64,000 bases of DNA from the NCBI GenBank assembly GCA_000309945.1, contig CM001633.1, positions 2,080,292-2,144,291 of the forward strand, in the 5' to 3' direction. The position numbers were made by a program, and so were the translations under genes. Source of the DNA: Leptolyngbyaceae cyanobacterium JSC-12 (GTDB lineage Bacteria; Cyanobacteriota; Cyanobacteriia; Leptolyngbyales; Leptolyngbyaceae). The stretch's first letter is position 1. Every line of letters begins with the position of its first letter. Positions 1 to 64,000 of this stretch are shown here, piece by piece. Under the pieces are notes generated by a model, which had not been told where the DNA came from, searched no databases, and saw only the letters and a program-made list of their open reading frames with translations.

Positions 1-1446
1 TTCGTTGTAAGTAAGGATAGAGTCGAGGTAGGTGCGATCGCCTGTGGAGAGCCATTGGGAATACCAACAGATAGATTGGGCACCGTTGGCTGAGGGGTCA
101 CGCCAGTTAAATCCCAGCCAGCGGGCGATTGGTTTAAGAGCGTAACTCTCCACAGGCAGCGTTACTAACTGAGTAATGCGTTCGTGCAAATCAACAAAGC
201 GCGACAGCAGGGGTTTGACCTGATGAGAGGGGGTACTGTAAAGTTTGGCGAGGCGTTCAACCGTTTGTAATTCGTAGGGGCAGAAGTGAAAGATGGGGGC
301 GTTTGGATACTGCCAAACCAGTTCCAAAAATCGTTCCCATACTTGGACTTCATCCGCTGGTGATTCAGCTAACAGAGGGTAAAATGTCTGGCTATTAGCA
401 GAGCGATCAACCACTAGGACTCCATGCAAGTATGCCAGGTTTAGACTGGGTTCTGCTTCGATGTCGAAATACAGCTCAACGGAAGCTGTGGGAATCCCGG
501 ATGCTGCCAGGATGGGATGAGGATAGTAAGAGGACAGTGCCGCCCGATTATTACCTGCAAAGTTTACTCCGGTCACAGACAGGCTCTCTTCTACCAGCAA
601 TGCCTGATTGTGCAAGGCTGATCGCGCCTGTCGCACAAGCTTATAAGCAGTCTCTCGACCAAAACCAGGTAAAGGTTCCAGGTCTGCTGGGTTGATTTCA
701 GCCAGCGATCGCACAGTCGTCAAATTCAATGCTTGTAGTTGCAAATAGCGGGTAGGAGTTACGCCTGGTAGCAGCGACAAATGGTAGTCTGATTTAGCGA
801 TCGTGTGGCAATGGCTCAACCAGTGACATAAGCTGCAACGACTTCGAGCAATGAACACTTCCGGTTCCTGCTGCTGCACTAACATCTGGATGCACCCGTC
901 CAAAATCTCTTGCATTCGGGGAAGCATTTCCCATAGGTCTACAGAAAAGGTGCCTCGCTCTCGCAACAATAGCCAGGCTTCCTCACACCAGGCTCCCTGC
1001 ACCTCTGCAGCCACAAGTGCGTGAAAGGCGACTGCAATTTGATACTCCATCTTGGGACGTTTGCCCAACTTAATTTCCATGGGAGCATAGAGCCAATCAC
1101 CAAAAAGCGATCGCCCTGGTTGCTTTATCAGTAGATCTGGATTGCTCTTGAGAGTAATGCCGTCGGCAGTTTCGGCTAGTAACACCCCCTGGTAAATTTG
1201 CTCTACCCCTTGTTGCATTAATTCAAGGGTGGCATTGTGGGCAGCTTGCCAATCATCTGGTGTATAGCTTGGCTGAGTGAGATGATGATTTTGAATAAAT
1301 AGACGCTGATGCTCCTGGCTATCTTGAATCAGTTTCAGGAGATACTCATTCGTGGCATCCCGTTGTTCGAGATCCCCATACACATCCAAATAAGCTCTTC
1401 GATGGCAGCGTTGGTAATTGGTTAACTGCTCGGCATCTATCAGCAT
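1..1446 (-). CDS. TM0106-type RecB-like nuclease with RNase H-like domain (3' end beyond window)
   Basis: The reverse frame is open for 482 codons from ATG at 1446 to the window edge, so only the C-terminus is missing. Visible parts: a PD-(D/E)XK nuclease core (Asp about residue 104 in NPDLL, then MEIK with Glu124/Lys126 and a following YQIA motif); a Cys cluster RCSLCHWLSHC (Cys204, 207, 213); a helix-hairpin-helix-like segment (LEPLPGFGRETA, about 255-267); and a DxE motif (Asp328/Glu330) opening an RNase H/DnaQ-like exonuclease domain. This order matches the TM0106 family of RecB-like putative nucleases. The family's cellular role is not established; DNA repair or processing is an inference. 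It is divergent from the PLP-enzyme gene, with 128 bp between the starts. Confidence 0.85.
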   Translation of the reverse strand, partial: MLIDAEQLTNYQRCHRRAYLDVYGDLEQRDATNEYLLKLIQDSQEHQRLFIQNHHLTQPSYTPDDWQAAHNATLELMQQGVEQIYQGVLLAETADGITLKSNPDLLIKQPGRSLFGDWLYAPMEIKLGKRPKMEYQIAVAFHALVAAEVQGAWCEEAWLLLRERGTFSVDLWEMLPRMQEILDGCIQMLVQQQEPEVFIARSRCSLCHWLSHCHTIAKSDYHLSLLPGVTPTRYLQLQALNLTTVRSLAEINPADLEPLPGFGRETAYKLVRQARSALHNQALLVEESLSVTGVNFAGNNRAALSSYYPHPILAASGIPTASVELYFDIEAEPSLNLAYLHGVLVVDRSANSQTFYPLLAESPADEVQVWERFLELVWQYPNAPIFHFCPYELQTVERLAKLYSTPSHQVKPLLSRFVDLHERITQLVTLPVESYALKPIARWLGFNWRDPSANGAQSICWYSQWLSTGDRTYLDSILTYNE

Positions 1447-1574
1447 GACTTCAAGTTAGCAGGAAATTGGAATCATTGCAGTGTTTTGCAACAACAAACA
1501 GTGGACAAACGAGAGTGCAGCGACCGAATCCTGCTAGCTTAAGATGCAGGGTTTCCACAGAGTATAAATTTTTT

Positions 1575-2771
1575 ATGACTGGCACCTCTTCCACCTCCGT
1601 TTCCATTGAAGCGCTACGGCAACAGTTTCCGGCGCTGCAAAACAAAGCTTATTTCAACTACGGAGGACAGGGACCAATGCCGCAGATAGCACTAGATGCG
1701 ATCGCCCAATCGTTTCAAACAATACAGCAATATGGACCATTTTCTGGAAAGGCGGGGGTATTGGTAACACAGGAAGCCGAGTTGACCCGCGGAGCGATCG
1801 CCCAGGAACTCAATGTCTCACCAGAAACCATTACTTTGACAGAAGATGTAACTGTAGGCTGCAATATCGCCATGTGGGGAATTGACTGGCGTTTGGGGGA
1901 TCATTTGCTGCTGTCAGACTGTGAGCATCCTGGCATTGTGGCGGCAGCTCAAGAAATTGCTCGTCGCTTTGGGGTGGAAGTGAACATATGCCCCTTGCAA
2001 GCCACTCTAAATCAAGGTGATCCGGTAGCAGTGGTTGCCAGCCAGCTTAAACCCAGTACTCGCTTGGTAGTCCTCAGCCACATCCTGTGGAACACAGGAC
2101 AGGTATTGCCGCTGGCAGAAATTGTAGCAGCGTGTCATAGCTATTCCCACTCCCACCCAGTGAAAGTGTTGGTGGATGCAGCGCAGTCGGTGGGAGTGTT
2201 GCCGCTGAACTTAGCCAGTCTGCAAGCAGATTTTTATGCCTTTACCGGACACAAATGGTGGTGCGGTCCCGAAGGAGTAGGCGGGCTGTATGTTCGTCCA
2301 GAGGCGATGTCAAGTCTCCATCCTACGTTCATCGGTTGGCGCGGCATCACCAAAGATGAGACTGGTTCTCCCACAGGATGGCTTCCGGATGCCCGACGTT
2401 ACGAAGTGGCAACATCTGCCTATCCGCTGTATGCTGGGCTGCGACAGGCGATCGCATTGCATCACCAGTTTGGGACCCCCCAAGAGCGCTTCCAACGCAT
2501 TCGCACCCTTAGCAAAATGCTCTGGCAAGCGTTGGTAGACATTCCCGAAGTCACTTGTCTGCGAACTAACCCGCCGCAAGCTGGCTTAGTTTCGTTTCAG
2601 TTACCTGGCAAATCCCATGCTCAACTGATCCGCTTTTTGGAAGCCCGCTCGATCATGCTGCGTACCTTGCCTGATCCAGATTGTGTTCGGGCATGTGTAC
2701 ATTACCTGACGCTAGAAGCAGAAATTAACCAATTGGTTGGAGCGATCGCAGAATTTCTCCATACGTCCTGA
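1575..2771 (+). CDS. Class V aminotransferase-fold PLP enzyme, probable L-cysteine/cystine lyase
   Basis: 398 residues from ATG 1575. An upstream in-frame start at 1467 would add 36 non-conserved residues and reach nearly to the divergent gene, so it is not preferred. The protein is PLP-dependent: the Schiff-base lysine is Lys227 in FTGHKWWCG, and the cofactor Asp is in VLVDAAQSVG. The N-terminal FNYGGQGPMP and the overall form resemble cyanobacterial C-DES, which cleaves cystine to release persulfide sulfur for Fe-S assembly, rather than SufS/IscS: I see no conserved mobile Cys loop. It could instead be a related isopenicillin-N-epimerase-like enzyme. The fold is certain; the substrate is inferred. 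Confidence 0.8.
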   Translation: MTGTSSTSVSIEALRQQFPALQNKAYFNYGGQGPMPQIALDAIAQSFQTIQQYGPFSGKAGVLVTQEAELTRGAIAQELNVSPETITLTEDVTVGCNIAMWGIDWRLGDHLLLSDCEHPGIVAAAQEIARRFGVEVNICPLQATLNQGDPVAVVASQLKPSTRLVVLSHILWNTGQVLPLAEIVAACHSYSHSHPVKVLVDAAQSVGVLPLNLASLQADFYAFTGHKWWCGPEGVGGLYVRPEAMSSLHPTFIGWRGITKDETGSPTGWLPDARRYEVATSAYPLYAGLRQAIALHHQFGTPQERFQRIRTLSKMLWQALVDIPEVTCLRTNPPQAGLVSFQLPGKSHAQLIRFLEARSIMLRTLPDPDCVRACVHYLTLEAEINQLVGAIAEFLHTS

Positions 2772-2886
2772 TGCCCTTCCGTCTTTCTCACTGGGTAGAA
2801 GGTGCTGTCCCTATGCTTCTGTAACCCCAAGGATTCCCCTTTCCTATCTTCCCCACTCCCCCACCAGCCTCATCTTGCTGATGAAC

Positions 2887-4485
2887 TTATCCTTCTTTGG
2901 GTAAAATTCGTCCGATGGTACGGTTTTGAGAGGTAAAAGTGGCTTTGGCGACTCGTTGAATATCAGCTGGGGTAACGGCAGCAATGCGATCAAGTTGTTT
3001 GAATAAATTGCGCCAGTCTCCAGTTTTCACCTCGTATTCTAGCAATGCCTGCGCCATGCCCATGTTGGAATTGAGCGATCGCAGCAGTCCTGCCCGCGCC
3101 TGAGTTTTCACCCGCTCCAGTTCTTCGCTGGTTACAGGTTCGGTTTTCAACCGCTCAATTTCAGCTTGGAGTGCCGTTCCCACTTCTTCCACTGTATGAC
3201 CGGGAGCCGTGAGCGCGTAGAACAACATCAAGTTGGGAAATTTATTGCCCGGAAATCCGGTAAAGCCCTGAGCACTGAGAGCGAGCTGTTTTGTTTCTAC
3301 CAAGGATTTATACAATCGAGAGGTGCGCCCACTGCTCAAAATGTCGCCGATCATGTCGTAAATCACGGTATCCGGATCGTTAAAAGCAGGCACGTGATAG
3401 CCTTCCAGATACCAGGGTTGAGATTTTAGCTTTAGCGTGACTTCACGGGTTTCAGTTTGGGGTGGTTCAACGGCAGTAACCTGGGGCGGTTTGGGCTGAG
3501 CTTTGTAACGCCCAAAGTAAATTGTTGCTAGACGCTTGACTTCCGCGGGGCGCACATCCCCAACGATCGCGATCGTCAAATTACTGGGCACGTAGTAGCG
3601 GTCAAAAAACTGCTGTACATCCTGCCGTGTTAGACCACTAATGTCCTGGTTGTAGCCAATTACTGGACGGCGATAGGGATGCACTTTAAATGCCGTATCT
3701 AGAAATGCTTCCACCATTTGCCCAATGGGAGAATTGTCGGTTCGTAGACGGCGCTCCTCCAAGATCACGTTTTGCTCTTTGTAAAATTCGCGAAAAACTG
3801 GGTCAAGAAACCGCTCTGATTCCAGTGACATCCACAACTCCAGCTTATTAGCAGGAAAGCTGTAGAAGTAGCGAGTGGCATCAGTTGAGGTAGTGGCATT
3901 AAGCCCGACACCGCCAGCCTGCTCCACAATCCGACCCATCTCGTTTTGCTCAACCAGCTTCGCCGCCTCAGCTTCCACCTTCGCAAACTCTGCCTGAAGT
4001 TGTTTGGCTTTGTCCGGTTGGCTGCTGGCATTTGCTATTTTTATCTGCTCAGATAGTTCATCCAGCCGATCAAGTAGGGGTTTTTCGGTCGCGTAATCCA
4101 CCGTACCAATTCGGCTGGTTCCCTTAAATGCCAGATGTTCCAGGAAGTGAGCTACACCTGTTTTGCCATCGGGTTCATCAGCACCCCCGACATCGGCATA
4201 GGTGACAAACGACACCACCGGAGCTTTGCGCCGCTCCAAGACGATGAATTTCATGCCGTTTTCCAGGCGAAATTCGGTAATGTTTTGGATGACGTTATCC
4301 AGGTAGGGCTGGATGGATGTCGGGTTGGGAGACTGGGCTGCTATAGGGGGTGTCTGGGCAGTGGCGCTCTCAGAAACCATTCCCCAACACCCTATCGTTA
4401 GCACTAGAGACAGGACGATCGCGCCAGCTAACTTACCAACCCTGGTGGAAACGAGGCGAACCATCGAACATCGCAAAGTCATCAT
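2887..4485 (-). CDS. M16 family zinc metallopeptidase, exported
   Basis: About 532 residues. ATG 4485 is preferred over TTG 4497 because a GGAAG lies just upstream. An N-terminal hydrophobic segment ending in ATAQ suggests a signal peptide, so the product is likely periplasmic. The inverted zinc motif HFLEH lies about 40 residues into the mature domain, and a distal Glu ligand is in the LESERF region. Both M16 halves are present (peptidase domain, then an inactive-type C-terminal domain ending in ILPKEG). M16 enzymes degrade peptides. In many cyanobacteria two M16 genes sit in tandem; here only one is present. It ends in a gap after the convergent PLP-enzyme gene. Confidence 0.88.
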   Translation of the reverse strand: MMTLRCSMVRLVSTRVGKLAGAIVLSLVLTIGCWGMVSESATAQTPPIAAQSPNPTSIQPYLDNVIQNITEFRLENGMKFIVLERRKAPVVSFVTYADVGGADEPDGKTGVAHFLEHLAFKGTSRIGTVDYATEKPLLDRLDELSEQIKIANASSQPDKAKQLQAEFAKVEAEAAKLVEQNEMGRIVEQAGGVGLNATTSTDATRYFYSFPANKLELWMSLESERFLDPVFREFYKEQNVILEERRLRTDNSPIGQMVEAFLDTAFKVHPYRRPVIGYNQDISGLTRQDVQQFFDRYYVPSNLTIAIVGDVRPAEVKRLATIYFGRYKAQPKPPQVTAVEPPQTETREVTLKLKSQPWYLEGYHVPAFNDPDTVIYDMIGDILSSGRTSRLYKSLVETKQLALSAQGFTGFPGNKFPNLMLFYALTAPGHTVEEVGTALQAEIERLKTEPVTSEELERVKTQARAGLLRSLNSNMGMAQALLEYEVKTGDWRNLFKQLDRIAAVTPADIQRVAKATFTSQNRTIGRILPKEG

Positions 4486-4569
4486 GTCTTCCAACAAACA
4501 ATGCCGTCTCCAGGATACAGCGGTTCTCCAACACCTGTTGAATTTGCCTGCATCAACGTTCTACCCGTT

Positions 4570-5946
4570 TTAATTTTCGGTGGATAGTTTTTGAGGTAGT
4601 AAAACCTTGACTGTTGTACCCACATTTTCGGTACTTTCGAGATGCAGTTGCCCGTGGTGGTTTTGGACGATCGCTTGAGCAATGGCTAAACCAAGCCCAG
4701 ATCCTTTGTTGGATGCTTGGCTGCGGGATGGATCAACACGATAAAAGCGATCGAATACCTGTGGCAGTGCTTCGGCAGGAATGCCAATCCCTGTGTCGCT
4801 AATGGTTACCTGGAGCATATTGTTTGCAGTCTTGCTAATTTGTTGCAGTTCTATAGCAACTTTTCCACCGGGAGAAGTGTACTGCACAGCATTTCCAATT
4901 AAATTGGTGAATAACCGCACAAGTTGATCGCGATTCCCCTGCAAACTTGTTCCAGCATTAACAGATTCAACCCGATGCAACGAGATTTGGATATTTTTCT
5001 CGTCGGCGAGAGTTTGCTGTTCCTCCATCACTTCTTGGAGCAATGCATCAAGAGCGATCAGGCTTTGTGGAGCTTGGACAATACCGCTGTCCTGTCGCGC
5101 CAAAAACAACAAATCATCCACCAATCGTCCTAGGCGGCGAGTTAACCGTTCAATCACTTGTAAATGCTGCTGTTGAGTTTGGGGGTCGGGGTCGGGGTCA
5201 GCCAGAGCAACCTGGACATTTGTTTGAATCACAGCGATCGGGCTACGCAGTTCATGAGAAGCATCGGCTGTAAATTGCTTTAACCGTTGATAGGATTCGC
5301 GCACAGGATCCATCGCCAACCCTGATAAAAACCACCCAATTGCACCCACCGCGCTCACCATCAACCCAGTTCCTAAAATCAAGTCGAGGAAAAATTCGCG
5401 ACTGGGTTTGGTAACTTCAAACCAGGGATGGCTCACACGTAAATACCCCAATAGATTACGCCCAATTTCCACCCGTTCTGTAATTTGCCTGAGGACAAGC
5501 GTCTCTGAAGATTGAGAGTTGAAAACTGAAGGTTGAGATCCGTCTGTTGACGGTTGCCTACGTTGCCCCCGCATCACCCGTACTGTTTCACCATTGCTGT
5601 TAACATGAAGAGGCAAGTTCAACGGCTCGGCAAACGTTGACCAGAGCAGTTCACCTGTTGGGCTGAGCCATTCGATATCAATTCGGTCGTCTTCACCTGT
5701 CGCTGCACTGTCTCGAAAGGTTGCTTCCACGTTCACTCGCAAAGCTCCACCTTCAGTATGCGGATTAATTGGCTCAATCACGAGCGATCGCCGCACCACT
5801 TCTACGACGTGGTTGAGTGTGTCATCCACCCGTTCGATCAGTGTATTGCGGACGTATAGATAAACTCCGCTGGCAAATAGCAACAGTAGCACGGCTGTGA
5901 CTGCGGTATACCAGAATGCTAGTCGCCGACGTGTGGTTTGAAACAT
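4570..5946 (-). CDS. Two-transmembrane sensor histidine kinase (orphan here)
   Basis: 458 residues from ATG 5946 (MFQTTRRR). Layout: TM1 about 10-32; a periplasmic sensor region about 33-185; TM2 about 186-210; HisKA with phospho-acceptor His231 in DASHELRSPIAV; then HATPase_c with N-box NLIGNAVQYT, DTGIGIP and GSGLGLAIA. All catalytic boxes are intact. The H-box and topology resemble the NrsS/RppB group of cyanobacterial kinases, which respond to metal or redox signals; that assignment is a guess. No response regulator is adjacent: the next gene downstream is the M16 peptidase and the upstream one is the divergent pilM. The periplasmic loop contains a low-complexity Ser/Gln-rich stretch. Confidence 0.88.
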   Translation of the reverse strand: MFQTTRRRLAFWYTAVTAVLLLLFASGVYLYVRNTLIERVDDTLNHVVEVVRRSLVIEPINPHTEGGALRVNVEATFRDSAATGEDDRIDIEWLSPTGELLWSTFAEPLNLPLHVNSNGETVRVMRGQRRQPSTDGSQPSVFNSQSSETLVLRQITERVEIGRNLLGYLRVSHPWFEVTKPSREFFLDLILGTGLMVSAVGAIGWFLSGLAMDPVRESYQRLKQFTADASHELRSPIAVIQTNVQVALADPDPDPQTQQQHLQVIERLTRRLGRLVDDLLFLARQDSGIVQAPQSLIALDALLQEVMEEQQTLADEKNIQISLHRVESVNAGTSLQGNRDQLVRLFTNLIGNAVQYTSPGGKVAIELQQISKTANNMLQVTISDTGIGIPAEALPQVFDRFYRVDPSRSQASNKGSGLGLAIAQAIVQNHHGQLHLESTENVGTTVKVLLPQKLSTEN

Positions 5947-5979
5947 ATTAGGCAAGGTCACCGTTTTACACACTCCCAA

Positions 5980-6409
5980 AAAAAAGTGCTCACTTTTCTA
6001 AATTGTGTGTACTATCGCTGATAAGCAGACATAAAACCTGCGGGGAAACGCAACGAATACAGCAATTCCCAAATTCACAAAATTCACTCACTCAGGGTTA
6101 GTATCGCGGTGACTCTTATTTTTTAGATTAGCTAATTTTCTCAGCTTAGCTAGTTTCTCAGTTGAACCAATTAGTAAATCTTTGTCACCAAGATAGGTTC
6201 AATTGGGTACAGCGCATCTACAATTTAGAATTTTCTTTTTGCGTGAATAGTGATCGAAAGGTGTCTGTTTGTTAACGGTTTATCGTTTTCTAAAAAGTGG
6301 TCATTCTGATGAAAATTGGATACCATGCATTAGCGCTAAAGCGTTACAAATGTTCGTTCTAATCATCAAACGGTTGTCTTCCAAAACCCCTAGTTGAGCA
6401 AGCAGAGCT
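5980..6409. promoter_or_regulatory. AT-rich divergent intergenic region, kinase / pilM
   Basis: About 430 bp without a credible gene between the divergent sensor kinase and pilM. It is AT-rich, especially 6110-6300, and must carry promoters for both directions, including that of the pil operon. I could not fix -35/-10 boxes with confidence. Confidence 0.4.
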
Positions 6410-7525
6410 GTGGTTAAAGGTTTAGGTAATCTACTATCTGGCAAGTCAAAGGGTATCGGTGTTGAGCTAGCCCCAGACCGAATCAACGTAGCGCAACTAC
6501 GAAAACAGGGGCAAGGGATTAAGCTCGTAACCCTGGCAACAACTCCCGTGCCAGAGGGCATGTTTCAGGAAGGTCAAATTCTTGATCCTCCAGGAATGGC
6601 TGAACTGCTTCAATCCATCCTTGCAGAACATAAGATCAAGAGCAAACAAGTTACCTCAGCCGTCATGGGAGGTCGAGATACGGTCACTCGAATTATCCCA
6701 GTCCCAGCAGAGCTTGATGATGTGGAGTTGCGGGAAATGGTGTTGAACCAGGAGGCAGGGCTTTACTTGCCATTTTCTCGTGAAGAAGCCGATGTAGATT
6801 ATCAAAAGTTGGGGCTGTTTGTGGATGAAGATGGAATTGAAAAATTCCGCGTGTTGTTAGTCGCGACCAAAAAAGAGGTGACTGACGCTTATATTCGGAC
6901 ATTTGAAGCGGCTGGGGTGCGTCTGAATGTTCTGGAGATTGCTAGTTTTGCGCTGATTCGTACCATTCGAGAACAGTTGCGTCAGTTTTCAGCGCAAGAA
7001 GCGGTAGCGATCGTGGATATTGAATTTGAAAGTACGGAGATCTCGATCGCCGTAGACGGTGTGCCAGAGTTTACGCGAGCAGTACCCATTGGGACTTACC
7101 AGATTCAAAGTGCACTGTCCCGGGCAATGAATTTGCCTCCTTCTCGCAGCACAGATCTGCTGCAAGGCATGACCATTCCGATTATGCCTACCGACACAAT
7201 TGGTAGTCCAACCCGCATGGGTGGAACCAATCCTGGTTCTGCAGCAATGTTGCGGATCATTGGTGAACTCGCAGATGAACTCCGACGTTCTATTGATTTC
7301 TATCTCAACCAGGGCGAAAACCTGGAGGTGGCGCAGTTGCTCCTGGCAGGTCCGGGGGCCGCGATTGGGCAGTTGGATGAGTTCTTTACTCAACGGTTGA
7401 GTTTGCCGTGTAGCCAGGTCGATCCAATCACGTCGTTGGGCTTAGAGGTTTCTGAAGAAATTAGCCCAACGCAACGACCAGGGCTGAGTGTGGTGCTGGG
7501 TTTAGGATTGCGGGAGGTGCTCTAA
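6410..7525 (+). CDS. pilM: Type IV pilus assembly protein PilM
   Basis: 371 residues, starting at GTG 6410. The actin-like fold is recognisable: an early GIGVELAPDRINVAQL phosphate-1-type strand, the acidic VAIVDIEFESTEISI central motif, and a late LLLAGPGAAIGQLDEF adenosine-type motif. PilM is a cytoplasmic ATP-binding protein that binds the N-terminal tail of PilN and links the inner-membrane PilNO complex to the motor. It is the first gene of a four-gene operon on this strand, with only 2 bp to pilN. In cyanobacteria these pili drive twitching motility, phototaxis and DNA uptake. The frame opens after a stop upstream, and no ATG gives a better start. Confidence 0.95.
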   Translation: MVKGLGNLLSGKSKGIGVELAPDRINVAQLRKQGQGIKLVTLATTPVPEGMFQEGQILDPPGMAELLQSILAEHKIKSKQVTSAVMGGRDTVTRIIPVPAELDDVELREMVLNQEAGLYLPFSREEADVDYQKLGLFVDEDGIEKFRVLLVATKKEVTDAYIRTFEAAGVRLNVLEIASFALIRTIREQLRQFSAQEAVAIVDIEFESTEISIAVDGVPEFTRAVPIGTYQIQSALSRAMNLPPSRSTDLLQGMTIPIMPTDTIGSPTRMGGTNPGSAAMLRIIGELADELRRSIDFYLNQGENLEVAQLLLAGPGAAIGQLDEFFTQRLSLPCSQVDPITSLGLEVSEEISPTQRPGLSVVLGLGLREVL

Positions 7526-7527
7526 CA

Positions 7528-8385
7528 ATGTATGGACTTGACATTAACTTTTTGAATGACCGCCCGGAGTATCGTCCTGAACCACGAGGCGATCGCCGCC
7601 GTGGCGGAGGCATTGCTCCTGGCGACAGACGCGCTACCATTCTCGGATTAGTTACTGGTCTGGCGCTATTAGGGTTAACTGGAGGAAGCTGGCTGTTTCT
7701 CCAGTCTCAGAATGGTCAACTGCGCGAACGGCAAACCCAACTAGATGCTGAGCTGGGGGCACTCAAAGCTGAACAAGCTAAATTAGCTGGTATCACTGCC
7801 GAAACCCGGCAAGTTCGCGAAGAAACGGCAGCATTGGCAGGTGTTTTTAATGCGATCAAGCCCTGGTCTGCCACCTTTTCAGACATCAGCAGTCGTACAC
7901 CTCCCAGAGTGCGCATTGCAAGCATCACGCAAAAAGAGGTGCCAGTCTCTCAACGTCCATCCCCCCGTCCTAGCCCCAGTCCATCTCCTGGTGCCAGTCC
8001 ATCTCCCGGTGCCAGTCCTGCTGTTGCAGTTCCTGAACCACCGCCCAGCATGATTGAAATTTCCGGGCAGGCGGTGTCATTTAATGATGTCAATGATTTT
8101 TTATTAGTGCTGCAACAGTCCAGATTTTTAAAGCCCGAACAGACCAGGATTACTACGGCAACCCTAGGACAACCGCGAACCGCGCAGCGGGTGCAGCTGG
8201 GGCAAGCGCAGGTAGGTGGCACGAATGAGCAGATTAAACTCCCTGCTGAAGTGGACTTTACGATTCAAACAGCATTGACAGATGTTCCAGCGTCCGAGTT
8301 GCTTCAAGAGTTGGAAAGCAATAAGGCGACTGGATTGGTTACTCGTATTGAACGATTGCAACAAAAGGGGGTCGTTAAACCATGA
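7528..8385 (+). CDS. pilN: Type IV pilus assembly protein PilN
   Basis: 285 residues. It starts with the conserved cytoplasmic tail MYGLDINFLNDRPEY, the PilM-binding INLL-type motif. One TM helix follows at about residues 37-60, then a coiled coil (about 62-100) and a periplasmic ferredoxin-like domain. Between them (about residues 145-175) lies a Pro/Ser/Ala-rich linker encoded partly by an 18-bp tandem repeat. The fold and position, directly after pilM and overlapping pilO by 4 bp, identify it as PilN, which forms the inner-membrane alignment complex with PilO. The linker is longer and more repetitive than in proteobacterial PilN. Confidence 0.92.
   Translation: MYGLDINFLNDRPEYRPEPRGDRRRGGGIAPGDRRATILGLVTGLALLGLTGGSWLFLQSQNGQLRERQTQLDAELGALKAEQAKLAGITAETRQVREETAALAGVFNAIKPWSATFSDISSRTPPRVRIASITQKEVPVSQRPSPRPSPSPSPGASPSPGASPAVAVPEPPPSMIEISGQAVSFNDVNDFLLVLQQSRFLKPEQTRITTATLGQPRTAQRVQLGQAQVGGTNEQIKLPAEVDFTIQTALTDVPASELLQELESNKATGLVTRIERLQQKGVVKP
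7981..8016 (+). repeat. 18-bp tandem repeat inside pilN
   Basis: Two adjacent near-identical 18-bp units (7981-7998 and 7999-8016, differing at one base) encode PSPGAS-type units in the periplasmic linker of PilN. This looks like slippage-driven linker expansion. Confidence 0.75.
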
Positions 8386-9245
8386 CCGTAGGGGGAGATT
8401 TTATTCCAGGTGATCCAGCGTTCGACGAAAGTCCAGATTATCCAGTGGTCTTTGGTCTACGCCTAACACCAACGGTTACTGGGATTCTTCTGGCGTTGCT
8501 GGGCTTGGCAGGTGCGGGGGCGCTGTTGTATTACCTGGTTTTGCCAGAGTGGGATACTTATCAGCAACTCAAAACAAAAGTTGAGCAAACAGAGTTAGAA
8601 ATCCAGCAGCAGCAGGCGATCGCCCAAAAGATTGAGGCTGCCCGCAAAGATCTGGAGCTAGCCAAACAGCAACGAGCCGATGTGCAGACTTTGTTTGCCA
8701 ATGAGTCAGCCCTGGATACCCTCCTGTTGGATCTAAACCGCCAGGTCGATGCTCGCAATGCAGATCTGGCTCGTCGTCGTGAACAAAAGCTGGCAGCTTG
8801 TCCCGCGATCGTTCAGCAAAATGTTGAAAAATTTGAGCAGCAGTTTGGTTCCCTGGCTACTCGAGCTGAACTCAAAACCTTTAAGCCTACCGAGCCAAAA
8901 TCTTCGCCGGGTGCTGTCAACCCTGAAATTATCACAGATAGCTCCTACGGACCTCAGGTGAACGGTAAGCTAAAGCGTAAAACGGTAACGGTCGCATTGG
9001 TGGGCAACTATGAACAAACGGCAGCCATTTTGCAAAGCATTGAGCGACTCCAACCCTTGCTAGTCATCAGAAACCTGACTTCTGAAACCGATGCGAGAGC
9101 CAAGAACTTTATTCCATTACCTGGTACACCAGGATGTATACCAGATACCAGCATTACCACTGAGTTTCAATTAGATGCGTTGCTGCCGCTAAGTCCAGCA
9201 GATAAGGCTCAGGTGAGTCCGACCCAACCTGCTCAGCCGAAATAG
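8382..9245 (+). CDS. pilO: Type IV pilus assembly protein PilO
   Basis: 287 residues. Its ATG overlaps the pilN stop (ATGA at 8382-8385), implying translational coupling. A short cytoplasmic N-terminus is followed by one TM helix (about 32-52), a long coiled coil rich in Gln/Glu (about 58-125) and a C-terminal periplasmic ferredoxin-like domain containing VALVGNYEQTAAIL. PilO pairs with PilN through the coiled coil to form the inner-membrane ring. The C-terminal tail, rich in Ser/Pro/Gln, may take over the contact to PilQ that PilP makes in other bacteria; no pilP follows. That role is an inference. Confidence 0.92.
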   Translation: MTVGGDFIPGDPAFDESPDYPVVFGLRLTPTVTGILLALLGLAGAGALLYYLVLPEWDTYQQLKTKVEQTELEIQQQQAIAQKIEAARKDLELAKQQRADVQTLFANESALDTLLLDLNRQVDARNADLARRREQKLAACPAIVQQNVEKFEQQFGSLATRAELKTFKPTEPKSSPGAVNPEIITDSSYGPQVNGKLKRKTVTVALVGNYEQTAAILQSIERLQPLLVIRNLTSETDARAKNFIPLPGTPGCIPDTSITTEFQLDALLPLSPADKAQVSPTQPAQPK

Positions 9246-9277
9246 TTCTTAAAAGATTACACGCCTAGTCAATGATG

Positions 9278-9286
9278 TGAGGAGGG
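9278..9286 (+). promoter_or_regulatory. Strong ribosome binding site for pilQ
   Basis: GAGGAGGGA lies 4-5 nt before GTG 9291 and decides this non-ATG start. It also allows independent loading of ribosomes after the 45-bp pilO-pilQ gap. Confidence 0.75.
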
Positions 9287-9290
9287 AACC

Positions 9291-11651
9291 GTGAAACCGG
9301 CTCAGAGACTATTTGGAATTGGAATAAGTGGATTGATTAGTGGTGCTGCCCTATTGATGGCAACCCAGCCTGTGATAGCTGCCGCCAAGTTGACTGGAGT
9401 GCAGGTTACTCCGACTGCGACGGGGGTCAAAATAGTGTTACAGACTAAGGGGGGCGATCGCCCACAAGTGTTCTCTGTCAACCGAGGCAATACCTGGACA
9501 GCCGATCTCGTCAATACCCAACTCCAGCTTTCGAGCGGCACCTTTCAAAAAGCAAATCCTGCAGCGGGTATTTCTCTCATCACGGTTGCTCCCATCGATA
9601 AAAACAGTGTGCGGGTCACTGTTGTCGGGCAAGGCAGTTCCCCTACTGGGCAAGTCACTCGTTCCAACGACGGCAACTTAACCTTTAACCTGACTCAGGC
9701 TCGTGTCAGTGCCACCCGGTCAGATCCCAAACAAGCGACGGCTGTCAAGCCTGCTAAGTTCGGCAGGGCGACTCAGCAAGGGACGGTTCAGAGTCAGCAA
9801 CCAGCACCTATTTTGCCAGCTTTGCCAAATGCGATCGCTCAAGCCCCACCTTCTAGCCCAATTCCCGCAACAACGGCTCAGGCAACCCCAGCTCCCAGTC
9901 CCGCTCCTGCCAGTCCACTCCCCCCCTTCCAGGGTTCAACGCCCCTCGTTCCCAATCCGCAAATCCGGGTTGAAGGAAACACCTTCACTCCTCCCGCGCC
10001 TATTCCCCCGAATGCACCACTACCTCTGCCCAGAGCAGTTGCGCCTCCAATTGGAGATATTGCCGTTGGGCAAATTGACGCCTCTCCCAGTTTTATTGAC
10101 CTAGGTACAGCCGAGCGGGTTCCCCGTCTGGTGCTAAGAGATGCCTCTTCGCGAGAAGTATTGTCATTGCTGGCCCGATCAGCCGGATTAAATATTGTGT
10201 TCACAGCTGATCAAGCTGGTCAGCCTGGACAACCCGGTCAGCCTCAGCAACCTGGACAACAGGGGCAGGCAGCCGATGGACCCAAAGTTACCCTCGATAT
10301 TGTCAACGAGCCAGTTCAAAACGTCTTTAACTATGTATTACAAGTTACCGGACTGGAAGCAAGCCGCCGAGGCAACACGATCTTCGTCGGTCCCAAGTTA
10401 CCGAACTCAGCTCGAAATGTTGTGATTCGGAGTTTGCGGCTGAATCAAATTCCTGTTGCCAGCGCGCTCAATTTCCTGGTTGGATTGGGAGCAGAAAGTG
10501 CGATTAGCCGAGAGCGGCTTGTGACCAGTGTGAATGCGGTGCCTGTAACTCAGCTTCAAGGTGCGGCTCAGACTGCAATTACTCAAACTCAAACCACAAC
10601 TGAACAGCGTGTTGAAGTTCAGCGCGTCAACTTTACTGACTCTACTCCATTCCTGCGAGGATTGCAGGTCTCGGGAGATGAGCGAACCAACACCGTTACG
10701 TTGATTGGGGAAGCTCGCAAGGTAGAGGTTGCAATTGGTCAACTCTCTCAACTGGATGTTCGCCGTCGTCAAGTGGCGGTAAATGTGCGTGTGATTGATA
10801 TTGACTTGCTGGCGCTAGAGCGGATTGGCACCAGTTTTTCCTTTGGGATTAACGATACGCAAGTTTCCAATGATGGTGGCATCGGCTTCATCAACTTTGG
10901 CAGACGCACTCCGGGCACTACGGGGATTTCAGCCGATTTGACTGGCTCCACAATTGGGACCGCAACTGGCATTGTGAATGGTTTTAATAACCGTGGCTTT
11001 GTCAGAGATTTCTTCTTGCAATTGCAGGCGGCTGTCACCAATGGCTCTGCCAAAATTCTTACCGACCCAACACTGGTAGTTCAGGAAGGACAAACCTCTG
11101 AAGTTCGGTTGACTCAGGAGGTCATTACTAACTTTACTCAAAACATTACAGGGGGGACTGGCAATACTCCAGCCACGGTTAGTATTACCGTCCAAAAAGC
11201 ATCTGCAGGGCTGATTCTCCCAGTCCAGGTTGATCGGATTGATGATAATGGGTTTATTTCGCTCTCGATCGCGCCATCAATTGCTCGTCCAGACCAGCAG
11301 GTGGCCATTCAGCTTCCCGGAACAGGAGTCATTGCCAACAACTTCATCACGCTATTGTCTGAACGACGGGTGCAGTCGGGGCAGTTTCGCCTGAGAGACG
11401 GACAAACCCTGGTGCTGGCGGGGATCATTGAAGATGAAGACCGCACGACTGTAACCAAGGTACCGATTCTGGGTGATATCCCCATTCTGGGCGCGCTCTT
11501 CCGCCGCACAGATAATCAAAATCGCCGTCGGGAAGTGGTTGTATTAGTCACTCCCAGAATTCTGGATGATAGCGATCGCAGCGCCTTTGGTTATAGCTTT
11601 ACGCCTGGAGTAGAAACCCAAAGAGTTTTGCAGCAGCAAAATCGCCGCTAG
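9291..11651 (+). CDS. pilQ: Type IV pilus secretin PilQ
   Basis: 786 residues from GTG 9291 with a consensus ribosome site. Order of parts: a signal peptide (to about residue 31, ending VIAAAK); an AMIN domain (about 32-125) that can bind peptidoglycan; a Pro/Ala/Gln-rich linker (about 160-255); an STN/secretin N0 domain (about 275-375) interrupted by the GQPGQPGQPQQPGQQGQ insert; an N1 domain; and the C-terminal secretin channel with the VPILGDIPILGALFR signature near 725. PilQ forms the outer-membrane ring through which the pilus passes. It is last in pilMNOQ and is followed by a strong terminator. The low-complexity insert between domains is notable. Confidence 0.95.
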   Translation: MKPAQRLFGIGISGLISGAALLMATQPVIAAAKLTGVQVTPTATGVKIVLQTKGGDRPQVFSVNRGNTWTADLVNTQLQLSSGTFQKANPAAGISLITVAPIDKNSVRVTVVGQGSSPTGQVTRSNDGNLTFNLTQARVSATRSDPKQATAVKPAKFGRATQQGTVQSQQPAPILPALPNAIAQAPPSSPIPATTAQATPAPSPAPASPLPPFQGSTPLVPNPQIRVEGNTFTPPAPIPPNAPLPLPRAVAPPIGDIAVGQIDASPSFIDLGTAERVPRLVLRDASSREVLSLLARSAGLNIVFTADQAGQPGQPGQPQQPGQQGQAADGPKVTLDIVNEPVQNVFNYVLQVTGLEASRRGNTIFVGPKLPNSARNVVIRSLRLNQIPVASALNFLVGLGAESAISRERLVTSVNAVPVTQLQGAAQTAITQTQTTTEQRVEVQRVNFTDSTPFLRGLQVSGDERTNTVTLIGEARKVEVAIGQLSQLDVRRRQVAVNVRVIDIDLLALERIGTSFSFGINDTQVSNDGGIGFINFGRRTPGTTGISADLTGSTIGTATGIVNGFNNRGFVRDFFLQLQAAVTNGSAKILTDPTLVVQEGQTSEVRLTQEVITNFTQNITGGTGNTPATVSITVQKASAGLILPVQVDRIDDNGFISLSIAPSIARPDQQVAIQLPGTGVIANNFITLLSERRVQSGQFRLRDGQTLVLAGIIEDEDRTTVTKVPILGDIPILGALFRRTDNQNRRREVVVLVTPRILDDSDRSAFGYSFTPGVETQRVLQQQNRR

Positions 11652-11686
11652 TTTTGTCAAACGCTTGTAACTTCACGGTCCCGAAG

Positions 11687-11713
11687 CCCGATAGTCGTTT
11701 ATCGGGTTTTTTT
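11687..11713 (+). terminator. Rho-independent terminator after pilQ
   Basis: The stem CCCGATA / TATCGGG (11687-11693 and 11700-11706) has a 6-nt loop and is followed directly by seven T residues, 36 bp after the pilQ stop. Confidence 0.9.
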
Positions 11714-11738
11714 AGTTTTATAGGAATGAGTTTTCCGC

Positions 11739-12347
11739 TTACGATTCTAACCAGCGCCAGTTAGGTCGATTCCATTCGTAAATGCCTTGAATTTCGTATT
11801 CCATTCCACTGTCAAACCGAACAATGCAACTGGCATGGCGGCGCAACCCATCGGACTCCTTGTTGGAGGCATCATGAATGCCAATGACTGTACAAGGAAA
11901 CCACTCACGGGGGCAGGCTCCATTGTCCTGAACCCACTCCCACAACCCATTGGTAATTTCAATGCGATCGCCCACTTTTAACTGGATCACCTCCCCTTCA
12001 CTCAGATGATCATATTCAGTCAGATGGCTGGCTTTAACTTGCTCTAACCATTGCATCCCCAAGCGATCGCGAATAAACTGCACACTGCCAGAGTCTTGCC
12101 CATGGAGCCAATCATTCAGTAAGGTTGTTTTCCAGGAGAGATTTTGTTGCTCCTGACTCTGGATGAACTCTAGTAACGCCCGGCGCTCCTCTATAGTTAA
12201 TGCTGCTAATGGGTTAAGCTGGCGATCACGATCAATTCCCAACGCTCTTAACACAATCTCTTTTTGCTGGCTATTCAGCGGTGTATTAGCCTGTTCGCAC
12301 TGGTTAAAGGCAACTTGGAGAGCCGCTTCAATTTCGTCCGGCGTCAT
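11739..12347 (-). CDS. Conserved hypothetical protein
   Basis: 202 residues from ATG 12347. I do not recognise a named family. The N-terminal half is acidic and helical (MTPDEIEAAL onwards), with many Gln/Glu/Leu. The C-terminal half (about 120-202) is a compact, Trp-rich beta-type region containing LKVGDRIEITNGLWEWVQDNG and ending EWNRPNWRWLES, with three Cys, reminiscent of small SH3-like or KOW-like barrels. There is no signal peptide or membrane segment, so it is likely cytoplasmic. It is divergent from the small secreted-protein gene, and its 3' end faces the pilQ terminator. Confidence 0.7.
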   Translation of the reverse strand: MTPDEIEAALQVAFNQCEQANTPLNSQQKEIVLRALGIDRDRQLNPLAALTIEERRALLEFIQSQEQQNLSWKTTLLNDWLHGQDSGSVQFIRDRLGMQWLEQVKASHLTEYDHLSEGEVIQLKVGDRIEITNGLWEWVQDNGACPREWFPCTVIGIHDASNKESDGLRRHASCIVRFDSGMEYEIQGIYEWNRPNWRWLES

Positions 12348-12402
12348 ATTCAGGATAAGCTGAAAGGCATGGATTTCTTTCTATTGATTAAGTGTGCCAT
12401 TT

Positions 12403-12837
12403 ATGATGCTGCGTTCAATTGCTGTTTTTATCCTTACAGGGCTGCTTTGGATATTTTTCAATGGATACGCCCCATCCGCTCAGGCTTTAACTCAAATCAA
12501 GTTATTTGATCTTTCATACCATGAATGTCCCCCTGAATTAGCACAGGGAGCCGTCACCAGCGGGGGAACTTCGATGGCAGCAAACTGCTTTATTGTGACC
12601 GGCAAAGCAGAGAACCCTACCGGGAAACCTGTAATCAATGCCGACATTTTTGGGCGGATTTATGATGCCAACAACGATTCCGTCATGCAAAACCGAACAC
12701 GCCTAGGATCTATCGAAGAGGTGCCACCCGGTATTAGCGATTTTGAACTCCGGATCAGCGTGCCAGCCAGCCAGCCAACCCCACTCAAGCTAGAACAATT
12801 TAAGGCGGCAGGCTTTACCGGTAAAGTTCGACGGTAG
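12403..12837 (+). CDS. Small secreted conserved hypothetical protein
   Basis: About 144 residues from ATG 12403 (GTG 12394 and ATG 12406 are alternatives). A clear signal peptide (hydrophobic IAVFILTGLLWIFF, then cleavage near AQA) precedes a domain of about 115 residues with CFIVTGKAENPTGKPVINADIFGRIYD, an Ig-like or FxLYD-like beta pattern. Two Cys could form a disulfide. The function is unknown; periplasmic or outer-surface location is inferred. It is followed by a strong stem-loop shared with the convergent yggT gene. Confidence 0.7.
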   Translation: MMLRSIAVFILTGLLWIFFNGYAPSAQALTQIKLFDLSYHECPPELAQGAVTSGGTSMAANCFIVTGKAENPTGKPVINADIFGRIYDANNDSVMQNRTRLGSIEEVPPGISDFELRISVPASQPTPLKLEQFKAAGFTGKVRR

Positions 12838-12870
12838 TCTCTAACCTTGGCTTGAGTGTTTAATTCAACA

Positions 12871-12904
12871 AAAGCCTCGTGAATGCTCACAATCACGAGG
12901 CTTT
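12871..12904. terminator. Bidirectional terminator-like hairpin
   Basis: A perfect 12-bp stem, AAAGCCTCGTGA / TCACGAGGCTTT, with a 10-nt loop lies between two convergent genes. A-rich and T-rich flanks suit termination from either side. Confidence 0.85.
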
Positions 12905-12924
12905 GCTTCTAATTTCAATCCGTA

Positions 12925-13215
12925 TTACATCATCGCCACTGCAATTGTTCTAGCAGCGGCAGTAGCAGCTTGTTGAACCAGTTGCAACAGCAAAATGGCT
13001 AGGATTGGCGAAAAATCAAGACCACCAAGGGGAGGGATGATGTTGCGGAATACGTTGAGATAAGGATCTATAAGCTGACTCAAGATTGAGAAGGGTGGAT
13101 CAAACCAATTGATATTAGGAAACCAGCTCAGCAGAATGCGGATAAAAATCAGCACAGTATAGATACTGATAAAGGTTGTAAGCGTTGTGACTAGTAAAGG
13201 AATCAAAGAGTTCAT
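12925..13215 (-). CDS. YggT family (YlmG/Ycf19-like) membrane protein
   Basis: 96 residues with two hydrophobic segments (about 5-27 and about 68-90) flanking the family core FIRILLSWFPNINWF...PYLNVFRNIIPPLGGLDFSP. YggT/YlmG proteins are small integral membrane proteins. In cyanobacteria and plastids they are tied to nucleoid or thylakoid organisation, but the biochemical role is unclear. Its length is normal for the family. It precedes the convergent hairpin and is followed upstream by the coiled-coil membrane protein on the same strand. Confidence 0.88.
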   Translation of the reverse strand: MNSLIPLLVTTLTTFISIYTVLIFIRILLSWFPNINWFDPPFSILSQLIDPYLNVFRNIIPPLGGLDFSPILAILLLQLVQQAATAAARTIAVAMM

Positions 13216-13342
13216 AACGGCTCAATCCTATCAGAGCTGAAGCAGCTAAACATTAGACCTAGTCTAACGAATGATTGCAAGTTGGGAACATTGTGGTTTA
13301 GTCTACCATTTCCGGCTGGAGCAATCTATCTGTCATCGTCTA

Positions 13343-13699
13343 TCAGTTTGGGCGATGCGGATCAGGCGCGATCGCCTGCTCACCAGCATTCTCACGAGGA
13401 TCACCATTCACACCGCCAAGTTGTTGTCGTACATCGTCGATCGCGTCGTTAAGTTGAGCAATTTTATCTTCCAGGCTGCGACGGGCGGCTTCTATGTCAA
13501 CTCCCTCCCGTCCTGCCTGAAATAATCGCTTTTTCTTCGTTGGCTTACCTTCCAGAGAGTTAGTACCATTTGTTTCACTAGATTCGGCAGCAGGATTAAG
13601 CTGTCGGGCAGTCAATAATGCACCCACAATACCACCTACAACACCACCGATCAGTGTGCCTAATAGGAACCCGCTGGAAAACCCATCTCGTTGACTCAT
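13343..13699 (-). CDS. Small YtxH-like membrane protein with coiled coil
   Basis: 118 residues. A glycine-rich membrane segment near the start (GFLLGTLIGGVVGGIVGALL) is followed by a polar linker and a helical region (about 68-95, DIEAARRSLEDKIAQLNDAIDD), then a polar tail. This resembles YtxH-like stress-associated proteins common in cyanobacteria, but it is too divergent to name. It is likely a single-pass inner or thylakoid membrane protein. The Gly-zipper pattern suggests oligomerisation, an inference. Confidence 0.7.
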   Translation of the reverse strand: MSQRDGFSSGFLLGTLIGGVVGGIVGALLTARQLNPAAESSETNGTNSLEGKPTKKKRLFQAGREGVDIEAARRSLEDKIAQLNDAIDDVRQQLGGVNGDPRENAGEQAIAPDPHRPN

Positions 13700-13806
13700 T
13701 ACTCACCAAATCTTAAGTTGCATGAGTGAAGTAAGTAGCTGTCTTCAGCTTAGCTGCTGCCAACCTGGATTGACTACTCAATACTTCGTGCTTCAGCGTA
13801 GCATCA

Positions 13807-14457
13807 TCAGGTGCCAAAGGTGCGATCGCCCGCATCTCCGAGTCCTGGCACAATAAATCCCCGCTCATTCACCTGTTCATCAATCGCCGCAGTGTAAATG
13901 CTTAAACTTGGGTAAGCAACACTCAATTTCTGTAAAGCCGGAGGAGCAGCCACAACAGCAATAATGCGAATATTTTCAGGCTTTACGCCCCGGTTCGTTA
14001 ATTCGCTCATCACGGCTGTAATTGTTCCTCCTGTTGCCAACATCGGTTCAGGAATCAGCACTCGACTTTGAGGATCAAACCTTTCTGGCAGCTTATTAAG
14101 ATAGCAACTCGCTTCCAAAGTCTCTTCATTCCGCACAAAACCAAGATGATACACCGATGCCAGCGGCAACAATGATTGTGCCCCATCCAACAATGCTAAA
14201 CCAGCTCGTAACACAGGAATGAGCACGAGCGGCACCTCAGAGTCTATGAACGTTGCAGGGCAGGGAGCGAGTGGACTCGTGACTGTCGCATCTTTAGTAG
14301 GGAGCCAGTCTCGAACTGCTTCGTAGGTGAGCCAGCGCCCCAATTCTGTCATCGCCGTGCGGAAGATAGCTGAAGGGGTAGTAGCATCGCGAGCGATCGC
14401 GAGCCAATGCTTAATTAAGGGATGGGGCGGTACATAAACCCGCATTTGGAAAGTCAT
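13807..14457 (-). CDS. upp: Uracil phosphoribosyltransferase
   Basis: 216 residues from ATG 14457, the family length; a longer frame to 14556 adds a non-conserved leader. UPRT converts uracil and PRPP to UMP in pyrimidine salvage. Visible motifs: VLRAGLALLDG; the PRPP loop PEPMLATGGT; and the uracil-binding C-terminus GFIVPGLGDAGDRTFGT. The PRPP loop carries Glu137 where most UPRTs have Asp (DPMLATGG), a conservative change that may be lineage-wide. It stands alone between small membrane-protein genes. Confidence 0.93.
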   Translation of the reverse strand: MTFQMRVYVPPHPLIKHWLAIARDATTPSAIFRTAMTELGRWLTYEAVRDWLPTKDATVTSPLAPCPATFIDSEVPLVLIPVLRAGLALLDGAQSLLPLASVYHLGFVRNEETLEASCYLNKLPERFDPQSRVLIPEPMLATGGTITAVMSELTNRGVKPENIRIIAVVAAPPALQKLSVAYPSLSIYTAAIDEQVNERGFIVPGLGDAGDRTFGT

Positions 14458-14928
14458 AGCCGTTGCCAGGATTCTATCGAAATTTGAATCATCATACTCT
14501 CTTCCCCAGCGGATTAAGTGATGCATCTGGCAACAGCACCATTGCCAGAATGACAACGTCCTACAACTTATTGAAAAATACTCGCAATAGAATTGACAAA
14601 GATTTTCAATAAGCTTATAGTGATTTCAAGTGTTCTCCTCTCTGAAGGATCGGCAGGCGGGATTGGTCTAACTGACTGATCCCCTTTTTCATTCCATGCT
14701 GCCGGATCGAGTGCTTTCTTTGTGTCTCCTTCGCTAGGCTGTTGAACCACTTCACATAATGAAAGCAATTCGATGGTTTATTTATTGAGAAATAAGTTCA
14801 CTTATGGTATAGCAATTTCACTCTGCCCTGGACTGCAAGCATCTATTCTGTTTGAGAGGGAATGATTCTAATGGAGGCTGAAAAAGATACGCTAATGAGA
14901 TGAATAATTTGATTGCATGAATTAGCGT
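14458..14928. other. Intergenic region upp / crtH
   Basis: About 470 bp between divergent genes. It contains a 66-codon reverse frame (14568-14768) starting only at TTG with no ribosome site, for which I have no support. No terminator or RNA gene was recognised. Promoters of upp and crtH should lie here. Confidence 0.4.
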
Positions 14929-16497
14929 ATGCTGCCTGTTGCCCCAGATTCCCAAGTTTCTACAAATCCAACCGCCAAGATTGGCGCGATCACAGTGCCC
15001 GACTCCCACCAATTTGACGTGATTGTGATTGGCTCTGGGATTGGCGGCTTAGTCACTGCTACCCAATTAGCGGCAAAGGGCGCTAGCGTTCTAGTATTGG
15101 AGCGATACCTGATACCCGGTGGCAGTGCTGGCTATTTTGAACGGAGTGGTTATCGCTTCGATGTGGGAGCCTCGATGATGTTTGGGTTTGGAGAACGGGG
15201 TACTACCAATCTCTTGACGCGTGCCTTGCAAGGTGTGGGCATGAGGCTGGAAACCATTCCTGACCCTGTGCAAATTCATTACCATTTGCCTGGCGGTTTG
15301 GATGTAAAAGTACACCGAGAGTATGAGCAGTTTTTGCAGGAACTGGGCGATCGCTTTCCCCACGAGCGCGAAGGTATCCGGCGCTTTTATGATGAATGCT
15401 GGAAAGTTTTTCATTGCCTCAACACCATCGAATTATTATCGTTGGAAGAACCTCGCTATTTAATGCGCGTATTTTTCCAGCACCCTTTAGCGTGTTTGGG
15501 ATTGGTAAAATACCTGCCGCAAAATGCCGGAGACCTAGCACGCAAGTTTATTCAAGATCCTATTCTGCTGAAGTTTATCGATATTGAATGCTATTGCTGG
15601 TCAGTAGTACCTGCGGATTTAACCCCTATGATTAACGCTGGTATGGTGTTTAGCGATCGCCACTATGGTGGGATTAACTATCCCAAAGGGGGGGTGGGTG
15701 TGATCGCTCAAAAACTGGCTGAAGGGCTAGAAAAGCATCAAGGGCAGATTCGATACAAAGCACGGGTCACTCAAATCTTGATTGATAACGGGCGGGCGAT
15801 CGGCGTCAAACTGGCAACTGGGGAAACCTACCTGGCAAAACGCATCATCTCTAATGCCACCCGTTGGGACACCTTTGAAAAGCTCCTGCCTGCGGAAGTA
15901 ATGCCTCCATCAGAGAAACGCTGGCAAAACCGCTATCGTAAATCTCCTAGTTTTCTCAGCCTGCATTTAGGCGTCAGCGCAGATGCCCTACCACCTGGCA
16001 CTGAATGTCACCATATTCTGGTAGAAGAGTGGGAGCAAATGGAAGCTGAAGAAGGAACAATTTTTGTTTCCATTCCCACCTTACTTGATCCAGAACTTGC
16101 ACCTCCCGGACATCACATCATTCACGCCTTCACCCCAAGCTGGATCGAAACCTGGCAACATCTTTCACCCTCAGAATATCAACAGCGTAAAGAGGATGCC
16201 GCGACACGAATCATCACTCGGCTGGAAAAAATCTTTCCTGATCTGTCGAACTATTTGGACTATCAAGAGGTGGGCACACCACGAACCCATCGACGTTTCT
16301 TAGGCAGGGAGGATGGGACTTACGGTCCAATTCCAGCCAAAAAATTGCTGGGCTTGTTAGGAATGCCTTTCAATCGCACTGCTATTCCAGGTCTGTACTG
16401 CGTCGGAGATAGTACGTTTCCAGGGCAGGGGTTGAATGCCGTTGCCTTTTCAGGCTTTGCCTGTGCGCATCGAGTCGGTGTGGATCTGGGACTTTGA
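14929..16497 (+). CDS. crtH: Carotenoid isomerase (prolycopene isomerase)
   Basis: 522 residues. The N-terminal FAD-binding Rossmann motif [21 protein letters not shown] with the following [14 protein letters not shown] is typical of the phytoene-desaturase-like family. The C-terminal [20 protein letters not shown] matches CrtISO/CrtH. The enzyme converts poly-cis lycopene made by CrtP/CrtQ to all-trans lycopene, at the thylakoid or cytoplasmic membrane. Length fits the family (about 500). The start is ATG 14929; the first 28 residues are a variable tail. It lies immediately upstream of the first insertion sequence, which does not touch it. Confidence 0.92.
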
Positions 16498-16610
16498 ACA
16501 AGCAAATTAAACAAATCAGCAGACTCAAGGGTTAATCAACCACTCGCAAACGCCCAGTTCGCAGTAGTTCAAAGACTCGATCAATTAAGGCCTGCTCAGT
16601 AGCAGTGATG

Positions 16611-18066
16611 CACGACTTGGCAAGTTACCCAGAAAGGAAAAAGATAAGCAGAAAATGTAGGAGACGTTAGCCGTAGCCGTATCATGCTGCCCTTTGTCGC
16701 TGTGCCATCGACGATTGCTCAAGAGTTTGGGAAATATCGAGACCTGTTCTGCCGAGGCGCAGGCTTTGAGCAGGTGAGTCGCTATGTGACCGGATTGCTG
16801 TTGAGTGAGAACAAAACCTTGCAAGGGATTGCCGGACAATGGGTAGCAGGTGGGGAGGTCGGCGGACGAAGAGCGATGCACGCAGCGGTGTTTGAGGCGG
16901 GCTGGAGGAGTTCAGAGTTAATGTCCCATCATCGTGCTGTGATAGCCAAAGAGCATCAGGGGCGAGGGCGAGAAGTCATCAGTCTGGATTGGACGCTCAG
17001 CCATCACGATTGGGGCAAGCAGATCTTTGGGGTGAAGCGATCCTATGATTATGTGGAACATCGGATGAGTTGCTTTCAAACGGTGGTGACGGCGACGATT
17101 GCGAACCGCCACCTAATTGATGGGATTGACGTGGTGGTGCAGTTTCCAGATTTTTCAGTGGCAGAACGGGAGTATCTGAAGGTGACGGCAAAATCCCACT
17201 ATGACGATTTAGACCAAGTGCGAGAACGACTGATTGAGATGTTGCATTATCACAAGAATCGATTGGAGTATCGCAAACGCACCGAGATTGCCGTCGAGAT
17301 TGTGCGCCAAGTGGAAGCGGAAGGACAATTTCCCACCGCCGATTATGCGTTTGACAATGGGGTGTTGACTGTTGAGTTAACCACCATGATTGAGTCCGCA
17401 GGAAAACACTGGGTGAGTGAAGTTGAAAGTTCTCGCAACATCTTGTGGAATGACCAATGGCAACGGGTAGATGCGATTGGTTTAGAACTCAGAATCCATC
17501 ACCCAGAGAGCTTTCGCCCGATTCAAGTCACTTGCCGCAACGGCGAAACGAAACCGATTTGGGCATTTACCAAAGTCGTGCGCCTCAAGAAGTTTGGACG
17601 CAAGCGATTGGTCATCGTCCACGAGCAAGCAGATTTACAAGACCCACCTCGCTTCCTGCTCACCGATGCGTTGCATTGGGAAAGTGGGCGAGTCATGCAG
17701 ACTTGGAGTTATCGATGGTCCTGCGAGGTCTTTCATGAGGTGAGCAAACAGCACACCGGGCTAGAGTCGGCTCAGGTGCGGAACGAGGAAGCGGTCAACC
17801 GTCACTTCCGTCTTAGTTGCGTGGCGCAGTCGATTCTGCAACGGACTGCCTGTTCTGGCGCACAATCTGAACGATTTGAGTTTGCTCAAGGCAAGCAAAC
17901 GGTGGGACAGAAGCTCTATACCCTCACTCGTCAAGCCTTTGATGATTTGCTGCAATTCATTGTGACGCGATGTTCTCACGGACATACAAATGAACAGATT
18001 TTACAAGCTCTCCTCCCCAGTTGATTGGCGATCGTTTTTTCTACTTCGGTAACTTGCCAAGTTGTG
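16611..18066 (+). mobile_element. Insertion sequence, copy 1 (1,456 bp, DDE transposase)
   Basis: The ends are defined by comparison with the copy at 61857-63312. Terminal inverted repeats are CACGACTTGGCAAGTTACC on the left and its near-complement on the right (one mismatch at position 4). The 6-bp target duplication GTGATG is at 16605-16610 and 18067-18072. One transposase gene fills almost the whole element. It contains no full GCGATCGC octamer, unlike the surrounding genes. Insertion split a small reverse-strand gene. Confidence 0.95.
16684..18024 (+). CDS. IS4/IS701-like DDE transposase, copy 1
   Basis: 446 residues, intact. The DDE residues appear as Asp102 (ISLDWTLSHHDWG), Asp224 (YAFDNGVLTVEL) and Glu348 in YRWSCEVFHEVSKQ, a Y-R-E-K type signature of the IS4/IS701 group. 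It catalyses cut-and-paste transposition of the surrounding element. The N-terminus (LCRGAGFEQVSRYVTGLL onwards) is the helical DNA-binding part usual for IS701-like enzymes. Family assignment within this superfamily is uncertain; a 6-bp duplication is not the 4 bp usual for IS701. Its translation is the same as that of the second copy, which implies recent movement. Confidence 0.9.
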   Translation: MLPFVAVPSTIAQEFGKYRDLFCRGAGFEQVSRYVTGLLLSENKTLQGIAGQWVAGGEVGGRRAMHAAVFEAGWRSSELMSHHRAVIAKEHQGRGREVISLDWTLSHHDWGKQIFGVKRSYDYVEHRMSCFQTVVTATIANRHLIDGIDVVVQFPDFSVAEREYLKVTAKSHYDDLDQVRERLIEMLHYHKNRLEYRKRTEIAVEIVRQVEAEGQFPTADYAFDNGVLTVELTTMIESAGKHWVSEVESSRNILWNDQWQRVDAIGLELRIHHPESFRPIQVTCRNGETKPIWAFTKVVRLKKFGRKRLVIVHEQADLQDPPRFLLTDALHWESGRVMQTWSYRWSCEVFHEVSKQHTGLESAQVRNEEAVNRHFRLSCVAQSILQRTACSGAQSERFEFAQGKQTVGQKLYTLTRQAFDDLLQFIVTRCSHGHTNEQILQALLPS

Positions 18067-18194
18067 GTGATGGACTTTTTTGAGAGCAGCGTTGCCATGA
18101 ACTGTTTCTGATCCGCACGGCTGATTCTGCCAGATGCAGTGATTTTGTTCACCATTTGTTCAATATTGAGATGAGAGAAATCCGCGTACTGCAT

Positions 18195-18656
18195 CGTCTT
18201 TGATCGCCGACTTTTAATGTTTGCTGACTGACACTCAGTTTTGTAAAGCTATGGTTCCAAACTAATGAGATGAACTTAGCTTAAGGATTCTGCACGGTTC
18301 TGTCATCCAGAAATATACGAAGGCAGAAATCTTCGTAGATATACGGGTTGTCTCTACAAATCGAGGACGAACTGCGATCGCCAGCAATTCTCTTAGGGGG
18401 TTTCTCAGAAGTTATGGTAAAAATCGATAATTTTTGCAACGAAAAATTTTAATCAACCACACTTCTGCGAATGCTTGAACGCCCTGTCTCCGCATATTCC
18501 ACTGTTCTGATTCCTGACACTTAATGAAAACTTTAACCCAACAATGAATCCTGAAGACAGGATGATGGAACCCATCACCAAGCCCCCAGGATTCGAAGTT
18601 ATATACGAGATCACATCACAAAATGGTCTAATTTACGTTGCTAACAAAAGACCACA
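18195..18656. other. Intergenic region with a short perfect inverted repeat
   Basis: About 460 bp without a supported gene. A perfect 7-bp stem TACGAAG / CTTCGTA (18316-18322 and 18331-18337, 8-nt loop) is present, without a T run. It should contain the promoter of the split small gene (reverse) and the 3' flank of heme oxygenase. Confidence 0.4.
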
Positions 18657-19373
18657 TTATTCGGCAGTAGCCAGTTCAGTGCTACCACGATGACGGCGAC
18701 GAGTGAGCGAATTAAATAGCATGATACCGATCGCTTTGATCAGACTACCTTCTAGCTCTTTGAACATTTTCATGTTCAGCCCAAAAGCATCATTAGCTTC
18801 ATCCACGATCCGATCTGCCGTCGCCTCATCAACTGGCAAATCATTCATGGCCTGACGATACTTATTCTTAAATGCCTTCTCATCAGCAATGGCTTGGAAT
18901 TCGTAGAAATTAGTTCCTTCCCCATCTGCCAAGTTCATGCCGCGCTGAGCAATACCTTTCAGGATTTGCCCCCCAGAAAGATCACCCAGGTAACGAGTAT
19001 AAGAATGGGCAACCAACAGTTCAGGCTCAGTGTTAGACACTTCTCGAATACGAGCAACATACTCCTCGGCAGCGGCCGATGGTGCAATTTGCTCACGCCA
19101 GTTAGAACCGTAATAGTAATACAGATCCTGTTCTAGAGCAGTTTTGCGATTCAGCTCAGGAAAATAGATTTGAGACAGGATGGGATGATTCTTTTGCCGT
19201 TCCATCTCTTCTTCCATCGCGGAGTAGACAAAGTAGAGATTGGTGACTAGCTTGCGGTAAGAGTTTTTTTCAACGGTTCCTTTCAGGAAACAGGCAATAA
19301 ATCCGGTGTTTTCTGCCATCGTGTGAGATTTTTTAGTTCCCTCACGCAGCTTGGTTGCTAAATTACTGCTCAT
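18657..19373 (-). CDS. ho1: Heme oxygenase (biliverdin-producing)
   Basis: 238 residues. It opens heme to biliverdin IX-alpha, CO and iron using ferredoxin, the first step of phycobilin synthesis. The proximal heme ligand is the His in REGTKKSHTMAEN (about residue 17), and the distal helix carries YLGDLSGGQ (about 130-138). Length and sequence are those of cyanobacterial HO1. It is transcribed alone, with ndhM about 260 bp upstream on the same strand. The tail beyond residue 215 is basic and variable. Confidence 0.96.
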   Translation of the reverse strand: MSSNLATKLREGTKKSHTMAENTGFIACFLKGTVEKNSYRKLVTNLYFVYSAMEEEMERQKNHPILSQIYFPELNRKTALEQDLYYYYGSNWREQIAPSAAAEEYVARIREVSNTEPELLVAHSYTRYLGDLSGGQILKGIAQRGMNLADGEGTNFYEFQAIADEKAFKNKYRQAMNDLPVDEATADRIVDEANDAFGLNMKMFKELEGSLIKAIGIMLFNSLTRRRHRGSTELATAE

Positions 19374-19557
19374 GCTAAATCGTCCAGCGTAACGTGTATG
19401 TTCAGGCGTATCTGTGTTCTGAAACGCTAAAAAGCACCTAAAGTGTTACGTTAGACTGATTTGATGAGCGTTTTTATTAAAAATTCTGAAGAATAGCCTG
19501 ATTTCAGGCGATCGCAGTTCACGTTGCGCAATTGCGAGAAATAGTCGCTAAATGATG

Positions 19558-19580
19558 AAAGCCCCATGAACTGGAGCTTT
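19558..19580 (-). terminator. Possible terminator after ndhM
   Basis: An 8-bp stem with one mismatch (read on the reverse strand AAAGCTCC / GGGGCTTT, 7-nt loop) lies about 55 bp beyond the ndhM stop. The following T run is short, so this is only a candidate. Confidence 0.4.
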
Positions 19581-19634
19581 GCAGTACAAACCGGTAAAAG
19601 GCTTTCTGAATAGAACGTAATAATTCTTAAGGGT

Positions 19635-19976
19635 TTAACCGTTGGTTGGAACAACTTGAGGCAATCCCATACTGTAGTTAAGGGCGCGGCTATCAAGATT
19701 GTAGGAAATGACACCTTTTTGTAGCAGCGATCGCACGAAATGTTCCAGATCAGAGCCAATCCGACGTATATTGTACTCGGTTAAATCCGCACCGTTGTAA
19801 GCCTCAACCAGTTCGTCAAACTTGCGATAAACCTGTTGCAGAGCTTCCTCAGTCCAATTAAATTCGTTGTCTGGGTCAACATCGAGGGTCAACACATTAT
19901 CGCTGGGAACAAGTTCGTTATTCTCGACCGTCGCTGTGAAGATATGAATATGGCGGGTGGTGGATTTCAGCAGCAT
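19635..19976 (-). CDS. ndhM: NAD(P)H-quinone oxidoreductase subunit M
   Basis: 113 residues. NdhM is a small peripheral subunit of the photosynthetic NDH-1 complex, found in cyanobacteria and chloroplasts, needed for cyclic electron flow and respiration at the thylakoid membrane. The start [15 protein letters not shown], the acidic core [19 protein letters not shown] and the end LNYSMGLPQ are characteristic and full length. No membrane segment is present, as expected for the hydrophilic arm. It is monocistronic by appearance. Confidence 0.96.
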
Positions 19977-20159
19977 GAATTACCTGGACTGGATACCTCG
20001 CGTGTACACCTATATTGTAAAGATTCCAGAACCCAGATACTAGGTGTCCTGAATCAGGAAATTGATTGGTAACTGTTCATTTTCGTTATGGATGCCATTG
20101 CTGTAATTTAGGGATGACCTTAGAGTCATTTGCCACCTGTTCGCTTGCTCAGGGTAACG

Positions 20160-20816
20160 ATGAATACACATAACCCAACTGGCAACTCTCAACGCATCAT
20201 TGGTATTACTGGAGGCATTGCAATGGGGAAATCAGCCGTTTCCAACTATCTGGAATCGGTTTACCAATTGCCAATTTTAGACGCAGATGTTTTCGCAAGA
20301 GAAGCCGTCGAACCAGGTAGCCCGGTTTTGGCAGCGATCGCTGAACGGTATGGTTCTGGCGTACTACTGCCTGATGGACAATTGAATCGTTCTCGTCTGG
20401 GTGACATTATTTTCAATAGCACTCCAGAACGATGGTGGTTAGAACAGTGCATTCATCCCTATGTTCGTGATCGCCTAGTAACCAGCATCTCCACTCCTCC
20501 ACTCAACGATGTTGAACGTTATCCAATTGTAGTCATGGTGATTCCACTTCTATTTGAAGCCCGCATGACCGATCTAGTCACGGAAACTTGGGTGGTGATG
20601 TGTTCACCAGAGCACCAACTTCAGCGATTGATGGAACGCGATGGTTTGACCAAAGAACAAGCGATCGCCCGAATCAACAGCCAGATGGCTGTCTCTAAAA
20701 AAGCTGCTCGTGCCGATGTCGTCATTGACAACTCCACCAGCCTGGAAGCATTATTTTCGCAGGTAGATCAAAACCTGGCAAAGCAACCTCAAACGACCAC
20801 CTTGCCCCAAACCTAG
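20160..20816 (+). CDS. coaE: Dephospho-CoA kinase
   Basis: 218 residues from ATG 20160; the longer frame from TTG 20130 adds ten non-conserved residues. It catalyses the last step of coenzyme A synthesis, ATP-dependent phosphorylation of dephospho-CoA. The P-loop reads GITGGIAMGKSAVS; the family's LDAD motif (LPILDADVFAREAV) and the late RINSQM motif (IARINSQMAVSKKAARADVVIDN) are present. Only 3 bp separate its stop from the convergent TldD gene, so the two transcripts probably overlap. Confidence 0.95.
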   Translation: MNTHNPTGNSQRIIGITGGIAMGKSAVSNYLESVYQLPILDADVFAREAVEPGSPVLAAIAERYGSGVLLPDGQLNRSRLGDIIFNSTPERWWLEQCIHPYVRDRLVTSISTPPLNDVERYPIVVMVIPLLFEARMTDLVTETWVVMCSPEHQLQRLMERDGLTKEQAIARINSQMAVSKKAARADVVIDNSTSLEALFSQVDQNLAKQPQTTTLPQT

Positions 20817-20819
20817 CCT

Positions 20820-22220
20820 TTACTCGAGTGCTTCGCCACCAACTACTACGCTGCTAATCCGCAGACTGGGACCACCGCAACCCACTGGCAATCCACTCTG
20901 CCCACCTTTGCCACAACCACCCGATTCATCCCAGAAAAAGTCATCACCAATTGCTTCAATATCTGCCAGGGTTTTGAAGGCATTCCCAGAAAGAGTTACA
21001 TCTCGTACAGGTTCGGCAATCTCCCCATCCCGAATCATCCAAGCTTCTCCTGCCGTAAAGGTAAACATCTCACCATTGGTCATACCACCTAGCCAGTTGC
21101 GAGCATACACTCCTTCTCGAATCCCATTAAACAAGTCTTGCACTGGCGTTGTACCACGCTCAATCCAGGTATTGGTCATACGCACAATCGGCGGAAAGTG
21201 GTAATTCAAACAACGGGCATTCCCAGTCGGCGCTTCATCAAGCTTGCCAGCCGTTTCGCGGGAATGCAACCGTCCGACCAAGATCCCGTCTTTAATCAGT
21301 TGAGTCGTGGTAGCGGGGGTACCTTCATCATCATAAAAATAGCTACCACGATGCCCCGGAGGAGCGGCCCCATCAAAAATTTGCAGGTTTTCAGGTCCAA
21401 ATCTGCGCCCTAGGCTCATAGTTTCTAACAGATCAGGATTCTCGTAAGTCATGTCTGCCTCAGAGAGATGCCCAAAGGCTTCATGCACAAACAAGCCTGT
21501 CAAGATTGGGTCAATGACAACTGTATAAATATTGCCCTTCACTGGAGGCAGCGCTAAGGAATCAACTGCACGTTGTGCAGCACTTCGCACCTCAGCATCC
21601 AGTCCCAGCAGGTCTTCGTAGGCTTTTCGAGATCCAGTAGTTTCCCGGCCAGTTTGAACAGTTTCACCATTACGGGCAGTGGCAGCAAACCGCATTTCCA
21701 TATCAACCCAGGATTGCTCTATGAGTGTTCCTTCGGAGGTTGCTAAAATCACCCGTTGAGAACTGTCGCCGTAGCGCACTGAAACGGTGGCAATTTTGGG
21801 GCTAACACTGCGCAGAATATCCCCGTAGTGCTGACAAAGGGATTTTTTTTGAGCAATTGAGATCTGGCGGGGATCAGTTCCAGTCAATGGCAGGGTGCAG
21901 GTATCTTGTATCGCTACGATCTCCGAGAGCTTCGTCTCCTCATCCCCAACTAGACGAGCCGCAGCGATCGCCTCTTGAATCCGCTCTTCCAGAGTTTCTA
22001 TCTGGTTAAAGCTGGCAAACCCCCATCCGCCTTTATGGCAGGCTCGCACATGCCCACCAATGGAAATCCCCTCACTCAGGGTTTCAGTCTTATTGCCTCT
22101 CAACAAAATATCTGTTCCCTCAGCAGCCTCCAAGCGAACAGCAAGATAATCTACCTGAGAACGATACCGGGCAATTAGGTCTGTGAGCAGATCTTTAGCG
22201 TTGACGGGCAGGGTAGCCAT
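20820..22220 (-). CDS. tldD: TldD/PmbA family metallopeptidase (TldD)
   Basis: 466 residues from ATG 22220. The zinc motif HEAFGHLSEAD (HExxxH) with a distal Cys-rich ending (SGGCGKGGQSGLPVGCGGP) marks the TldD branch, not TldE/PmbA, which lacks the motif. TldD forms a heterodimer with TldE that degrades unfolded peptides and matures some microcins; the TldE gene is not in this window. The longer frame to 22280 adds a 20-residue leader unlike family members. It is convergent with coaE at 3 bp. Confidence 0.94.
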   Translation of the reverse strand: MATLPVNAKDLLTDLIARYRSQVDYLAVRLEAAEGTDILLRGNKTETLSEGISIGGHVRACHKGGWGFASFNQIETLEERIQEAIAAARLVGDEETKLSEIVAIQDTCTLPLTGTDPRQISIAQKKSLCQHYGDILRSVSPKIATVSVRYGDSSQRVILATSEGTLIEQSWVDMEMRFAATARNGETVQTGRETTGSRKAYEDLLGLDAEVRSAAQRAVDSLALPPVKGNIYTVVIDPILTGLFVHEAFGHLSEADMTYENPDLLETMSLGRRFGPENLQIFDGAAPPGHRGSYFYDDEGTPATTTQLIKDGILVGRLHSRETAGKLDEAPTGNARCLNYHFPPIVRMTNTWIERGTTPVQDLFNGIREGVYARNWLGGMTNGEMFTFTAGEAWMIRDGEIAEPVRDVTLSGNAFKTLADIEAIGDDFFWDESGGCGKGGQSGLPVGCGGPSLRISSVVVGGEALE

Positions 22221-22359
22221 GGCAAGTTTTCCCAGCTTACGAACTGCCTTTATTGTGCAACTAAGGGCGGGTTGTGGCAAACAGGAGAGGAGTTAAGGAA
22301 CAGAGAGAATAGAGCGAGGTTTGACTAATATGGACTACACTCTATTCCCCACTTCCCAC

Positions 22360-23991
22360 CTATTCGCGTCGTTTAAAGTTTGCCAACCACTCACGCAGTT
22401 GTTCGGCTGCAACATCACGTCCACCCAAACCAAAGGCAAGCGCGATCGCCACTGAAATAGCTCCTAACAATAAGCCAAATGCCAAATTAATAATATTAGG
22501 AGCTAACCCAATCTGCTGCAGCGCCATCGCGATTACAAAAGCCAAAATCGCAATCCTGGCGGTTTGCGCCAAAATTTTAGACTGCGCTGATCCAGTTGCA
22601 ATGATGTTGTAAGCCAAATTTGCCAGGTAAAGACCAACAGCAAAAATCGCTAACCCCACTAAGACCTGCCCCAGCAAAACTAAAATACCTCCCACAATTG
22701 CTGTCAACGCGGGAATGCCAAGCACATTAGTTGCAGCAACGGCTGCCAACAAAATGATCCCGACCATTGCCACAATGCCCACAACCTCGGAGGGTGTCCG
22801 TGCAGATGGCAAACCAGAGTCTGGCTCGATCAGTAATGGGCTATCTGGGCCAACTGGCTCAACGGGTGGGGGTGGAGGTAAAGGTGAAGGACGTTCTGTC
22901 TGCAACCCCAGCCAGGACAGAACATTATTGAATCCTAATCCGGTCAGGAGGTTGGTTACTAGATCTTTGACTAGTTGCCCAACCACGTAGCCCAGGATCA
23001 GGATGACAATTGCCGTGAAGATTTGGGGAATTGCCGCCAGAATCTGATTTAGCATGGCGGCTGCAGGTAAGGAAATAGAACGAATTTGTAATGCTTCTAA
23101 GGCAGCGATCGCAGTCGGAATTAAAATCAGCACATAAACTATCGTGGCGATAATCCAGGAAAGTGGCTGCTGGCTAGTGCTACGGGTTAACCCAATCCGA
23201 TTACCAAAACGGTCTGATCCGATAGCAACCAGCAGATTCCGCACAATTTCGCGCACTACCCGTGCAATCAGCCACCCCGCAAAACCGATGACCACTGCTT
23301 TGAAGATGTTAGGTAATGCTGCCAGAAACTCATTCAACAGATTTTGAACGGGGGTCAGAGGACCTTGCAAATTCAAAACATCCAACACCAGCGGCAGAAA
23401 AAACAAGAAGACAAACCAGTAGAGCACATTGCCTAACGTATCGCTGAGCAAAAACTGGTTTCTTGCCGGAGCTAATTCATCCGCTGGTTCCCCTATAACT
23501 CGTTCATCTAGCCCCAGCGATCGCGCCAACCGAATCACTACCAAACGACTTACAGTTGCCAAGATCCAGGCAGCTAAGATTAACAAAGCAGCTCCACCCA
23601 AGCGTGGCAAATAACTAAAAATTTGATTCAAGAACCCGTTAAGCGGTTGAGAGACCGTTGTCAGGTTCAACACATTCAGGGCTGCCACGATCGCCAGGAT
23701 CATAATGATCCAGAAAACGACCGTCGCAATCACTTTCTCAATATTGATGCTGGGTGCTTGCTGACCAGCTGTCATATCGACAATGCGATTATCTAAGTCT
23801 GTACGCTTCAGTAGACTGCGGACTGCAGATGAGACCAATGCCGCCACGACCCAACCAAGCAAAAGGATTGCGATTGCCCCTACCAAGCTCATCACCACGT
23901 TAACTACTGTTGGTGGAATCCCCAACGACTCTGGAAGCGCTGGACTTCCGACTTGCACCTGTGCAATGAGAACACCCAAAAGATTTGACAC
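22360..23991 (-). CDS. Multi-helix MscS-related (conserved TM helix) membrane protein
   Basis: 543 residues. At least four repeats of the same unit are visible: a Pro-rich LNQIFSYLPRLGGAALLILAA-type helix followed by a basic RLVVIRLARSLGL or VRNLLV stretch, at about 115-165, 215-265, 310-360 and, more divergent, near the end. A Pro-rich loop (about 372-400, PSPLPPPPPVEPVGPDSP) interrupts the series. This repeat is the conserved TM helix of small-conductance mechanosensitive-channel-related proteins (CmpX-like), but the MscS beta domain is missing. Likely a plasma-membrane protein; an osmotic role is inferred. It is divergent from aqpZ, another osmotic-type gene. Confidence 0.82.
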   Translation of the reverse strand: MSNLLGVLIAQVQVGSPALPESLGIPPTVVNVVMSLVGAIAILLLGWVVAALVSSAVRSLLKRTDLDNRIVDMTAGQQAPSINIEKVIATVVFWIIMILAIVAALNVLNLTTVSQPLNGFLNQIFSYLPRLGGAALLILAAWILATVSRLVVIRLARSLGLDERVIGEPADELAPARNQFLLSDTLGNVLYWFVFLFFLPLVLDVLNLQGPLTPVQNLLNEFLAALPNIFKAVVIGFAGWLIARVVREIVRNLLVAIGSDRFGNRIGLTRSTSQQPLSWIIATIVYVLILIPTAIAALEALQIRSISLPAAAMLNQILAAIPQIFTAIVILILGYVVGQLVKDLVTNLLTGLGFNNVLSWLGLQTERPSPLPPPPPVEPVGPDSPLLIEPDSGLPSARTPSEVVGIVAMVGIILLAAVAATNVLGIPALTAIVGGILVLLGQVLVGLAIFAVGLYLANLAYNIIATGSAQSKILAQTARIAILAFVIAMALQQIGLAPNIINLAFGLLLGAISVAIALAFGLGGRDVAAEQLREWLANFKRRE

Positions 23992-24423
23992 TCTCCCTCC
24001 TCCTTTTCTAGCAATAGCTAAAGCATTTCTGAGAATATGATTGCTTCAGTTAGCATGAATGCCGAAATTGATAAAATCAAGCTCCAATGGACACAGATCG
24101 CTTCTTAATGATTAATTTCGAGAAATTTTGCTGCCATTTTACGTTAGATATTCGCAAGCGTATCGTAGAGCTAAAAATATTCCACTGTCAGTTTTCAATA
24201 CTACGAGGTGTTTAAACTGGACTAAAACAAAACAGACTAGCTTTACCACAAAACGTTACGAATGTCCTGAACTTTGCAATAAAAACATCCTATGGTGAGT
24301 AACGATACGTAAAAATCTATGACTTCTTGATAAAATCCTTATTAACTCCATTTTTGGTGATGCACGATACCGACATGTACCTGATTTGTCTTGTGTCTTT
24401 GGTGAAATTAAGGAAGATTTAGT
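23992..24423. other. Divergent intergenic region, MscS-like / aqpZ
   Basis: 432 bp, AT-rich, no supported gene. It should carry promoters in both directions; the last part gives aqpZ an AAGGA ribosome site 10 nt before ATG. Confidence 0.4.
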
Positions 24424-25212
24424 ATGCCTTTAACAAAAAAACTCATTGCTGAGTTCATTGGAACTTTTTGGTTAGTATTAGGTGGCTGTGGAAGCGCCGT
24501 GCTGGCAGCCGCATTTACCGCGAAAGCTGCAACGATTAGTAATAATGTTTTCTTCCCATTAGGAATTGGTTTAGTTGGGGTATCGCTTGCCTTCGGGTTA
24601 ACGGTGCTAACTGCAGTCTATGCACTGGGGCACATTTCCGGCGGACACTTTAACCCAGCCATTTCATTTGGATTATGGGCATGCAAGCGGTTTCCAGGCT
24701 CTGAGTTGCTGCCTTACATCCTGGCTCAAGTGCTGGGCGGAATTTTGGGAGCAGGGGTGCTTTACATTATCGCCAGTGGCAGACCTGGCTTTCTGATTGA
24801 TCCAGCGGCTGCTGGGGTGTTTGCCACTAATGGGTTTGGTGATCACTCTCCAGGTGCCTTCTCGCTGTTGGCGTGTTTTGTTTCCGAATTTGTGCTTACG
24901 TTTATGTTCTTGCTGATCATTTTGGGTGTAACTGATGGGCGTGCTCCTAAAGGATTTGCTGCAATGGCAATTGGCTTTGCCCTAACGTTAATTCACCTGA
25001 TCAGCATTCCAGTCACTAATACCTCTGTCAACCCCGCTCGCAGTCTTGCTCCTGCCCTGTTTGTAGGTGGTACTCCTCTGGCACAGGTTTGGTTATTCTG
25101 GGTCGCTCCTATTCTCGGTGCACTGGTAGCTGGATACTTTTATCTGAATGTGTTTGAGCTTTCCCGATTAGATCGTGCGGATGCTGAGCGAGAAGTTGAG
25201 GCAATTCGATAA
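24424..25212 (+). CDS. aqpZ: Aquaporin Z
   Basis: 262 residues with six TM helices and two half-helices carrying the NPA boxes: [10 protein letters not shown] (about residue 79) and SVNPARSL (about 202). The Arg after the second NPA and the preceding Thr-Ser-Val fit the narrow selectivity filter of water-specific AqpZ rather than GlpF. It lies in the plasma membrane and permits rapid water flux. It is divergent from the MscS-like gene; a strong terminator follows 130 bp downstream. The stretch [19 protein letters not shown] is typical of bacterial AqpZ. Confidence 0.95.
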
Positions 25213-25345
25213 GCTCTATAGCTGCTCAATAGCCACTCAATCATGATGGCTACAGTTCATCAGATTGTTTCCGCGTCCAGATTTTAGCTTTTTTGAAAAG
25301 ACCTGAGTCTTTGGTTGGACAGGATTTAAATTTACTGAGACTTTA

Positions 25346-25380
25346 CCCCAGGCTAAATTTTGTTAGACCTGGGGCTTTTG
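25346..25380 (+). terminator. Terminator between aqpZ and galE
   Basis: The stem CCCCAGG / CCTGGGG (25346-25352 and 25368-25374) has a 15-nt loop and is followed by CTTTTG. It lies downstream of aqpZ on the same strand. Confidence 0.65.
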
Positions 25381-25489
25381 TCTTTACAGCAAATTTAAAT
25401 AAAGCCGCGATCGCACCCTTGGAATGGGAATTCTAAGCTGAACACGTTAGTCTGATTACGAAACAGCTTAGAAGTTGGGAGGAGATCTT

Positions 25490-26485
25490 GTGGCAGAACA
25501 GCCAACGATTTTAGTCACAGGTGGGGCGGGATACATCGGTTCTCATGCAGTACTAGCACTCAAACGGGCTGGATATGAAGTCGTTGTGCTAGACAATTTA
25601 TCCTATGGACATCGTGAGATTGTTGAAGACGTTTTAAAGGTTGAGCTAATCATTGGGGACACGGGCGATCGTACCTTGCTGGATCAGATCTTTGCCAGTC
25701 GCGAAATTGCGGCAGTAATGCACTTTGCAGCCTTAATTCAAGTAGGTGAATCTGTTAAAGAACCAGCCAAGTATTACCAAAACAATGTCGCCAGCACGCT
25801 TACCTTGCTAGCGGCAATGCAGGCAGCATCCGTTAACAAATTTGTGTTTTCGTCTACCTGCGCAACCTACGGCATCCCCCAATTTATACCAATTACCGAA
25901 GACCATCCCCAAAATCCAATTAATCCCTACGGCACCACCAAATGGATGGTGGAGAAGATGCTGCTCGACTTTGACAAAGCCCATCATTTCCGGTCAGTAT
26001 ACTTCCGCTACTTCAATGCTGCGGGGGCTGATCCCAGTGGATTATTGGGCGAAGATCATACTCCCGAAACTCATTTGATTCCATTGGTACTATTTGCAGC
26101 ATTGGGTAAACGCGATTCGGTTTCTATCTATGGAACCGATTACGATACGCCAGATGGCACCTGTGTGCGGGACTATATTCATGTACTGGATCTGGCACAG
26201 GCGCACGTTTTGGGCTTAGAGTATCTTTTGCGCGGTGGGGAAACGGCCGTCTTTAATTTAGGAAATGGCAATGGCTTCTCGGTGAAAGAGGTGATTGAGG
26301 CAGCGAGAGAAGTGACAGGAAAACCCATTACCGCGATTGAACATCCACGTCGCGAAGGAGATTCCCCGATTTTGGTGGGTAGTAGCGATCGCGCCCGCAC
26401 GGTGTTGGGCTGGAATCCGCAGTATGCTGATCTAAAGCAGATTATCACCCATGCTTGGAACTGGCACCAGCGGCGACACGGATGA
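25490..26485 (+). CDS. galE: UDP-glucose 4-epimerase
   Basis: 331 residues from GTG 25490, preceded by GGGAGGAG at 25478-25485, which fixes the start. It interconverts UDP-glucose and UDP-galactose for envelope polysaccharides and galactolipid precursors. The NAD-binding motif is VTGGAGYIGSHAV; the catalytic pair is the Tyr/Lys in NPYGTTKWMVEK, with SSTCATYG upstream; the FRYFNAAGADPSG motif is typical of GalE. Its stop codon overlaps the ATG of the pentapeptide-repeat gene (ATGA), so the two are co-translated. Confidence 0.95.
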   Translation: MAEQPTILVTGGAGYIGSHAVLALKRAGYEVVVLDNLSYGHREIVEDVLKVELIIGDTGDRTLLDQIFASREIAAVMHFAALIQVGESVKEPAKYYQNNVASTLTLLAAMQAASVNKFVFSSTCATYGIPQFIPITEDHPQNPINPYGTTKWMVEKMLLDFDKAHHFRSVYFRYFNAAGADPSGLLGEDHTPETHLIPLVLFAALGKRDSVSIYGTDYDTPDGTCVRDYIHVLDLAQAHVLGLEYLLRGGETAVFNLGNGNGFSVKEVIEAAREVTGKPITAIEHPRREGDSPILVGSSDRARTVLGWNPQYADLKQIITHAWNWHQRRHG

Positions 26486-26967
26486 GCCGCAAAGCGCTAA
26501 CCCGCCTGGTTTTGCTAGGAGTCGGTTTAGGACTAACGGCAACTCTTTTGTTTCGATTTCGCGAAGTGCGGGTTGGATGGTTGCTGCTGACCAAACATTG
26601 TCCTGGTTGCGATTTGCGGGGTGCACAGTTGTTTGGAGCCAACTTGCAGAATGCCAACCTGCAAACAGCCAATCTGGGAGCAGCTAATTTGAGTGAGGCA
26701 GATTTGAGCCATGCCAATCTCAGTAACGCAGTATTGACTCATGGCAATTTGAGTTTGACAAATTTAGCCGCTGCCAACCTGACAGGTGCCACCCTGATGA
26801 ATGCAGATCTCAGTGGTGCCACGTTAATTCGCGCCAATCTTCAAAATGCCCAGTTGCAGGGGGGCAGGCTGAAGTTTACCGATCTGGAACATGCCAATCT
26901 TAGAGGAGCGAACTTACAACAGGCGCAACTCGATGGTGCAAACCTGTTTGGTACTATCCTTGAATAA
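26482..26967 (+). CDS. Membrane-anchored pentapeptide-repeat protein
   Basis: 161 residues from ATG 26482, overlapping the galE stop by 4 bp. A single TM helix (about 8-25, LVLLGVGLGLTATLLF) is followed by a CPGCDLRG entry and about 20 A(D/N)LxX repeats to the end (GANLQNANLQTANLGAANL and so on). Such repeats form right-handed quadrilateral beta-helices; the family's roles are mostly unknown. Translational coupling to galE suggests a shared envelope or thylakoid role but does not prove one. The Cys pair before the helix could bind a metal or form a disulfide. Confidence 0.85.
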   Translation: MSRKALTRLVLLGVGLGLTATLLFRFREVRVGWLLLTKHCPGCDLRGAQLFGANLQNANLQTANLGAANLSEADLSHANLSNAVLTHGNLSLTNLAAANLTGATLMNADLSGATLIRANLQNAQLQGGRLKFTDLEHANLRGANLQQAQLDGANLFGTILE

Positions 26968-27044
26968 TTGGGAAACGTATCATCACACATCCAAAGGTTT
27001 GCTATGTAACTGACATCACATTGGGGATCTGCCATGCTGCAAGA

Positions 27045-27368
27045 ATGCAATTATCTAAAAATCTTCGGCGTGCAGCAATCATAACTGGAGTCGGTGTTGC
27101 GGCTTTGGGTGGATGGGCTTACTGGTACCTGAGCCATAAGCAATGGTGTGTAAGAACAATGCCCATCAGCGGCAAAGCAGTTGGTGGGCAGGAAGTGGTG
27201 TATAGCTGGGGATGCCTCAATCCTCAACGGTTTCGCCAATGGAGTGTAGTAGCCACCGCTGATTGCAACCGCTACCCAGGTTTTAGCACATCTGGACAAT
27301 CCCAGCGGACCGATGATGCAACGGCTGATCTGAGCCAACTGTCTGCATCCAAGTTGTTAGATCAGTAA
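27045..27368 (+). CDS. Small membrane-anchored hypothetical protein
   Basis: 107 residues from ATG 27045 (a TTG at 27021 is less likely). One N-terminal TM helix (about 10-32, [17 protein letters not shown]) is followed by a domain of about 75 residues with three Cys ([23 protein letters not shown]). No family recognised. Its 3' end overlaps the convergent trmFO 3' end by 86 bp, unusual for this compact region, so the C-terminal part may be real in only one of the two frames. Confidence 0.5.
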
Positions 27369-28680
27369 GGGCGCGATCGCGATACTGCCCATATCGTTCT
27401 TGCTTGTTACGAATCCGTTGCGGCAATTCCGGTAAAATCCCAAAGTTTGGCGGCATTGGCTGGAAATGCTTTGGCGAAGCAGAACTGATAAAGTCAAACA
27501 ATGCTCCCATCATGGTGGTAGTAGGCAATTGCAAAGGCGTTTTACCCAGTGCAATTCGGGCAGCGTTTGTTCCTGCCAACCAACCTCCTGCTGCCGCTGC
27601 TGTGTAACCTTCTGTGCCAATTAACTGCCCTGCTGCGAAAAGCTTTACTCTTTGTTTGAATTGCAACGTTGGCATGAGTAACTCTGGCGCATTAATAAAG
27701 GTATTGCGGTGCATCACACCCATTCGCACAAACTCAGCTTCTTCCAATCCCGGAATCAGGCGAAACACCCGCTTTTGCTCACCCCAACGCAAATTGGTTT
27801 GAAAGCCTACCATATTCCACAATTGACCAGCTTTGTCTTCCTGCCGCAATTGCGCTACTGCATAGGGACGCTTAGTTTTATTTTCTGGATCACGATAATC
27901 GCCCAAACGAGCATCAAAAATCCCCACGGGTTTCAACGGCCCGTAGCGCATCGTGTCTTCACCGCGTCGTGCCATCTCTTCAATCGGCAAACAGGCTTCA
28001 AAGAATTTTGCAGTTTCTCGCTCAAAGTCTTTTAGCTCTGCCTGTTCTGCTTTGCAAAGCTCCTGCCAAAAGTGGAGATACTGCTCTTTGTTCATAGGGC
28101 AGTTAAGATAGGCGGCTTCCCCTTTGTCGTACCGGGAGGCACGAAAGGCGATGTCATAATTGATGGATTCACCTACCACAATTGGGCTTGCTGCATCAAA
28201 AAAACTCATGTATTCCATACCTGTAAACTGACGCAGATCATTTGCCAAGTCGGGACTGGTTAGTGGACCTGTAGTCAGCACTGTGATGCCTTCGGTAGGA
28301 ATGGAGCGAATTTCTTCCCGTCGCAGTTCAATCAGGGGATGATTTGCTATGGTTTCCGTAAGTTGCTGGCTAAACACGGCACGATCCACTGCCAGTGCGC
28401 CCCCTGCTGGAATGGAATGTTGATCGGCAGTGCCTATGATAATAGAACCAAGCCGCCGCAATTCTTCATGCAGCAAACCAGATGCGCGATCGCTCGATTG
28501 CGCCCCAAACGAGTTACTACACACCAGTTCTGCCAGATAGGCGCTATGGTGTGCTGGGCTTTGCTGCAATGGACGCATTTCGTATAGCACAACAGGCACC
28601 CCAGCCTGAGCAATCTGCCATGCTGCCTCTGTTCCTGCCAGTCCGCCCCCAATTACCCGAATCGGTTCCGCGATCGTCAT
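27283..28680 (-). CDS. trmFO: tRNA (uracil-5-)-methyltransferase TrmFO
   Basis: 465 residues from ATG 28680; the frame to 28716 adds a non-conserved leader. It forms ribothymidine at U54 of tRNA using methylenetetrahydrofolate and FAD. The N-terminal dinucleotide motif is [19 protein letters not shown], and the family segments [10 protein letters not shown] and the Cys-containing [14 protein letters not shown]-like region ([15 protein letters not shown]) are present. The last 25 or so residues extend past the usual end and overlap the convergent small gene. Divergent from DUF502 with about 310 bp between. Confidence 0.94.
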
Positions 28681-28990
28681 TTCATCGCACCATTTCGACT
28701 GAATCACTTTCAACATTTCAATTACTTAGACCTACCCAATCGATTAAGTCAACCAAGCTTTGCCCCATCATCGGTAAAATAGATGGGTCTTGTAGAGTCA
28801 ATGAATGAAGCAACAAAATTCAACAATTATTCATAAAATTGTTTACAAGACTTAAAATAATGAGTGATTGGTGTTCCTTGTACTGTAGCAATGTTGGCTC
28901 CAGTCTTCTCAGTTATACCTTCAATCGCAAACAGACTCTAACTCCCCATAACGCCCTTGCACGGTGTCATAAGACTGGTATCTACAACCA
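28681..28990. other. Divergent intergenic region, trmFO / DUF502
   Basis: 310 bp, strongly AT-rich around 28800-28860, no supported gene. It should hold the promoters of both genes; no box could be fixed firmly. Confidence 0.35.
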
Positions 28991-29761
28991 ATGAAAGAAA
29001 CTAGGCTACCTGTACTCCAACGTCTGAAGCAGGATCTAAAGAACGACCTGATAGCAGGTCTGCTAGTAGTCATTCCGCTCGCGACCACGATTTGGTTGAC
29101 GATGACGATCGCCAGTTGGGTCATTGGATTTCTGACCCGCATTCCCAATCAACTCAACCCATTTGATGGGCTAAACCCACTCCTGGTTAATTTGTTGAAT
29201 CTGTTGGTGGGATTCGCAGTGCCATTGTCCTGCATTTTGCTGATTGGGCTGATGGCACGTAACATTGCTGGTCGTTGGCTGCTCGAAACTGGTGAGCGCA
29301 CACTCCAGGCAATTCCTCTGGCTGGCTCTATTTACAAAACCCTGAAACAACTGCTGGAAACGCTCTTAAAAGATTCTGGCAATCGCTTTCGGCGGGTGGT
29401 TTTGCTGGAATATCCTCGTCCAGGAATCTGGTCATTAGGCTTTGTCACGGGGGTAATCAGTGGTGAATTTCAATCTCACTTTTCGAGTTCAATGCTGAGT
29501 GTCTTTATTCCCACAACACCCAACCCAACAACAGGCTGGTACGCGATCGTCCCTGAAAAGGACGTGATTAACCTTGCCATGCCAATTGAAGATGCGTTTA
29601 AGGTGATTATTTCAGGTGGGATCGTCAGTCCAGAGGTGACCATGCCAGGTTCATTACCCCCCTCTACTCGCTGCCCGCTCGATCCTCTGGTAGACAAGAA
29701 TCGGCAGGGGTTGAGCATGTCTGACTCTGTTCGGATCGCAATGGAGCTTGAAGAAGATTAA
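28991..29761 (+). CDS. DUF502 family membrane protein
   Basis: 256 residues, two TM helices (about 20-45 and about 60-90) and a cytoplasmic or lumenal C-terminal domain. The sequence LLVVIPLATTIWLT near the start and the YPRPGIWSLGFVTG segment are diagnostic of DUF502. The family is widespread in cyanobacteria, chloroplasts (COV-like) and proteobacteria; the molecular role is unknown, and plant homologues affect vascular patterning. It precedes nusB and ftsY on the same strand, an arrangement also seen in other cyanobacteria from memory. The gap to nusB is 88 bp. Confidence 0.88.
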   Translation: MKETRLPVLQRLKQDLKNDLIAGLLVVIPLATTIWLTMTIASWVIGFLTRIPNQLNPFDGLNPLLVNLLNLLVGFAVPLSCILLIGLMARNIAGRWLLETGERTLQAIPLAGSIYKTLKQLLETLLKDSGNRFRRVVLLEYPRPGIWSLGFVTGVISGEFQSHFSSSMLSVFIPTTPNPTTGWYAIVPEKDVINLAMPIEDAFKVIISGGIVSPEVTMPGSLPPSTRCPLDPLVDKNRQGLSMSDSVRIAMELEED

Positions 29762-29849
29762 CCTCACTTTCTCCAAATGTTGGTAAGTTTAGGATGGCTG
29801 GGCTAGCAGTTTGCGATCGCGCCAGCCTTGTTTTTTCTCCACCGTTGCC

Positions 29850-30491
29850 ATGCAAGCCCGTCGTATTGCTCGTGAACTTTCCCTACTCAGCATTAGCCAA
29901 CTTCCTGCCACTGCCGAAAATGTCGAAACACAGTCCCTGCAAAATGTAGTAGTTGCAGCCGTGCGGACATTGACAACAGAAGCAGAAGAAGCCCTGGAAA
30001 CTGCATCAGCAGAACTCAAGCAAAGCAGCAATCGGTTACTCAATAGCCAAACTCGTACCGCAGATGTTGAAAGCGCCAGAGAAATGGTGAATGAGGCGAT
30101 TGAACTGGCACAAACAGCGATTAACCGTTTGGGATTGGCGATCGAGATTCCGGAGATGGTTCAACTGGCAAATCAGAGCGATGTCAGAGCTTATGCGTTG
30201 GAAATTGTCCGCACGCTTAAGAAAAATTTAGCAGACATTGATCAACTGCTGGCGCGGGCGTTAGTAGATTGGCAGCTTAGTCGATTAGCCGTGATCGATC
30301 GCGACATTTTGCGAATTGCTGTCACTGAAATGCTGTATCTGGGAGTGCCAGATCGTGTTGCCGTAAACGAAGCCGTAGAATTGGCAAAGCGGTATAGCGG
30401 TGAAGATGGCTACCGTTTTATCAATGGTGTATTGCGTCGTGTAACTGATTGCGTAAAAGCAGAAGCCAGCGGATTAGAAAAGAATTCTTGA
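29850..30491 (+). CDS. nusB: Transcription antitermination factor NusB
   Basis: 213 residues from ATG 29850, longer than the proteobacterial protein (about 140) because of an N-terminal helical insertion typical of cyanobacteria. The RNA-binding and S10-binding core occupies the C-terminal half (LADIDQLLARALVDWQLSRLAVIDRDILRIAVTEM, then VNEAVELAKRYSGEDGYRFINGVL). NusB helps antitermination in rRNA operons with NusA, NusG and S10. It is followed 35 bp later by ftsY, so the two are likely cotranscribed. Confidence 0.93.
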   Translation: MQARRIARELSLLSISQLPATAENVETQSLQNVVVAAVRTLTTEAEEALETASAELKQSSNRLLNSQTRTADVESAREMVNEAIELAQTAINRLGLAIEIPEMVQLANQSDVRAYALEIVRTLKKNLADIDQLLARALVDWQLSRLAVIDRDILRIAVTEMLYLGVPDRVAVNEAVELAKRYSGEDGYRFINGVLRRVTDCVKAEASGLEKNS

Positions 30492-30526
30492 CAACCAGGG
30501 GAATCAGAAAACAGGAGGTAAAGGCA

Positions 30527-32086
30527 ATGACGTTTGATTGGTTTCGTCGCCGGTATGATGAAGAAAAGACTGAGGCAGAACAATCGGCAGAAACCCAGCA
30601 AGCACCGCCAGACAAGGCTCAACAAGATGCTGTGAATGAGTCAGAGAAAGCCGAAGATTACCTCAACTGGGCAAAGCTTGCCTACGAAAATATTAAAAAG
30701 CGTCAACAGTTAGCCGCTCAATCCGAGACACCTGCGACTGAGCCAACAGTTGAACTTACAACTGAAATAGTTGCAGATGAACCAGTTGCGAAAATTGCTC
30801 CAGTTGAACCTTCACTTGTCGCAGATACATCGTCAGAGACTCGTGCGGAAGTTGCAGCGCTGACAGACTTAGAACCGACCTTAGATACCCCTGATGCGAT
30901 CGCACAAACCTCCAGTCTGGAACCCACAACACCTCTTCCCTTCTGGGCAGCTGCAGAAGCTGAACGTCAAGCACGTCTAGAACAATTACGTGAAACAGCG
31001 ATCATTGAACCAGAACCGGAACCAGAGCCTACTAAACCATTAGCAGCAGATGAAACCATCCCATCACTACCCGATTTTGTCTTAGACGAAGGCTTCGTTT
31101 GGTCAGCAGAAATTCTTGCAGCACAAGGTCGTCGCCCGGATCAAATTTCTATCGAAGAGATCAACTGGCTGAAGCGTCTGCGGCAGGGACTCGACAAAAC
31201 CCGTCGCAGCTTAGTGAACCAACTGCGGGCGATTGTCGGGCAGGGACCGCTGAATCAGGATGCCGTTTTGGAAATTGAAGCCGCGTTACTTCAGGCAGAT
31301 GTGGGTGTAGAAGCGACCGATGCCATTATTGAGGCGCTTCAGAAAAAAATGCGCGACGAAACCCTACCCCCGGATGCTGCCATTACCTATCTCAAGCAAA
31401 TTATTCGTGAAATGCTTGATCGCCCCTTGGGTGAATACGGCAACCTCACCTTTGCCCCCGAAAAAAACAAACTCAATGTCTGGTTAATGACCGGCGTAAA
31501 TGGCGCGGGTAAAACCACCACTATCGGCAAACTCGCTCACATTGCTCAAAAATCCGGCTACCATTGTTTGATTGCTGCAGCAGACACCTTTAGAGCGGCA
31601 GCCGTAGAACAGGTAAAAGTTTGGGGTGCCCGCAGCAACGTGGAAGTCATCGCCAATCCTGGTAAAAACACCGATCCAGCAGCCGTAGTATTCGATGCGA
31701 TTACAGCAGCCCAATCAAGAGGGGTGGACTTGTTACTTGTAGATACTGCTGGACGCCTGCAAAACAAGAAAAACCTGATGGATGAACTGAGTAAGGTGCG
31801 CCGCATCATCGACAAAAAAGCCCCCGATGCTGTCGTCGAATCCTTACTCGTCTTGGACTCTACCCTAGGACAAAACGGTTTGCGACAAGCTCAAGTCTTT
31901 TCAGAATCTGCCAAACTCAGTGGCGTCGTACTCACCAAACTCGATGGAACTGCCAAAGGTGGTATCGCTCTTGCCGTTGTCCAACAACTGGGCTTACCGA
32001 TTCGCTTCATTGGTGCCGGAGAAGGCATTGAAGATTTACGCCCCTTCTCCAGCTATGAATTTGTAGAAGCTTTACTGAACGGTTAA
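30527..32086 (+). CDS. ftsY: Signal recognition particle receptor FtsY
   Basis: 519 residues from ATG 30527 with AGGAGG 8 nt upstream. The N-terminal A domain (about 1-200) is acidic and rich in Glu/Ala/Thr/Pro, as expected for the membrane-targeting region. The NG GTPase domain follows, with P-loop GVNGAGKTTTIGKLA, DTFRAAAVEQ, DTAGRLQNKKNLMDEL and TKLDGTAKGG, ending in AGEGIEDLRPF. FtsY receives ribosome-nascent-chain-SRP complexes at the membrane. It is the last gene of the DUF502-nusB-ftsY run. Confidence 0.95.
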   Translation: MTFDWFRRRYDEEKTEAEQSAETQQAPPDKAQQDAVNESEKAEDYLNWAKLAYENIKKRQQLAAQSETPATEPTVELTTEIVADEPVAKIAPVEPSLVADTSSETRAEVAALTDLEPTLDTPDAIAQTSSLEPTTPLPFWAAAEAERQARLEQLRETAIIEPEPEPEPTKPLAADETIPSLPDFVLDEGFVWSAEILAAQGRRPDQISIEEINWLKRLRQGLDKTRRSLVNQLRAIVGQGPLNQDAVLEIEAALLQADVGVEATDAIIEALQKKMRDETLPPDAAITYLKQIIREMLDRPLGEYGNLTFAPEKNKLNVWLMTGVNGAGKTTTIGKLAHIAQKSGYHCLIAAADTFRAAAVEQVKVWGARSNVEVIANPGKNTDPAAVVFDAITAAQSRGVDLLLVDTAGRLQNKKNLMDELSKVRRIIDKKAPDAVVESLLVLDSTLGQNGLRQAQVFSESAKLSGVVLTKLDGTAKGGIALAVVQQLGLPIRFIGAGEGIEDLRPFSSYEFVEALLNG

Positions 32087-32160
32087 TTCAAAGGCAGTAG
32101 GTAATATGCGCAGGCTTTCAGTTAAGTCCGAGCCAAAGCCTCAGAAGCGTAATGAAATCT

Positions 32161-32188
32161 GAAACGCTCCATATGACTGGAGCGTTTC
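32161..32188. terminator. Hairpin between convergent ftsY and trxA
   Basis: A perfect 11-bp stem GAAACGCTCCA / TGGAGCGTTTC with a 6-nt loop. There is no T run, but its position between convergent genes suggests termination or 3'-end protection. Confidence 0.65.
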
Positions 32189-32213
32189 ACTGTTGACAGA
32201 ATTATTGAGTAAG

Positions 32214-32537
32214 TTAGAGATATTTCTCTAAAGTTGTGGAAAGAGTGGTTTTGGGAACAGCACCCACTACCATATCGACACGCTGTCCGCCCTTAAAGAT
32301 CATCAAGGTTGGAATGCTGCGGATTCCATACTGGCTTGCCACAGTTGGGTTCTCGTCTGTATTCACCTTGACTACTTTTACTTGCCCTTCGTACTGGTTC
32401 GCGATCTCATCCACAATGGGCGCAACCATCCGGCAGGGACCACACCAGGGAGCCCAAAAATCGACTAAAACGGGTACTTCGCTTTCAAGAACTTCTTGTT
32501 TAAAGGTGGAGTCCGTAACTTGTGCGGCTGCAGACAT
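32214..32537 (-). CDS. trxA: Thioredoxin
   Basis: 107 residues from ATG 32537, the canonical length; an earlier TTG is not needed. The active site is [13 protein letters not shown], the cis-Pro loop is RSIPTLMIF and the buried Asp is in [11 protein letters not shown]. It is reduced by ferredoxin- or NADPH-dependent reductase and reduces disulfides in Calvin-cycle and redox targets. This is an m-type plain thioredoxin. It ends near the shared hairpin with ftsY. Confidence 0.96.
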
Positions 32538-32543
32538 GCTCAA

Positions 32544-32868
32544 AATCCTTGCCTATATATATTTCACAAGATTCTACCATAGCGAAAGAATCTGCCTTCT
32601 CAAACACTATCTACATATATAGACATAATTTGTTGTTACAAAATTCCGTCTTTAAAGCAAGGAACCGCCCGAACAGTGTTCAGGCGGAGTGTGGTGTGAG
32701 GAGTGAACGGAAACATGCGTCTCCGCTTCTTTCATTGTAGACGACTCACACTGGTTTTCCAGATCTTGTTAAAAAGACAGAACAAAGTTTTAAGGATTTG
32801 ATCGCTTAACGCAACTTCTTGAAAAATTCTCGAAAGAAAAACAATAATCCTTTCGGAATAGTTCGAGG
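32544..32868. other. Intergenic region guaB3 / trxA
   Basis: About 325 bp, AT-rich with two short alternating AT tracts (near 32555-32560 and 32611-32625). No gene supported. It follows guaB3 on the reverse strand and precedes trxA, so it holds the trxA promoter and the guaB3 3' end. Confidence 0.4.
32571..32576 (-). promoter_or_regulatory. Candidate -10 element for trxA
   Basis: Read on the reverse strand the hexamer is TAGAAT, preceded by ATGG and lying about 33 bp before the trxA ATG. No good -35 box at standard spacing was found, so confidence is low. Confidence 0.3.
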
Positions 32869-34032
32869 TTATTTACCCATACCAAGCTGCTGAGCCTTTT
32901 GATAAACTTTGCCTTCTGTCAGTAACGATGGTGCAATGATGACTTCAACCTGCTGCATCTCTTTCAGGTTTTTGGCACCCAGTGTACCCATACTAGTTTT
33001 CAAAGCACCCAAGAGATTATGAGTCCCATCATCCAGTTGGGCGGGACCTCGCAAAATTTGCTCCAGGGTGCCTGTAGAACCAACCCGGATACGAGTACCA
33101 CGGGGAAGCACCGGGCTGGGAGTTGCCATGCCCCAGTGAAAGCCTCGTCCGGGGGCTTCTTTGGCTCTAGCAAAGGGGGAACCAATCATGACACCATCAG
33201 CACCACAGGCAATACATTTGCAAATGTCGCCGCCAGTCACTAACCCACCATCCGCAATTATAGGAACGTAGTTACCTGTTTCCTGGTGATAGTCATCACG
33301 AGCAGCCGCACAGTCGGCGATCGCGGTTGCTTGGGGCACCCCAACCCCCAACACTCCCCGCGAGGTGCAGGCAGCCCCTGGTCCAATGCCAACCAATACA
33401 GCCGCCGCCCCTGCTTTCATCAAATTCAAGGTCACATCATAAGTGACACAATTGCCCAACACTACTGGAATTGGCATTTCTCGGCAAAAATGTGCCAGAT
33501 CTAACGGGGTGATCGATTCAGGAGAAAGGTGGGCAGTTGAAACTACTGTTGCTTGGACAAAAAACAAATCAGCTCCAGCCTTTGCGACCGTTTCACCATA
33601 CTTCGTTGCGGCAACTGGGGTTGCGCTGACCGCTGCAATCCCGCCTTGCGCCTTCACTTCCTGAATCCGACGTTCAATCAATTCCGGCTTGATTGGCTCG
33701 GTATAGAGTTCTTGCATTAAAGGTACAAACTCATCCTTCCCAACCGCCGCAATCCGATCCAGCACAGGGTTAGGGTCTTCATAGCGAGTTTGCACACCTT
33801 CCAGGTTGATCACGCCCAATGCGCCCATTTGGGATAGGAGCACTGCCATCTTGACATCTACAACCCCATCCATTGCGCTGGCAATGATAGGAATTTCTCG
33901 TTCAATCCCACCAATCGTCCAACGAGTATCTGCCAAAACCGGATCGAGGGTTCGCGGTCCTGGCACTAACGCAATTTCGTCGATACCGTATGCTCTACGG
34001 GCAGTTTTGCCTCTTCCAATTTGAATATCCAC
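32869..34032 (-). CDS. GuaB3 family IMP dehydrogenase-related protein
   Basis: 387 residues from GTG 34032. The TIM-barrel core of IMP dehydrogenase is present but the CBS regulatory domains are absent, which defines GuaB3. The catalytic loop reads [20 protein letters not shown], with Cys and Arg placed as in true IMPDH, and the N-terminal [20 protein letters not shown] is GuaB3-typical. The role in cyanobacteria is thought to be GMP-related; this is not proved by the sequence. Its start is GTG with a weak ribosome site. It is transcribed toward trxA. Confidence 0.92.
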
Positions 34033-34130
34033 GCTCTCTTACCTGTTCCCAAACTGTTTACGCTAGCCTATCAAATTCCACGGGCGATCGCGATGGGAGA
34101 GACTCGATGAATAGAGTGGTCAGGTCAATT

Positions 34131-35345
34131 TCAGACTTTATTACTCTGCCTGAATATATTCCCTAAAACAGTTGTGAATTGCCTTAGGTGAGTACATTCA
34201 TGAGTCGCCATGACTGTAATGCGGAGGCGACTGGTGGGTACAGTGGGCGGACGCACAGCAGAGACGAAAAAACCAGATTTTTGCAGATGGTGACCGATTT
34301 GTAAGACCGTTGCGGGCGAGTCTACTTGTAGGCAAAGAATTGGAGAGTGGGAAGGCAAAAGGCGGCAGGCAACGGGTGAAGGGCACCAGGTGGAAGGCGA
34401 GTGACTAAACGTTTCTAACAATGACTGTTTGAGCCAGTTGACATTTCGCCAGAGTTGAGCACGGCGTTCAGGTTCCCTTTGCACAATCCGGATCGCTTCT
34501 AGAGCCGCCGCCGTATCTGCTGGAGAGAGTGCTGTGGTGTAGATCCAGCTAGCAGCGCGGTTGCGGAGAAAGTCAATCAGGGGAGCTGAACCTGCCACAT
34601 AGCCACCCAGACTACCTAACGCTTTGCTGAGGGTGCCCATCTGAATCAGTGGACGACCTGTACAACCCAAATGCTCTACACAACCTGCTCCAGTCTTACC
34701 AAACACTCCAGTACCGTGAGCCTCATCGACCAACACCATACATTCAAATGTCTCTGCCAGTCGGAGAATCTCGGGCAATGGACACAAATCTCCATCCATG
34801 CTGAAAACGCTATCCGTCAGGATAAGGCAACGACGGTAGGATTTTCGATGCTGTGATAGCAGGGTTTGCAGATCATTAGTGTTGCAATGGGCGTAATTCA
34901 GGACAGTGGCACCGCTGAGAATGGCTCCATTTTTAAGGCTGGAGTGGTTGTATTGATCGGACAGAATTAGATCCCGGTTGCCGACCAGTGCAGCGATCGC
35001 GCCCAGATTTGCCAGATAGCCAGAACTAAACACGATCGCGGCTTCCGTTTGTTTAAGTGCGGCAATCGCCTGTTCCAATTGATGATGAAGTTCTCGATGT
35101 CCACTGATTAAGCGGGAACCTGTGCAGCCTGTGCCATAGGCTTTGGTAGCAGCGATCGCTGCTTGAATTAAACGTTCATCTCCTGCCAATCCCAAATAAT
35201 CATTGCTGGCAAAGTTAACCAGTTGCTGACCTTCCAGGGTAATCACTGCCCCAGGACGCCCTGTGACCGTGGTTACTGAGCGGTGCCAGTTTGCTCGATG
35301 AATCGTATCCAGCGATCGCTGAATCCAGGCGTAGGGGTTAGTCAT
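34131..35345 (-). CDS. bioF: 8-amino-7-oxononanoate synthase
   Basis: 404 residues from ATG 35345. A PLP enzyme of the alpha-oxoamine synthase group: [16 protein letters not shown] near the start, [18 protein letters not shown], and the Schiff-base Lys in [18 protein letters not shown]. BioF condenses pimeloyl-ACP/CoA and alanine in biotin synthesis; kbl is the alternative, but the [20 protein letters not shown] region and overall sequence favour BioF. The C-terminal part carries a poorly conserved insert (about 330-350). No other biotin gene is in the window. Confidence 0.85.
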
Positions 35346-35567
35346 GTTTCAGCACTGTCTGAGTCTTGTGGCTGGTTGGGGCGAATCTCGGCATTTTTGC
35401 CCCCTACGGACAGTAACCTATCCACCAAACCCATTTCAAAAGCGATACTGGGCAAGTGAATCAGGATAGAAAATGGAGAATGAATAGCGAGATACTACAC
35501 CGTTACTTGCAATCTTACTTAGCGCTAGTAGCGCCAGGATACACAAATATTTGGTATCGCTTGGACT

Positions 35568-37259
35568 TTAGTAGTGACGAGCAGTAAAGCTATAGATCGT
35601 TTGGGTCGTAAGGGCAGGGAAAATGGAAGAGGGTCGTTGGTTGAGGGAATAGGGTTGGCGATCAAGCTGTACCTGTAACCCGATTAGCGGATCATGACCG
35701 GAGGAGACGATGAACTCTAATTGTTTGAGATTGGGTATGGTTGCCAAATTATCGAGAATTTGGGCGATCGTCTGAGTGAAGGGATGATCCGGTTGGCGGT
35801 ACCAATCGACTTCAGTTTCAGGTGGTTGCTTAAAACCGAGATGCACCACGAGTGCAGAAGTACTAAAGATTGCTTTCGCTACCGGACGAACCTCTTCTTG
35901 CAGTAGGAAGCCATGAATTTGAGCGAGTTGCCGCACTGATTCCAAATGTTTATACCATTCCGTTACAGTTTGCGGTGTCGTTTGCCACTCTAGCGACAGG
36001 GTGATAAGGAAGGTCTGGAGCATCCAGTGACCCAATTTTTCAGCTTTGGTTGCCAGGTAGGAAGAGTTGTAATCGGTGGCTTCAATCAGCAAAGGAACGC
36101 GATCAACAATTTCCAGTCCGTAGCCTTTCAATCCGGCAATTTTACGAGGATTGTTGGTAATCAACCGCATCTGATGCACCCCCAGATCATTCAAAATCTG
36201 GGCACCCATGCCGTAATTTCGCAAATCCGCTGGAAAACCCAAATGCTCATTGGCTTCCACTGTATCCAAGCCCATATCTTGCAATGAATAAGCTTTGAGT
36301 TTGTTGACCAGACCAATGCCACGCCCTTCTTGCCGCAGATACACAACCACGCCCAATCCAGCATTCTCAATCATCTTGAGGGCAGCTTGCAACTGCATTC
36401 GGCAATCGCATCGCAAGGAGCCAATCGCATCCCCTGTTAAACATTCTGAGTGCATTCTCACCAATACAGGTTGATGAGCAAATTGGGCAGGATTCCCTTT
36501 CACAATGGCCACATGTTCCGAGTTATCGAGCGTGTGACGGTAGGCGTAAATCTGGAAGTGCCCAAATTCAGTGGGTAAGTCAGCGATCGCTTCTCGTGAA
36601 ACTAGCCGTTCGTGCTCCAACCGATAACTGATCAAATCGGCAATGCTGATAATTTTGAGCGAATGCGTTTTGGCATATTCAACGAGCTCTGGCAAACGTG
36701 CCATTGACCCATCAGGGTTTTGAATTTCGCAGATGACACCAGCAGGGTAAAGTCCTGCCAACCGGGATAGATCCACTGCGGCTTCCGTATGTCCTGCCCG
36801 CTTCAACACCCCACCTTCCCGTGCCCGTAGCGGAAACACATGCCCCGGACGGCGCAAATCATCAGGACGAGTGGAAGGATTGATAGCGACCTGAATCGTG
36901 CGAGCACGATCTTCCGCTGAAATCCCGGTTCCTACGCCTAACTGGGGCGAGGCATCAATGCTAACGGTAAACGCAGTTTGATTACTATCCGTGTTTCTCG
37001 TCACCATCAATGGCAAATCCAGTTCATCCAGACGATCGCCTGTCATCGCCAAACAAATCAAGCCACGAGCTTTCACCGCCATGAAATTAATCATATCTGG
37101 CGTAGCGAACTGGGCTGCACATACCACATCTCCCTCATTTTCACGGTTCTCATCATCCACCACCACCACTGCACGACCCGCTTTTAGATCGACTAGAGCA
37201 GATTCGATGGAGTCAAACTGAAACGAACTAGAGTTAAACGTGTCTGCGGAAAAGCTCAA
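35568..37259 (-). CDS. ribBA: Bifunctional DHBP synthase / GTP cyclohydrolase II, C-terminally extended
   Basis: 563 residues; TTG 37259 is the only plausible start, because no in-frame ATG precedes the conserved [21 protein letters not shown]. Domain order: RibB (about 15-215, with [20 protein letters not shown]) makes 3,4-dihydroxy-2-butanone-4-phosphate; RibA (about 220-415) has the zinc Cys [16 protein letters not shown] and [11 protein letters not shown] and opens GTP. Both start riboflavin synthesis. A further 150 residues (about 416-563) of unknown function follow; similar tails occur in other cyanobacterial RibBA. No FMN riboswitch was recognised upstream. Divergent from argC. Confidence 0.93.
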
Positions 37260-37550
37260 AGCGCCACCATTAAGATTAATTAAGAAGTCATCTTCATTTA
37301 AATTCTAGTTCTTCATAGGGGCTGGTGATGGGAAATAGGTAGTGGATGATCGATAGTAGGGTTCAGAACCTAGAGGTTAACAATCCCTAGCGGTCAACAA
37401 TCAAAGGATCGATCCCCCTTATTCCTTCTCTTCATCCCCAATGGTTCATCTTGATTTCCAAATTCCCTCACTCGTCCCTCCCAAAATAGGTTGGGTAATA
37501 CTACAATGCAGCAAAGTTCTCTGGCTTAACCCGCAAGAAGGTTAAAACAT
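37260..37550. other. Divergent intergenic region, ribBA / argC
   Basis: 291 bp with no supported gene or terminator. It contains the start of both transcripts; no FMN riboswitch consensus was recognised next to ribBA. Confidence 0.35.
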
Positions 37551-38609
37551 ATGGGTGATTCGGGGCGAATTCCAGTTGGGATTATCGGCGCATCAGGCTA
37601 TGGCGGTGTCCAATTAGTACGCATTTTGATGGATCACCCACACCTGGAGTTGGCATATCTGGGCGGTGAGAGTAGCGCTGGGCAGCCATTTTCTGACTTG
37701 TATCCCCATCTGGAACATCGGGTGAAACATCTAGTTGAGCCGATTGATTTGGATGTGATTGGCGATCGCTGCCAGGTGGTGTTTCTCTCACTGCCAAATG
37801 GGCTTGCTTGCAAAATGGCTCCCAAATTGCTGGAGAAGGGCTGCAAAGTTCTGGATTTATCGGCGGACTATCGGTTTTCGGATTTGTCGGTGTATTCTAC
37901 CTGGTATGGCGTAGAGCGCACCGATCAGGAAGTGGCAGAAACGGCAGTTTATGGGTTGCCGGAACTCTACCGCGATCGTATCGCTCAGGCGCAACTGGTG
38001 GGGTGTCCAGGGTGCTATCCCACGGCAAGTCTGTTGGCGCTATCCCCCTTGCTCAAGCAGGGATTGATTGTTCCTGAAACTGCTATCATTGACGCAAAAT
38101 CGGGTACCTCTGGGGGTGGGCGACAGGCAAAAACCAACATGCTTTTGGCAGAAGCGGATGGTTCGTTTGGTGCCTATGGGGTTGCCCGTCATCGCCACAC
38201 ACCCGAAATTGAGCAAGTTTGCAGTGATCTGGCTGGGCACGAAGTTCTCGTCCAGTTCACACCTCACCTGATCCCGATGCCACGCGGCATTTTATCTACA
38301 GTGTATGCAACCCTGCGCGATCCAGGGCTAGTGCGGGAGGATTTGCTAACGATTTACAGCGCGTTTTACCGCAGTTCTCCCTGGGTGAAGGTGTTACCCA
38401 GCGGTGTTTACCCTCAAACTAAATGGGCTTGTGGCACGAATTTGTGTTACCTGGGTTTGGAAGTTGATCCCCGAACCGCCAGAGTGATTGTGATGTCGGC
38501 GATCGACAACTTGATGAAAGGGCAAGCAGGGCAAGCGATTCAATGCGTCAACATTATGATGGGCTGGGATGAAACCCTGGGATTGCCGCAACTGGCATTT
38601 TACCCGTAA
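37551..38609 (+). CDS. argC: N-acetyl-gamma-glutamyl-phosphate reductase
   Basis: 352 residues from ATG 37551 with GAAGG upstream. It reduces N-acetylglutamyl phosphate to the semialdehyde with NADPH, the third step of arginine synthesis. The NADP motif is [18 protein letters not shown], and the catalytic Cys is in [15 protein letters not shown]. The length is that of the type 1 enzyme. It is followed after 5 bp by the aldolase gene, so they are likely cotranscribed although functionally unrelated. Confidence 0.95.
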
Positions 38610-38614
38610 TAATT

Positions 38615-39538
38615 ATGCTGGCTTCTACTCAAGAATTACTGGAAACGGCTCGACGCAACATCTATGCGATCGGGGCATTTAATGTCTACAACCTGGAGGG
38701 CGTGAAGGCAGTCGTCAATGCCGCAGAAGTGAGCCGTAGTCCAACCATGCTACAACTTCATCCCAGTGCTTTGAAGTATGGGAAATTGCCTCTGGTAGCC
38801 CTATGTTTAGAAGCGGCAAACACCGCCACGGTACCAATCTCAGTCCATTTGGATCACAGCACTTCTGCTAAAGACATTCGGTTGGCGCTGGAAGCTGGTG
38901 TGCGCTCCATCATGGTGGATGGGTCCCCCATGCCCTACGCGGAAAATCGAAAATTTACCCAGGAGATGACCGAGCTAGCTCATCGCTATGGTGCCGTGGT
39001 GGAAGCCGAAATTGGCAGAATTAGTGGCACCGAAGATGGGCTGACCATTGCGGAGAAGGAAGCGAAAATGACCGACCCCAACCAAGCATTGGAATTTGTG
39101 CAGCAGACGCGGGTAGATTCTTTAGCCGTCACGATTGGCAATGTGCATGGCGAGTACAAAAGTCCACCTCGGTTAGATTTTGAGCGACTGCATCGGATTC
39201 GGCATTTATTGGACATTCCGCTGGTGCTGCATGGCGCGTCGGGCTTGCCAGAATCGATGATTCATCACTCTATTCAGTTGGGTGTGTGCAAGTTTAATGT
39301 GAATACAGAAGTGCGCCAAGCCTATATGCAGGCGCTTAAGGATGAAATTTGTGGCGACAGTTCCGGAGATTTGTTGGAGGTTGCCGGAGAAGCGATCGCG
39401 GCAATGGAAGCCGTCATTCTCGACAAACTGCACCTATTTGGTTCTGTTGGCAAAGCACACCTGCATGAAACGCCCTATGCTCACGTCTTAACAATGGCTG
39501 GGGTGGTTAAAGGCACAGAGTTTGTTAATGGGTCGTAA
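38615..39538 (+). CDS. Class II aldolase (fructose/tagatose-bisphosphate type)
   Basis: 307 residues from ATG 38615. A zinc-dependent TIM-barrel aldolase: SVHLDHSTSAKDI holds the catalytic Asp and first zinc His, VVEAEIGRISG the Glu, IGNVHGEYK a second His and LVLHGASGLP the third. Closest to the ketose-bisphosphate (GatY/KbaY-like) branch, so the exact sugar substrate is uncertain. It is not the usual cyanobacterial class II FBA. It is 5 bp behind argC and its last 58 bp overlap the convergent radical SAM gene. Confidence 0.85.
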   Translation: MLASTQELLETARRNIYAIGAFNVYNLEGVKAVVNAAEVSRSPTMLQLHPSALKYGKLPLVALCLEAANTATVPISVHLDHSTSAKDIRLALEAGVRSIMVDGSPMPYAENRKFTQEMTELAHRYGAVVEAEIGRISGTEDGLTIAEKEAKMTDPNQALEFVQQTRVDSLAVTIGNVHGEYKSPPRLDFERLHRIRHLLDIPLVLHGASGLPESMIHHSIQLGVCKFNVNTEVRQAYMQALKDEICGDSSGDLLEVAGEAIAAMEAVILDKLHLFGSVGKAHLHETPYAHVLTMAGVVKGTEFVNGS

Positions 39539-41064
39539 CCCAGTTGTGCTGCGATTCGTTGTCTCACTAGATCCCGGTATTCCCAAAAATGCTCGCCTGC
39601 CGCACAAAGCCCCAAGTACGTATTCAACACTTGAGGTTTTCTCAGCAGAATTGTCCACAATTGGCGCCAAAATTGTGCCCGAATTTCGGGGCGTTTTACC
39701 CCTTGATGCCAAATTAACTGAGCCACCAAGCGCAGCCCTTTGCTAGATGGAAATTGCATCATTTGCTTTCGTCCTTGCGCCAACCCAATTTTGAAACATT
39801 GCTGAAAGCAGCGTCTGAGGTAGCTCGTGGGTTCATACATAGTCCAGAAGCCTTCAGCATATTCTTTGGCAATTTCAGCGATTGGACGAGTGGGGACAAA
39901 ATTCATCAAACTATTTTGATCGCCCACCTCTGTTACGCCAACCCCTTCAACTAGCCGTTGCTCCTGTTGCAGACGGTTCCAGAGGGCTGTATTGGGCAAC
40001 GCCTGAAGAATACCCAACATCGGTTGAGGAATACTGGTTTGCTCAACAAACGCTTGAATGCGATCGCCCGCTCCAGAACGCTCTCCATCAAAACCCAGGA
40101 TAAACCCAGCGTAAATCAGTAACCCTGCTTCATTAATCTTATGGCAAGCTTCAACCAGAGGATGGCGGGTATTTTGGAGTTTGTGAGTAACTTGCAAGCT
40201 ATCTTGATCAGGTGTTTCGATGCCTAAAAAGACAGCAAAAAACCCTGCTTCCTGCATCAACTGTAGCAATTCATCATCTTCAGCTAAGTTTACCGAAGCT
40301 TCGGTCATAAACGTGAACGGATAGCCACGCTGTTTCATCCAGGGAATCAACTCTCGCAAGAATCGTTTCACATTGCGCTGGTTGCCGATGAAATTATCAT
40401 CCACAATAAACACTGAGCCGCGCCACCCCAAGTCATACAAGGTTTGGAGTTCTGCTAGAGTCTGGCTAGGTTCTTTGGTTCGGGGCTTGCGACCATAGAG
40501 GGTAATAATGTCACAAAATTCACAACTAAAGGGGCAACCCCGAGAAAACTGGATTGCCATCATGAAGTAGGCATCCCGCTGCAACAGGTCAAAACGCGGT
40601 ATGGGACTCAGCGTCACATCGGGTTTCTCAAGGGAGCGGAAGATTCCCTCTGTTTGCCCTTGGGCGATCGCTGCTAGAAACAGGGGGATGGTCATCTCTC
40701 CTTCATCGAGAATGAGATAATGCGCCCCAGAGTCCAGAGCATCCTGCGGAACCGACGTAGGATAAGGACCACCCACGGCTACTTTTTTGCCTAACTGCAC
40801 CGCTTTTTGAATCAGTGCATGAAAATCAGCTTTCTGCACCAACATGGCAGAGAGGATGACCAGATCGCACCATTCCCAATCTGCTTCGGTTTCAAGACTA
40901 ACGTTGCGATCGTAAAATCGAATCTCCCAATCTTGGGGGAGGAGGGCTGCGACGGTAATAATACCCAATGGAGGAATCACTGCCTTGAGTCCAGCCAATT
41001 CCATCACGCGATCGTACGACCAAAAAGACTGCGGAAACCGAGGATAGAGTAGCAGTGCTTTCAT
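39481..41064 (-). CDS. B12-binding radical SAM enzyme (DUF4070-like tail)
   Basis: 527 residues from ATG 41064 (MKALLLYPRF); the frame to 41133 adds a non-conserved leader. Layout: N-terminal cobalamin-binding domain (about 1-145); a radical SAM core with FSRGCPFSCEFCDI near residue 180, the CxxxCxxC cluster motif; then a C-terminal region of the DUF4070 type. Such enzymes methylate or rearrange unreactive carbons; lipid, hopanoid or cofactor substrates are known in relatives. The B12 domain lacks an obvious DxHxxG, which many members also lack. Substrate unknown. It overlaps the aldolase 3' end by 58 bp. Confidence 0.85.
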   Translation of the reverse strand: MKALLLYPRFPQSFWSYDRVMELAGLKAVIPPLGIITVAALLPQDWEIRFYDRNVSLETEADWEWCDLVILSAMLVQKADFHALIQKAVQLGKKVAVGGPYPTSVPQDALDSGAHYLILDEGEMTIPLFLAAIAQGQTEGIFRSLEKPDVTLSPIPRFDLLQRDAYFMMAIQFSRGCPFSCEFCDIITLYGRKPRTKEPSQTLAELQTLYDLGWRGSVFIVDDNFIGNQRNVKRFLRELIPWMKQRGYPFTFMTEASVNLAEDDELLQLMQEAGFFAVFLGIETPDQDSLQVTHKLQNTRHPLVEACHKINEAGLLIYAGFILGFDGERSGAGDRIQAFVEQTSIPQPMLGILQALPNTALWNRLQQEQRLVEGVGVTEVGDQNSLMNFVPTRPIAEIAKEYAEGFWTMYEPTSYLRRCFQQCFKIGLAQGRKQMMQFPSSKGLRLVAQLIWHQGVKRPEIRAQFWRQLWTILLRKPQVLNTYLGLCAAGEHFWEYRDLVRQRIAAQLGYDPLTNSVPLTTPAIVKT

Positions 41065-41148
41065 ATATCCGTTATCTTGGGTTGACTCTGGTTGATATGA
41101 ACAGCGAACTCTCACGACAACACTAGAATCCACTGTTACCGTAGCTAT

Positions 41149-41349
41149 TTAGACTGGCATTGTTTGATAGCAATGGCTGCAACGCCAGTAGACTCCTCTC
41201 ATACCAATATGCCGAAGCAAGACATACGAGCAACATAGACAGGTATGTCGCTCTTCCATTGGTTGGTCGATTGAGGCATCGAGTTGATGTCTAAGGTCTA
41301 CAACTGACTGAGTGAATGAATTAACTGGGTTGACTATTAAAGATTTCAT
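41149..41349 (-). CDS. Small zinc-ribbon-like conserved protein
   Basis: 66 residues from ATG 41349. Two Cys pairs, HTCLCCSYVLLRHIG and WRCSHCYQTMP, form a compact CxC/C...CxxC ribbon typical of short cyanobacterial proteins in which the sequence LLRHI..GGVYW recurs. I recognise the type from its cysteine pattern but cannot name a function; a nucleic-acid or partner-binding role is inferred. It lies upstream of the radical SAM gene on the same strand, 84 bp away. Confidence 0.7.
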   Translation of the reverse strand: MKSLIVNPVNSFTQSVVDLRHQLDASIDQPMEERHTCLCCSYVLLRHIGMRGVYWRCSHCYQTMPV

Positions 41350-41391
41350 GATTAAATCTCGAATCTATTGATTCTTTAAGTATAAGTAACC

Positions 41392-41412
41392 TTGACAATA
41401 AAATACTTATTT
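41392..41412 (+). promoter_or_regulatory. Candidate promoter for the small gene at 41612
   Basis: TTGACA at 41392 is followed 15 nt later by TGATAA. The hexamers are good but the spacing is short, and the next gene starts about 200 bp downstream, so this is only a candidate. Confidence 0.3.
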
Positions 41413-41611
41413 TGATAAAGATTTACTCTGATTTGGTGTATATTGTTGATACATTACGGTGAAACCTAAAAACTGTAATTTTTTCTTCTCAACTGTTTTC
41501 CGTCCTGCTGTACTACAGTTTTAGAGTAAGGGTTTAACGCAAGTAATTATTCCAAGTTAAGTTTTAGACATTGTTATCTGAGTTGAAGTTGTTAGCCAAG
41601 TGGAGTAGGGA

Positions 41612-41860
41612 TTGAAAATTCAAGCTATTCATATCCAAGCTGGCGATCGCATCTATGCTTATTGCAACAACAAAATGCAAATTTGCACCGTGAAATCCAT
41701 TATGGAACCCGACCCAGTGAATGTTATCCTCTCCGTTTCCACCTCTGAACGCTCTCGAAATTCAATTTCACGTGTAGTTCGTTTTCAACGGGATGCGTTG
41801 GTTGAACTCCACGCCAAAGGTTTGAATCACAGCATCGCTAGTGTTTCTGAGTTGGCGTAA
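41612..41860 (+). CDS. Small conserved hypothetical protein
   Basis: 82 residues. The only in-frame start is TTG 41612 with a purine-rich GTGGAG upstream. The protein is beta-rich with an early GDRIYAYCNNKMQICTV segment and a later HAKGLNHSIASV; no signal peptide or TM helix. It may be a small SH3-like or Sm-like protein, but I have no family match. A good terminator follows 33 bp after the stop, which supports it as a real transcription unit. Confidence 0.55.
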   Translation: MKIQAIHIQAGDRIYAYCNNKMQICTVKSIMEPDPVNVILSVSTSERSRNSISRVVRFQRDALVELHAKGLNHSIASVSELA

Positions 41861-41892
41861 TTCAACCAATACTGACTCAATAAATGGTTGCG

Positions 41893-41927
41893 AATGCATG
41901 AATTTTCAAAGTCATGCATTGCTTTTT
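41893..41927 (+). terminator. Terminator after the 82-residue gene
   Basis: A perfect 9-bp stem AATGCATGA / TCATGCATT (41893-41901, 41912-41920) with a 10-nt loop is followed by GCTTTTTC. Confidence 0.7.
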
Positions 41928-41947
41928 CACTTTTGCAGGATACTCTC

Positions 41948-42035
41948 TAGCCCTCATCCCCCAAAAGAGCGAAGGGGAGCCAAGCCATTTCAAAGTCCCT
42001 CTAACAAGTTGGGAGAGGGGCTTAGGGCGAGGGCG
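41948..42035 (+). repeat. Dispersed cyanobacterial intergenic repeat
   Basis: A G/C-run-rich palindromic stretch: CTCTAGCCCTCATCCCCC at the left and GGGGCTTAGGGCGAGGG at the right, with GAAGGGGAGCCAAGCC and GTCCCTCTAACAAGTTGGGA between. I recognise the motif from other cyanobacterial genomes as a multi-copy intergenic repeat, possibly a miniature element. Only one copy is visible here. Confidence 0.6.
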
Positions 42036-42056
42036 AAGGTGAAATGTACTCGAACA

Positions 42057-42242
42057 GACAATGGGATTTTTTTGCCTGCTAGTGTTCAGGAGAAACCTCA
42101 AGTTGGAGAGATTACCGCGATCAGTTCTGGAAAGTTTTCTAAGAATGGTTCCGGACAACAGGCGGATGTCAAAGTCGGGGATAACATTCTCTACTCCATG
42201 TATAGAGGGACTGAGATTTACCTGGGCAATGAGAGGATGTAA
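42057..42242 (+). pseudogene. Truncated groES-like fragment
   Basis: 61 codons reading NGIFLPASVQEKPQVGEITA, then GSGQQADVKVGDNILYSMY and RGTEIYLGN, ending at TAA. This matches the middle of cyanobacterial GroES (LPxxxxEKPQVGEVxAVGPGK, then VKVGDxVLYSKYAGT). The N-terminal third and the C-terminal VLLSEKDIL part are missing. The frame has no plausible start codon directly upstream; instead it runs in from the dispersed repeat at 41948-42035. This is most likely a decayed groES or a fragment carried with the repeat. No groEL is nearby. Confidence 0.7.
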
Positions 42243-42445
42243 AGGCCCGGTTTCTGGTGATTTGGACGACTAAAGTCGTGACTACAAACATAAGAACAGG
42301 GATGAATGCGGCTGTTTTTTGGAGTTTGTCGTGATGATTTTAATCATCCCCACCCTTTTCAAACCCCCTCTGAGGACTATATTTTGATAGCTGAAAAGAG
42401 GATATTTTAGCGATCGTTGGATAGAGGCTCCTTTGCTGTTAATCG
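42243..42445. other. Intergenic region after the groES fragment
   Basis: About 200 bp without a gene. Contains the short palindrome ACGACTAAAGTCGT near 42269-42282, a motif seen in many cyanobacterial intergenic regions, and the 3' flank of the methyltransferase. Confidence 0.4.
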
Positions 42446-43297
42446 CTATTCAGTGGGCAAATGCCACAGTTGAATTTGATAGCAAAGGTGTTGTTCAAAG
42501 ATAGTACGAGCTTGCATGGCTTCATTGAGTGAAGCTTTTACCCAGCGATTAAACAGTTGCCGACCTAGCTTATGAAGCAAAGGCACTGCAATAGAGACCA
42601 ATTGGGCAATGTACTTTAAAGTTGTCAGTCCAAAGGTTTGGAAATAATACACACAAATATCAATCGTGGGAGCAATCTGGGTTGATATGTCCTCAACTTT
42701 AACCAGTTGAAATCCTTGTTGAGTTAAGGCTGCTTCCAGTTCGCTAGCCACAAGGCAATTTGAGAAAATACCTGTGCGATATTCAGCATGTTTCCGAAAC
42801 ATATCCGCAATTAGCAAATACCCACCTGGGCGAAGCGATCGCACACTAGCTTGAGCAATATCTGGGACTGCCATGTATTGGCTACTTTCGCTGAGTAATA
42901 GCAGATCGTAAGTTTTAGTTCCCTTGAAATCTTCAAATCGAGTTAGGTGAAATAAAGCATTCCCCTGAGTTCGCTGCAAAAACTGCTCTTGCTGAAACGG
43001 ATCGGGGGCTAATCCTTCCACCGAAAAGCCTTGAGCAAGGAGATGTGCCGCGTTCCCACCAATACCACATCCAACATCCAAAATGGTATGAATGTCAGCT
43101 GGAATAAAAGATAGCAGGCGATCGGCGTAGGTTTGTTGAGCAATCCGAAGTTGCGCGGGAGTCAATTCATCGAGAGAGGTTGGTAGCGGCTCCCAGCAAC
43201 CATAATGCAAATAGGGAGAGTTAGTTAATCCTAAATAATATTCCAGAGCTGCATTTTGATACCGAGCGGACTTAGACAGGCGAAATGGCTTTGACAT
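42446..43297 (-). CDS. Class I SAM-dependent methyltransferase
   Basis: 283 residues from ATG 43297. The SAM motif is ILDVGCGIGGNAAHLLAQG (motif I, about residues 71-89), followed by a post-I acidic region and LLLLSESSQYM. The N-terminus AALEYYLGLTNSPYLHYGCWE resembles cyclopropane-synthase/coclaurine-type small-molecule methyltransferases and MPBQ-type enzymes. The C-terminal part (about 195-283) is helical and hydrophobic, suggesting a membrane-associated lipid or quinone substrate. Substrate unknown. It stands alone between the groES fragment and infC. Confidence 0.8.
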   Translation of the reverse strand: MSKPFRLSKSARYQNAALEYYLGLTNSPYLHYGCWEPLPTSLDELTPAQLRIAQQTYADRLLSFIPADIHTILDVGCGIGGNAAHLLAQGFSVEGLAPDPFQQEQFLQRTQGNALFHLTRFEDFKGTKTYDLLLLSESSQYMAVPDIAQASVRSLRPGGYLLIADMFRKHAEYRTGIFSNCLVASELEAALTQQGFQLVKVEDISTQIAPTIDICVYYFQTFGLTTLKYIAQLVSIAVPLLHKLGRQLFNRWVKASLNEAMQARTIFEQHLCYQIQLWHLPTE

Positions 43298-43489
43298 TAG
43301 TTTGGGTTGTTTGAATAGGTTGATTGACTCTCATCAGCGCGGAGACTTTTGGATTTGTCGCTTAACTGCATATCAGCACAAAAAATAAAGCAACAAGTAC
43401 GCACAACAGTCTTCTAACGCGCTTGCTGCTCATAGAATTTTTTGTTGTTATCTCTTCCGCTCAAGGCAGTAAGAGGTTTAAAGTCGGGC

Positions 43490-43978
43490 TTATCCTGGAA
43501 TCATTTGCACAATGAGTGCCCGCTTATCTAAAGACTGAACTTTACCGGCTGGAGAGAGATCTGTGACGATCCGATCAAGTAAATCCATCGCGCGCTCCCG
43601 ATTTTGATGTTCTCTCCCCCGCAAACGCACCTGAAATTTCACTGAATCCCCCTTCCCTAACCATTCAACCGCTCTACTAATCCGCAAACTGTAGTCTGAT
43701 TCGCCCACGTTTGGACGCAACCTGACTTCTTTGAGGGTTGATCGAGTGCTTTGATGTTGGCGTTTCTTTTGCTGGTACTGATGCTTACCGTAGTCCAAAA
43801 TTTTAGCGACTGGAATCTCCTTATTCTCAGAGACAATCACCAGATCCAGGTCTACACTTTCAGCCAGCTTTAGAGCTTCATAGGTATCAACTAAACCACG
43901 ATTGCTATTCTCATGGTCGATTAGAAGCACCTGAGCGGATTTGATTTGCCGGTTGATCTGTTGTTTTGTAGCGATAAT
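43490..43978 (-). CDS. infC: Translation initiation factor IF-3, divergent, probable AUU start
   Basis: About 162 residues. The linker segment ILDYGKHQYQQKKRQ, the N-domain TYEALKLAESVDLDLVIVSE and the C-domain KEVRLRPNVGESDYSLRI, FQVRLRGREHQ are clear IF-3 features. The first in-frame GTG (43930) would remove the conserved N-terminal ATKQQINRQIKSAQ. A stop lies at 43994-43996, and ATT at 43978 sits 4 nt after GAAGAGGGA. AUU starts are known for infC, where IF-3 represses its own translation. It is divergent from cyanobacterial housekeeping IF-3 as I remember it, so it may be a second copy. Confidence 0.82.
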   Translation of the reverse strand: MIATKQQINRQIKSAQVLLIDHENSNRGLVDTYEALKLAESVDLDLVIVSENKEIPVAKILDYGKHQYQQKKRQHQSTRSTLKEVRLRPNVGESDYSLRISRAVEWLGKGDSVKFQVRLRGREHQNRERAMDLLDRIVTDLSPAGKVQSLDKRALIVQMIPG

Positions 43979-44105
43979 ACGTCCCTCTTCAATTCAATAG
44001 TTAGATTTTTCTGACAATACCAGGATAACGAAAGAATGACTTAGATAGCATTAAGCTTAGAGACACACATACTTTCTTATTTCTTCAGATTGATTCAAAT
44101 CCCAG

Positions 44106-44390
44106 TCAGTCATGAATTGTCCCATCCGGCATCTTGGTTCCTTTCAAGTTGGCAGCTTGCAAATCAGCACCTTCTAATTGGGCCCAACTTAAATCAGCTC
44201 CTCTTAAATCAGCCCAGCGTAAATTTGTTTGCCGCAAATCAGCCCAACGCAAATTAGCATGGCGTAAGTTGGCTCTTAACAAATTTGCTCCCTTCAAATC
44301 TATATAGCTAAGATTGGCTGAGCTAAGGTCAACATTATGAAAATCTCGCTCTCCCGCTGCGTACAGCATTTGGAGTTCAGTAGTGTTCAT
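44106..44390 (-). CDS. Pentapeptide-repeat protein
   Basis: 94 residues from ATG 44390. A short helical N-terminus (MNTTELQMLYAAGERDFHNVD) is followed by about 12 A(D/N)LxX units (SANLSYIDLKGANLLRANL onwards) forming a right-handed beta-helix. It is the same type as the protein at 45263-45652, which starts MNTKELLSRYMAGQRNF and shares the helical opening, so the two are paralogues flanking Rbp/S21. No TM helix. Function unknown. It is divergent from the RNA-binding protein. Confidence 0.85.
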   Translation of the reverse strand: MNTTELQMLYAAGERDFHNVDLSSANLSYIDLKGANLLRANLRHANLRWADLRQTNLRWADLRGADLSWAQLEGADLQAANLKGTKMPDGTIHD

Positions 44391-44533
44391 ACTGTTAACT
44401 TTAGCGCATTTTCCCCATGATTGTTGAACCTGTGTTAGTGTTGCTGGTAAGGCTTATATTCGGCTGTGTAATTCGTTTTGAAAGCGTTTCTCCGAATCTA
44501 ATCTCTCTACACTTCTGATTCTGGAGAGTTTTT

Positions 44534-44836
44534 ATGTCAATTTATGTTGGTAATTTGTCTTACAATGTTACGTCAGATGACCTAACTCAAACTTTTGCAG
44601 AATATGGCACGGTCAAGCGGGTTCAGTTACCAACAGATCGAGAAACAGGTCGGCTACGTGGCTTCGCTTTTGTCGAAATGGAAACAGATGCTGAGGAAGA
44701 CAAAGCTATCGAAGCTCTTGATGGGGCGGAATGGATGGGGCGCGATCTAAAAGTTAATAAGGCACGACCCCGGGAGGAAAGAGGCTCTTCTGGAGGAAGT
44801 TGGGGAAATAAAGGCGGGTCATCCCGGCGATACTAA
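44534..44836 (+). CDS. RRM-type RNA-binding protein (Rbp)
   Basis: 100 residues from ATG 44534 with CTGGAGAG upstream. A single RNA-recognition motif: RNP2 is IYVGNL at residues 3-8 and RNP1 RGFAFVEM at about 42-49; the C-terminal tail is Gly/Ser/Arg-rich (ERGSSGGSWGNKGGSSRRY). Cyanobacterial Rbp proteins are cold-induced and have been linked to mRNA targeting and desaturase expression. The adjacent rpsU is a known companion in several cyanobacteria. The 5' leader (about 70 nt, pyrimidine-rich) could be a cold-response element; not proved. Confidence 0.93.
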   Translation: MSIYVGNLSYNVTSDDLTQTFAEYGTVKRVQLPTDRETGRLRGFAFVEMETDAEEDKAIEALDGAEWMGRDLKVNKARPREERGSSGGSWGNKGGSSRRY

Positions 44837-44953
44837 GTGCTGCCTGGTTCCAGAAGGTTTGAATTGGTTTGTTATTAAGCTTGGAAAGCAGATGAAAGCA
44901 CCACTGCCGACGGTTCTCTTGATTTTAAAGGAGCCTGAGCTTAAGCCCTTTGA

Positions 44954-44960
44954 TAAGGAG
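44954..44960 (+). promoter_or_regulatory. Strong ribosome binding site for rpsU
   Basis: TAAGGAG (AAGGAG core at 44955-44960) lies 5 nt before ATG 44966, allowing S21 to be translated independently of rbp. Confidence 0.7.
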
Positions 44961-44965
44961 ATTAG

Positions 44966-45154
44966 ATGACTCAAGTCATTCCTGGTGAAGATGAAAGAAT
45001 TGAATCAACGCTACGCCGCTTTAAGCGGGAAGTTTCTAAAGCAGGAATTTTTTCAGATATGAAAAAGCATCGTCACTTTGAGACACCGACTGAAAAGCGA
45101 AAACGTAAACTTCTGTCTATGCACAAGCAACGCAAAAAAAGGTTTCATTACTGA
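44966..45154 (+). CDS. rpsU: Ribosomal protein S21
   Basis: 62 residues. Basic small-subunit protein near the 3' end of 16S rRNA, aiding initiation. The sequence [29 protein letters not shown] is the S21 core; the C-terminus is highly basic. The length is normal for cyanobacteria. It follows rbp by about 130 bp on the same strand, the usual Rbp-S21 arrangement. IF-3 paralogue, Rbp and S21 together suggest a translation-adjusting cluster. Confidence 0.95.
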
Positions 45155-45262
45155 AGTTTTGAGGTTTCGTGCGATCGCACATACTATTCCAGAGTCAGTA
45201 TTCAAGACTTTTCACTAGTTTAGCAATTGTTAATGCTTTCAATTCTAGGAGTAACTCACTCA

Positions 45263-45652
45263 ATGTTAGGCAATCCTTCAACATCATTAGACAGCATGAA
45301 TACCAAAGAATTATTGAGTCGATATATGGCAGGGCAAAGAAACTTTAGCAATTTAAATCTAATAGCAGTGAATCTTAGGAACATGAATTTGCCAGGAATC
45401 AACCTAAGCGGTGCTAATTTAACAAAAGCCAACCTCACTCGAACTAACTTAGATCGTGCAAATCTTACAGGGGCGATTTTGAATGGTGCAAATCTGACTG
45501 AAACCAGTTTAACTCAAGCAAATTTAAGAAATGCCAACCTGACTGGAACGAATCTTGAGACTGCGAATCTTAGCCAGGCTTACTTGAGTGGAGCAACCCT
45601 GCCTGATGGAATGGGATCTGCTCAACGAGCTAAATTGATACAGCCCAATTGA
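45263..45652 (+). CDS. Pentapeptide-repeat protein
   Basis: 129 residues from ATG 45263 with TAGGAG upstream (an earlier TTG and a later ATG at 45296 are alternatives). A helical lead (MNTKELLSRYMAGQRNF) is followed by about 14 A(D/N)LxX repeats (GANLTKANLTRTNLDRANLTG and so on) to near the end, then a short polar tail. It has no TM helix. It is clearly related to the reverse-strand gene at 44106-44390. Function unknown; beta-helix scaffold or DNA-mimic roles are known in the family but not supported here. Confidence 0.85.
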   Translation: MLGNPSTSLDSMNTKELLSRYMAGQRNFSNLNLIAVNLRNMNLPGINLSGANLTKANLTRTNLDRANLTGAILNGANLTETSLTQANLRNANLTGTNLETANLSQAYLSGATLPDGMGSAQRAKLIQPN

Positions 45653-45806
45653 CACAAGCCATCTAAATATAAATCTTGCTCTATGTGCAAATTTGTCGTT
45701 TTCTCTTAGAGAAACCTCTCATTTTCGAGTTGAATTGGACGTGGTTTAAGTGCGAGCATTGCAGAAATGCTGTGCATCATGTTCTGACTAGCCATGAATG
45801 AATAGT

Positions 45807-46478
45807 TCATGGTTCTCGGTTGCCCATTAAATACCACTGTTGATACCAGTACTGCATCTGATCAATGTGGGCGTTTTGTGTCTGGATGAGGGCTTTCGCG
45901 AAAGTGTGAATTTCGGGGCGATCGCTGTTGCTCAACATGTCTTGCGCCATAATCACGCCCATTTGCTGATGCTGCATCATCTCTTCCAGAAACGCCCGAT
46001 CAAAGTCTGGTGATACTTCCAAATCCTTCAGGTCAATTCGTAACGCACCCCCCATTCCATTTGGTTCCTGGCCGGAAGTTGAGATTGCCTGTCTCTGCAA
46101 CCCATCAGGAACATCCGTGCCATACCATTGCCGATAAAAACTACGGAGTTGTTGGTTTCGGGTTATCTGGTTTTGTTTGATAGTACGAGCTAGAGCTTTG
46201 ATTTCGGGATGTTTAGCGCGGATAAGTGCCGCATCTGCCAGGGCGATCGCGTCCTCCTGGTAAGGCATCATCATCATGATAAATTGCTGGTCGGGTCGCC
46301 TGACGGCGGCAGTTTTGTCGGTTCGTGATGCAGCAACAAGCAAGGATCGAGAGAATTCAGTAGCAGAATATTCCCCTTGGGGCAACCCTTGTGATGAGAT
46401 TGGAACCATTGCTGCTAGTAGCAGCAACGACAGAAAACCTCCTGAATAAAACTGGGAAGTCACTTGCTTTCTAGCCAT
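45807..46478 (-). CDS. DUF305 family secreted protein
   Basis: 223 residues from ATG 46478, preceded by the strong ribosome site GGAGGTG. A signal-type hydrophobic segment (SGGFLSLLLLAAMVPI) precedes a DUF305 module in which DQQFIMMMMPYQEDAIALADAA and a second set (FLEEMMQHQQMGVIMAQDML) carry His/Met/Glu residues typical of this metal-handling family; the first module has Tyr where many members have His. Likely periplasmic. DUF305 proteins often occur with copper or silver resistance genes; none is seen nearby. Confidence 0.88.
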   Translation of the reverse strand: MARKQVTSQFYSGGFLSLLLLAAMVPISSQGLPQGEYSATEFSRSLLVAASRTDKTAAVRRPDQQFIMMMMPYQEDAIALADAALIRAKHPEIKALARTIKQNQITRNQQLRSFYRQWYGTDVPDGLQRQAISTSGQEPNGMGGALRIDLKDLEVSPDFDRAFLEEMMQHQQMGVIMAQDMLSNSDRPEIHTFAKALIQTQNAHIDQMQYWYQQWYLMGNREP

Positions 46479-46635
46479 TGCCGCACCTCCTGAAGCTGGA
46501 TGCTTTCAACTCTATTTTGACTCGTTCATCTTAAAAAGCGTCTTTCCAAAGCAGGATCGAGCCACCCTAACATCATGATATCCCCATCATTTGAGGAAGT
46601 TGTGAAGGGTGGGGTGGGCTGGCTATCGTAGAAAT

Positions 46636-48474
46636 ATGAGTAATCGGAGAATTCTTTCATTCAAGCAACGGCTAAGACAGATCCAGCAGTCGTTGTCAAT
46701 CTATCGATACTGTGGGCGGGCGATCGCGCTGGTGTGGATAACCCATCGCCCTTTAACACTGGCTCTGGCAGCGTTAACTTTGGTGGCAGGCTTATTACCT
46801 GGCTTAGTCGCCTATTTGGGCAAGTTGATTGTGGATGCAGTGGTGGTCGCTGCTCAATCAGGATTATTGAGCGATCGCTGGCTGGCATTGCAATACCTGG
46901 GATTAGAAGCGATCGCCGTGGCACTGCTGGCTGGTAGTAAGCAAGGCATTGCGCTCTGCCAATCGCTGTTGCGGATGCAGTTGGGGCAAAAGGTCAATGT
47001 CTTGATCCTGGAAAAAGCTCTGACCCTGGATATCGCACATTTCGAGGATTCAGAGTTTTACGACAAAATGATCCGTGCTCGGCGGGAAGCTTCCAGTCGT
47101 CCCCTAAGTCTGGTAGGACGCACCTTTGGCTTGGTGCAAGATTCGCTGGCGTTGATTACCTACGGCGGCTTGCTGCTGAAGTTTTCCCCTGGTGCAGTTG
47201 GGATTCTTATCCTGGCAGCGATTCCTGCCTTTGTTGCAGAAACCCGCTTTGCCGGAGAAGCGTTTCGCCTGTTTCAATGGCGTGCTCCTGAAGCCAGAGA
47301 GCAAGATTATCTGGAATGGTTAATGACTAACGAAACGTCGGCAATGGAGGTCAAACTGTTTCAATTGGGACCAACTTTGCTTGATCGCTACCAGACAACC
47401 TTTGAGCGTTTGTACCGGGAAGATCGAGATTTGGTCATCCGCAGAGGCTTCTGGAGTTATTTACTGGGGTTACTGAGTATCGCTGCATTTTATGGAGCCT
47501 ATGTCTGGATCGTGCTGGAGGCGATCGCAGGACGTATTTCCCTCGGTGAACTGACGATGTATTTGGTGGTATTTCGGCAGGGACAGGCAACCTTTTCCAA
47601 CCTGCTCACTTCTATCAGCGGCATGTACGAAGACAGCCTTTACCTTTCCAACCTGTATGAATTTTTAGAGCAACCTATTCCGGTAGCCGTGGGACATGCC
47701 ACACGCGGCACGCTTCCTGGCGATGGCTTACGGTTTGAAGCTGTCGGCTTCACCTATCCTGGAAATACCAGACCTGCACTTGAGGATGTGTCGTTTCATC
47801 TCAGACCAGGAGAAAAATTAGCGATCGTCGGTGAGAACGGCTCCGGCAAAACCACCCTAATCAAGCTACTGACAAGGCTATACGCTCCCAACTCTGGACG
47901 GATTTTGCTAGATGGCTTAGACCTACAAGCTTGGGATGTAAAAGCATTGCAATATCGCATTGGCGTCATCTTTCAGAACTTTGTGCGCTATCAGTTCACG
48001 GTGGGCGAAAACATTGGCGCGGGTGATGTGCATCATATTGAAGATGAGTCACGCTGGCAGGACGCCTCAGCAAAAGGCACTGCAGATACTTTCATCACAA
48101 CTCTGCCGGAAACCTATCATACCCGACTGGGCCATTGGTTCAGAAGTGGGCGCGAGTTATCCGGCGGGCAGTGGCAAAAGATCGCTCTTTCTCGTGCCTT
48201 TATGCGACAACATGCCAGCATTCTAGTGTTGGATGAACCCACTTCAGCGATGGATGCGGAAGCTGAGATGCAGATTTTTCACCAGTTTCGGGCAATGACA
48301 CAAAATCAAATGGCGATTTTGATCTCTCATCGCTTTTCCACAGTTCGCATGGCAGATCACATTTTGGTACTAGAGCGGGGCAAGGTGGTGGAACAGGGAA
48401 ACCATCAGGAATTGCTGGCGCAGCAAGGACGCTATGCTTATCTGTTCTCGATTCAAGCAGCGGGGTATCGGTAG
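46636..48474 (+). CDS. ABC exporter (fused permease and ATPase)
   Basis: 612 residues from ATG 46636. An N-terminal membrane domain (about 1-340, five to six helices) is followed by an ABC domain: Walker A GENGSGKTTLIKLL, Q-loop GVIFQNFVRYQF, signature RELSGGQWQKIALSRA, Walker B ILVLDEPTSAMD, and the switch His in LISHRFSTV. Homodimer, or heterodimer with an unseen partner. The arrangement is that of lipid, peptide or drug exporters; the substrate is unknown. It heads a run with the glycosyltransferase-like gene and an aldo/keto reductase on the same strand. Confidence 0.92.
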   Translation: MSNRRILSFKQRLRQIQQSLSIYRYCGRAIALVWITHRPLTLALAALTLVAGLLPGLVAYLGKLIVDAVVVAAQSGLLSDRWLALQYLGLEAIAVALLAGSKQGIALCQSLLRMQLGQKVNVLILEKALTLDIAHFEDSEFYDKMIRARREASSRPLSLVGRTFGLVQDSLALITYGGLLLKFSPGAVGILILAAIPAFVAETRFAGEAFRLFQWRAPEAREQDYLEWLMTNETSAMEVKLFQLGPTLLDRYQTTFERLYREDRDLVIRRGFWSYLLGLLSIAAFYGAYVWIVLEAIAGRISLGELTMYLVVFRQGQATFSNLLTSISGMYEDSLYLSNLYEFLEQPIPVAVGHATRGTLPGDGLRFEAVGFTYPGNTRPALEDVSFHLRPGEKLAIVGENGSGKTTLIKLLTRLYAPNSGRILLDGLDLQAWDVKALQYRIGVIFQNFVRYQFTVGENIGAGDVHHIEDESRWQDASAKGTADTFITTLPETYHTRLGHWFRSGRELSGGQWQKIALSRAFMRQHASILVLDEPTSAMDAEAEMQIFHQFRAMTQNQMAILISHRFSTVRMADHILVLERGKVVEQGNHQELLAQQGRYAYLFSIQAAGYR

Positions 48475-48562
48475 GGCGCCATCTGGGATTAGGGACTATC
48501 CTTACCTGTAAAGCACGATCGCGTCTTCCTGACTCATCTACTTACTCATTTGCTTTTGTATC

Positions 48563-49669
48563 ATGCAGCAAACTGCCCGACTGCAAGAATTAGCATGGAA
48601 CAACCCCTATTTTGCGACTACACTAAAGCCTCTTGATCCCATCCCTCACCCGGTCTACTTCGTCAACAGCAACCCTAAATGGCAAGATTTTCTCGATAAT
48701 CCAAACTTGATTGAAAACCCGGAATCGTTGTATCAACGCTGTGTCAAAACCAACGATATCTGGTCAGTACAGTCCTATCTTGATCTGAAACTGCGGGGGT
48801 TAGATGTGCATCTGGTGTCAAAAGCGGTTCCGGGCAAAATTTGCGTGATTCCCCATTACTTCTGTAGACCGAAGGATTTACTATATCGCAGCTATGTGGT
48901 TGCCTGCTCCCACGATTGTCCACGATCGCACCTGTGTGAGCAGCGGTTGGTGATTAACCGCTCGCAAGTGCTAGCTGACACCGACCACTTCATTACCCAT
49001 CGTCCCCAACCGAACCTGAAACCCCGTGACCCAGCGCGCAGCACCCAGATTCGCAATGTGGTGTTCAAAGGTTACGATCACAGCCTCTATGCTCCTTTCA
49101 AGAGTCCGGAGTTTGTTGCAGCACTGGCGGCAATTGGCATGAAACTGGTGGTTAACTCAGAAGCCAGTGGTGCAAACATGATGGCAGACTGGGCAAACTA
49201 CACGGAAACCGATATATTGCTGGCAGTACGGCATAATACTGTATTCGACATTCTACGGAAGCCTGCGCTGAAGTTGGTGAATGCGTGGTTTGCTGGCTGC
49301 CCTGCAATTTTGGGTCCCGAACCCGCGTTTCAAGAAATACGTCAATCGGAACTGGATTACATTGAAGTTCGTACATCGGAAGAGGCGATCGCTGCCCTGA
49401 AGCGACTGCAATCTGATCCAGACCTGTATGTAGCAATGGTGGAAAACGGTTTCAAACGGGCACAAGATTACACCGTTGATCGCGTGGCGCAGGAATGGCG
49501 AGATCTGCTGGCTGGTCCCATCACCCAAGGATATGAACAGTGGCAAAAGCAATCTCCCTTGCAGAAGCACATCGGGCGCCCCATTCATTATGCTAAACGT
49601 GTGCTGGCACAACGGCAGGCAACCAAAGAGTACCAGTACAAGATTCATCACGGTCCACGCATTCTCTAA
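48563..49669 (+). CDS. Glycosyltransferase-like conserved protein
   Basis: 368 residues from ATG 48563. The second half resembles a GT-B C-terminal domain: RKPALKLVNAWFAGCPAILG followed by EEAIAALKRLQSDPDLYVAM and NGFKRAQDY, in the place where family 4-like enzymes bind the nucleotide sugar (E and G residues). The N-terminal half (about 1-170) has a Cys-rich loop (ACSHDCPRSHLCEQR) and does not look like a standard GT domain. No signal peptide. Probably an envelope or exopolysaccharide enzyme, inferred from similarity and position between an ABC exporter and an aldo/keto reductase. The N-terminal fold is unknown to me. Confidence 0.6.
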   Translation: MQQTARLQELAWNNPYFATTLKPLDPIPHPVYFVNSNPKWQDFLDNPNLIENPESLYQRCVKTNDIWSVQSYLDLKLRGLDVHLVSKAVPGKICVIPHYFCRPKDLLYRSYVVACSHDCPRSHLCEQRLVINRSQVLADTDHFITHRPQPNLKPRDPARSTQIRNVVFKGYDHSLYAPFKSPEFVAALAAIGMKLVVNSEASGANMMADWANYTETDILLAVRHNTVFDILRKPALKLVNAWFAGCPAILGPEPAFQEIRQSELDYIEVRTSEEAIAALKRLQSDPDLYVAMVENGFKRAQDYTVDRVAQEWRDLLAGPITQGYEQWQKQSPLQKHIGRPIHYAKRVLAQRQATKEYQYKIHHGPRIL

Positions 49670-49682
49670 CACGCAAACGAGC

Positions 49683-50645
49683 ATGAAAACACGCGAACTG
49701 GGGACATCCGGTATTCAAATTACACCCATCATCACAGGCACCTGGCAGGCAGGCAAAACTCAGTGGGTGGGCATTGACGATGCCGACACGATCGCGGCCC
49801 TGCGAGCCGCTGTTGATGCGGGGATTACCAGCATTGATACAGCAGAAGTGTATGGTAAAGGGCATTCTGAGCAGATAGTGGGAGAGGCACTTGCCTCCGT
49901 ACGCGATCGCGTAGTGTACATGACCAAAGTTTTTGCCAATCATCTTAAGTATGACCAGGTGATCGCCGCCTGTGAAAATTCGTTGCAAAACCTCAAGACC
50001 GACTACATCGACCTCTACCAGATTCATTGGCCCTCTGGTTCCTGGAACAGCGAGGTCGTGCCGATCGAGGAAACCATGCAAGCGTTGAATGACCTAAAGC
50101 AACAGGGCAAAATTCGGGCGATCGGTGTTTCTAACTTTTCTCGTACCCAACTTGAGGAAGCCATGCAGTTTGGACGCATCGATAGTCTGCAACCACCCTA
50201 CTCACTCTTCTGGCGCTATGTAGAACAGGACTTGATGCCCTATTGTGTGGAGCAAAAGATTTCCATTCTGGCATATTCTCCCCTAGCGCAAGGCTTGCTA
50301 ACCGGACGCTTTCAACGCGGGCACCAGTTTGCCCCAGAAGACGTGCGTTCCAAGAGCAAACTGTTTCAAGGTGAAAACTTTGAACGGGCGTTGGATGCGT
50401 TGAACAAACTCAAGCCGATTGCGGAACGTCACCACACCAGCCTCGGCAATCTGGCGCTGGCGTGGCTGATCGCCCAACCCCAAACCAGCGCGATCGTCGG
50501 GGTGCGTAATGCCGATCAAGCAATTCAAAACGCTCAGGCAGCAGAAATCACCTTATCAGATGCTGAAATCGCAGAAATGAGTGCGATCGGACTGGCGGTA
50601 TTTGAGCCAATGCAAGACGGCAACCCGGTGATGTGGACCTTTTAG
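49683..50645 (+). CDS. Aldo/keto reductase
   Basis: 320 residues from ATG 49683, 13 bp after the upstream stop; a longer frame from 49476 is not needed. A TIM-barrel NADPH-dependent oxidoreductase: the catalytic tetrad Asp/Tyr/Lys/His is visible as DTAEVYGKG (Asp, Tyr), MTKVF (Lys) and QIHWP (His). The motif GVSNFSRTQL and the end GVRNADQAIQNAQA are typical of the general YajO/voltage-channel-beta-like group. Substrate unknown. The arrangement ABC exporter - GT-like - AKR points to modified-sugar export, but this is an inference. Confidence 0.9.
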   Translation: MKTRELGTSGIQITPIITGTWQAGKTQWVGIDDADTIAALRAAVDAGITSIDTAEVYGKGHSEQIVGEALASVRDRVVYMTKVFANHLKYDQVIAACENSLQNLKTDYIDLYQIHWPSGSWNSEVVPIEETMQALNDLKQQGKIRAIGVSNFSRTQLEEAMQFGRIDSLQPPYSLFWRYVEQDLMPYCVEQKISILAYSPLAQGLLTGRFQRGHQFAPEDVRSKSKLFQGENFERALDALNKLKPIAERHHTSLGNLALAWLIAQPQTSAIVGVRNADQAIQNAQAAEITLSDAEIAEMSAIGLAVFEPMQDGNPVMWTF

Positions 50646-50685
50646 AGTGATTACAAGCCCTACTTGTTTGCCAAAACCTCAGCTT

Positions 50686-51276
50686 TTATTGCACAACGAT
50701 CGCAGGCTTGATACTGGGACGAAAAATAGTCTTCCATGCTTCAACAGTGCCCCGACCAATCGCCATATCAGTAGAGCCTCCATCCTCCCACATCAAACGA
50801 ATCGTCATGTTGCCAGGAGGGGCGCTGGCAAGGGCAGTTGCCAATTCTGGCGATACGGCTCCCTGCTCGTAAGTCAACACCTGACCATTAATGGCGAATT
50901 TGATAGCTTTAGGTGTGCGATTAGTGCTGTAGCGGCGGTAAATTGGCTCCTGATCGGCATAGCGAATTTCCCGCCGCTTTTTGCCCGTACCCACCCAATT
51001 ACTGCGCCACACTGTGCGGTAGCCCACAATTTCAGAAAAATATTCTTTGTACGTCGCTTGAATTCCCTGAGGAGACCAGCGGCTAATGAATTCAAAAGTG
51101 CCCCCCGGATCAAAATTTTTGTCATACACCACTTTGCCGTCAAATGGATCATCCATCACCCGCGACCATTCAACTTTCATATTTTGACTGATGGTCACAG
51201 GTGCAACCGCAAGACTAGCAGGTGCAACGCTCAACGCTAGCCCAGTGCTTAAGCCTACACGTAGAATTCGGTTCAT
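50686..51276 (-). CDS. Secreted hypothetical protein
   Basis: 196 residues from ATG 51276 (ATG 51285 and ATG 51306 are alternatives). A signal peptide (MNRILRVGLSTGLALSV, then ASLA) precedes a domain with MKVEWSRVMDDPFDGKVVYD, WSPQGIQATYKEYFSE and a late PGNMTIRLMWEDGGST, ending KPAIVVQ. No Cys in the mature domain. The family is unknown to me. Likely periplasmic. It converges with the aldo/keto reductase with 40 bp between. Confidence 0.65.
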   Translation of the reverse strand: MNRILRVGLSTGLALSVAPASLAVAPVTISQNMKVEWSRVMDDPFDGKVVYDKNFDPGGTFEFISRWSPQGIQATYKEYFSEIVGYRTVWRSNWVGTGKKRREIRYADQEPIYRRYSTNRTPKAIKFAINGQVLTYEQGAVSPELATALASAPPGNMTIRLMWEDGGSTDMAIGRGTVEAWKTIFRPSIKPAIVVQ

Positions 51277-51403
51277 TATTGCCATCACGAACTTGCAAGG
51301 AGACATACCAGATGCCCTGTAAGGCTTTATTGATACAGATTTTTGTTGATCATATAGATATAATTTGAGCTACGTTAGTTCCCGATCACCCCTGATTCAT
51401 CCA

Positions 51404-52708
51404 TTATCGCAGCCGAATTTGTTGGAGCAAAACTGCGATCGCCCGTTCCTTTTGAGGATCGGCACCCTGCGCATATTCCACTGTAAACGGCACCTCAATG
51501 TCTGGCGTTACCCCTTTGCCTTCCAACCGCAGATTCCCATCCAGATACACATCTGATACCGCGCAGTAAAGCAAATTGCCATCCTCCATCAAAAAAGCAC
51601 GTCCTGCCACCACGGCTCCCGGGGTCTTTACTCCAATCACAGTGCCAATCTTGTATTGCTGAAAACCATAGGCAAGAATTTCTTTGGCACTACGACTGCC
51701 TTCGTTGACCAACATGACAACCGGCTTGTTCCACTGAGCACGAATGGTATACCGCTCTCGACTACGAGGAATATTTGTCAAACTAGGACCACGCGCTGTG
51801 AAGATATTGAAGGCTGTCAATGGTGCACCACCCCAACCATCGCGTAAATCCAAAATCAAGCCATCAGCCTCCCGCAACTTTCCATAAATCAGGTCTTCCT
51901 CAAGCTGCTTTTGATACTGGTCACCTGCATAGGACCAGAGATGCACATAGCCAATTTTCTTGCCGTCTCGCTGCCAAACTTGAGTGCTGGCTTTTTGCAC
52001 ATCTAGAAACATCGTTAGCGGGTTGAGGAGTTTGGGTATGACAGTCAGTTCTTTTTGAGTTTTTGGATCTGCTGTTTTTTGCACTACCAGTTTGACGGGT
52101 TGATTGGCTTTATCCCTAAACGAATTGACCGGATGAAACGGGCGACCATCAGCGCTAATGAGTTCATCTCCAGTTTGCAAACCCGCCTGGGCACCGGGGC
52201 TACCTTCCATCACGCCGCTGACAAAAGTTTTGCCGTTTATAGTCCGGGTAAAAATGCCAATACCGCTGTACTCCAGCTTGCCTCTGGGAAAAATCGATTT
52301 GGGTAGCTTCTGTAAATCACGACTGCGCGGCTGAAAGATTCCCAACAATTGGTAATAGGCAGTTTCTTCGGGGGTATAAAAATAGGTATGAGAGGTGTTG
52401 AGTTCTGCCAACATCCGGTTAATCACGCTGGATAATGCTTCAAGTGATCGGGCTTCGGCAGCTTGGGGTGCATACTTTTGGCGCATCGCCTGCCAATCTA
52501 CGCCATTGAAGTTGGGGTCAAAGAAGTTGTTGTTGACCGTTTTCCAGGCTTGCTCAAACACTTTAGGCGGTGCTGCAACCGTGGAAATTGTTGGTAGGAA
52601 GCTCCAACTCAAAAAGCCAAGAAGCACGCTAGCAAGCAGCAGAATCAAGGATTTTTTGAACCATCGAAGTCTGAGAAACCCAGCAATCGTTTGCTTTGAA
52701 AAACCCAT
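51404..52708 (-). CDS. S41 family carboxyl-terminal processing peptidase
   Basis: 434 residues from ATG 52708. An N-terminal TM/signal segment (about 19-45) is followed by a tail-processing N-domain, a PDZ domain (about 150-230, GIGIFTRTINGKTFVSGVMEGSPGAQAG) and the S41 catalytic domain: LILDLRDGWGG, the nucleophile Ser in VNEGSRSAKEIL, and the general-base Lys in GVKTPGAVV. Periplasmic or lumenal. This looks like a CtpA/CtpB-type protease, but it is not clearly the D1-processing CtpA; most cyanobacteria have several. The catalytic Ser motif reads SRSAKE rather than SASASE. Confidence 0.9.
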   Translation of the reverse strand: MGFSKQTIAGFLRLRWFKKSLILLLASVLLGFLSWSFLPTISTVAAPPKVFEQAWKTVNNNFFDPNFNGVDWQAMRQKYAPQAAEARSLEALSSVINRMLAELNTSHTYFYTPEETAYYQLLGIFQPRSRDLQKLPKSIFPRGKLEYSGIGIFTRTINGKTFVSGVMEGSPGAQAGLQTGDELISADGRPFHPVNSFRDKANQPVKLVVQKTADPKTQKELTVIPKLLNPLTMFLDVQKASTQVWQRDGKKIGYVHLWSYAGDQYQKQLEEDLIYGKLREADGLILDLRDGWGGAPLTAFNIFTARGPSLTNIPRSRERYTIRAQWNKPVVMLVNEGSRSAKEILAYGFQQYKIGTVIGVKTPGAVVAGRAFLMEDGNLLYCAVSDVYLDGNLRLEGKGVTPDIEVPFTVEYAQGADPQKERAIAVLLQQIRLR

Positions 52709-52828
52709 AAACTCTATCGAGCGCAGAACCTATTGATTCTAGCGAACGTCTTTAGAGACAGACGAAGTTTAGAGTCCCTCAGTCCTGGCTCTCAAATCTG
52801 CAATCTAAACTTCCCTTCTGCCTTGTGC

Positions 52829-53854
52829 TTACCCATATTCCTCAGCGACATACAGTTTCACTTCTTCATATGCTGCAAGCTGAAACTTCAGCGTTTGGTT
52901 CTGGTCTTCAATTTCCTTCAGTTCTGCCAACCGCTCTAAAATGGCACGGGTAAAGTTTTCAGCATCCGGAAGCTGATCAGCAATCCAGGACGTATCGATT
53001 TCAATTTCAATCATTTTGAGGGTGCGTTCATACTCTCGTACCAGGCGTTGATTATTCGCAATTTGCTGTTTCAGGATATTGATGGCACCTGTTGCTCGAT
53101 AAATCCGAGCGGAGTAAAGTGTCTGATCAACCTGCGACATTTTTTGTTTCAGTGTTTCCAATTGCTCGATCAACACCTGATTTGCCTGGCGTTCGTGGCG
53201 TAGTTCACTGATTCGTTGAACAATTCGTCGTTGCTGTGCCATCAACCGTTGATCTGCCAAAAGTCTCTTGGCTTCACGAGTTTGCTCTTCCAGCGGGGGG
53301 GTCGTCAACTGAGCGCAATGGGTAAATTTGAGATAGGCTAAGACACTGATAGCACTGAACAAAGCTGTTAAGACCAGATTTAAACCACCCAGAAACGAGA
53401 CTGCAACGAAGCCCGTCATAATGGTCAACAAGATGGCAACATGATGGCTGGAACTAGGGATGGGGTTTGGCAGAACATACTGTTTTCCAGTAGTGTGGTT
53501 GGCGATCGCCACTAGTTTTTTCATCACATAGCCCTGCATCGTGTATAGCACGGTCAGGATATCCCCTCGATTCACCGGAATCACATCCGCTTTGCCTGGA
53601 ATCGAAAACTGAAGATGTCTGAGGGTGCGATCGGCAGTGGTAATTTGCAGCGTGTAGTGACGTTTATAGAAGCTGGGCAGGGTTGACTTGAGGTAAAATA
53701 GCGCTTCTTGAATTGACGATCGCTGTGAAAGTTTGCCATAAAGTACGCCGTACCGCTTTCCGCAAGCGGGACAGTGAATCTGGGACTGAGAAGAGCGGTG
53801 GTGCAGATCGGCGATCGCTTTTCCACAAGATGGGCAAGAAAGTGAAAGTTTCAT
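52829..53854 (-). CDS. Zinc-ribbon / membrane-hairpin / coiled-coil hypothetical protein
   Basis: 341 residues from ATG 53854. Order: zinc ribbon (CPSCGKAI at 7-14, then CPACGKRYG at 33-41); a soluble beta domain (about 55-140); a hydrophobic hairpin of two TM helices (about 143-185, AILLTIMTGFVAVSFLGGL then LVLTALFSAISVLAYL); and a long coiled coil (about 205-341). I know no named family with this order. It may scaffold a membrane complex; that is speculation. It sits between the S41 protease and gatC on the same strand. Confidence 0.7.
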   Translation of the reverse strand: MKLSLSCPSCGKAIADLHHRSSQSQIHCPACGKRYGVLYGKLSQRSSIQEALFYLKSTLPSFYKRHYTLQITTADRTLRHLQFSIPGKADVIPVNRGDILTVLYTMQGYVMKKLVAIANHTTGKQYVLPNPIPSSSHHVAILLTIMTGFVAVSFLGGLNLVLTALFSAISVLAYLKFTHCAQLTTPPLEEQTREAKRLLADQRLMAQQRRIVQRISELRHERQANQVLIEQLETLKQKMSQVDQTLYSARIYRATGAINILKQQIANNQRLVREYERTLKMIEIEIDTSWIADQLPDAENFTRAILERLAELKEIEDQNQTLKFQLAAYEEVKLYVAEEYG

Positions 53855-54030
53855 CGAACCTTAGCGGGGCAGAACAACGTCCCCGTGCAGAGGAGGAAGC
53901 AACCAGTCGCTTATGGATCTTAACGACTCTGACCTGGATCTGAAAGGTGGATGAGCTACCGATTTACAAATCAAAAAACAGGGACAGCGCGAAATTTCGT
54001 TTCTCGCTATATCCTCAGTTTCTAATTTTC

Positions 54031-54327
54031 CTACTCGCTGGTATTGATAATCTTGGGCACTTTAAAGAATTCTCCATCTCGATCAGGGGCGCTATCCAAA
54101 ATCTCTTCCCGATTGGGATAGGGTGCAAGCTGATCAGCACGAGTGACATTACTTACATCGATCGCACGAGTTGTGGGCGGCACATCTTTCACATCCAGTT
54201 CACTCAATTGCTCAAAATAATCCAGAATACTGCTCAACTGGCTGGTGAACTGTTCTTCTTCGGCTGGAGTCAATTCCAACCGAGCCAAATGAGCCACTTT
54301 ACGAACCTGCTCCCGATCAATTGCCAT
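54031..54327 (-). CDS. gatC: Aspartyl/glutamyl-tRNA amidotransferase subunit C
   Basis: 98 residues from ATG 54327. GatC stabilises GatAB in converting Glu-tRNA(Gln), and where needed Asp-tRNA(Asn), to the amide. The start [20 protein letters not shown], the middle [19 protein letters not shown] and the [28 protein letters not shown] tail are characteristic. It is 22 bp after ycf3 on the same strand, so they are likely cotranscribed; gatA and gatB are not in this window. Confidence 0.95.
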
Positions 54328-54349
54328 AGGTTTTCCTAAATTTTATTTA

Positions 54350-54871
54350 TTAGAAATAAACATCCATCTGGGATCGCCCCGTGGTTTTGAGCCAGTTCTG
54401 CGCTTCGATGTAATTATTGGGTGCTAAACGAATTGCCCGTTTCCAGAAATCAGCCGCTTGGTCAAAAAATGCTTCGGCTTCTTCGTCATTGCCTGCTTCC
54501 TGGGCTTTTTCACCTTTGTAGTGAAAAATCACAGCAATGTTGTTGAGGGCTTGGGGCAAGCGTGGGTTGAGATCGATCGCCTGAAAATAGTTGTCCAATG
54601 CCGCATCCAGTTCACCATTGCTGGCTTTAATCAAGCCAATGTTGTAGAGAATGTAACTGCGATCGTTGGCATCTTCCTCTAGTTTCAGCGCTTCGTTGTA
54701 GTTTTCCAATGCCTCTGCATATTCGCCGTCCGCCTGGGCTGACATCCCATCCCGGTAATAGGCAAAGGCCTCTTTTTCTTTTTTACTAGCGGGCAGAATC
54801 TTGAGAATGATGTCTGCCATGACCGTAAAGCTCTTGTCGATAAAGTTATCGTTGCGTTGAGATCGGGGCAT
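54350..54871 (-). CDS. ycf3: Photosystem I assembly protein Ycf3
   Basis: 173 residues from ATG 54871. Three TPR motifs (about 35-140): [38 protein letters not shown] and [19 protein letters not shown]. Ycf3 is thylakoid-associated and binds PsaA/PsaD to assemble photosystem I. The N-terminal [22 protein letters not shown] is highly conserved between cyanobacteria and plastids, and the length is normal. It is cotranscribed with gatC by position. Confidence 0.96.
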
Positions 54872-55028
54872 AGACCGCTTACATAATTACGAGATGCACT
54901 CTAGTGTAACGTCCATTTAGCCTACAAAGATTTAACCCTTTGAAGATTTGAAAACTATTAACTTCTCGCTCTTGAGTGGATATAGTAGGCAATAAATCGT
55001 TAGCCACCTTAAGTCATTTGGTGAATAT

Positions 55029-56000
55029 ATGGCGCAGCAACCTTCTGTCAGCATGATTCGTGCTCAATCTTACGAGACGACTCAACTGCGTGCCTCTTTA
55101 GAAACTTTGTTAGAGCCATTAGGCAGCATTCAGGCATTTGTAAAACCGGGCGATCGCGTCTTACTCAAGCCAAACCTGCTGACGGGGGCACGCCCCACCA
55201 AAGAGTGTGTGACTCGTCCAGAAGTGGTGTATTGCGTTGCACAATTGGTCAAAGAAGCAGGAGGGCATCCATTTTTAGGAGATGGCCCTGCGTTTGGCAG
55301 CGCGGAAGGAGTTGCACGAGCAAATGGATATCTACCACTGATTGAGGAACTCAAACTTCCGATTATTGAGTTTCATGGTAAGCGCTACGAAATAGTCAGT
55401 GACGAGTTTAATCATCTGTTGCTGTCCAAAGAAGCCATGGATGCAGATGTTGTCATCAATTTGCCTAAAGTCAAATCCCATGTGCAGTTGACCTTGACAA
55501 TGGGCGTGAAAAACTTGTTTGGCTGCGTTCCTGGTAAAATGAAAGCGTGGTGGCACATGGAAGCAGGAAAAAGTTCGGAGCGGTTTGCTGCCATGCTGGT
55601 GGAAACGGCACGCACTATTAATCCAGATCTCACGATTTTGGATGGCATCCTTGGACATGAAGGGAATGGGCCCAGTGGTGGTGAACCTCGCGCATTAGGG
55701 GTCTTAGCAGCATCCTCCAATGTGTTTGCGCTGGATCGATCACTGGTCGAAATTCTGCAAGTTGATCCGGCTTCAATTCCAACCATTGCCGCATCCCAAC
55801 GGTTGGGGCTATGTCCAGACTTAAGTGCGATTGCTTTTCCGTTATCCCATCCATCTGACCTGCGGATTGATCACTGGCGCTTGCCTGATCGTCTTATGCC
55901 CATCGACTTTGGGATGCCCCGTGTGATGAAATCAACCTTTAAGCACCTTTACATTCGATTCATCAAAGAACCAATGGCAGCCTATGCCACTGGTCGGTAA
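55029..56000 (+). CDS. DUF362 family protein
   Basis: 323 residues from ATG 55029. The DUF362 core is clear: FVKPGDRVLLKPNLLTGARP at the start and DADVVINLPKVKSHVQLTLTMGVKNLFGCVPG in the middle, with GHEGNGPSGGEPRALG later. Many members carry C-terminal 4Fe-4S ferredoxin motifs; here none is seen (Cys are scattered), so this is the ferredoxin-less form. Role unknown. It is divergent from ycf3, and the intergenic AT-rich 54900-55020 must hold promoters. Confidence 0.85.
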   Translation: MAQQPSVSMIRAQSYETTQLRASLETLLEPLGSIQAFVKPGDRVLLKPNLLTGARPTKECVTRPEVVYCVAQLVKEAGGHPFLGDGPAFGSAEGVARANGYLPLIEELKLPIIEFHGKRYEIVSDEFNHLLLSKEAMDADVVINLPKVKSHVQLTLTMGVKNLFGCVPGKMKAWWHMEAGKSSERFAAMLVETARTINPDLTILDGILGHEGNGPSGGEPRALGVLAASSNVFALDRSLVEILQVDPASIPTIAASQRLGLCPDLSAIAFPLSHPSDLRIDHWRLPDRLMPIDFGMPRVMKSTFKHLYIRFIKEPMAAYATGR

Positions 56001-56228
56001 TTCAAGACTTTCCCAGGATTTAGATCTTAATCATTGCGTAACTGTTTGGTAACTCTTGTTGCATCTTGTGTGATCCCCGGTTGCACGGAAGGGGATTGGG
56101 TATGGTGAAAACTAAAGCGGTATAGTTCAGGCTATGCCTTGCTTGGGCAGACTACAAAACAAAGACATTTGTTTGGATTAGGTTGCTCTAAATTCCACCC
56201 TCCTTTACGCCCGTTTGGAAGCAGTTAC

Positions 56229-56450
56229 ATGTCTCCTTTAATGTTGCGTCAAATCTGGTCTCTGGTTGAGACAACTCAAACCAACGTTCTGCTGAACCTG
56301 GATGATGAAAGCCTGGTGCAATGGTTGTTGCGGCAACTTAAAGCACAGCGATCGCTCGACTCCTGCGAAACCGCCTTATTTAGCCATTACATTCAATCAC
56401 GCTTGCCGTTAATTCGTGACCTTGCCCGTAGCCGTCGCGCTCTAGTTTAG
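56229..56450 (+). CDS. Small conserved cyanobacterial protein
   Basis: 73 residues from ATG 56229; the frame from 56139 adds a Cys/His-rich leader that does not look conserved. Sequence MSPLMLRQIWSLVETTQTN then LDDESLVQWLLRQLKAQRS, all helical, resembles short regulator-like proteins common in cyanobacteria. No TM or Cys. Function unknown. It converges with hisA, 16 bp apart. Confidence 0.65.
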   Translation: MSPLMLRQIWSLVETTQTNVLLNLDDESLVQWLLRQLKAQRSLDSCETALFSHYIQSRLPLIRDLARSRRALV

Positions 56451-56466
56451 AGAAAATCCTTGTTTT

Positions 56467-57240
56467 TTAAGCAAACGCCGAGGAGCCAAAATCAGGAGGA
56501 ATATCCTGCCAGCGCCCTGAACCAACTGCTCTGGTTGCTTCTTTCAAAGAGACTTCTCCTGTGTACAGCGCTCGTCCCACGATCGCCCCGGCAACTCCTA
56601 ACGGCTCTAGTGCTAACAAATTAAACAAATCAGTCACAGAACTCACCCCACCGGATGCAATGATCGGAATGCTTGTTGCATCACATAGTTCACGCAAAGC
56701 TTCGAGGTTAGGTCCTTGCAGCGTTCCATCCCGGTGAATATCCGTGTAAACAATGCCAGCCACCCTAGCCGCAGCCATCTGTTGCGCCAGGTCTGTTGCC
56801 AATACTTCAGAAGTTTCCAGCCACCCACGAGTCGCCACCTTACCATTCCGAGCATCAATCCCGACAACTATTTGTCCCGGAAATTCCTGACAAAGCTGGC
56901 TTACCAACTCTGGCTGTTCGACTGCCACTGTGCCTAGAATAATTCGCTCAACCCCTAAATTCAGCAAATCAGCAACACTCTGGCGATCGCGTAACCCTCC
57001 CCCCACCTGCACAGGCACATTGCTGGATTCTGTAATCGCCGCGATCGCAGCCAAATTCACAGGCTTTCCAACCTTCGCCCCATCCAAATCGACCAGATGC
57101 AACCGACTTGCCCCTTCACTAATCCAGCGTTGGGCAACCGCAACTGGATCTGCATCGAACATTTGCACCTGTCCATAGTCACCCTGGTAAAGCCGCACAC
57201 ATTGCCCACCCAAAATATCGATCGCTGGAATAACCTCCAT
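56467..57240 (-). CDS. hisA: Phosphoribosylformimino-5-aminoimidazole carboxamide ribotide isomerase
   Basis: 257 residues from ATG 57240 ([10 protein letters not shown]), the normal start; an ATG at 57249 gives three extra residues. TIM barrel of histidine synthesis, converting ProFAR to PRFAR. The catalytic Asp is the [13 protein letters not shown] aspartate, the phosphate loops are [11 protein letters not shown] and [11 protein letters not shown], and the second catalytic Asp is in [14 protein letters not shown]. Length is normal. No other his gene is present nearby. Confidence 0.94.
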
Positions 57241-57391
57241 GCTTCCCATCCCTCAACCAATCGGAAATATTCCCAGAGTAACCATTCTCGCATACCGACC
57301 AAGCAGAAAGAGGCAGATGGAGAAGGATCAAAAATTGTTAGAGCAGCGCTTCAGGTCTGCCCCTAACAACCAATCATAGGCAGCATTTAGC

Positions 57392-59089
57392 CTACCCGTG
57401 ACAAACCGGAGCCAATTCATCCAGTACCGTAAACCGAACATGATTAATCGCTAGTTCACCAATGGAAACCGTTTCCACTGGTTCGCCATTCGCAGTCAAC
57501 GTTTCAAATGGAATCCCCTTGGCAATTTCCGCGTGATACCATGGTAGCCCCATGAAAAACCGGGTCGGGTAAGGTCCATTCTCTGCAATGTCATCTGGAT
57601 TAGATTCCATCGGCACCCACCCAAACCCAGGGATATAAAACTCAATCCAAACATGGTTATAGTCGGGTTCAAGCGGCACTAACCGCTGTTCTGGTGTTGG
57701 TGGGCATTTGTAACGTCCTACTGTGCGGCAGGCAATGCCATTTAACCGGGCTAGTGCTAACAGCAACCCTACGTACTCTCCACAGGAGCCAATCCCCCGC
57801 TCCAAAACAACATCGGGAGTATCAATTTTGGGGGTAAGCGCATAGGAGAGGCGATCGTACACGTAGTTACGAATTTTCAACATCTTACGGAGAATATTTG
57901 TCTCTGTACCGATCGCCTCTCTGGCGGCTGCCCGAATAATCGGCGTATCCATTGCCAATTCATCGTCATCTACCAAATATTTCGCTTGAAAATCTGGCGA
58001 GAGTGCAGGAATATTCTCGACATCTTCAAATGTGAATTGATACTTTATGGCTCGAATTTCAAGCTGGGCTTTCCAACCAAATAGATGACGTTCATTGGGC
58101 TTGAGCGTATCAAACCGGAAGACGGCAACCCGCTGCCCGTTCTGATCTTCTTCAACAAACGGGCGTCCAATCGGTTCAATGGATCGCACTTTTTGCCGGT
58201 CAGTTTCTGCCGGTAGAGCAATGCGCCACTCCAGATTTTCAAACAACACTTCTTCTAGCGGTAACAATTCTTCTGCATAGGACATTTCCACCAAGTAGCC
58301 GTTGGAAAGTGCGTAGTGAGTCTGGGGGTCGTAGTGAAAATATAAGGGGTGAATGAACGTACGATCGCGAAACGACAGTTCGTAAGTCCCATCTGGATTA
58401 TTGGGATTGTCTCGCACATAGGGTTCTTCTTTGGCGTAGGAAACGTAGAGAACTTCAGCCCCCGGTTGAGAGTTTGGGTGAAATGTAATTCCAGTAGGAG
58501 ACTCAAACGGTGTCAGAACCGAAAATCGGAGTTCACCAGTTGCTCGATCAATGCAAAAAGCTGTTTGCTCAACGCGATCGCACACCCATAACTCTTCACC
58601 TCGGATAGCTAGAGTGGCTGGACCGACCCCAGGCATAGGCAAACGCGTAATCAGCCGTCGAGAATCCCGTTCAAAAATATGAATGTATCCAGCTTTTTGT
58701 GATGCCACATAAACAGTGTCTTCCCATATTGCCAGACCGTTTACTGGATAAGGCAACGTGTAAAAGTGCTGCAGCGCAAACCGTTCTAGATCAAAGAAAT
58801 AAACACTGTTTTCTCGCGCGATCCAGAATGTGTTATTCCAAACAGTTAAACCTTCTGCCCCAATCAACTCATCCACATGCAAAGGATTGAGAATCGTGGT
58901 GTTATCGGTTTCTGGGTCAATCTTTAGCAAATAGCCCCGAATGGAATCCAGTGCAATCAATTCATTTCCAATAAAGCAGATGCCTTGAAGAACGCAAGCT
59001 GCCAGCGGGCGAATAGTTCGGCTCCGGGCAGTTAGCTTGGCAGCAGAAGAGGTTGCTTGGTCAGTTGATAACACAGTTTCAGATCGCAT
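57392..59089 (-). CDS. Beta-propeller plus transglutaminase-like protein
   Basis: 565 residues from ATG 59089. The first half (about 30-240) has repeated beta patterns such as VLQGICFIGNELIALDSIRG, GLTVWNNTFWIARE and ELWVCDRVEQTAFCID, which look like NHL/WD-type blades. The second half is a transglutaminase-like fold: nucleophile Cys in ERGIGSCGEYVGLLLALARL, His in YNHVWIEFYIPGFGW, Asp in MESNPDDI. No signal peptide seen. This type may be a protease or crosslinker acting on peptides; combination with a propeller is unusual. Function unknown; divergent from sucC. Confidence 0.75.
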   Translation of the reverse strand: MRSETVLSTDQATSSAAKLTARSRTIRPLAACVLQGICFIGNELIALDSIRGYLLKIDPETDNTTILNPLHVDELIGAEGLTVWNNTFWIARENSVYFFDLERFALQHFYTLPYPVNGLAIWEDTVYVASQKAGYIHIFERDSRRLITRLPMPGVGPATLAIRGEELWVCDRVEQTAFCIDRATGELRFSVLTPFESPTGITFHPNSQPGAEVLYVSYAKEEPYVRDNPNNPDGTYELSFRDRTFIHPLYFHYDPQTHYALSNGYLVEMSYAEELLPLEEVLFENLEWRIALPAETDRQKVRSIEPIGRPFVEEDQNGQRVAVFRFDTLKPNERHLFGWKAQLEIRAIKYQFTFEDVENIPALSPDFQAKYLVDDDELAMDTPIIRAAAREAIGTETNILRKMLKIRNYVYDRLSYALTPKIDTPDVVLERGIGSCGEYVGLLLALARLNGIACRTVGRYKCPPTPEQRLVPLEPDYNHVWIEFYIPGFGWVPMESNPDDIAENGPYPTRFFMGLPWYHAEIAKGIPFETLTANGEPVETVSIGELAINHVRFTVLDELAPVCHG

Positions 59090-59406
59090 GAACAATGCAC
59101 TAAAGATGAGTATGGCTTGTTTTCAATCGTCAGACATCGACCAGATGAGCGAGGGAATCAAGGGAAGTATCCAGTTAAACCACGTCCAACTTAGGAGTTA
59201 AAGGTTTCTCTAAGGAATACCTGCGGTTCTAGACGTGAACTGGGATTAATTCTCACGCTTCAATTAGGTTTCTCCAAATCATACGTGTAAGCATAAGCTC
59301 AGAACTGTATCCAGGGGACGTGTCTGGGGGAATCCTCCAGTAAGAGGTTTGCATCCTTAAAGCCACTGCTTTACGATTATCAGATCACGCAAGGGGTGTA
59401 CACGAG
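59090..59406. other. Divergent intergenic region, transglutaminase-like / sucC
   Basis: About 317 bp, no gene. Carries promoters for both genes; the last bases supply an AAGGGG ribosome site about 10 nt before the sucC ATG. Confidence 0.4.
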
Positions 59407-60603
59407 ATGGACTTGCTAGAGTACCAGGCAAAAGAATTATTCCGTGATGTGGGAATTCCGGTGTTGCCCTCGCAGCGGATCGATTTCCCAAAAGATCTAA
59501 AAGGTTTAACCATTCCTTATCCCGTTGTGCTCAAGTCACAAGTTTACATCGGCGGGCGAGGACGAGTTGGTGGTGTGAAGTTTGTAGAAAATACGATTGA
59601 TGCGATCGCGGCTGCTCAAACAATCTTTAACCTGCCAATTATGGGCGAATACCCCAAGATGTTACTTGCCGAAGCAAAATACAATGCTGACCAGGAATTT
59701 TATCTAGCAATTACTCTCAATCGCTCGGTCTGTCGCCCTGTTTTGCTAGGGTCTACTCAAGGTGGGATTGATGTGCAGTCTGCAATTGACCAAATGCAAC
59801 ATGTGATTGTTGAGCAAGAATTTTCTCCTTATTACGCTCGTCGGCTTACCATCAAGATGGGCTTGCAAGGCGCACTGATTGCAGCGGTTAGCTCAGTCAT
59901 TGAGAAAATGTATCAATTGTTTGTCAAACATGATTTAGATCTGGTCGAAATTAATCCCCTGGGTGTGAGTGCGAGTGGCGAAGTCATGGCGCTAGATGGA
60001 AAGATCAGTGTTAATGATGATGCGTTAGGGCGGCATCCTCTCCTGGTTTCTCTCATTTCTAAGTTAGGGGGAAATCTTCCACAAGAAGATGATATTGCTC
60101 CAGTGGTAATGGATGCGGATGGGCAAATTGGAATTGTCTGCAATGGAGCTGGTTTGACCATGGCAACGATGGATCTGGTTGGGCAAGCAGGCGGCAAAAC
60201 CGCCAGTTTTTTGAATATTGGCGGAGAAAATCGATGGGATTCCTCACCGGCGTTGCTCAAATCTCGGCTGGAGAAGGGACTGACTCTGATTAGCCAACAT
60301 AAATCTGTTCGGGTGATTTTGATTAATTTGATTAGTAATTTGGTTCCCTGTGACGAGGTTGCAGAGGTAATTGTGTCTTATCTGGAACGTAGAACCTCCA
60401 AACCTCGCCTGGCAGATATGCATGCGGATGTAATGTTTACCCAACCTAGACGCAGACTGCCTCTTGTGGTTCGCCTGGTAGGCAGTCAAAGCGATCGCGC
60501 CAGAACCCAACTGGAAGCAACCCATCTTTCCCTGGTGGAAAATCTGGATGAAGCGGTGACCGAAGCTGTTTCGCTTGCGAAGTCAGGACGCATGGAAAGC
60601 TGA
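59407..60603 (+). CDS. sucC: Succinyl-CoA ligase, beta subunit
   Basis: 398 residues from ATG 59407. ATP-grasp fold: MDLLEYQAKELFRDVGIPV start; the ATP-binding Lys/Gly-rich KSQVYIGGRGRVGGVKF; the metal-binding LVEINPLG; and the later IVCNGAGLTMATMDL. The beta subunit binds ATP and succinate. In the family the second basic position is usually GGRGKAGGV, here GGRGRVGGV. The gene precedes sucD by 199 bp; no sucAB. In cyanobacteria this enzyme works in the SSA-shunt-linked TCA cycle. Confidence 0.92.
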   Translation: MDLLEYQAKELFRDVGIPVLPSQRIDFPKDLKGLTIPYPVVLKSQVYIGGRGRVGGVKFVENTIDAIAAAQTIFNLPIMGEYPKMLLAEAKYNADQEFYLAITLNRSVCRPVLLGSTQGGIDVQSAIDQMQHVIVEQEFSPYYARRLTIKMGLQGALIAAVSSVIEKMYQLFVKHDLDLVEINPLGVSASGEVMALDGKISVNDDALGRHPLLVSLISKLGGNLPQEDDIAPVVMDADGQIGIVCNGAGLTMATMDLVGQAGGKTASFLNIGGENRWDSSPALLKSRLEKGLTLISQHKSVRVILINLISNLVPCDEVAEVIVSYLERRTSKPRLADMHADVMFTQPRRRLPLVVRLVGSQSDRARTQLEATHLSLVENLDEAVTEAVSLAKSGRMES

Positions 60604-60802
60604 AGGTTGTTGCTAAATAGTTCCTCGATCCACAGTTCCTCGATTTACTCGGCTAACTTTTGCAAAAGCGATCGCGACTGTGACCGAAATGGCAGCATGA
60701 TTCTGCCCTCTTCGTCATTCTAGTGATCGGAGCATTTAATATTCGCCCAGAGTTGGGCATGATTGTCATTTTTATTGACTAACCCGTTATTTTCTTTTTG
60801 TT
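60604..60802. other. Gap between sucC and sucD
   Basis: 199 bp, no gene seen. It is long for an operon gap; a second promoter for sucD is possible. No terminator was recognised. Confidence 0.35.
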
Positions 60803-61717
60803 ATGAACTTTACACCCAACAACCGAGTACTCGTTCAAGGAATTGTCGATCCGCTCGGCTCAACCTATACGCCGTTAATGCAAGCCTACGGGACAACTAT
60901 CGTGGCAGGGGTTAGCCCAGGTTATGGTGGCAAAGTATTTCATGGCATCCCCATTTTTGACCTGGTGGAAACAGCACAAATGACAGTGGGTGAGATCGAC
61001 ACAACGATTATTTTTGTGCCACCGTATGCTGTCTTAGATGCTGCTCTAGAAGCAATCGCAGCCGGAATTCGGCAAATTATTTTAATCACCGAAGGTATCC
61101 CGCCCCAGGATGTGGTTAGTTTACTCAGAAAAGCGGAAGCAACCGAAACATTGATTGTTGGTCCAAACAGTCCTGGAATCATTGTGCCTGGGCAGGTTTT
61201 ATTAGGAATTCATCCCAGCGAATTCTATACGCCGGGTTCAGTAGGCTTAATTAGCCGCAGCGGTACCCTAACTTACGAAATTGCACGGGAATTAACCCTT
61301 GCCGGACTGGGTCAATCAATGGGAGTTTGCATTGGGGGAGATGCGATCGTGGGTTCCTCATTTCCTCAGTGGCTGGAAATTCTCGACGAAGACGAGAACA
61401 CGGAAATAATTGTCTTGGTTGGAGAAATTGGGGGCGATAGTGAGGAGGCAGCCGCGCATTATATTGCAGAAGCGATCGATAAACCTGTGATTGCCTATGT
61501 CGCTGGACGTACTGCCCCTAAGGGAAGACGCATCGGGCACGCAGGAGCCATCATTGCCTCTCAGATTTCCGAGTTGGGGAGCGAGATTGGCACAGCCAAC
61601 AGTAAGATTACCGCATTTGAGCGTGCCAAAATTCCGGTTGCCTGTTACCCCTCTCAAATCCCAACCCTGGTCAAAAAAGCACTGAGACTCCCGACTCAAC
61701 GACAGTCGAGTTCATGA
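60803..61717 (+). CDS. sucD: Succinyl-CoA ligase, alpha subunit
   Basis: 304 residues from ATG 60803. CoA-binding Rossmann domain then the ligase domain with the phospho-His in GRRIGHAGAIIAS (about residue 242). The residue near the CoA thiol is Ser in VGPNSPGIIVPGQ where E. coli has GPNCPG, and the N-terminal loop reads VQGIVDPLGSTY rather than QGFTGSQGT; both may be features of the cyanobacterial branch. Catalytic His and SRSGTLTYEI are intact, so the enzyme should be active. It ends 139 bp before the second insertion sequence. Confidence 0.92.
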   Translation: MNFTPNNRVLVQGIVDPLGSTYTPLMQAYGTTIVAGVSPGYGGKVFHGIPIFDLVETAQMTVGEIDTTIIFVPPYAVLDAALEAIAAGIRQIILITEGIPPQDVVSLLRKAEATETLIVGPNSPGIIVPGQVLLGIHPSEFYTPGSVGLISRSGTLTYEIARELTLAGLGQSMGVCIGGDAIVGSSFPQWLEILDEDENTEIIVLVGEIGGDSEEAAAHYIAEAIDKPVIAYVAGRTAPKGRRIGHAGAIIASQISELGSEIGTANSKITAFERAKIPVACYPSQIPTLVKKALRLPTQRQSSS

Positions 61718-61856
61718 GCGCGGTTACTCTCTAGATAAATGACTTTGCTTCAGGCAAGGTGGTTCAATATCCCTTTTTGAAGCTTTTTGGGTATCAATCC
61801 GGAACTAAGGAAATTAGCTTCACCAATTTTTTGGATTGGTGGATTCAATGTATAGA

Positions 61857-63312
61857 CACGACTTGGCAAGTTACCCAGAAAGGAAAAAGATAAGCAGAAA
61901 ATGTAGGAGACGTTAGCCGTAGCCGTATCATGCTGCCCTTTGTCGCTGTGCCATCGACGATTGCTCAAGAGTTTGGGAAATATCGAGACCTGTTCTGCCG
62001 AGGCGCAGGCTTTGAGCAGGTGAGTCGCTATGTGACCGGATTGCTGTTGAGTGAGAACAAAACCTTGCAAGGGATTGCCGGACAATGGGTAGCAGGTGGG
62101 GAGGTCGGCGGACGAAGAGCGATGCACGCAGCGGTGTTTGAGGCGGGCTGGAGGAGTTCAGAGTTAATGTCCCATCATCGTGCTGTGATAGCCAAAGAGC
62201 ATCAGGGGCGAGGGCGAGAAGTCATCAGTCTGGATTGGACGCTCAGCCATCACGATTGGGGCAAGCAGATCTTTGGGGTGAAGCGATCCTATGATTATGT
62301 GGAACATCGGATGAGTTGCTTTCAAACGGTGGTGACGGCGACGATTGCGAACCGCCACCTAATTGATGGGATTGACGTGGTGGTGCAGTTTCCAGATTTT
62401 TCAGTGGCAGAACGGGAGTATCTGAAGGTGACGGCAAAATCCCACTATGACGATTTAGACCAAGTGCGAGAACGACTGATTGAGATGTTGCATTATCACA
62501 AGAATCGATTGGAGTATCGCAAACGCACCGAGATTGCCGTCGAGATTGTGCGCCAAGTGGAAGCGGAAGGACAATTTCCCACCGCCGATTATGCGTTTGA
62601 CAATGGGGTGTTGACTGTTGAGTTAACCACCATGATTGAGTCCGCAGGAAAACACTGGGTGAGTGAAGTTGAAAGTTCTCGCAACATCTTGTGGAATGAC
62701 CAATGGCAACGGGTAGATGCGATTGGTTTAGAACTCAGAATCCATCACCCAGAGAGCTTTCGCCCGATTCAAGTCACTTGCCGCAACGGCGAAACGAAAC
62801 CGATTTGGGCATTTACCAAAGTCGTGCGCCTCAAGAAGTTTGGACGCAAGCGATTGGTCATCGTCCACGAGCAAGCAGATTTACAAGACCCACCTCGCTT
62901 CCTGCTCACCGATGCGTTGCATTGGGAAAGTGGGCGAGTCATGCAGACTTGGAGTTATCGATGGTCCTGCGAGGTCTTTCATGAGGTGAGCAAACAGCAC
63001 ACCGGGCTAGAGTCGGCTCAGGTGCGGAACGAGGAAGCGGTCAACCGTCACTTCCGTCTTAGTTGCGTGGCGCAGTCGATTCTGCAACGGACTGCCTGTT
63101 CTGGCGCACAATCTGAACGATTTGAGTTTGCTCAAGGCAAGCAAACGGTGGGACAGAAGCTCTATACCCTCACTCGTCAAGCCTTTGATGATTTGCTGCA
63201 ATTCATTGTGACGCGATGTTCTCACGGACATACAAATGAACAGATTTTACAAGCTCTCCTCCCCAGTTGATTGGCGATCGTTTTTTCTACTTCGGTAACT
63301 TGCCAAGTTGTG
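61857..63312 (+). mobile_element. Insertion sequence, copy 2 (1,456 bp, DDE transposase)
   Basis: Same length, ends and orientation as the copy at 16611-18066. Its target duplication is TATAGA (61851-61856 and 63313-63318), different from the GTGATG of copy 1, so the copies inserted independently. Inverted repeats CACGACTTGGCAAGTTACC / its near-complement. Bases outside these ends differ completely between copies, which fixes the boundaries. It lies just past sucD. It contains no full GCGATCGC site. Confidence 0.95.
61930..63270 (+). CDS. IS4/IS701-like DDE transposase, copy 2
   Basis: 446 residues, translating to the same protein as the copy at 16684-18024, including Asp102, Asp224 and Glu348. 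Both copies are intact, so each could act on either element. The element inserted in an intergenic or low-value site: the restored reverse frame is only about 56 codons. No passenger gene. Confidence 0.9.
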   Translation: MLPFVAVPSTIAQEFGKYRDLFCRGAGFEQVSRYVTGLLLSENKTLQGIAGQWVAGGEVGGRRAMHAAVFEAGWRSSELMSHHRAVIAKEHQGRGREVISLDWTLSHHDWGKQIFGVKRSYDYVEHRMSCFQTVVTATIANRHLIDGIDVVVQFPDFSVAEREYLKVTAKSHYDDLDQVRERLIEMLHYHKNRLEYRKRTEIAVEIVRQVEAEGQFPTADYAFDNGVLTVELTTMIESAGKHWVSEVESSRNILWNDQWQRVDAIGLELRIHHPESFRPIQVTCRNGETKPIWAFTKVVRLKKFGRKRLVIVHEQADLQDPPRFLLTDALHWESGRVMQTWSYRWSCEVFHEVSKQHTGLESAQVRNEEAVNRHFRLSCVAQSILQRTACSGAQSERFEFAQGKQTVGQKLYTLTRQAFDDLLQFIVTRCSHGHTNEQILQALLPS

Positions 63313-63318
63313 TATAGA

Positions 63319-63449
63319 TTCGACAAAGCCTTGCATAAAAAATCAGTGTTGTCTGGAGTCCTGTTTAGGATGTAGGCAAATGTTTGGTACAGCGATCGCT
63401 GGGTAAATATTTTTGTCGTAGCTGTTTCTAAACCGAGGCGCTTAGTCAT
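63319..63449 (-). other. 5' part of a short reverse ORF cut by insertion sequence copy 2
   Basis: ATG 63449 opens a frame (MTKRLGLETATTKIFTQRSL onwards) that reaches the target site after 44 codons. Joining it to the other flank (61856 downward) gives about 56 codons ending at TGA. It is short and unlike any family I know, so this may be chance rather than a disrupted gene. Confidence 0.25.
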
Positions 63450-63508
63450 ACTTATTTGGAAACGCTGCCAACTCTTCTAAAGAGTTTGTACCAAGGCAAG
63501 AAAGGCAA

Positions 63509-64000
63509 GTGAAAAACCTCTTAGCTGAAAGTTTGATCTGGGATTCTACGAAAAAAGCCTTTGCATCAAGGCATTTGTTTGCTGTGGGAGAACACAAGCG
63601 AAGTGGTCTTATCCTGTGTAAAACCCACTACGCAGAGTTTGCAGGACCTGGTGCTGCTATTTGCAACCCATCTGGGTATGAGTACGCAAAAATTATTGCA
63701 ATTGGGTCGCCTGAGATCATAGAAATGGCAACTTATGATGCGCGACAGAAAGCCTACAGCCGAAGAATTCAGTGGGTACGATGGTTGAATAAGATTGTCT
63801 CTGAGGGAGACGCGAGTCATCGAACAGAGAGTCTTTTTGCAGGGTTTGCAGAGTTTTTTGGCGGAGATATCCTGGCAAGTATTCCTACAGATGCGTTGGC
63901 GCTTTTGGCAGGAGTTCTACCACAAACCATCGAAAAGGCGCGATCGCAACATCCAGCCTTTAGCAGAAACGACGATTCAACCACTGCTGCCTGTGTAGAC
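63509..64000 (+). CDS. Unidentified protein, 3' end beyond window
   Basis: An open frame of 164 codons runs from GTG 63509 (weak GAAAGG upstream) to the right edge. The frame is open back to 63446 but has no ATG. Sequence: VKNLLAESLIWDSTKKAFAS near the start, then a Gly/Ala-rich middle (ILCKTHYAEFAGPGAA), and AGFAEFFGGDILASIPTDAL further on. No TM helix or motif I recognise. The 5' end is 196 bp after insertion sequence copy 2, with no credible gene between. Other-frame ORFs here are shorter and end inside it. Confidence 0.55.
   Translation, partial: MKNLLAESLIWDSTKKAFASRHLFAVGEHKRSGLILCKTHYAEFAGPGAAICNPSGYEYAKIIAIGSPEIIEMATYDARQKAYSRRIQWVRWLNKIVSEGDASHRTESLFAGFAEFFGGDILASIPTDALALLAGVLPQTIEKARSQHPAFSRNDDSTTAACVD

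Follow-up and report, generated by a model that had tools for sequence, protein, structure and literature searches.

A second, divergent IF-3 gene of cyanobacteria that probably starts at AUC, AUU or AUA

Introduction

Where does translation begin in an IF-3 gene whose frame holds no ATG, GTG or TTG ahead of the conserved N-terminus? The question is raised by a minus-strand frame at 43490-43996 of the window, by which we mean the whole stretch of 64,000 nucleotides analysed here, from Leptolyngbyaceae cyanobacterium JSC-12. Non-AUG infC starts are a textbook example of autoregulation, described in housekeeping infC genes. Starts other than ATG, GTG and TTG are repressed by IF-3, and through this effect the infC genes of E. 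coli (ATT) and Streptomyces (ATC) are under feedback control (PMC5472188). The initial annotation had read the frame as a divergent IF-3 beginning at AUU 43978 and had called AUU a hallmark of infC; AUC and AUU are both known infC starts (PMC5472188).

A paralogue beside the ordinary infC

The frame reads TGA(43996-43994) ATT GAA GAG GGA CGT ATT(43978) ATC(43975) GCT ACA AAA CAA... and its stop ends at 43490. Its elements are the following.

43493-43975, minus strand: infC2, a divergent IF-3 paralogue of 161 amino acids counted from the probable AUC (stop codon 43490-43492), recognised by domain matches and dN/dS
43973-43975, minus strand: probable start codon ATC (AUC), aligned with ATC, ATT or ATA in 102/102 orthologues and preceded by GAGG exactly 8 nt upstream
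43984-43987, minus strand: Shine-Dalgarno (SD) core GAGG, 8 nt before the ATC
43976-43978, minus strand: ATT proposed in the initial annotation, a less likely start, ATT not being conserved at the aligned codon of the orthologues
43994-43996, minus strand: upstream in-frame stop TGA, read from the frame, which bounds the N-terminus
43928-43930, minus strand: GTG, the first canonical in-frame start and the one used by a standard gene caller, here internal codon V16

The product matches Pfam IF3_N (PF05198) at 82.4 bits (cut-off 26.9) and IF3_C (PF00707) at 66.1 bits (cut-off 34.8), with the N- and C-terminal domains in order, as well as the NCBIfam infC model TIGR00168 at 143.1 bits (cut-off 60), which is matched by 13/13 tested members of the family. 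The family profile aligns with solved IF-3 structures from position 5-7 onward. In the AlphaFold model of infC2 the C-domain has pLDDT values mostly above 90 and the N-domain is poorly modelled; the best PDB matches to this model are IF-3.

The call of a divergent IF-3 has held up, but the gene is not infC itself. A look elsewhere in the genome (5.53 Mb, one contig), as the initial annotation had advised, located an ordinary and higher-scoring IF-3 gene at G000:C1:1640940-1641197: infC2 is a paralogue beside it, with about 40% identity to the canonical gene, and is not the housekeeping (only) infC. Close orthologues at 63-83% identity occur in 13 genomes, its own included, in a search of 58 relatives, and a phylum-wide sample contained infC2 in 25 of 386 genomes, while a scan of GTDB contigs yielded 80 kept loci. 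Carriers include Phormidium, Leptolyngbyaceae, Coleofasciculus, Nodosilinea, Nostoc, Calothrix, Fischerella, Chlorogloeopsis, Brasilonema and others, many of them filamentous cyanobacteria. Copies are also found on Nostoc plasmids (L169, L170, L171 and L172), and a Coleofasciculus MAG contig (L095) carries two, one with an ATA start and one with an ATC start.

A tree was built from 42 paralogues, 31 canonical cyanobacterial IF-3 sequences and 3 outgroups; in it the paralogues form one side of a branch with an SH-aLRT of 100 and a long stem. This long branch makes their exact placement with respect to the canonical cyanobacterial proteins unreliable. An origin in phage was considered and rejected, as no viral contig carried a close relative and the phage records that surfaced held only distant IF-3.

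The start codon

The initial annotation was right that no ATG, GTG or TTG is available at the natural N-terminus, the first canonical codon being GTG 43930, and that a stop (TGA 43996-43994) stands directly ahead of ATT 43991-43993. It was also right that conserved IF-3 sequence lies upstream of the GTG: the residues there, IATKQQINRQIKSAQ, contribute to the IF3_N match, which runs from residue 7 onward. Its proposal of a non-canonical start is strongly supported, and only the exact codon has to be moved, by one codon, from ATT 43978 to AUC 43975-43973, which is most likely the start on comparison of the orthologues. The reason is that the codon aligned with ATT 43978 varies (ATT 59, GTT 18, CTT 10, ACT 6, GCT 4, GTC 2, ATC 2 and GCC 1), whereas the next is ATC in 88, ATT in 9 and ATA in 5 of 102 distinct orthologues and ATG, GTG or TTG in none. 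The nine ATT starts belong to a Nodosilinea-type lineage. Two figures in the initial annotation change as well. The motif GAAGAGGGA ends 3 nt before ATT 43978 and not 4, and the 16 residues said to be lost to a standard caller hold only for a start at ATT, the loss being 15 from ATC.

The surroundings of this codon (AUC, AUU or AUA; collectively AUH) are equally constant. A GAGG with an 8-nt spacer precedes it in 85 of the 97 automatically scored sequences, the rest having a different core whose register is the same or adjacent, and the five sequences with no scored SD core still keep the AUH codon. The 3' ends of the two 16S-type sequences in the genome are CCTCCTTT. The base at -1 is T in 97 orthologues and C in 5. 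Further loci that the first script had missed (L055-L057, L117, L128, L130, L131, L133, L136 and L169-L171) have the same start pattern; L056 looks like an exception with its open frame of 326 codons, yet carries GAGG, 8 nt and ATC as elsewhere. In 57/102 orthologues exactly 4 codons of open frame precede the start, and in 74/102 the interval from the upstream stop to the AUH codon holds no canonical start. An upstream canonical start or a leaderless ORF was rejected given the close in-frame stop and this lack of an intervening start in the same 74. Since an SD, an AUH codon and the lack of a canonical N-terminal start recur together in 102 distinct orthologues, the arrangement is not due to chance. 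The orthologues are phylogenetically correlated and represent about 4 independent changes of the codon rather than 102.

The genome's other type of IF-3 gene provides a contrast. All 31 distinct canonical cyanobacterial infC genes offer ATG, GTG or TTG in frame at the expected N-terminus, and their starts, as read from sequence and not from experiment, are mostly without an obvious SD.

Selection acts on the stretch that a gene caller would discard. Between the start and the site of the window's GTG, dN/dS is about 0.07, against about 0.10 in the rest of the gene (1592 sequence pairs at 80-97% identity, which are not independent of one another), and the low value indicates that these codons are translated. 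Synonymous divergence is lower in the first few codons (0.20 versus 0.46 and 0.54), a pattern that would be expected around a start site. The start codon is also conserved as DNA, because ATC makes up 86% of starts but only 28% of internal Ile codons (ATT 661, ATC 282, ATA 64). Our main argument that AUG is selectively avoided comes from the tree, on which at least 4 changes have taken place among ATC, ATT and ATA and none to ATG, even though each of the three is one substitution away from ATG and the initiating residue would stay the same. Taken as a whole, the comparison supports a non-AUG start, its conservation, the paralogue relationship and selection at the protein level.

Against this background the competing accounts of the frame can be weighed. 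A start at AUU 43978, with a spacer of 5 nt, agrees with the ATT in the window and in 59/102 orthologues and with the AUU of E. coli infC, but it is very unlikely in view of the other codons found there in 43 orthologues, close relatives such as L004 among them, and of the more usual 8-nt spacer to AUC. Translation from a GTG or TTG near residue 16-19, with the upstream conservation being due to something else, would match the gene-caller annotation. We give this account hardly any credence: the first canonical codon after the start, which usually falls at residue 16-20, varies between lineages in position and identity and is preceded by an SD core in 0/102 orthologues, the codons upstream of it evolve as protein, and the N-terminal part of IF3_N would be lost. 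That infC2 is a decaying duplicate is least credible still. One plasmid copy (L172) is indeed a fragment beside an IS630 transposase, but frames are intact in the other loci examined, purifying selection is strong and the gene is kept in many species; frameshift, sequencing error and pseudogene are rejected on conservation and dN/dS.

A practical consequence follows for databases. As callers allow only ATG, GTG and TTG, infC2 entries are wrong at the N-terminus, with the protein usually shortened by 15-19 residues. On the Nostoc plasmids, annotation begins the protein only at residue 18 in L169 and L171, and in L170 it places the start upstream of the SD.

The infC2 protein

The residues compared are those known in E. 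coli IF-3 for ribosome contact and fidelity, with E. coli numbering; infC2 retains the majority of the contact residues and has lost others. R131, R133 and Y75 are kept in infC2, as are R99, R147 and Y70 in nearly all sequences, which also have a basic residue at 110 (K110). Other positions have changed, with F, L or Y at R25, an acidic or neutral residue at R112, and Q, E or G at R116; the segment around R168 is absent, and the linker is shortened by about 4 residues. Canonical cyanobacterial IF-3 is likewise variable at R112 and R129. With the equivalents of R25, R112, R116 and R168 altered or absent and a shorter linker, the product may itself not discriminate between start codons.

Leader and neighbouring genes

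Two further features lie on the 5' side of infC2.

44014-44030, minus strand: promoter-like block CGTTATCCTGGTATTGT (extended -10-like), conserved in most orthologues
44534-44836, plus strand: RRM RNA-binding protein of the Rbp type with a glycine-rich C-terminus, divergent from infC2

In most orthologues the block CGTTATCCTGGTATTGT precedes the SD by roughly 25-35 nt, and we read it as a putative core promoter from which a separate transcript with a short leader would arise. A consensus scan of the infC2 surroundings returned no sigma-70 promoter and no terminator, and the leader had no match in Rfam above a family threshold.

Of 84 loci, 28, only a third, have an RRM-family gene no more than about 5 kb from infC2, in three relative arrangements that occur even among the close relatives of the window. 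The whole 5.53-Mb genome has 6 RRM genes, so that chance would place one near about 1% of loci, the loci being related to one another. Glycine-rich Rbp1 of Synechocystis is required for cold adaptability (PMC9333190), and E. coli in the cold raises the ratio of initiation factors to ribosomes (PMC6511846). For the trigger of infC2, the recurrent Rbp neighbour is a hint of cold or stress; given these two reports, cold or stress is a reasonable first condition to consider, and no more.

Several other neighbours were seen. A small protein encoded after the Rbp gene (44966-45154, plus strand, divergent from infC2) is bS21-like by eye, and a few related loci likewise have genes like Rbp and bS21 close to infC2. 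They are flanked in the window by genes for two pentapeptide-repeat-like proteins (44106-44390, minus strand, and 45227-45652, plus strand) with similar N-termini, MNTTELQMLYAAGERDF and MNTKELLSRYMAGQRNF, whose relatives recur upstream of infC2 in several loci. Other recurrent neighbours are clade-specific and, by eye, P-II-like, response regulator or thioredoxin-like proteins (L098, L088, L170, L075 and relatives).

Proposed regulation

We consider it probable that infC2 is a second IF-3 gene from a cyanobacterial paralogue clade, which starts at AUC, AUU or AUA behind an SD and serves as an IF-3-sensing back-up or stress supply. The infC2 mRNA would be initiated at AUC, or in some lineages at AUU or AUA, with fMet presumably inserted, and its good SD would offset the weak start codon. 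In the extended anticodon idea, a U at -1 pairs with the initiator tRNA, and the conserved U at -1 of infC2 may add such a pair. Because 30S-bound IF-3 rejects starts other than AUG, GUG and UUG, infC2 would be poorly translated when IF-3 per 30S is high, and its translation would rise when IF-3 activity per 30S falls. That IF-3 represses infC2 is a reasonable inference, and the repression would come from canonical IF-3 (cross-regulation) at least as much as from the infC2 product itself. Both the trigger and the role of the product, which may be that of a complete IF-3 or of a variant of altered fidelity, are our inferences.

The non-AUG start could instead be real and yet a constant brake on a rarely needed IF-3 variant, with no sensing of IF-3. 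A near-cognate start reduces expression with or without regulation, and the good SD could merely compensate for it. We think this unlikely, since a weak SD or a GUG or UUG start would be equally effective and easy to evolve, whereas over 100 sequences use only AUH codons, the class that IF-3 rejects, which interchange with one another and never with AUG.

Returning to IF-3 sensing, a broader and tentative version, which we hold to be possible but doubtful, is that the job of IF-3 is split between a housekeeping factor and a conditional one with an AUH start that senses IF-3 activity, and that the latter, altered at some of its 30S-contact positions, works together with the Rbp proteins often encoded nearby to remodel start-codon choice or ribosome recycling under stress such as cold. 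If the proposal is true, infC2 would be a natural experiment in which the sensor is separated from the essential factor, and cyanobacteria would be able to mix or swap IF-3 variants.

Comparison with known systems

AUC and AUU starts of infC are themselves known, but a clade-wide second IF-3 with a non-AUG start appears to be undescribed; no description of a cyanobacterial IF-3 paralogue was found in the literature searched (open-licence papers). One comparison is with the canonical infC of the same genome (G000:C1:1640940), which shares the two-domain family but differs in having a canonical start available, in keeping the R116 and R168 equivalents and a longer linker, and in being found in nearly every genome searched. 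E. coli infC is like infC2 in belonging to the IF-3 family and in using a near-cognate AUH start against which IF-3 discriminates. There, however, autorepression (AUU) acts on a single essential gene, whereas in cyanobacteria it is a second, divergent copy that has the non-AUG start, and its autorepression is putative.

The infC of Streptomyces (PMC5472188) has the same AUC start and is likewise misannotated in public genomes, but it encodes the housekeeping IF-3, while in cyanobacteria a canonical start is available to the housekeeping copy. Streptomyces sigR, with its GTC start and repression by IF-3 (PMC5472188), differs from infC2 in codon and has an unrelated product, but it resembles our proposal in being a gene other than housekeeping infC that is under control by IF-3 through its start codon.
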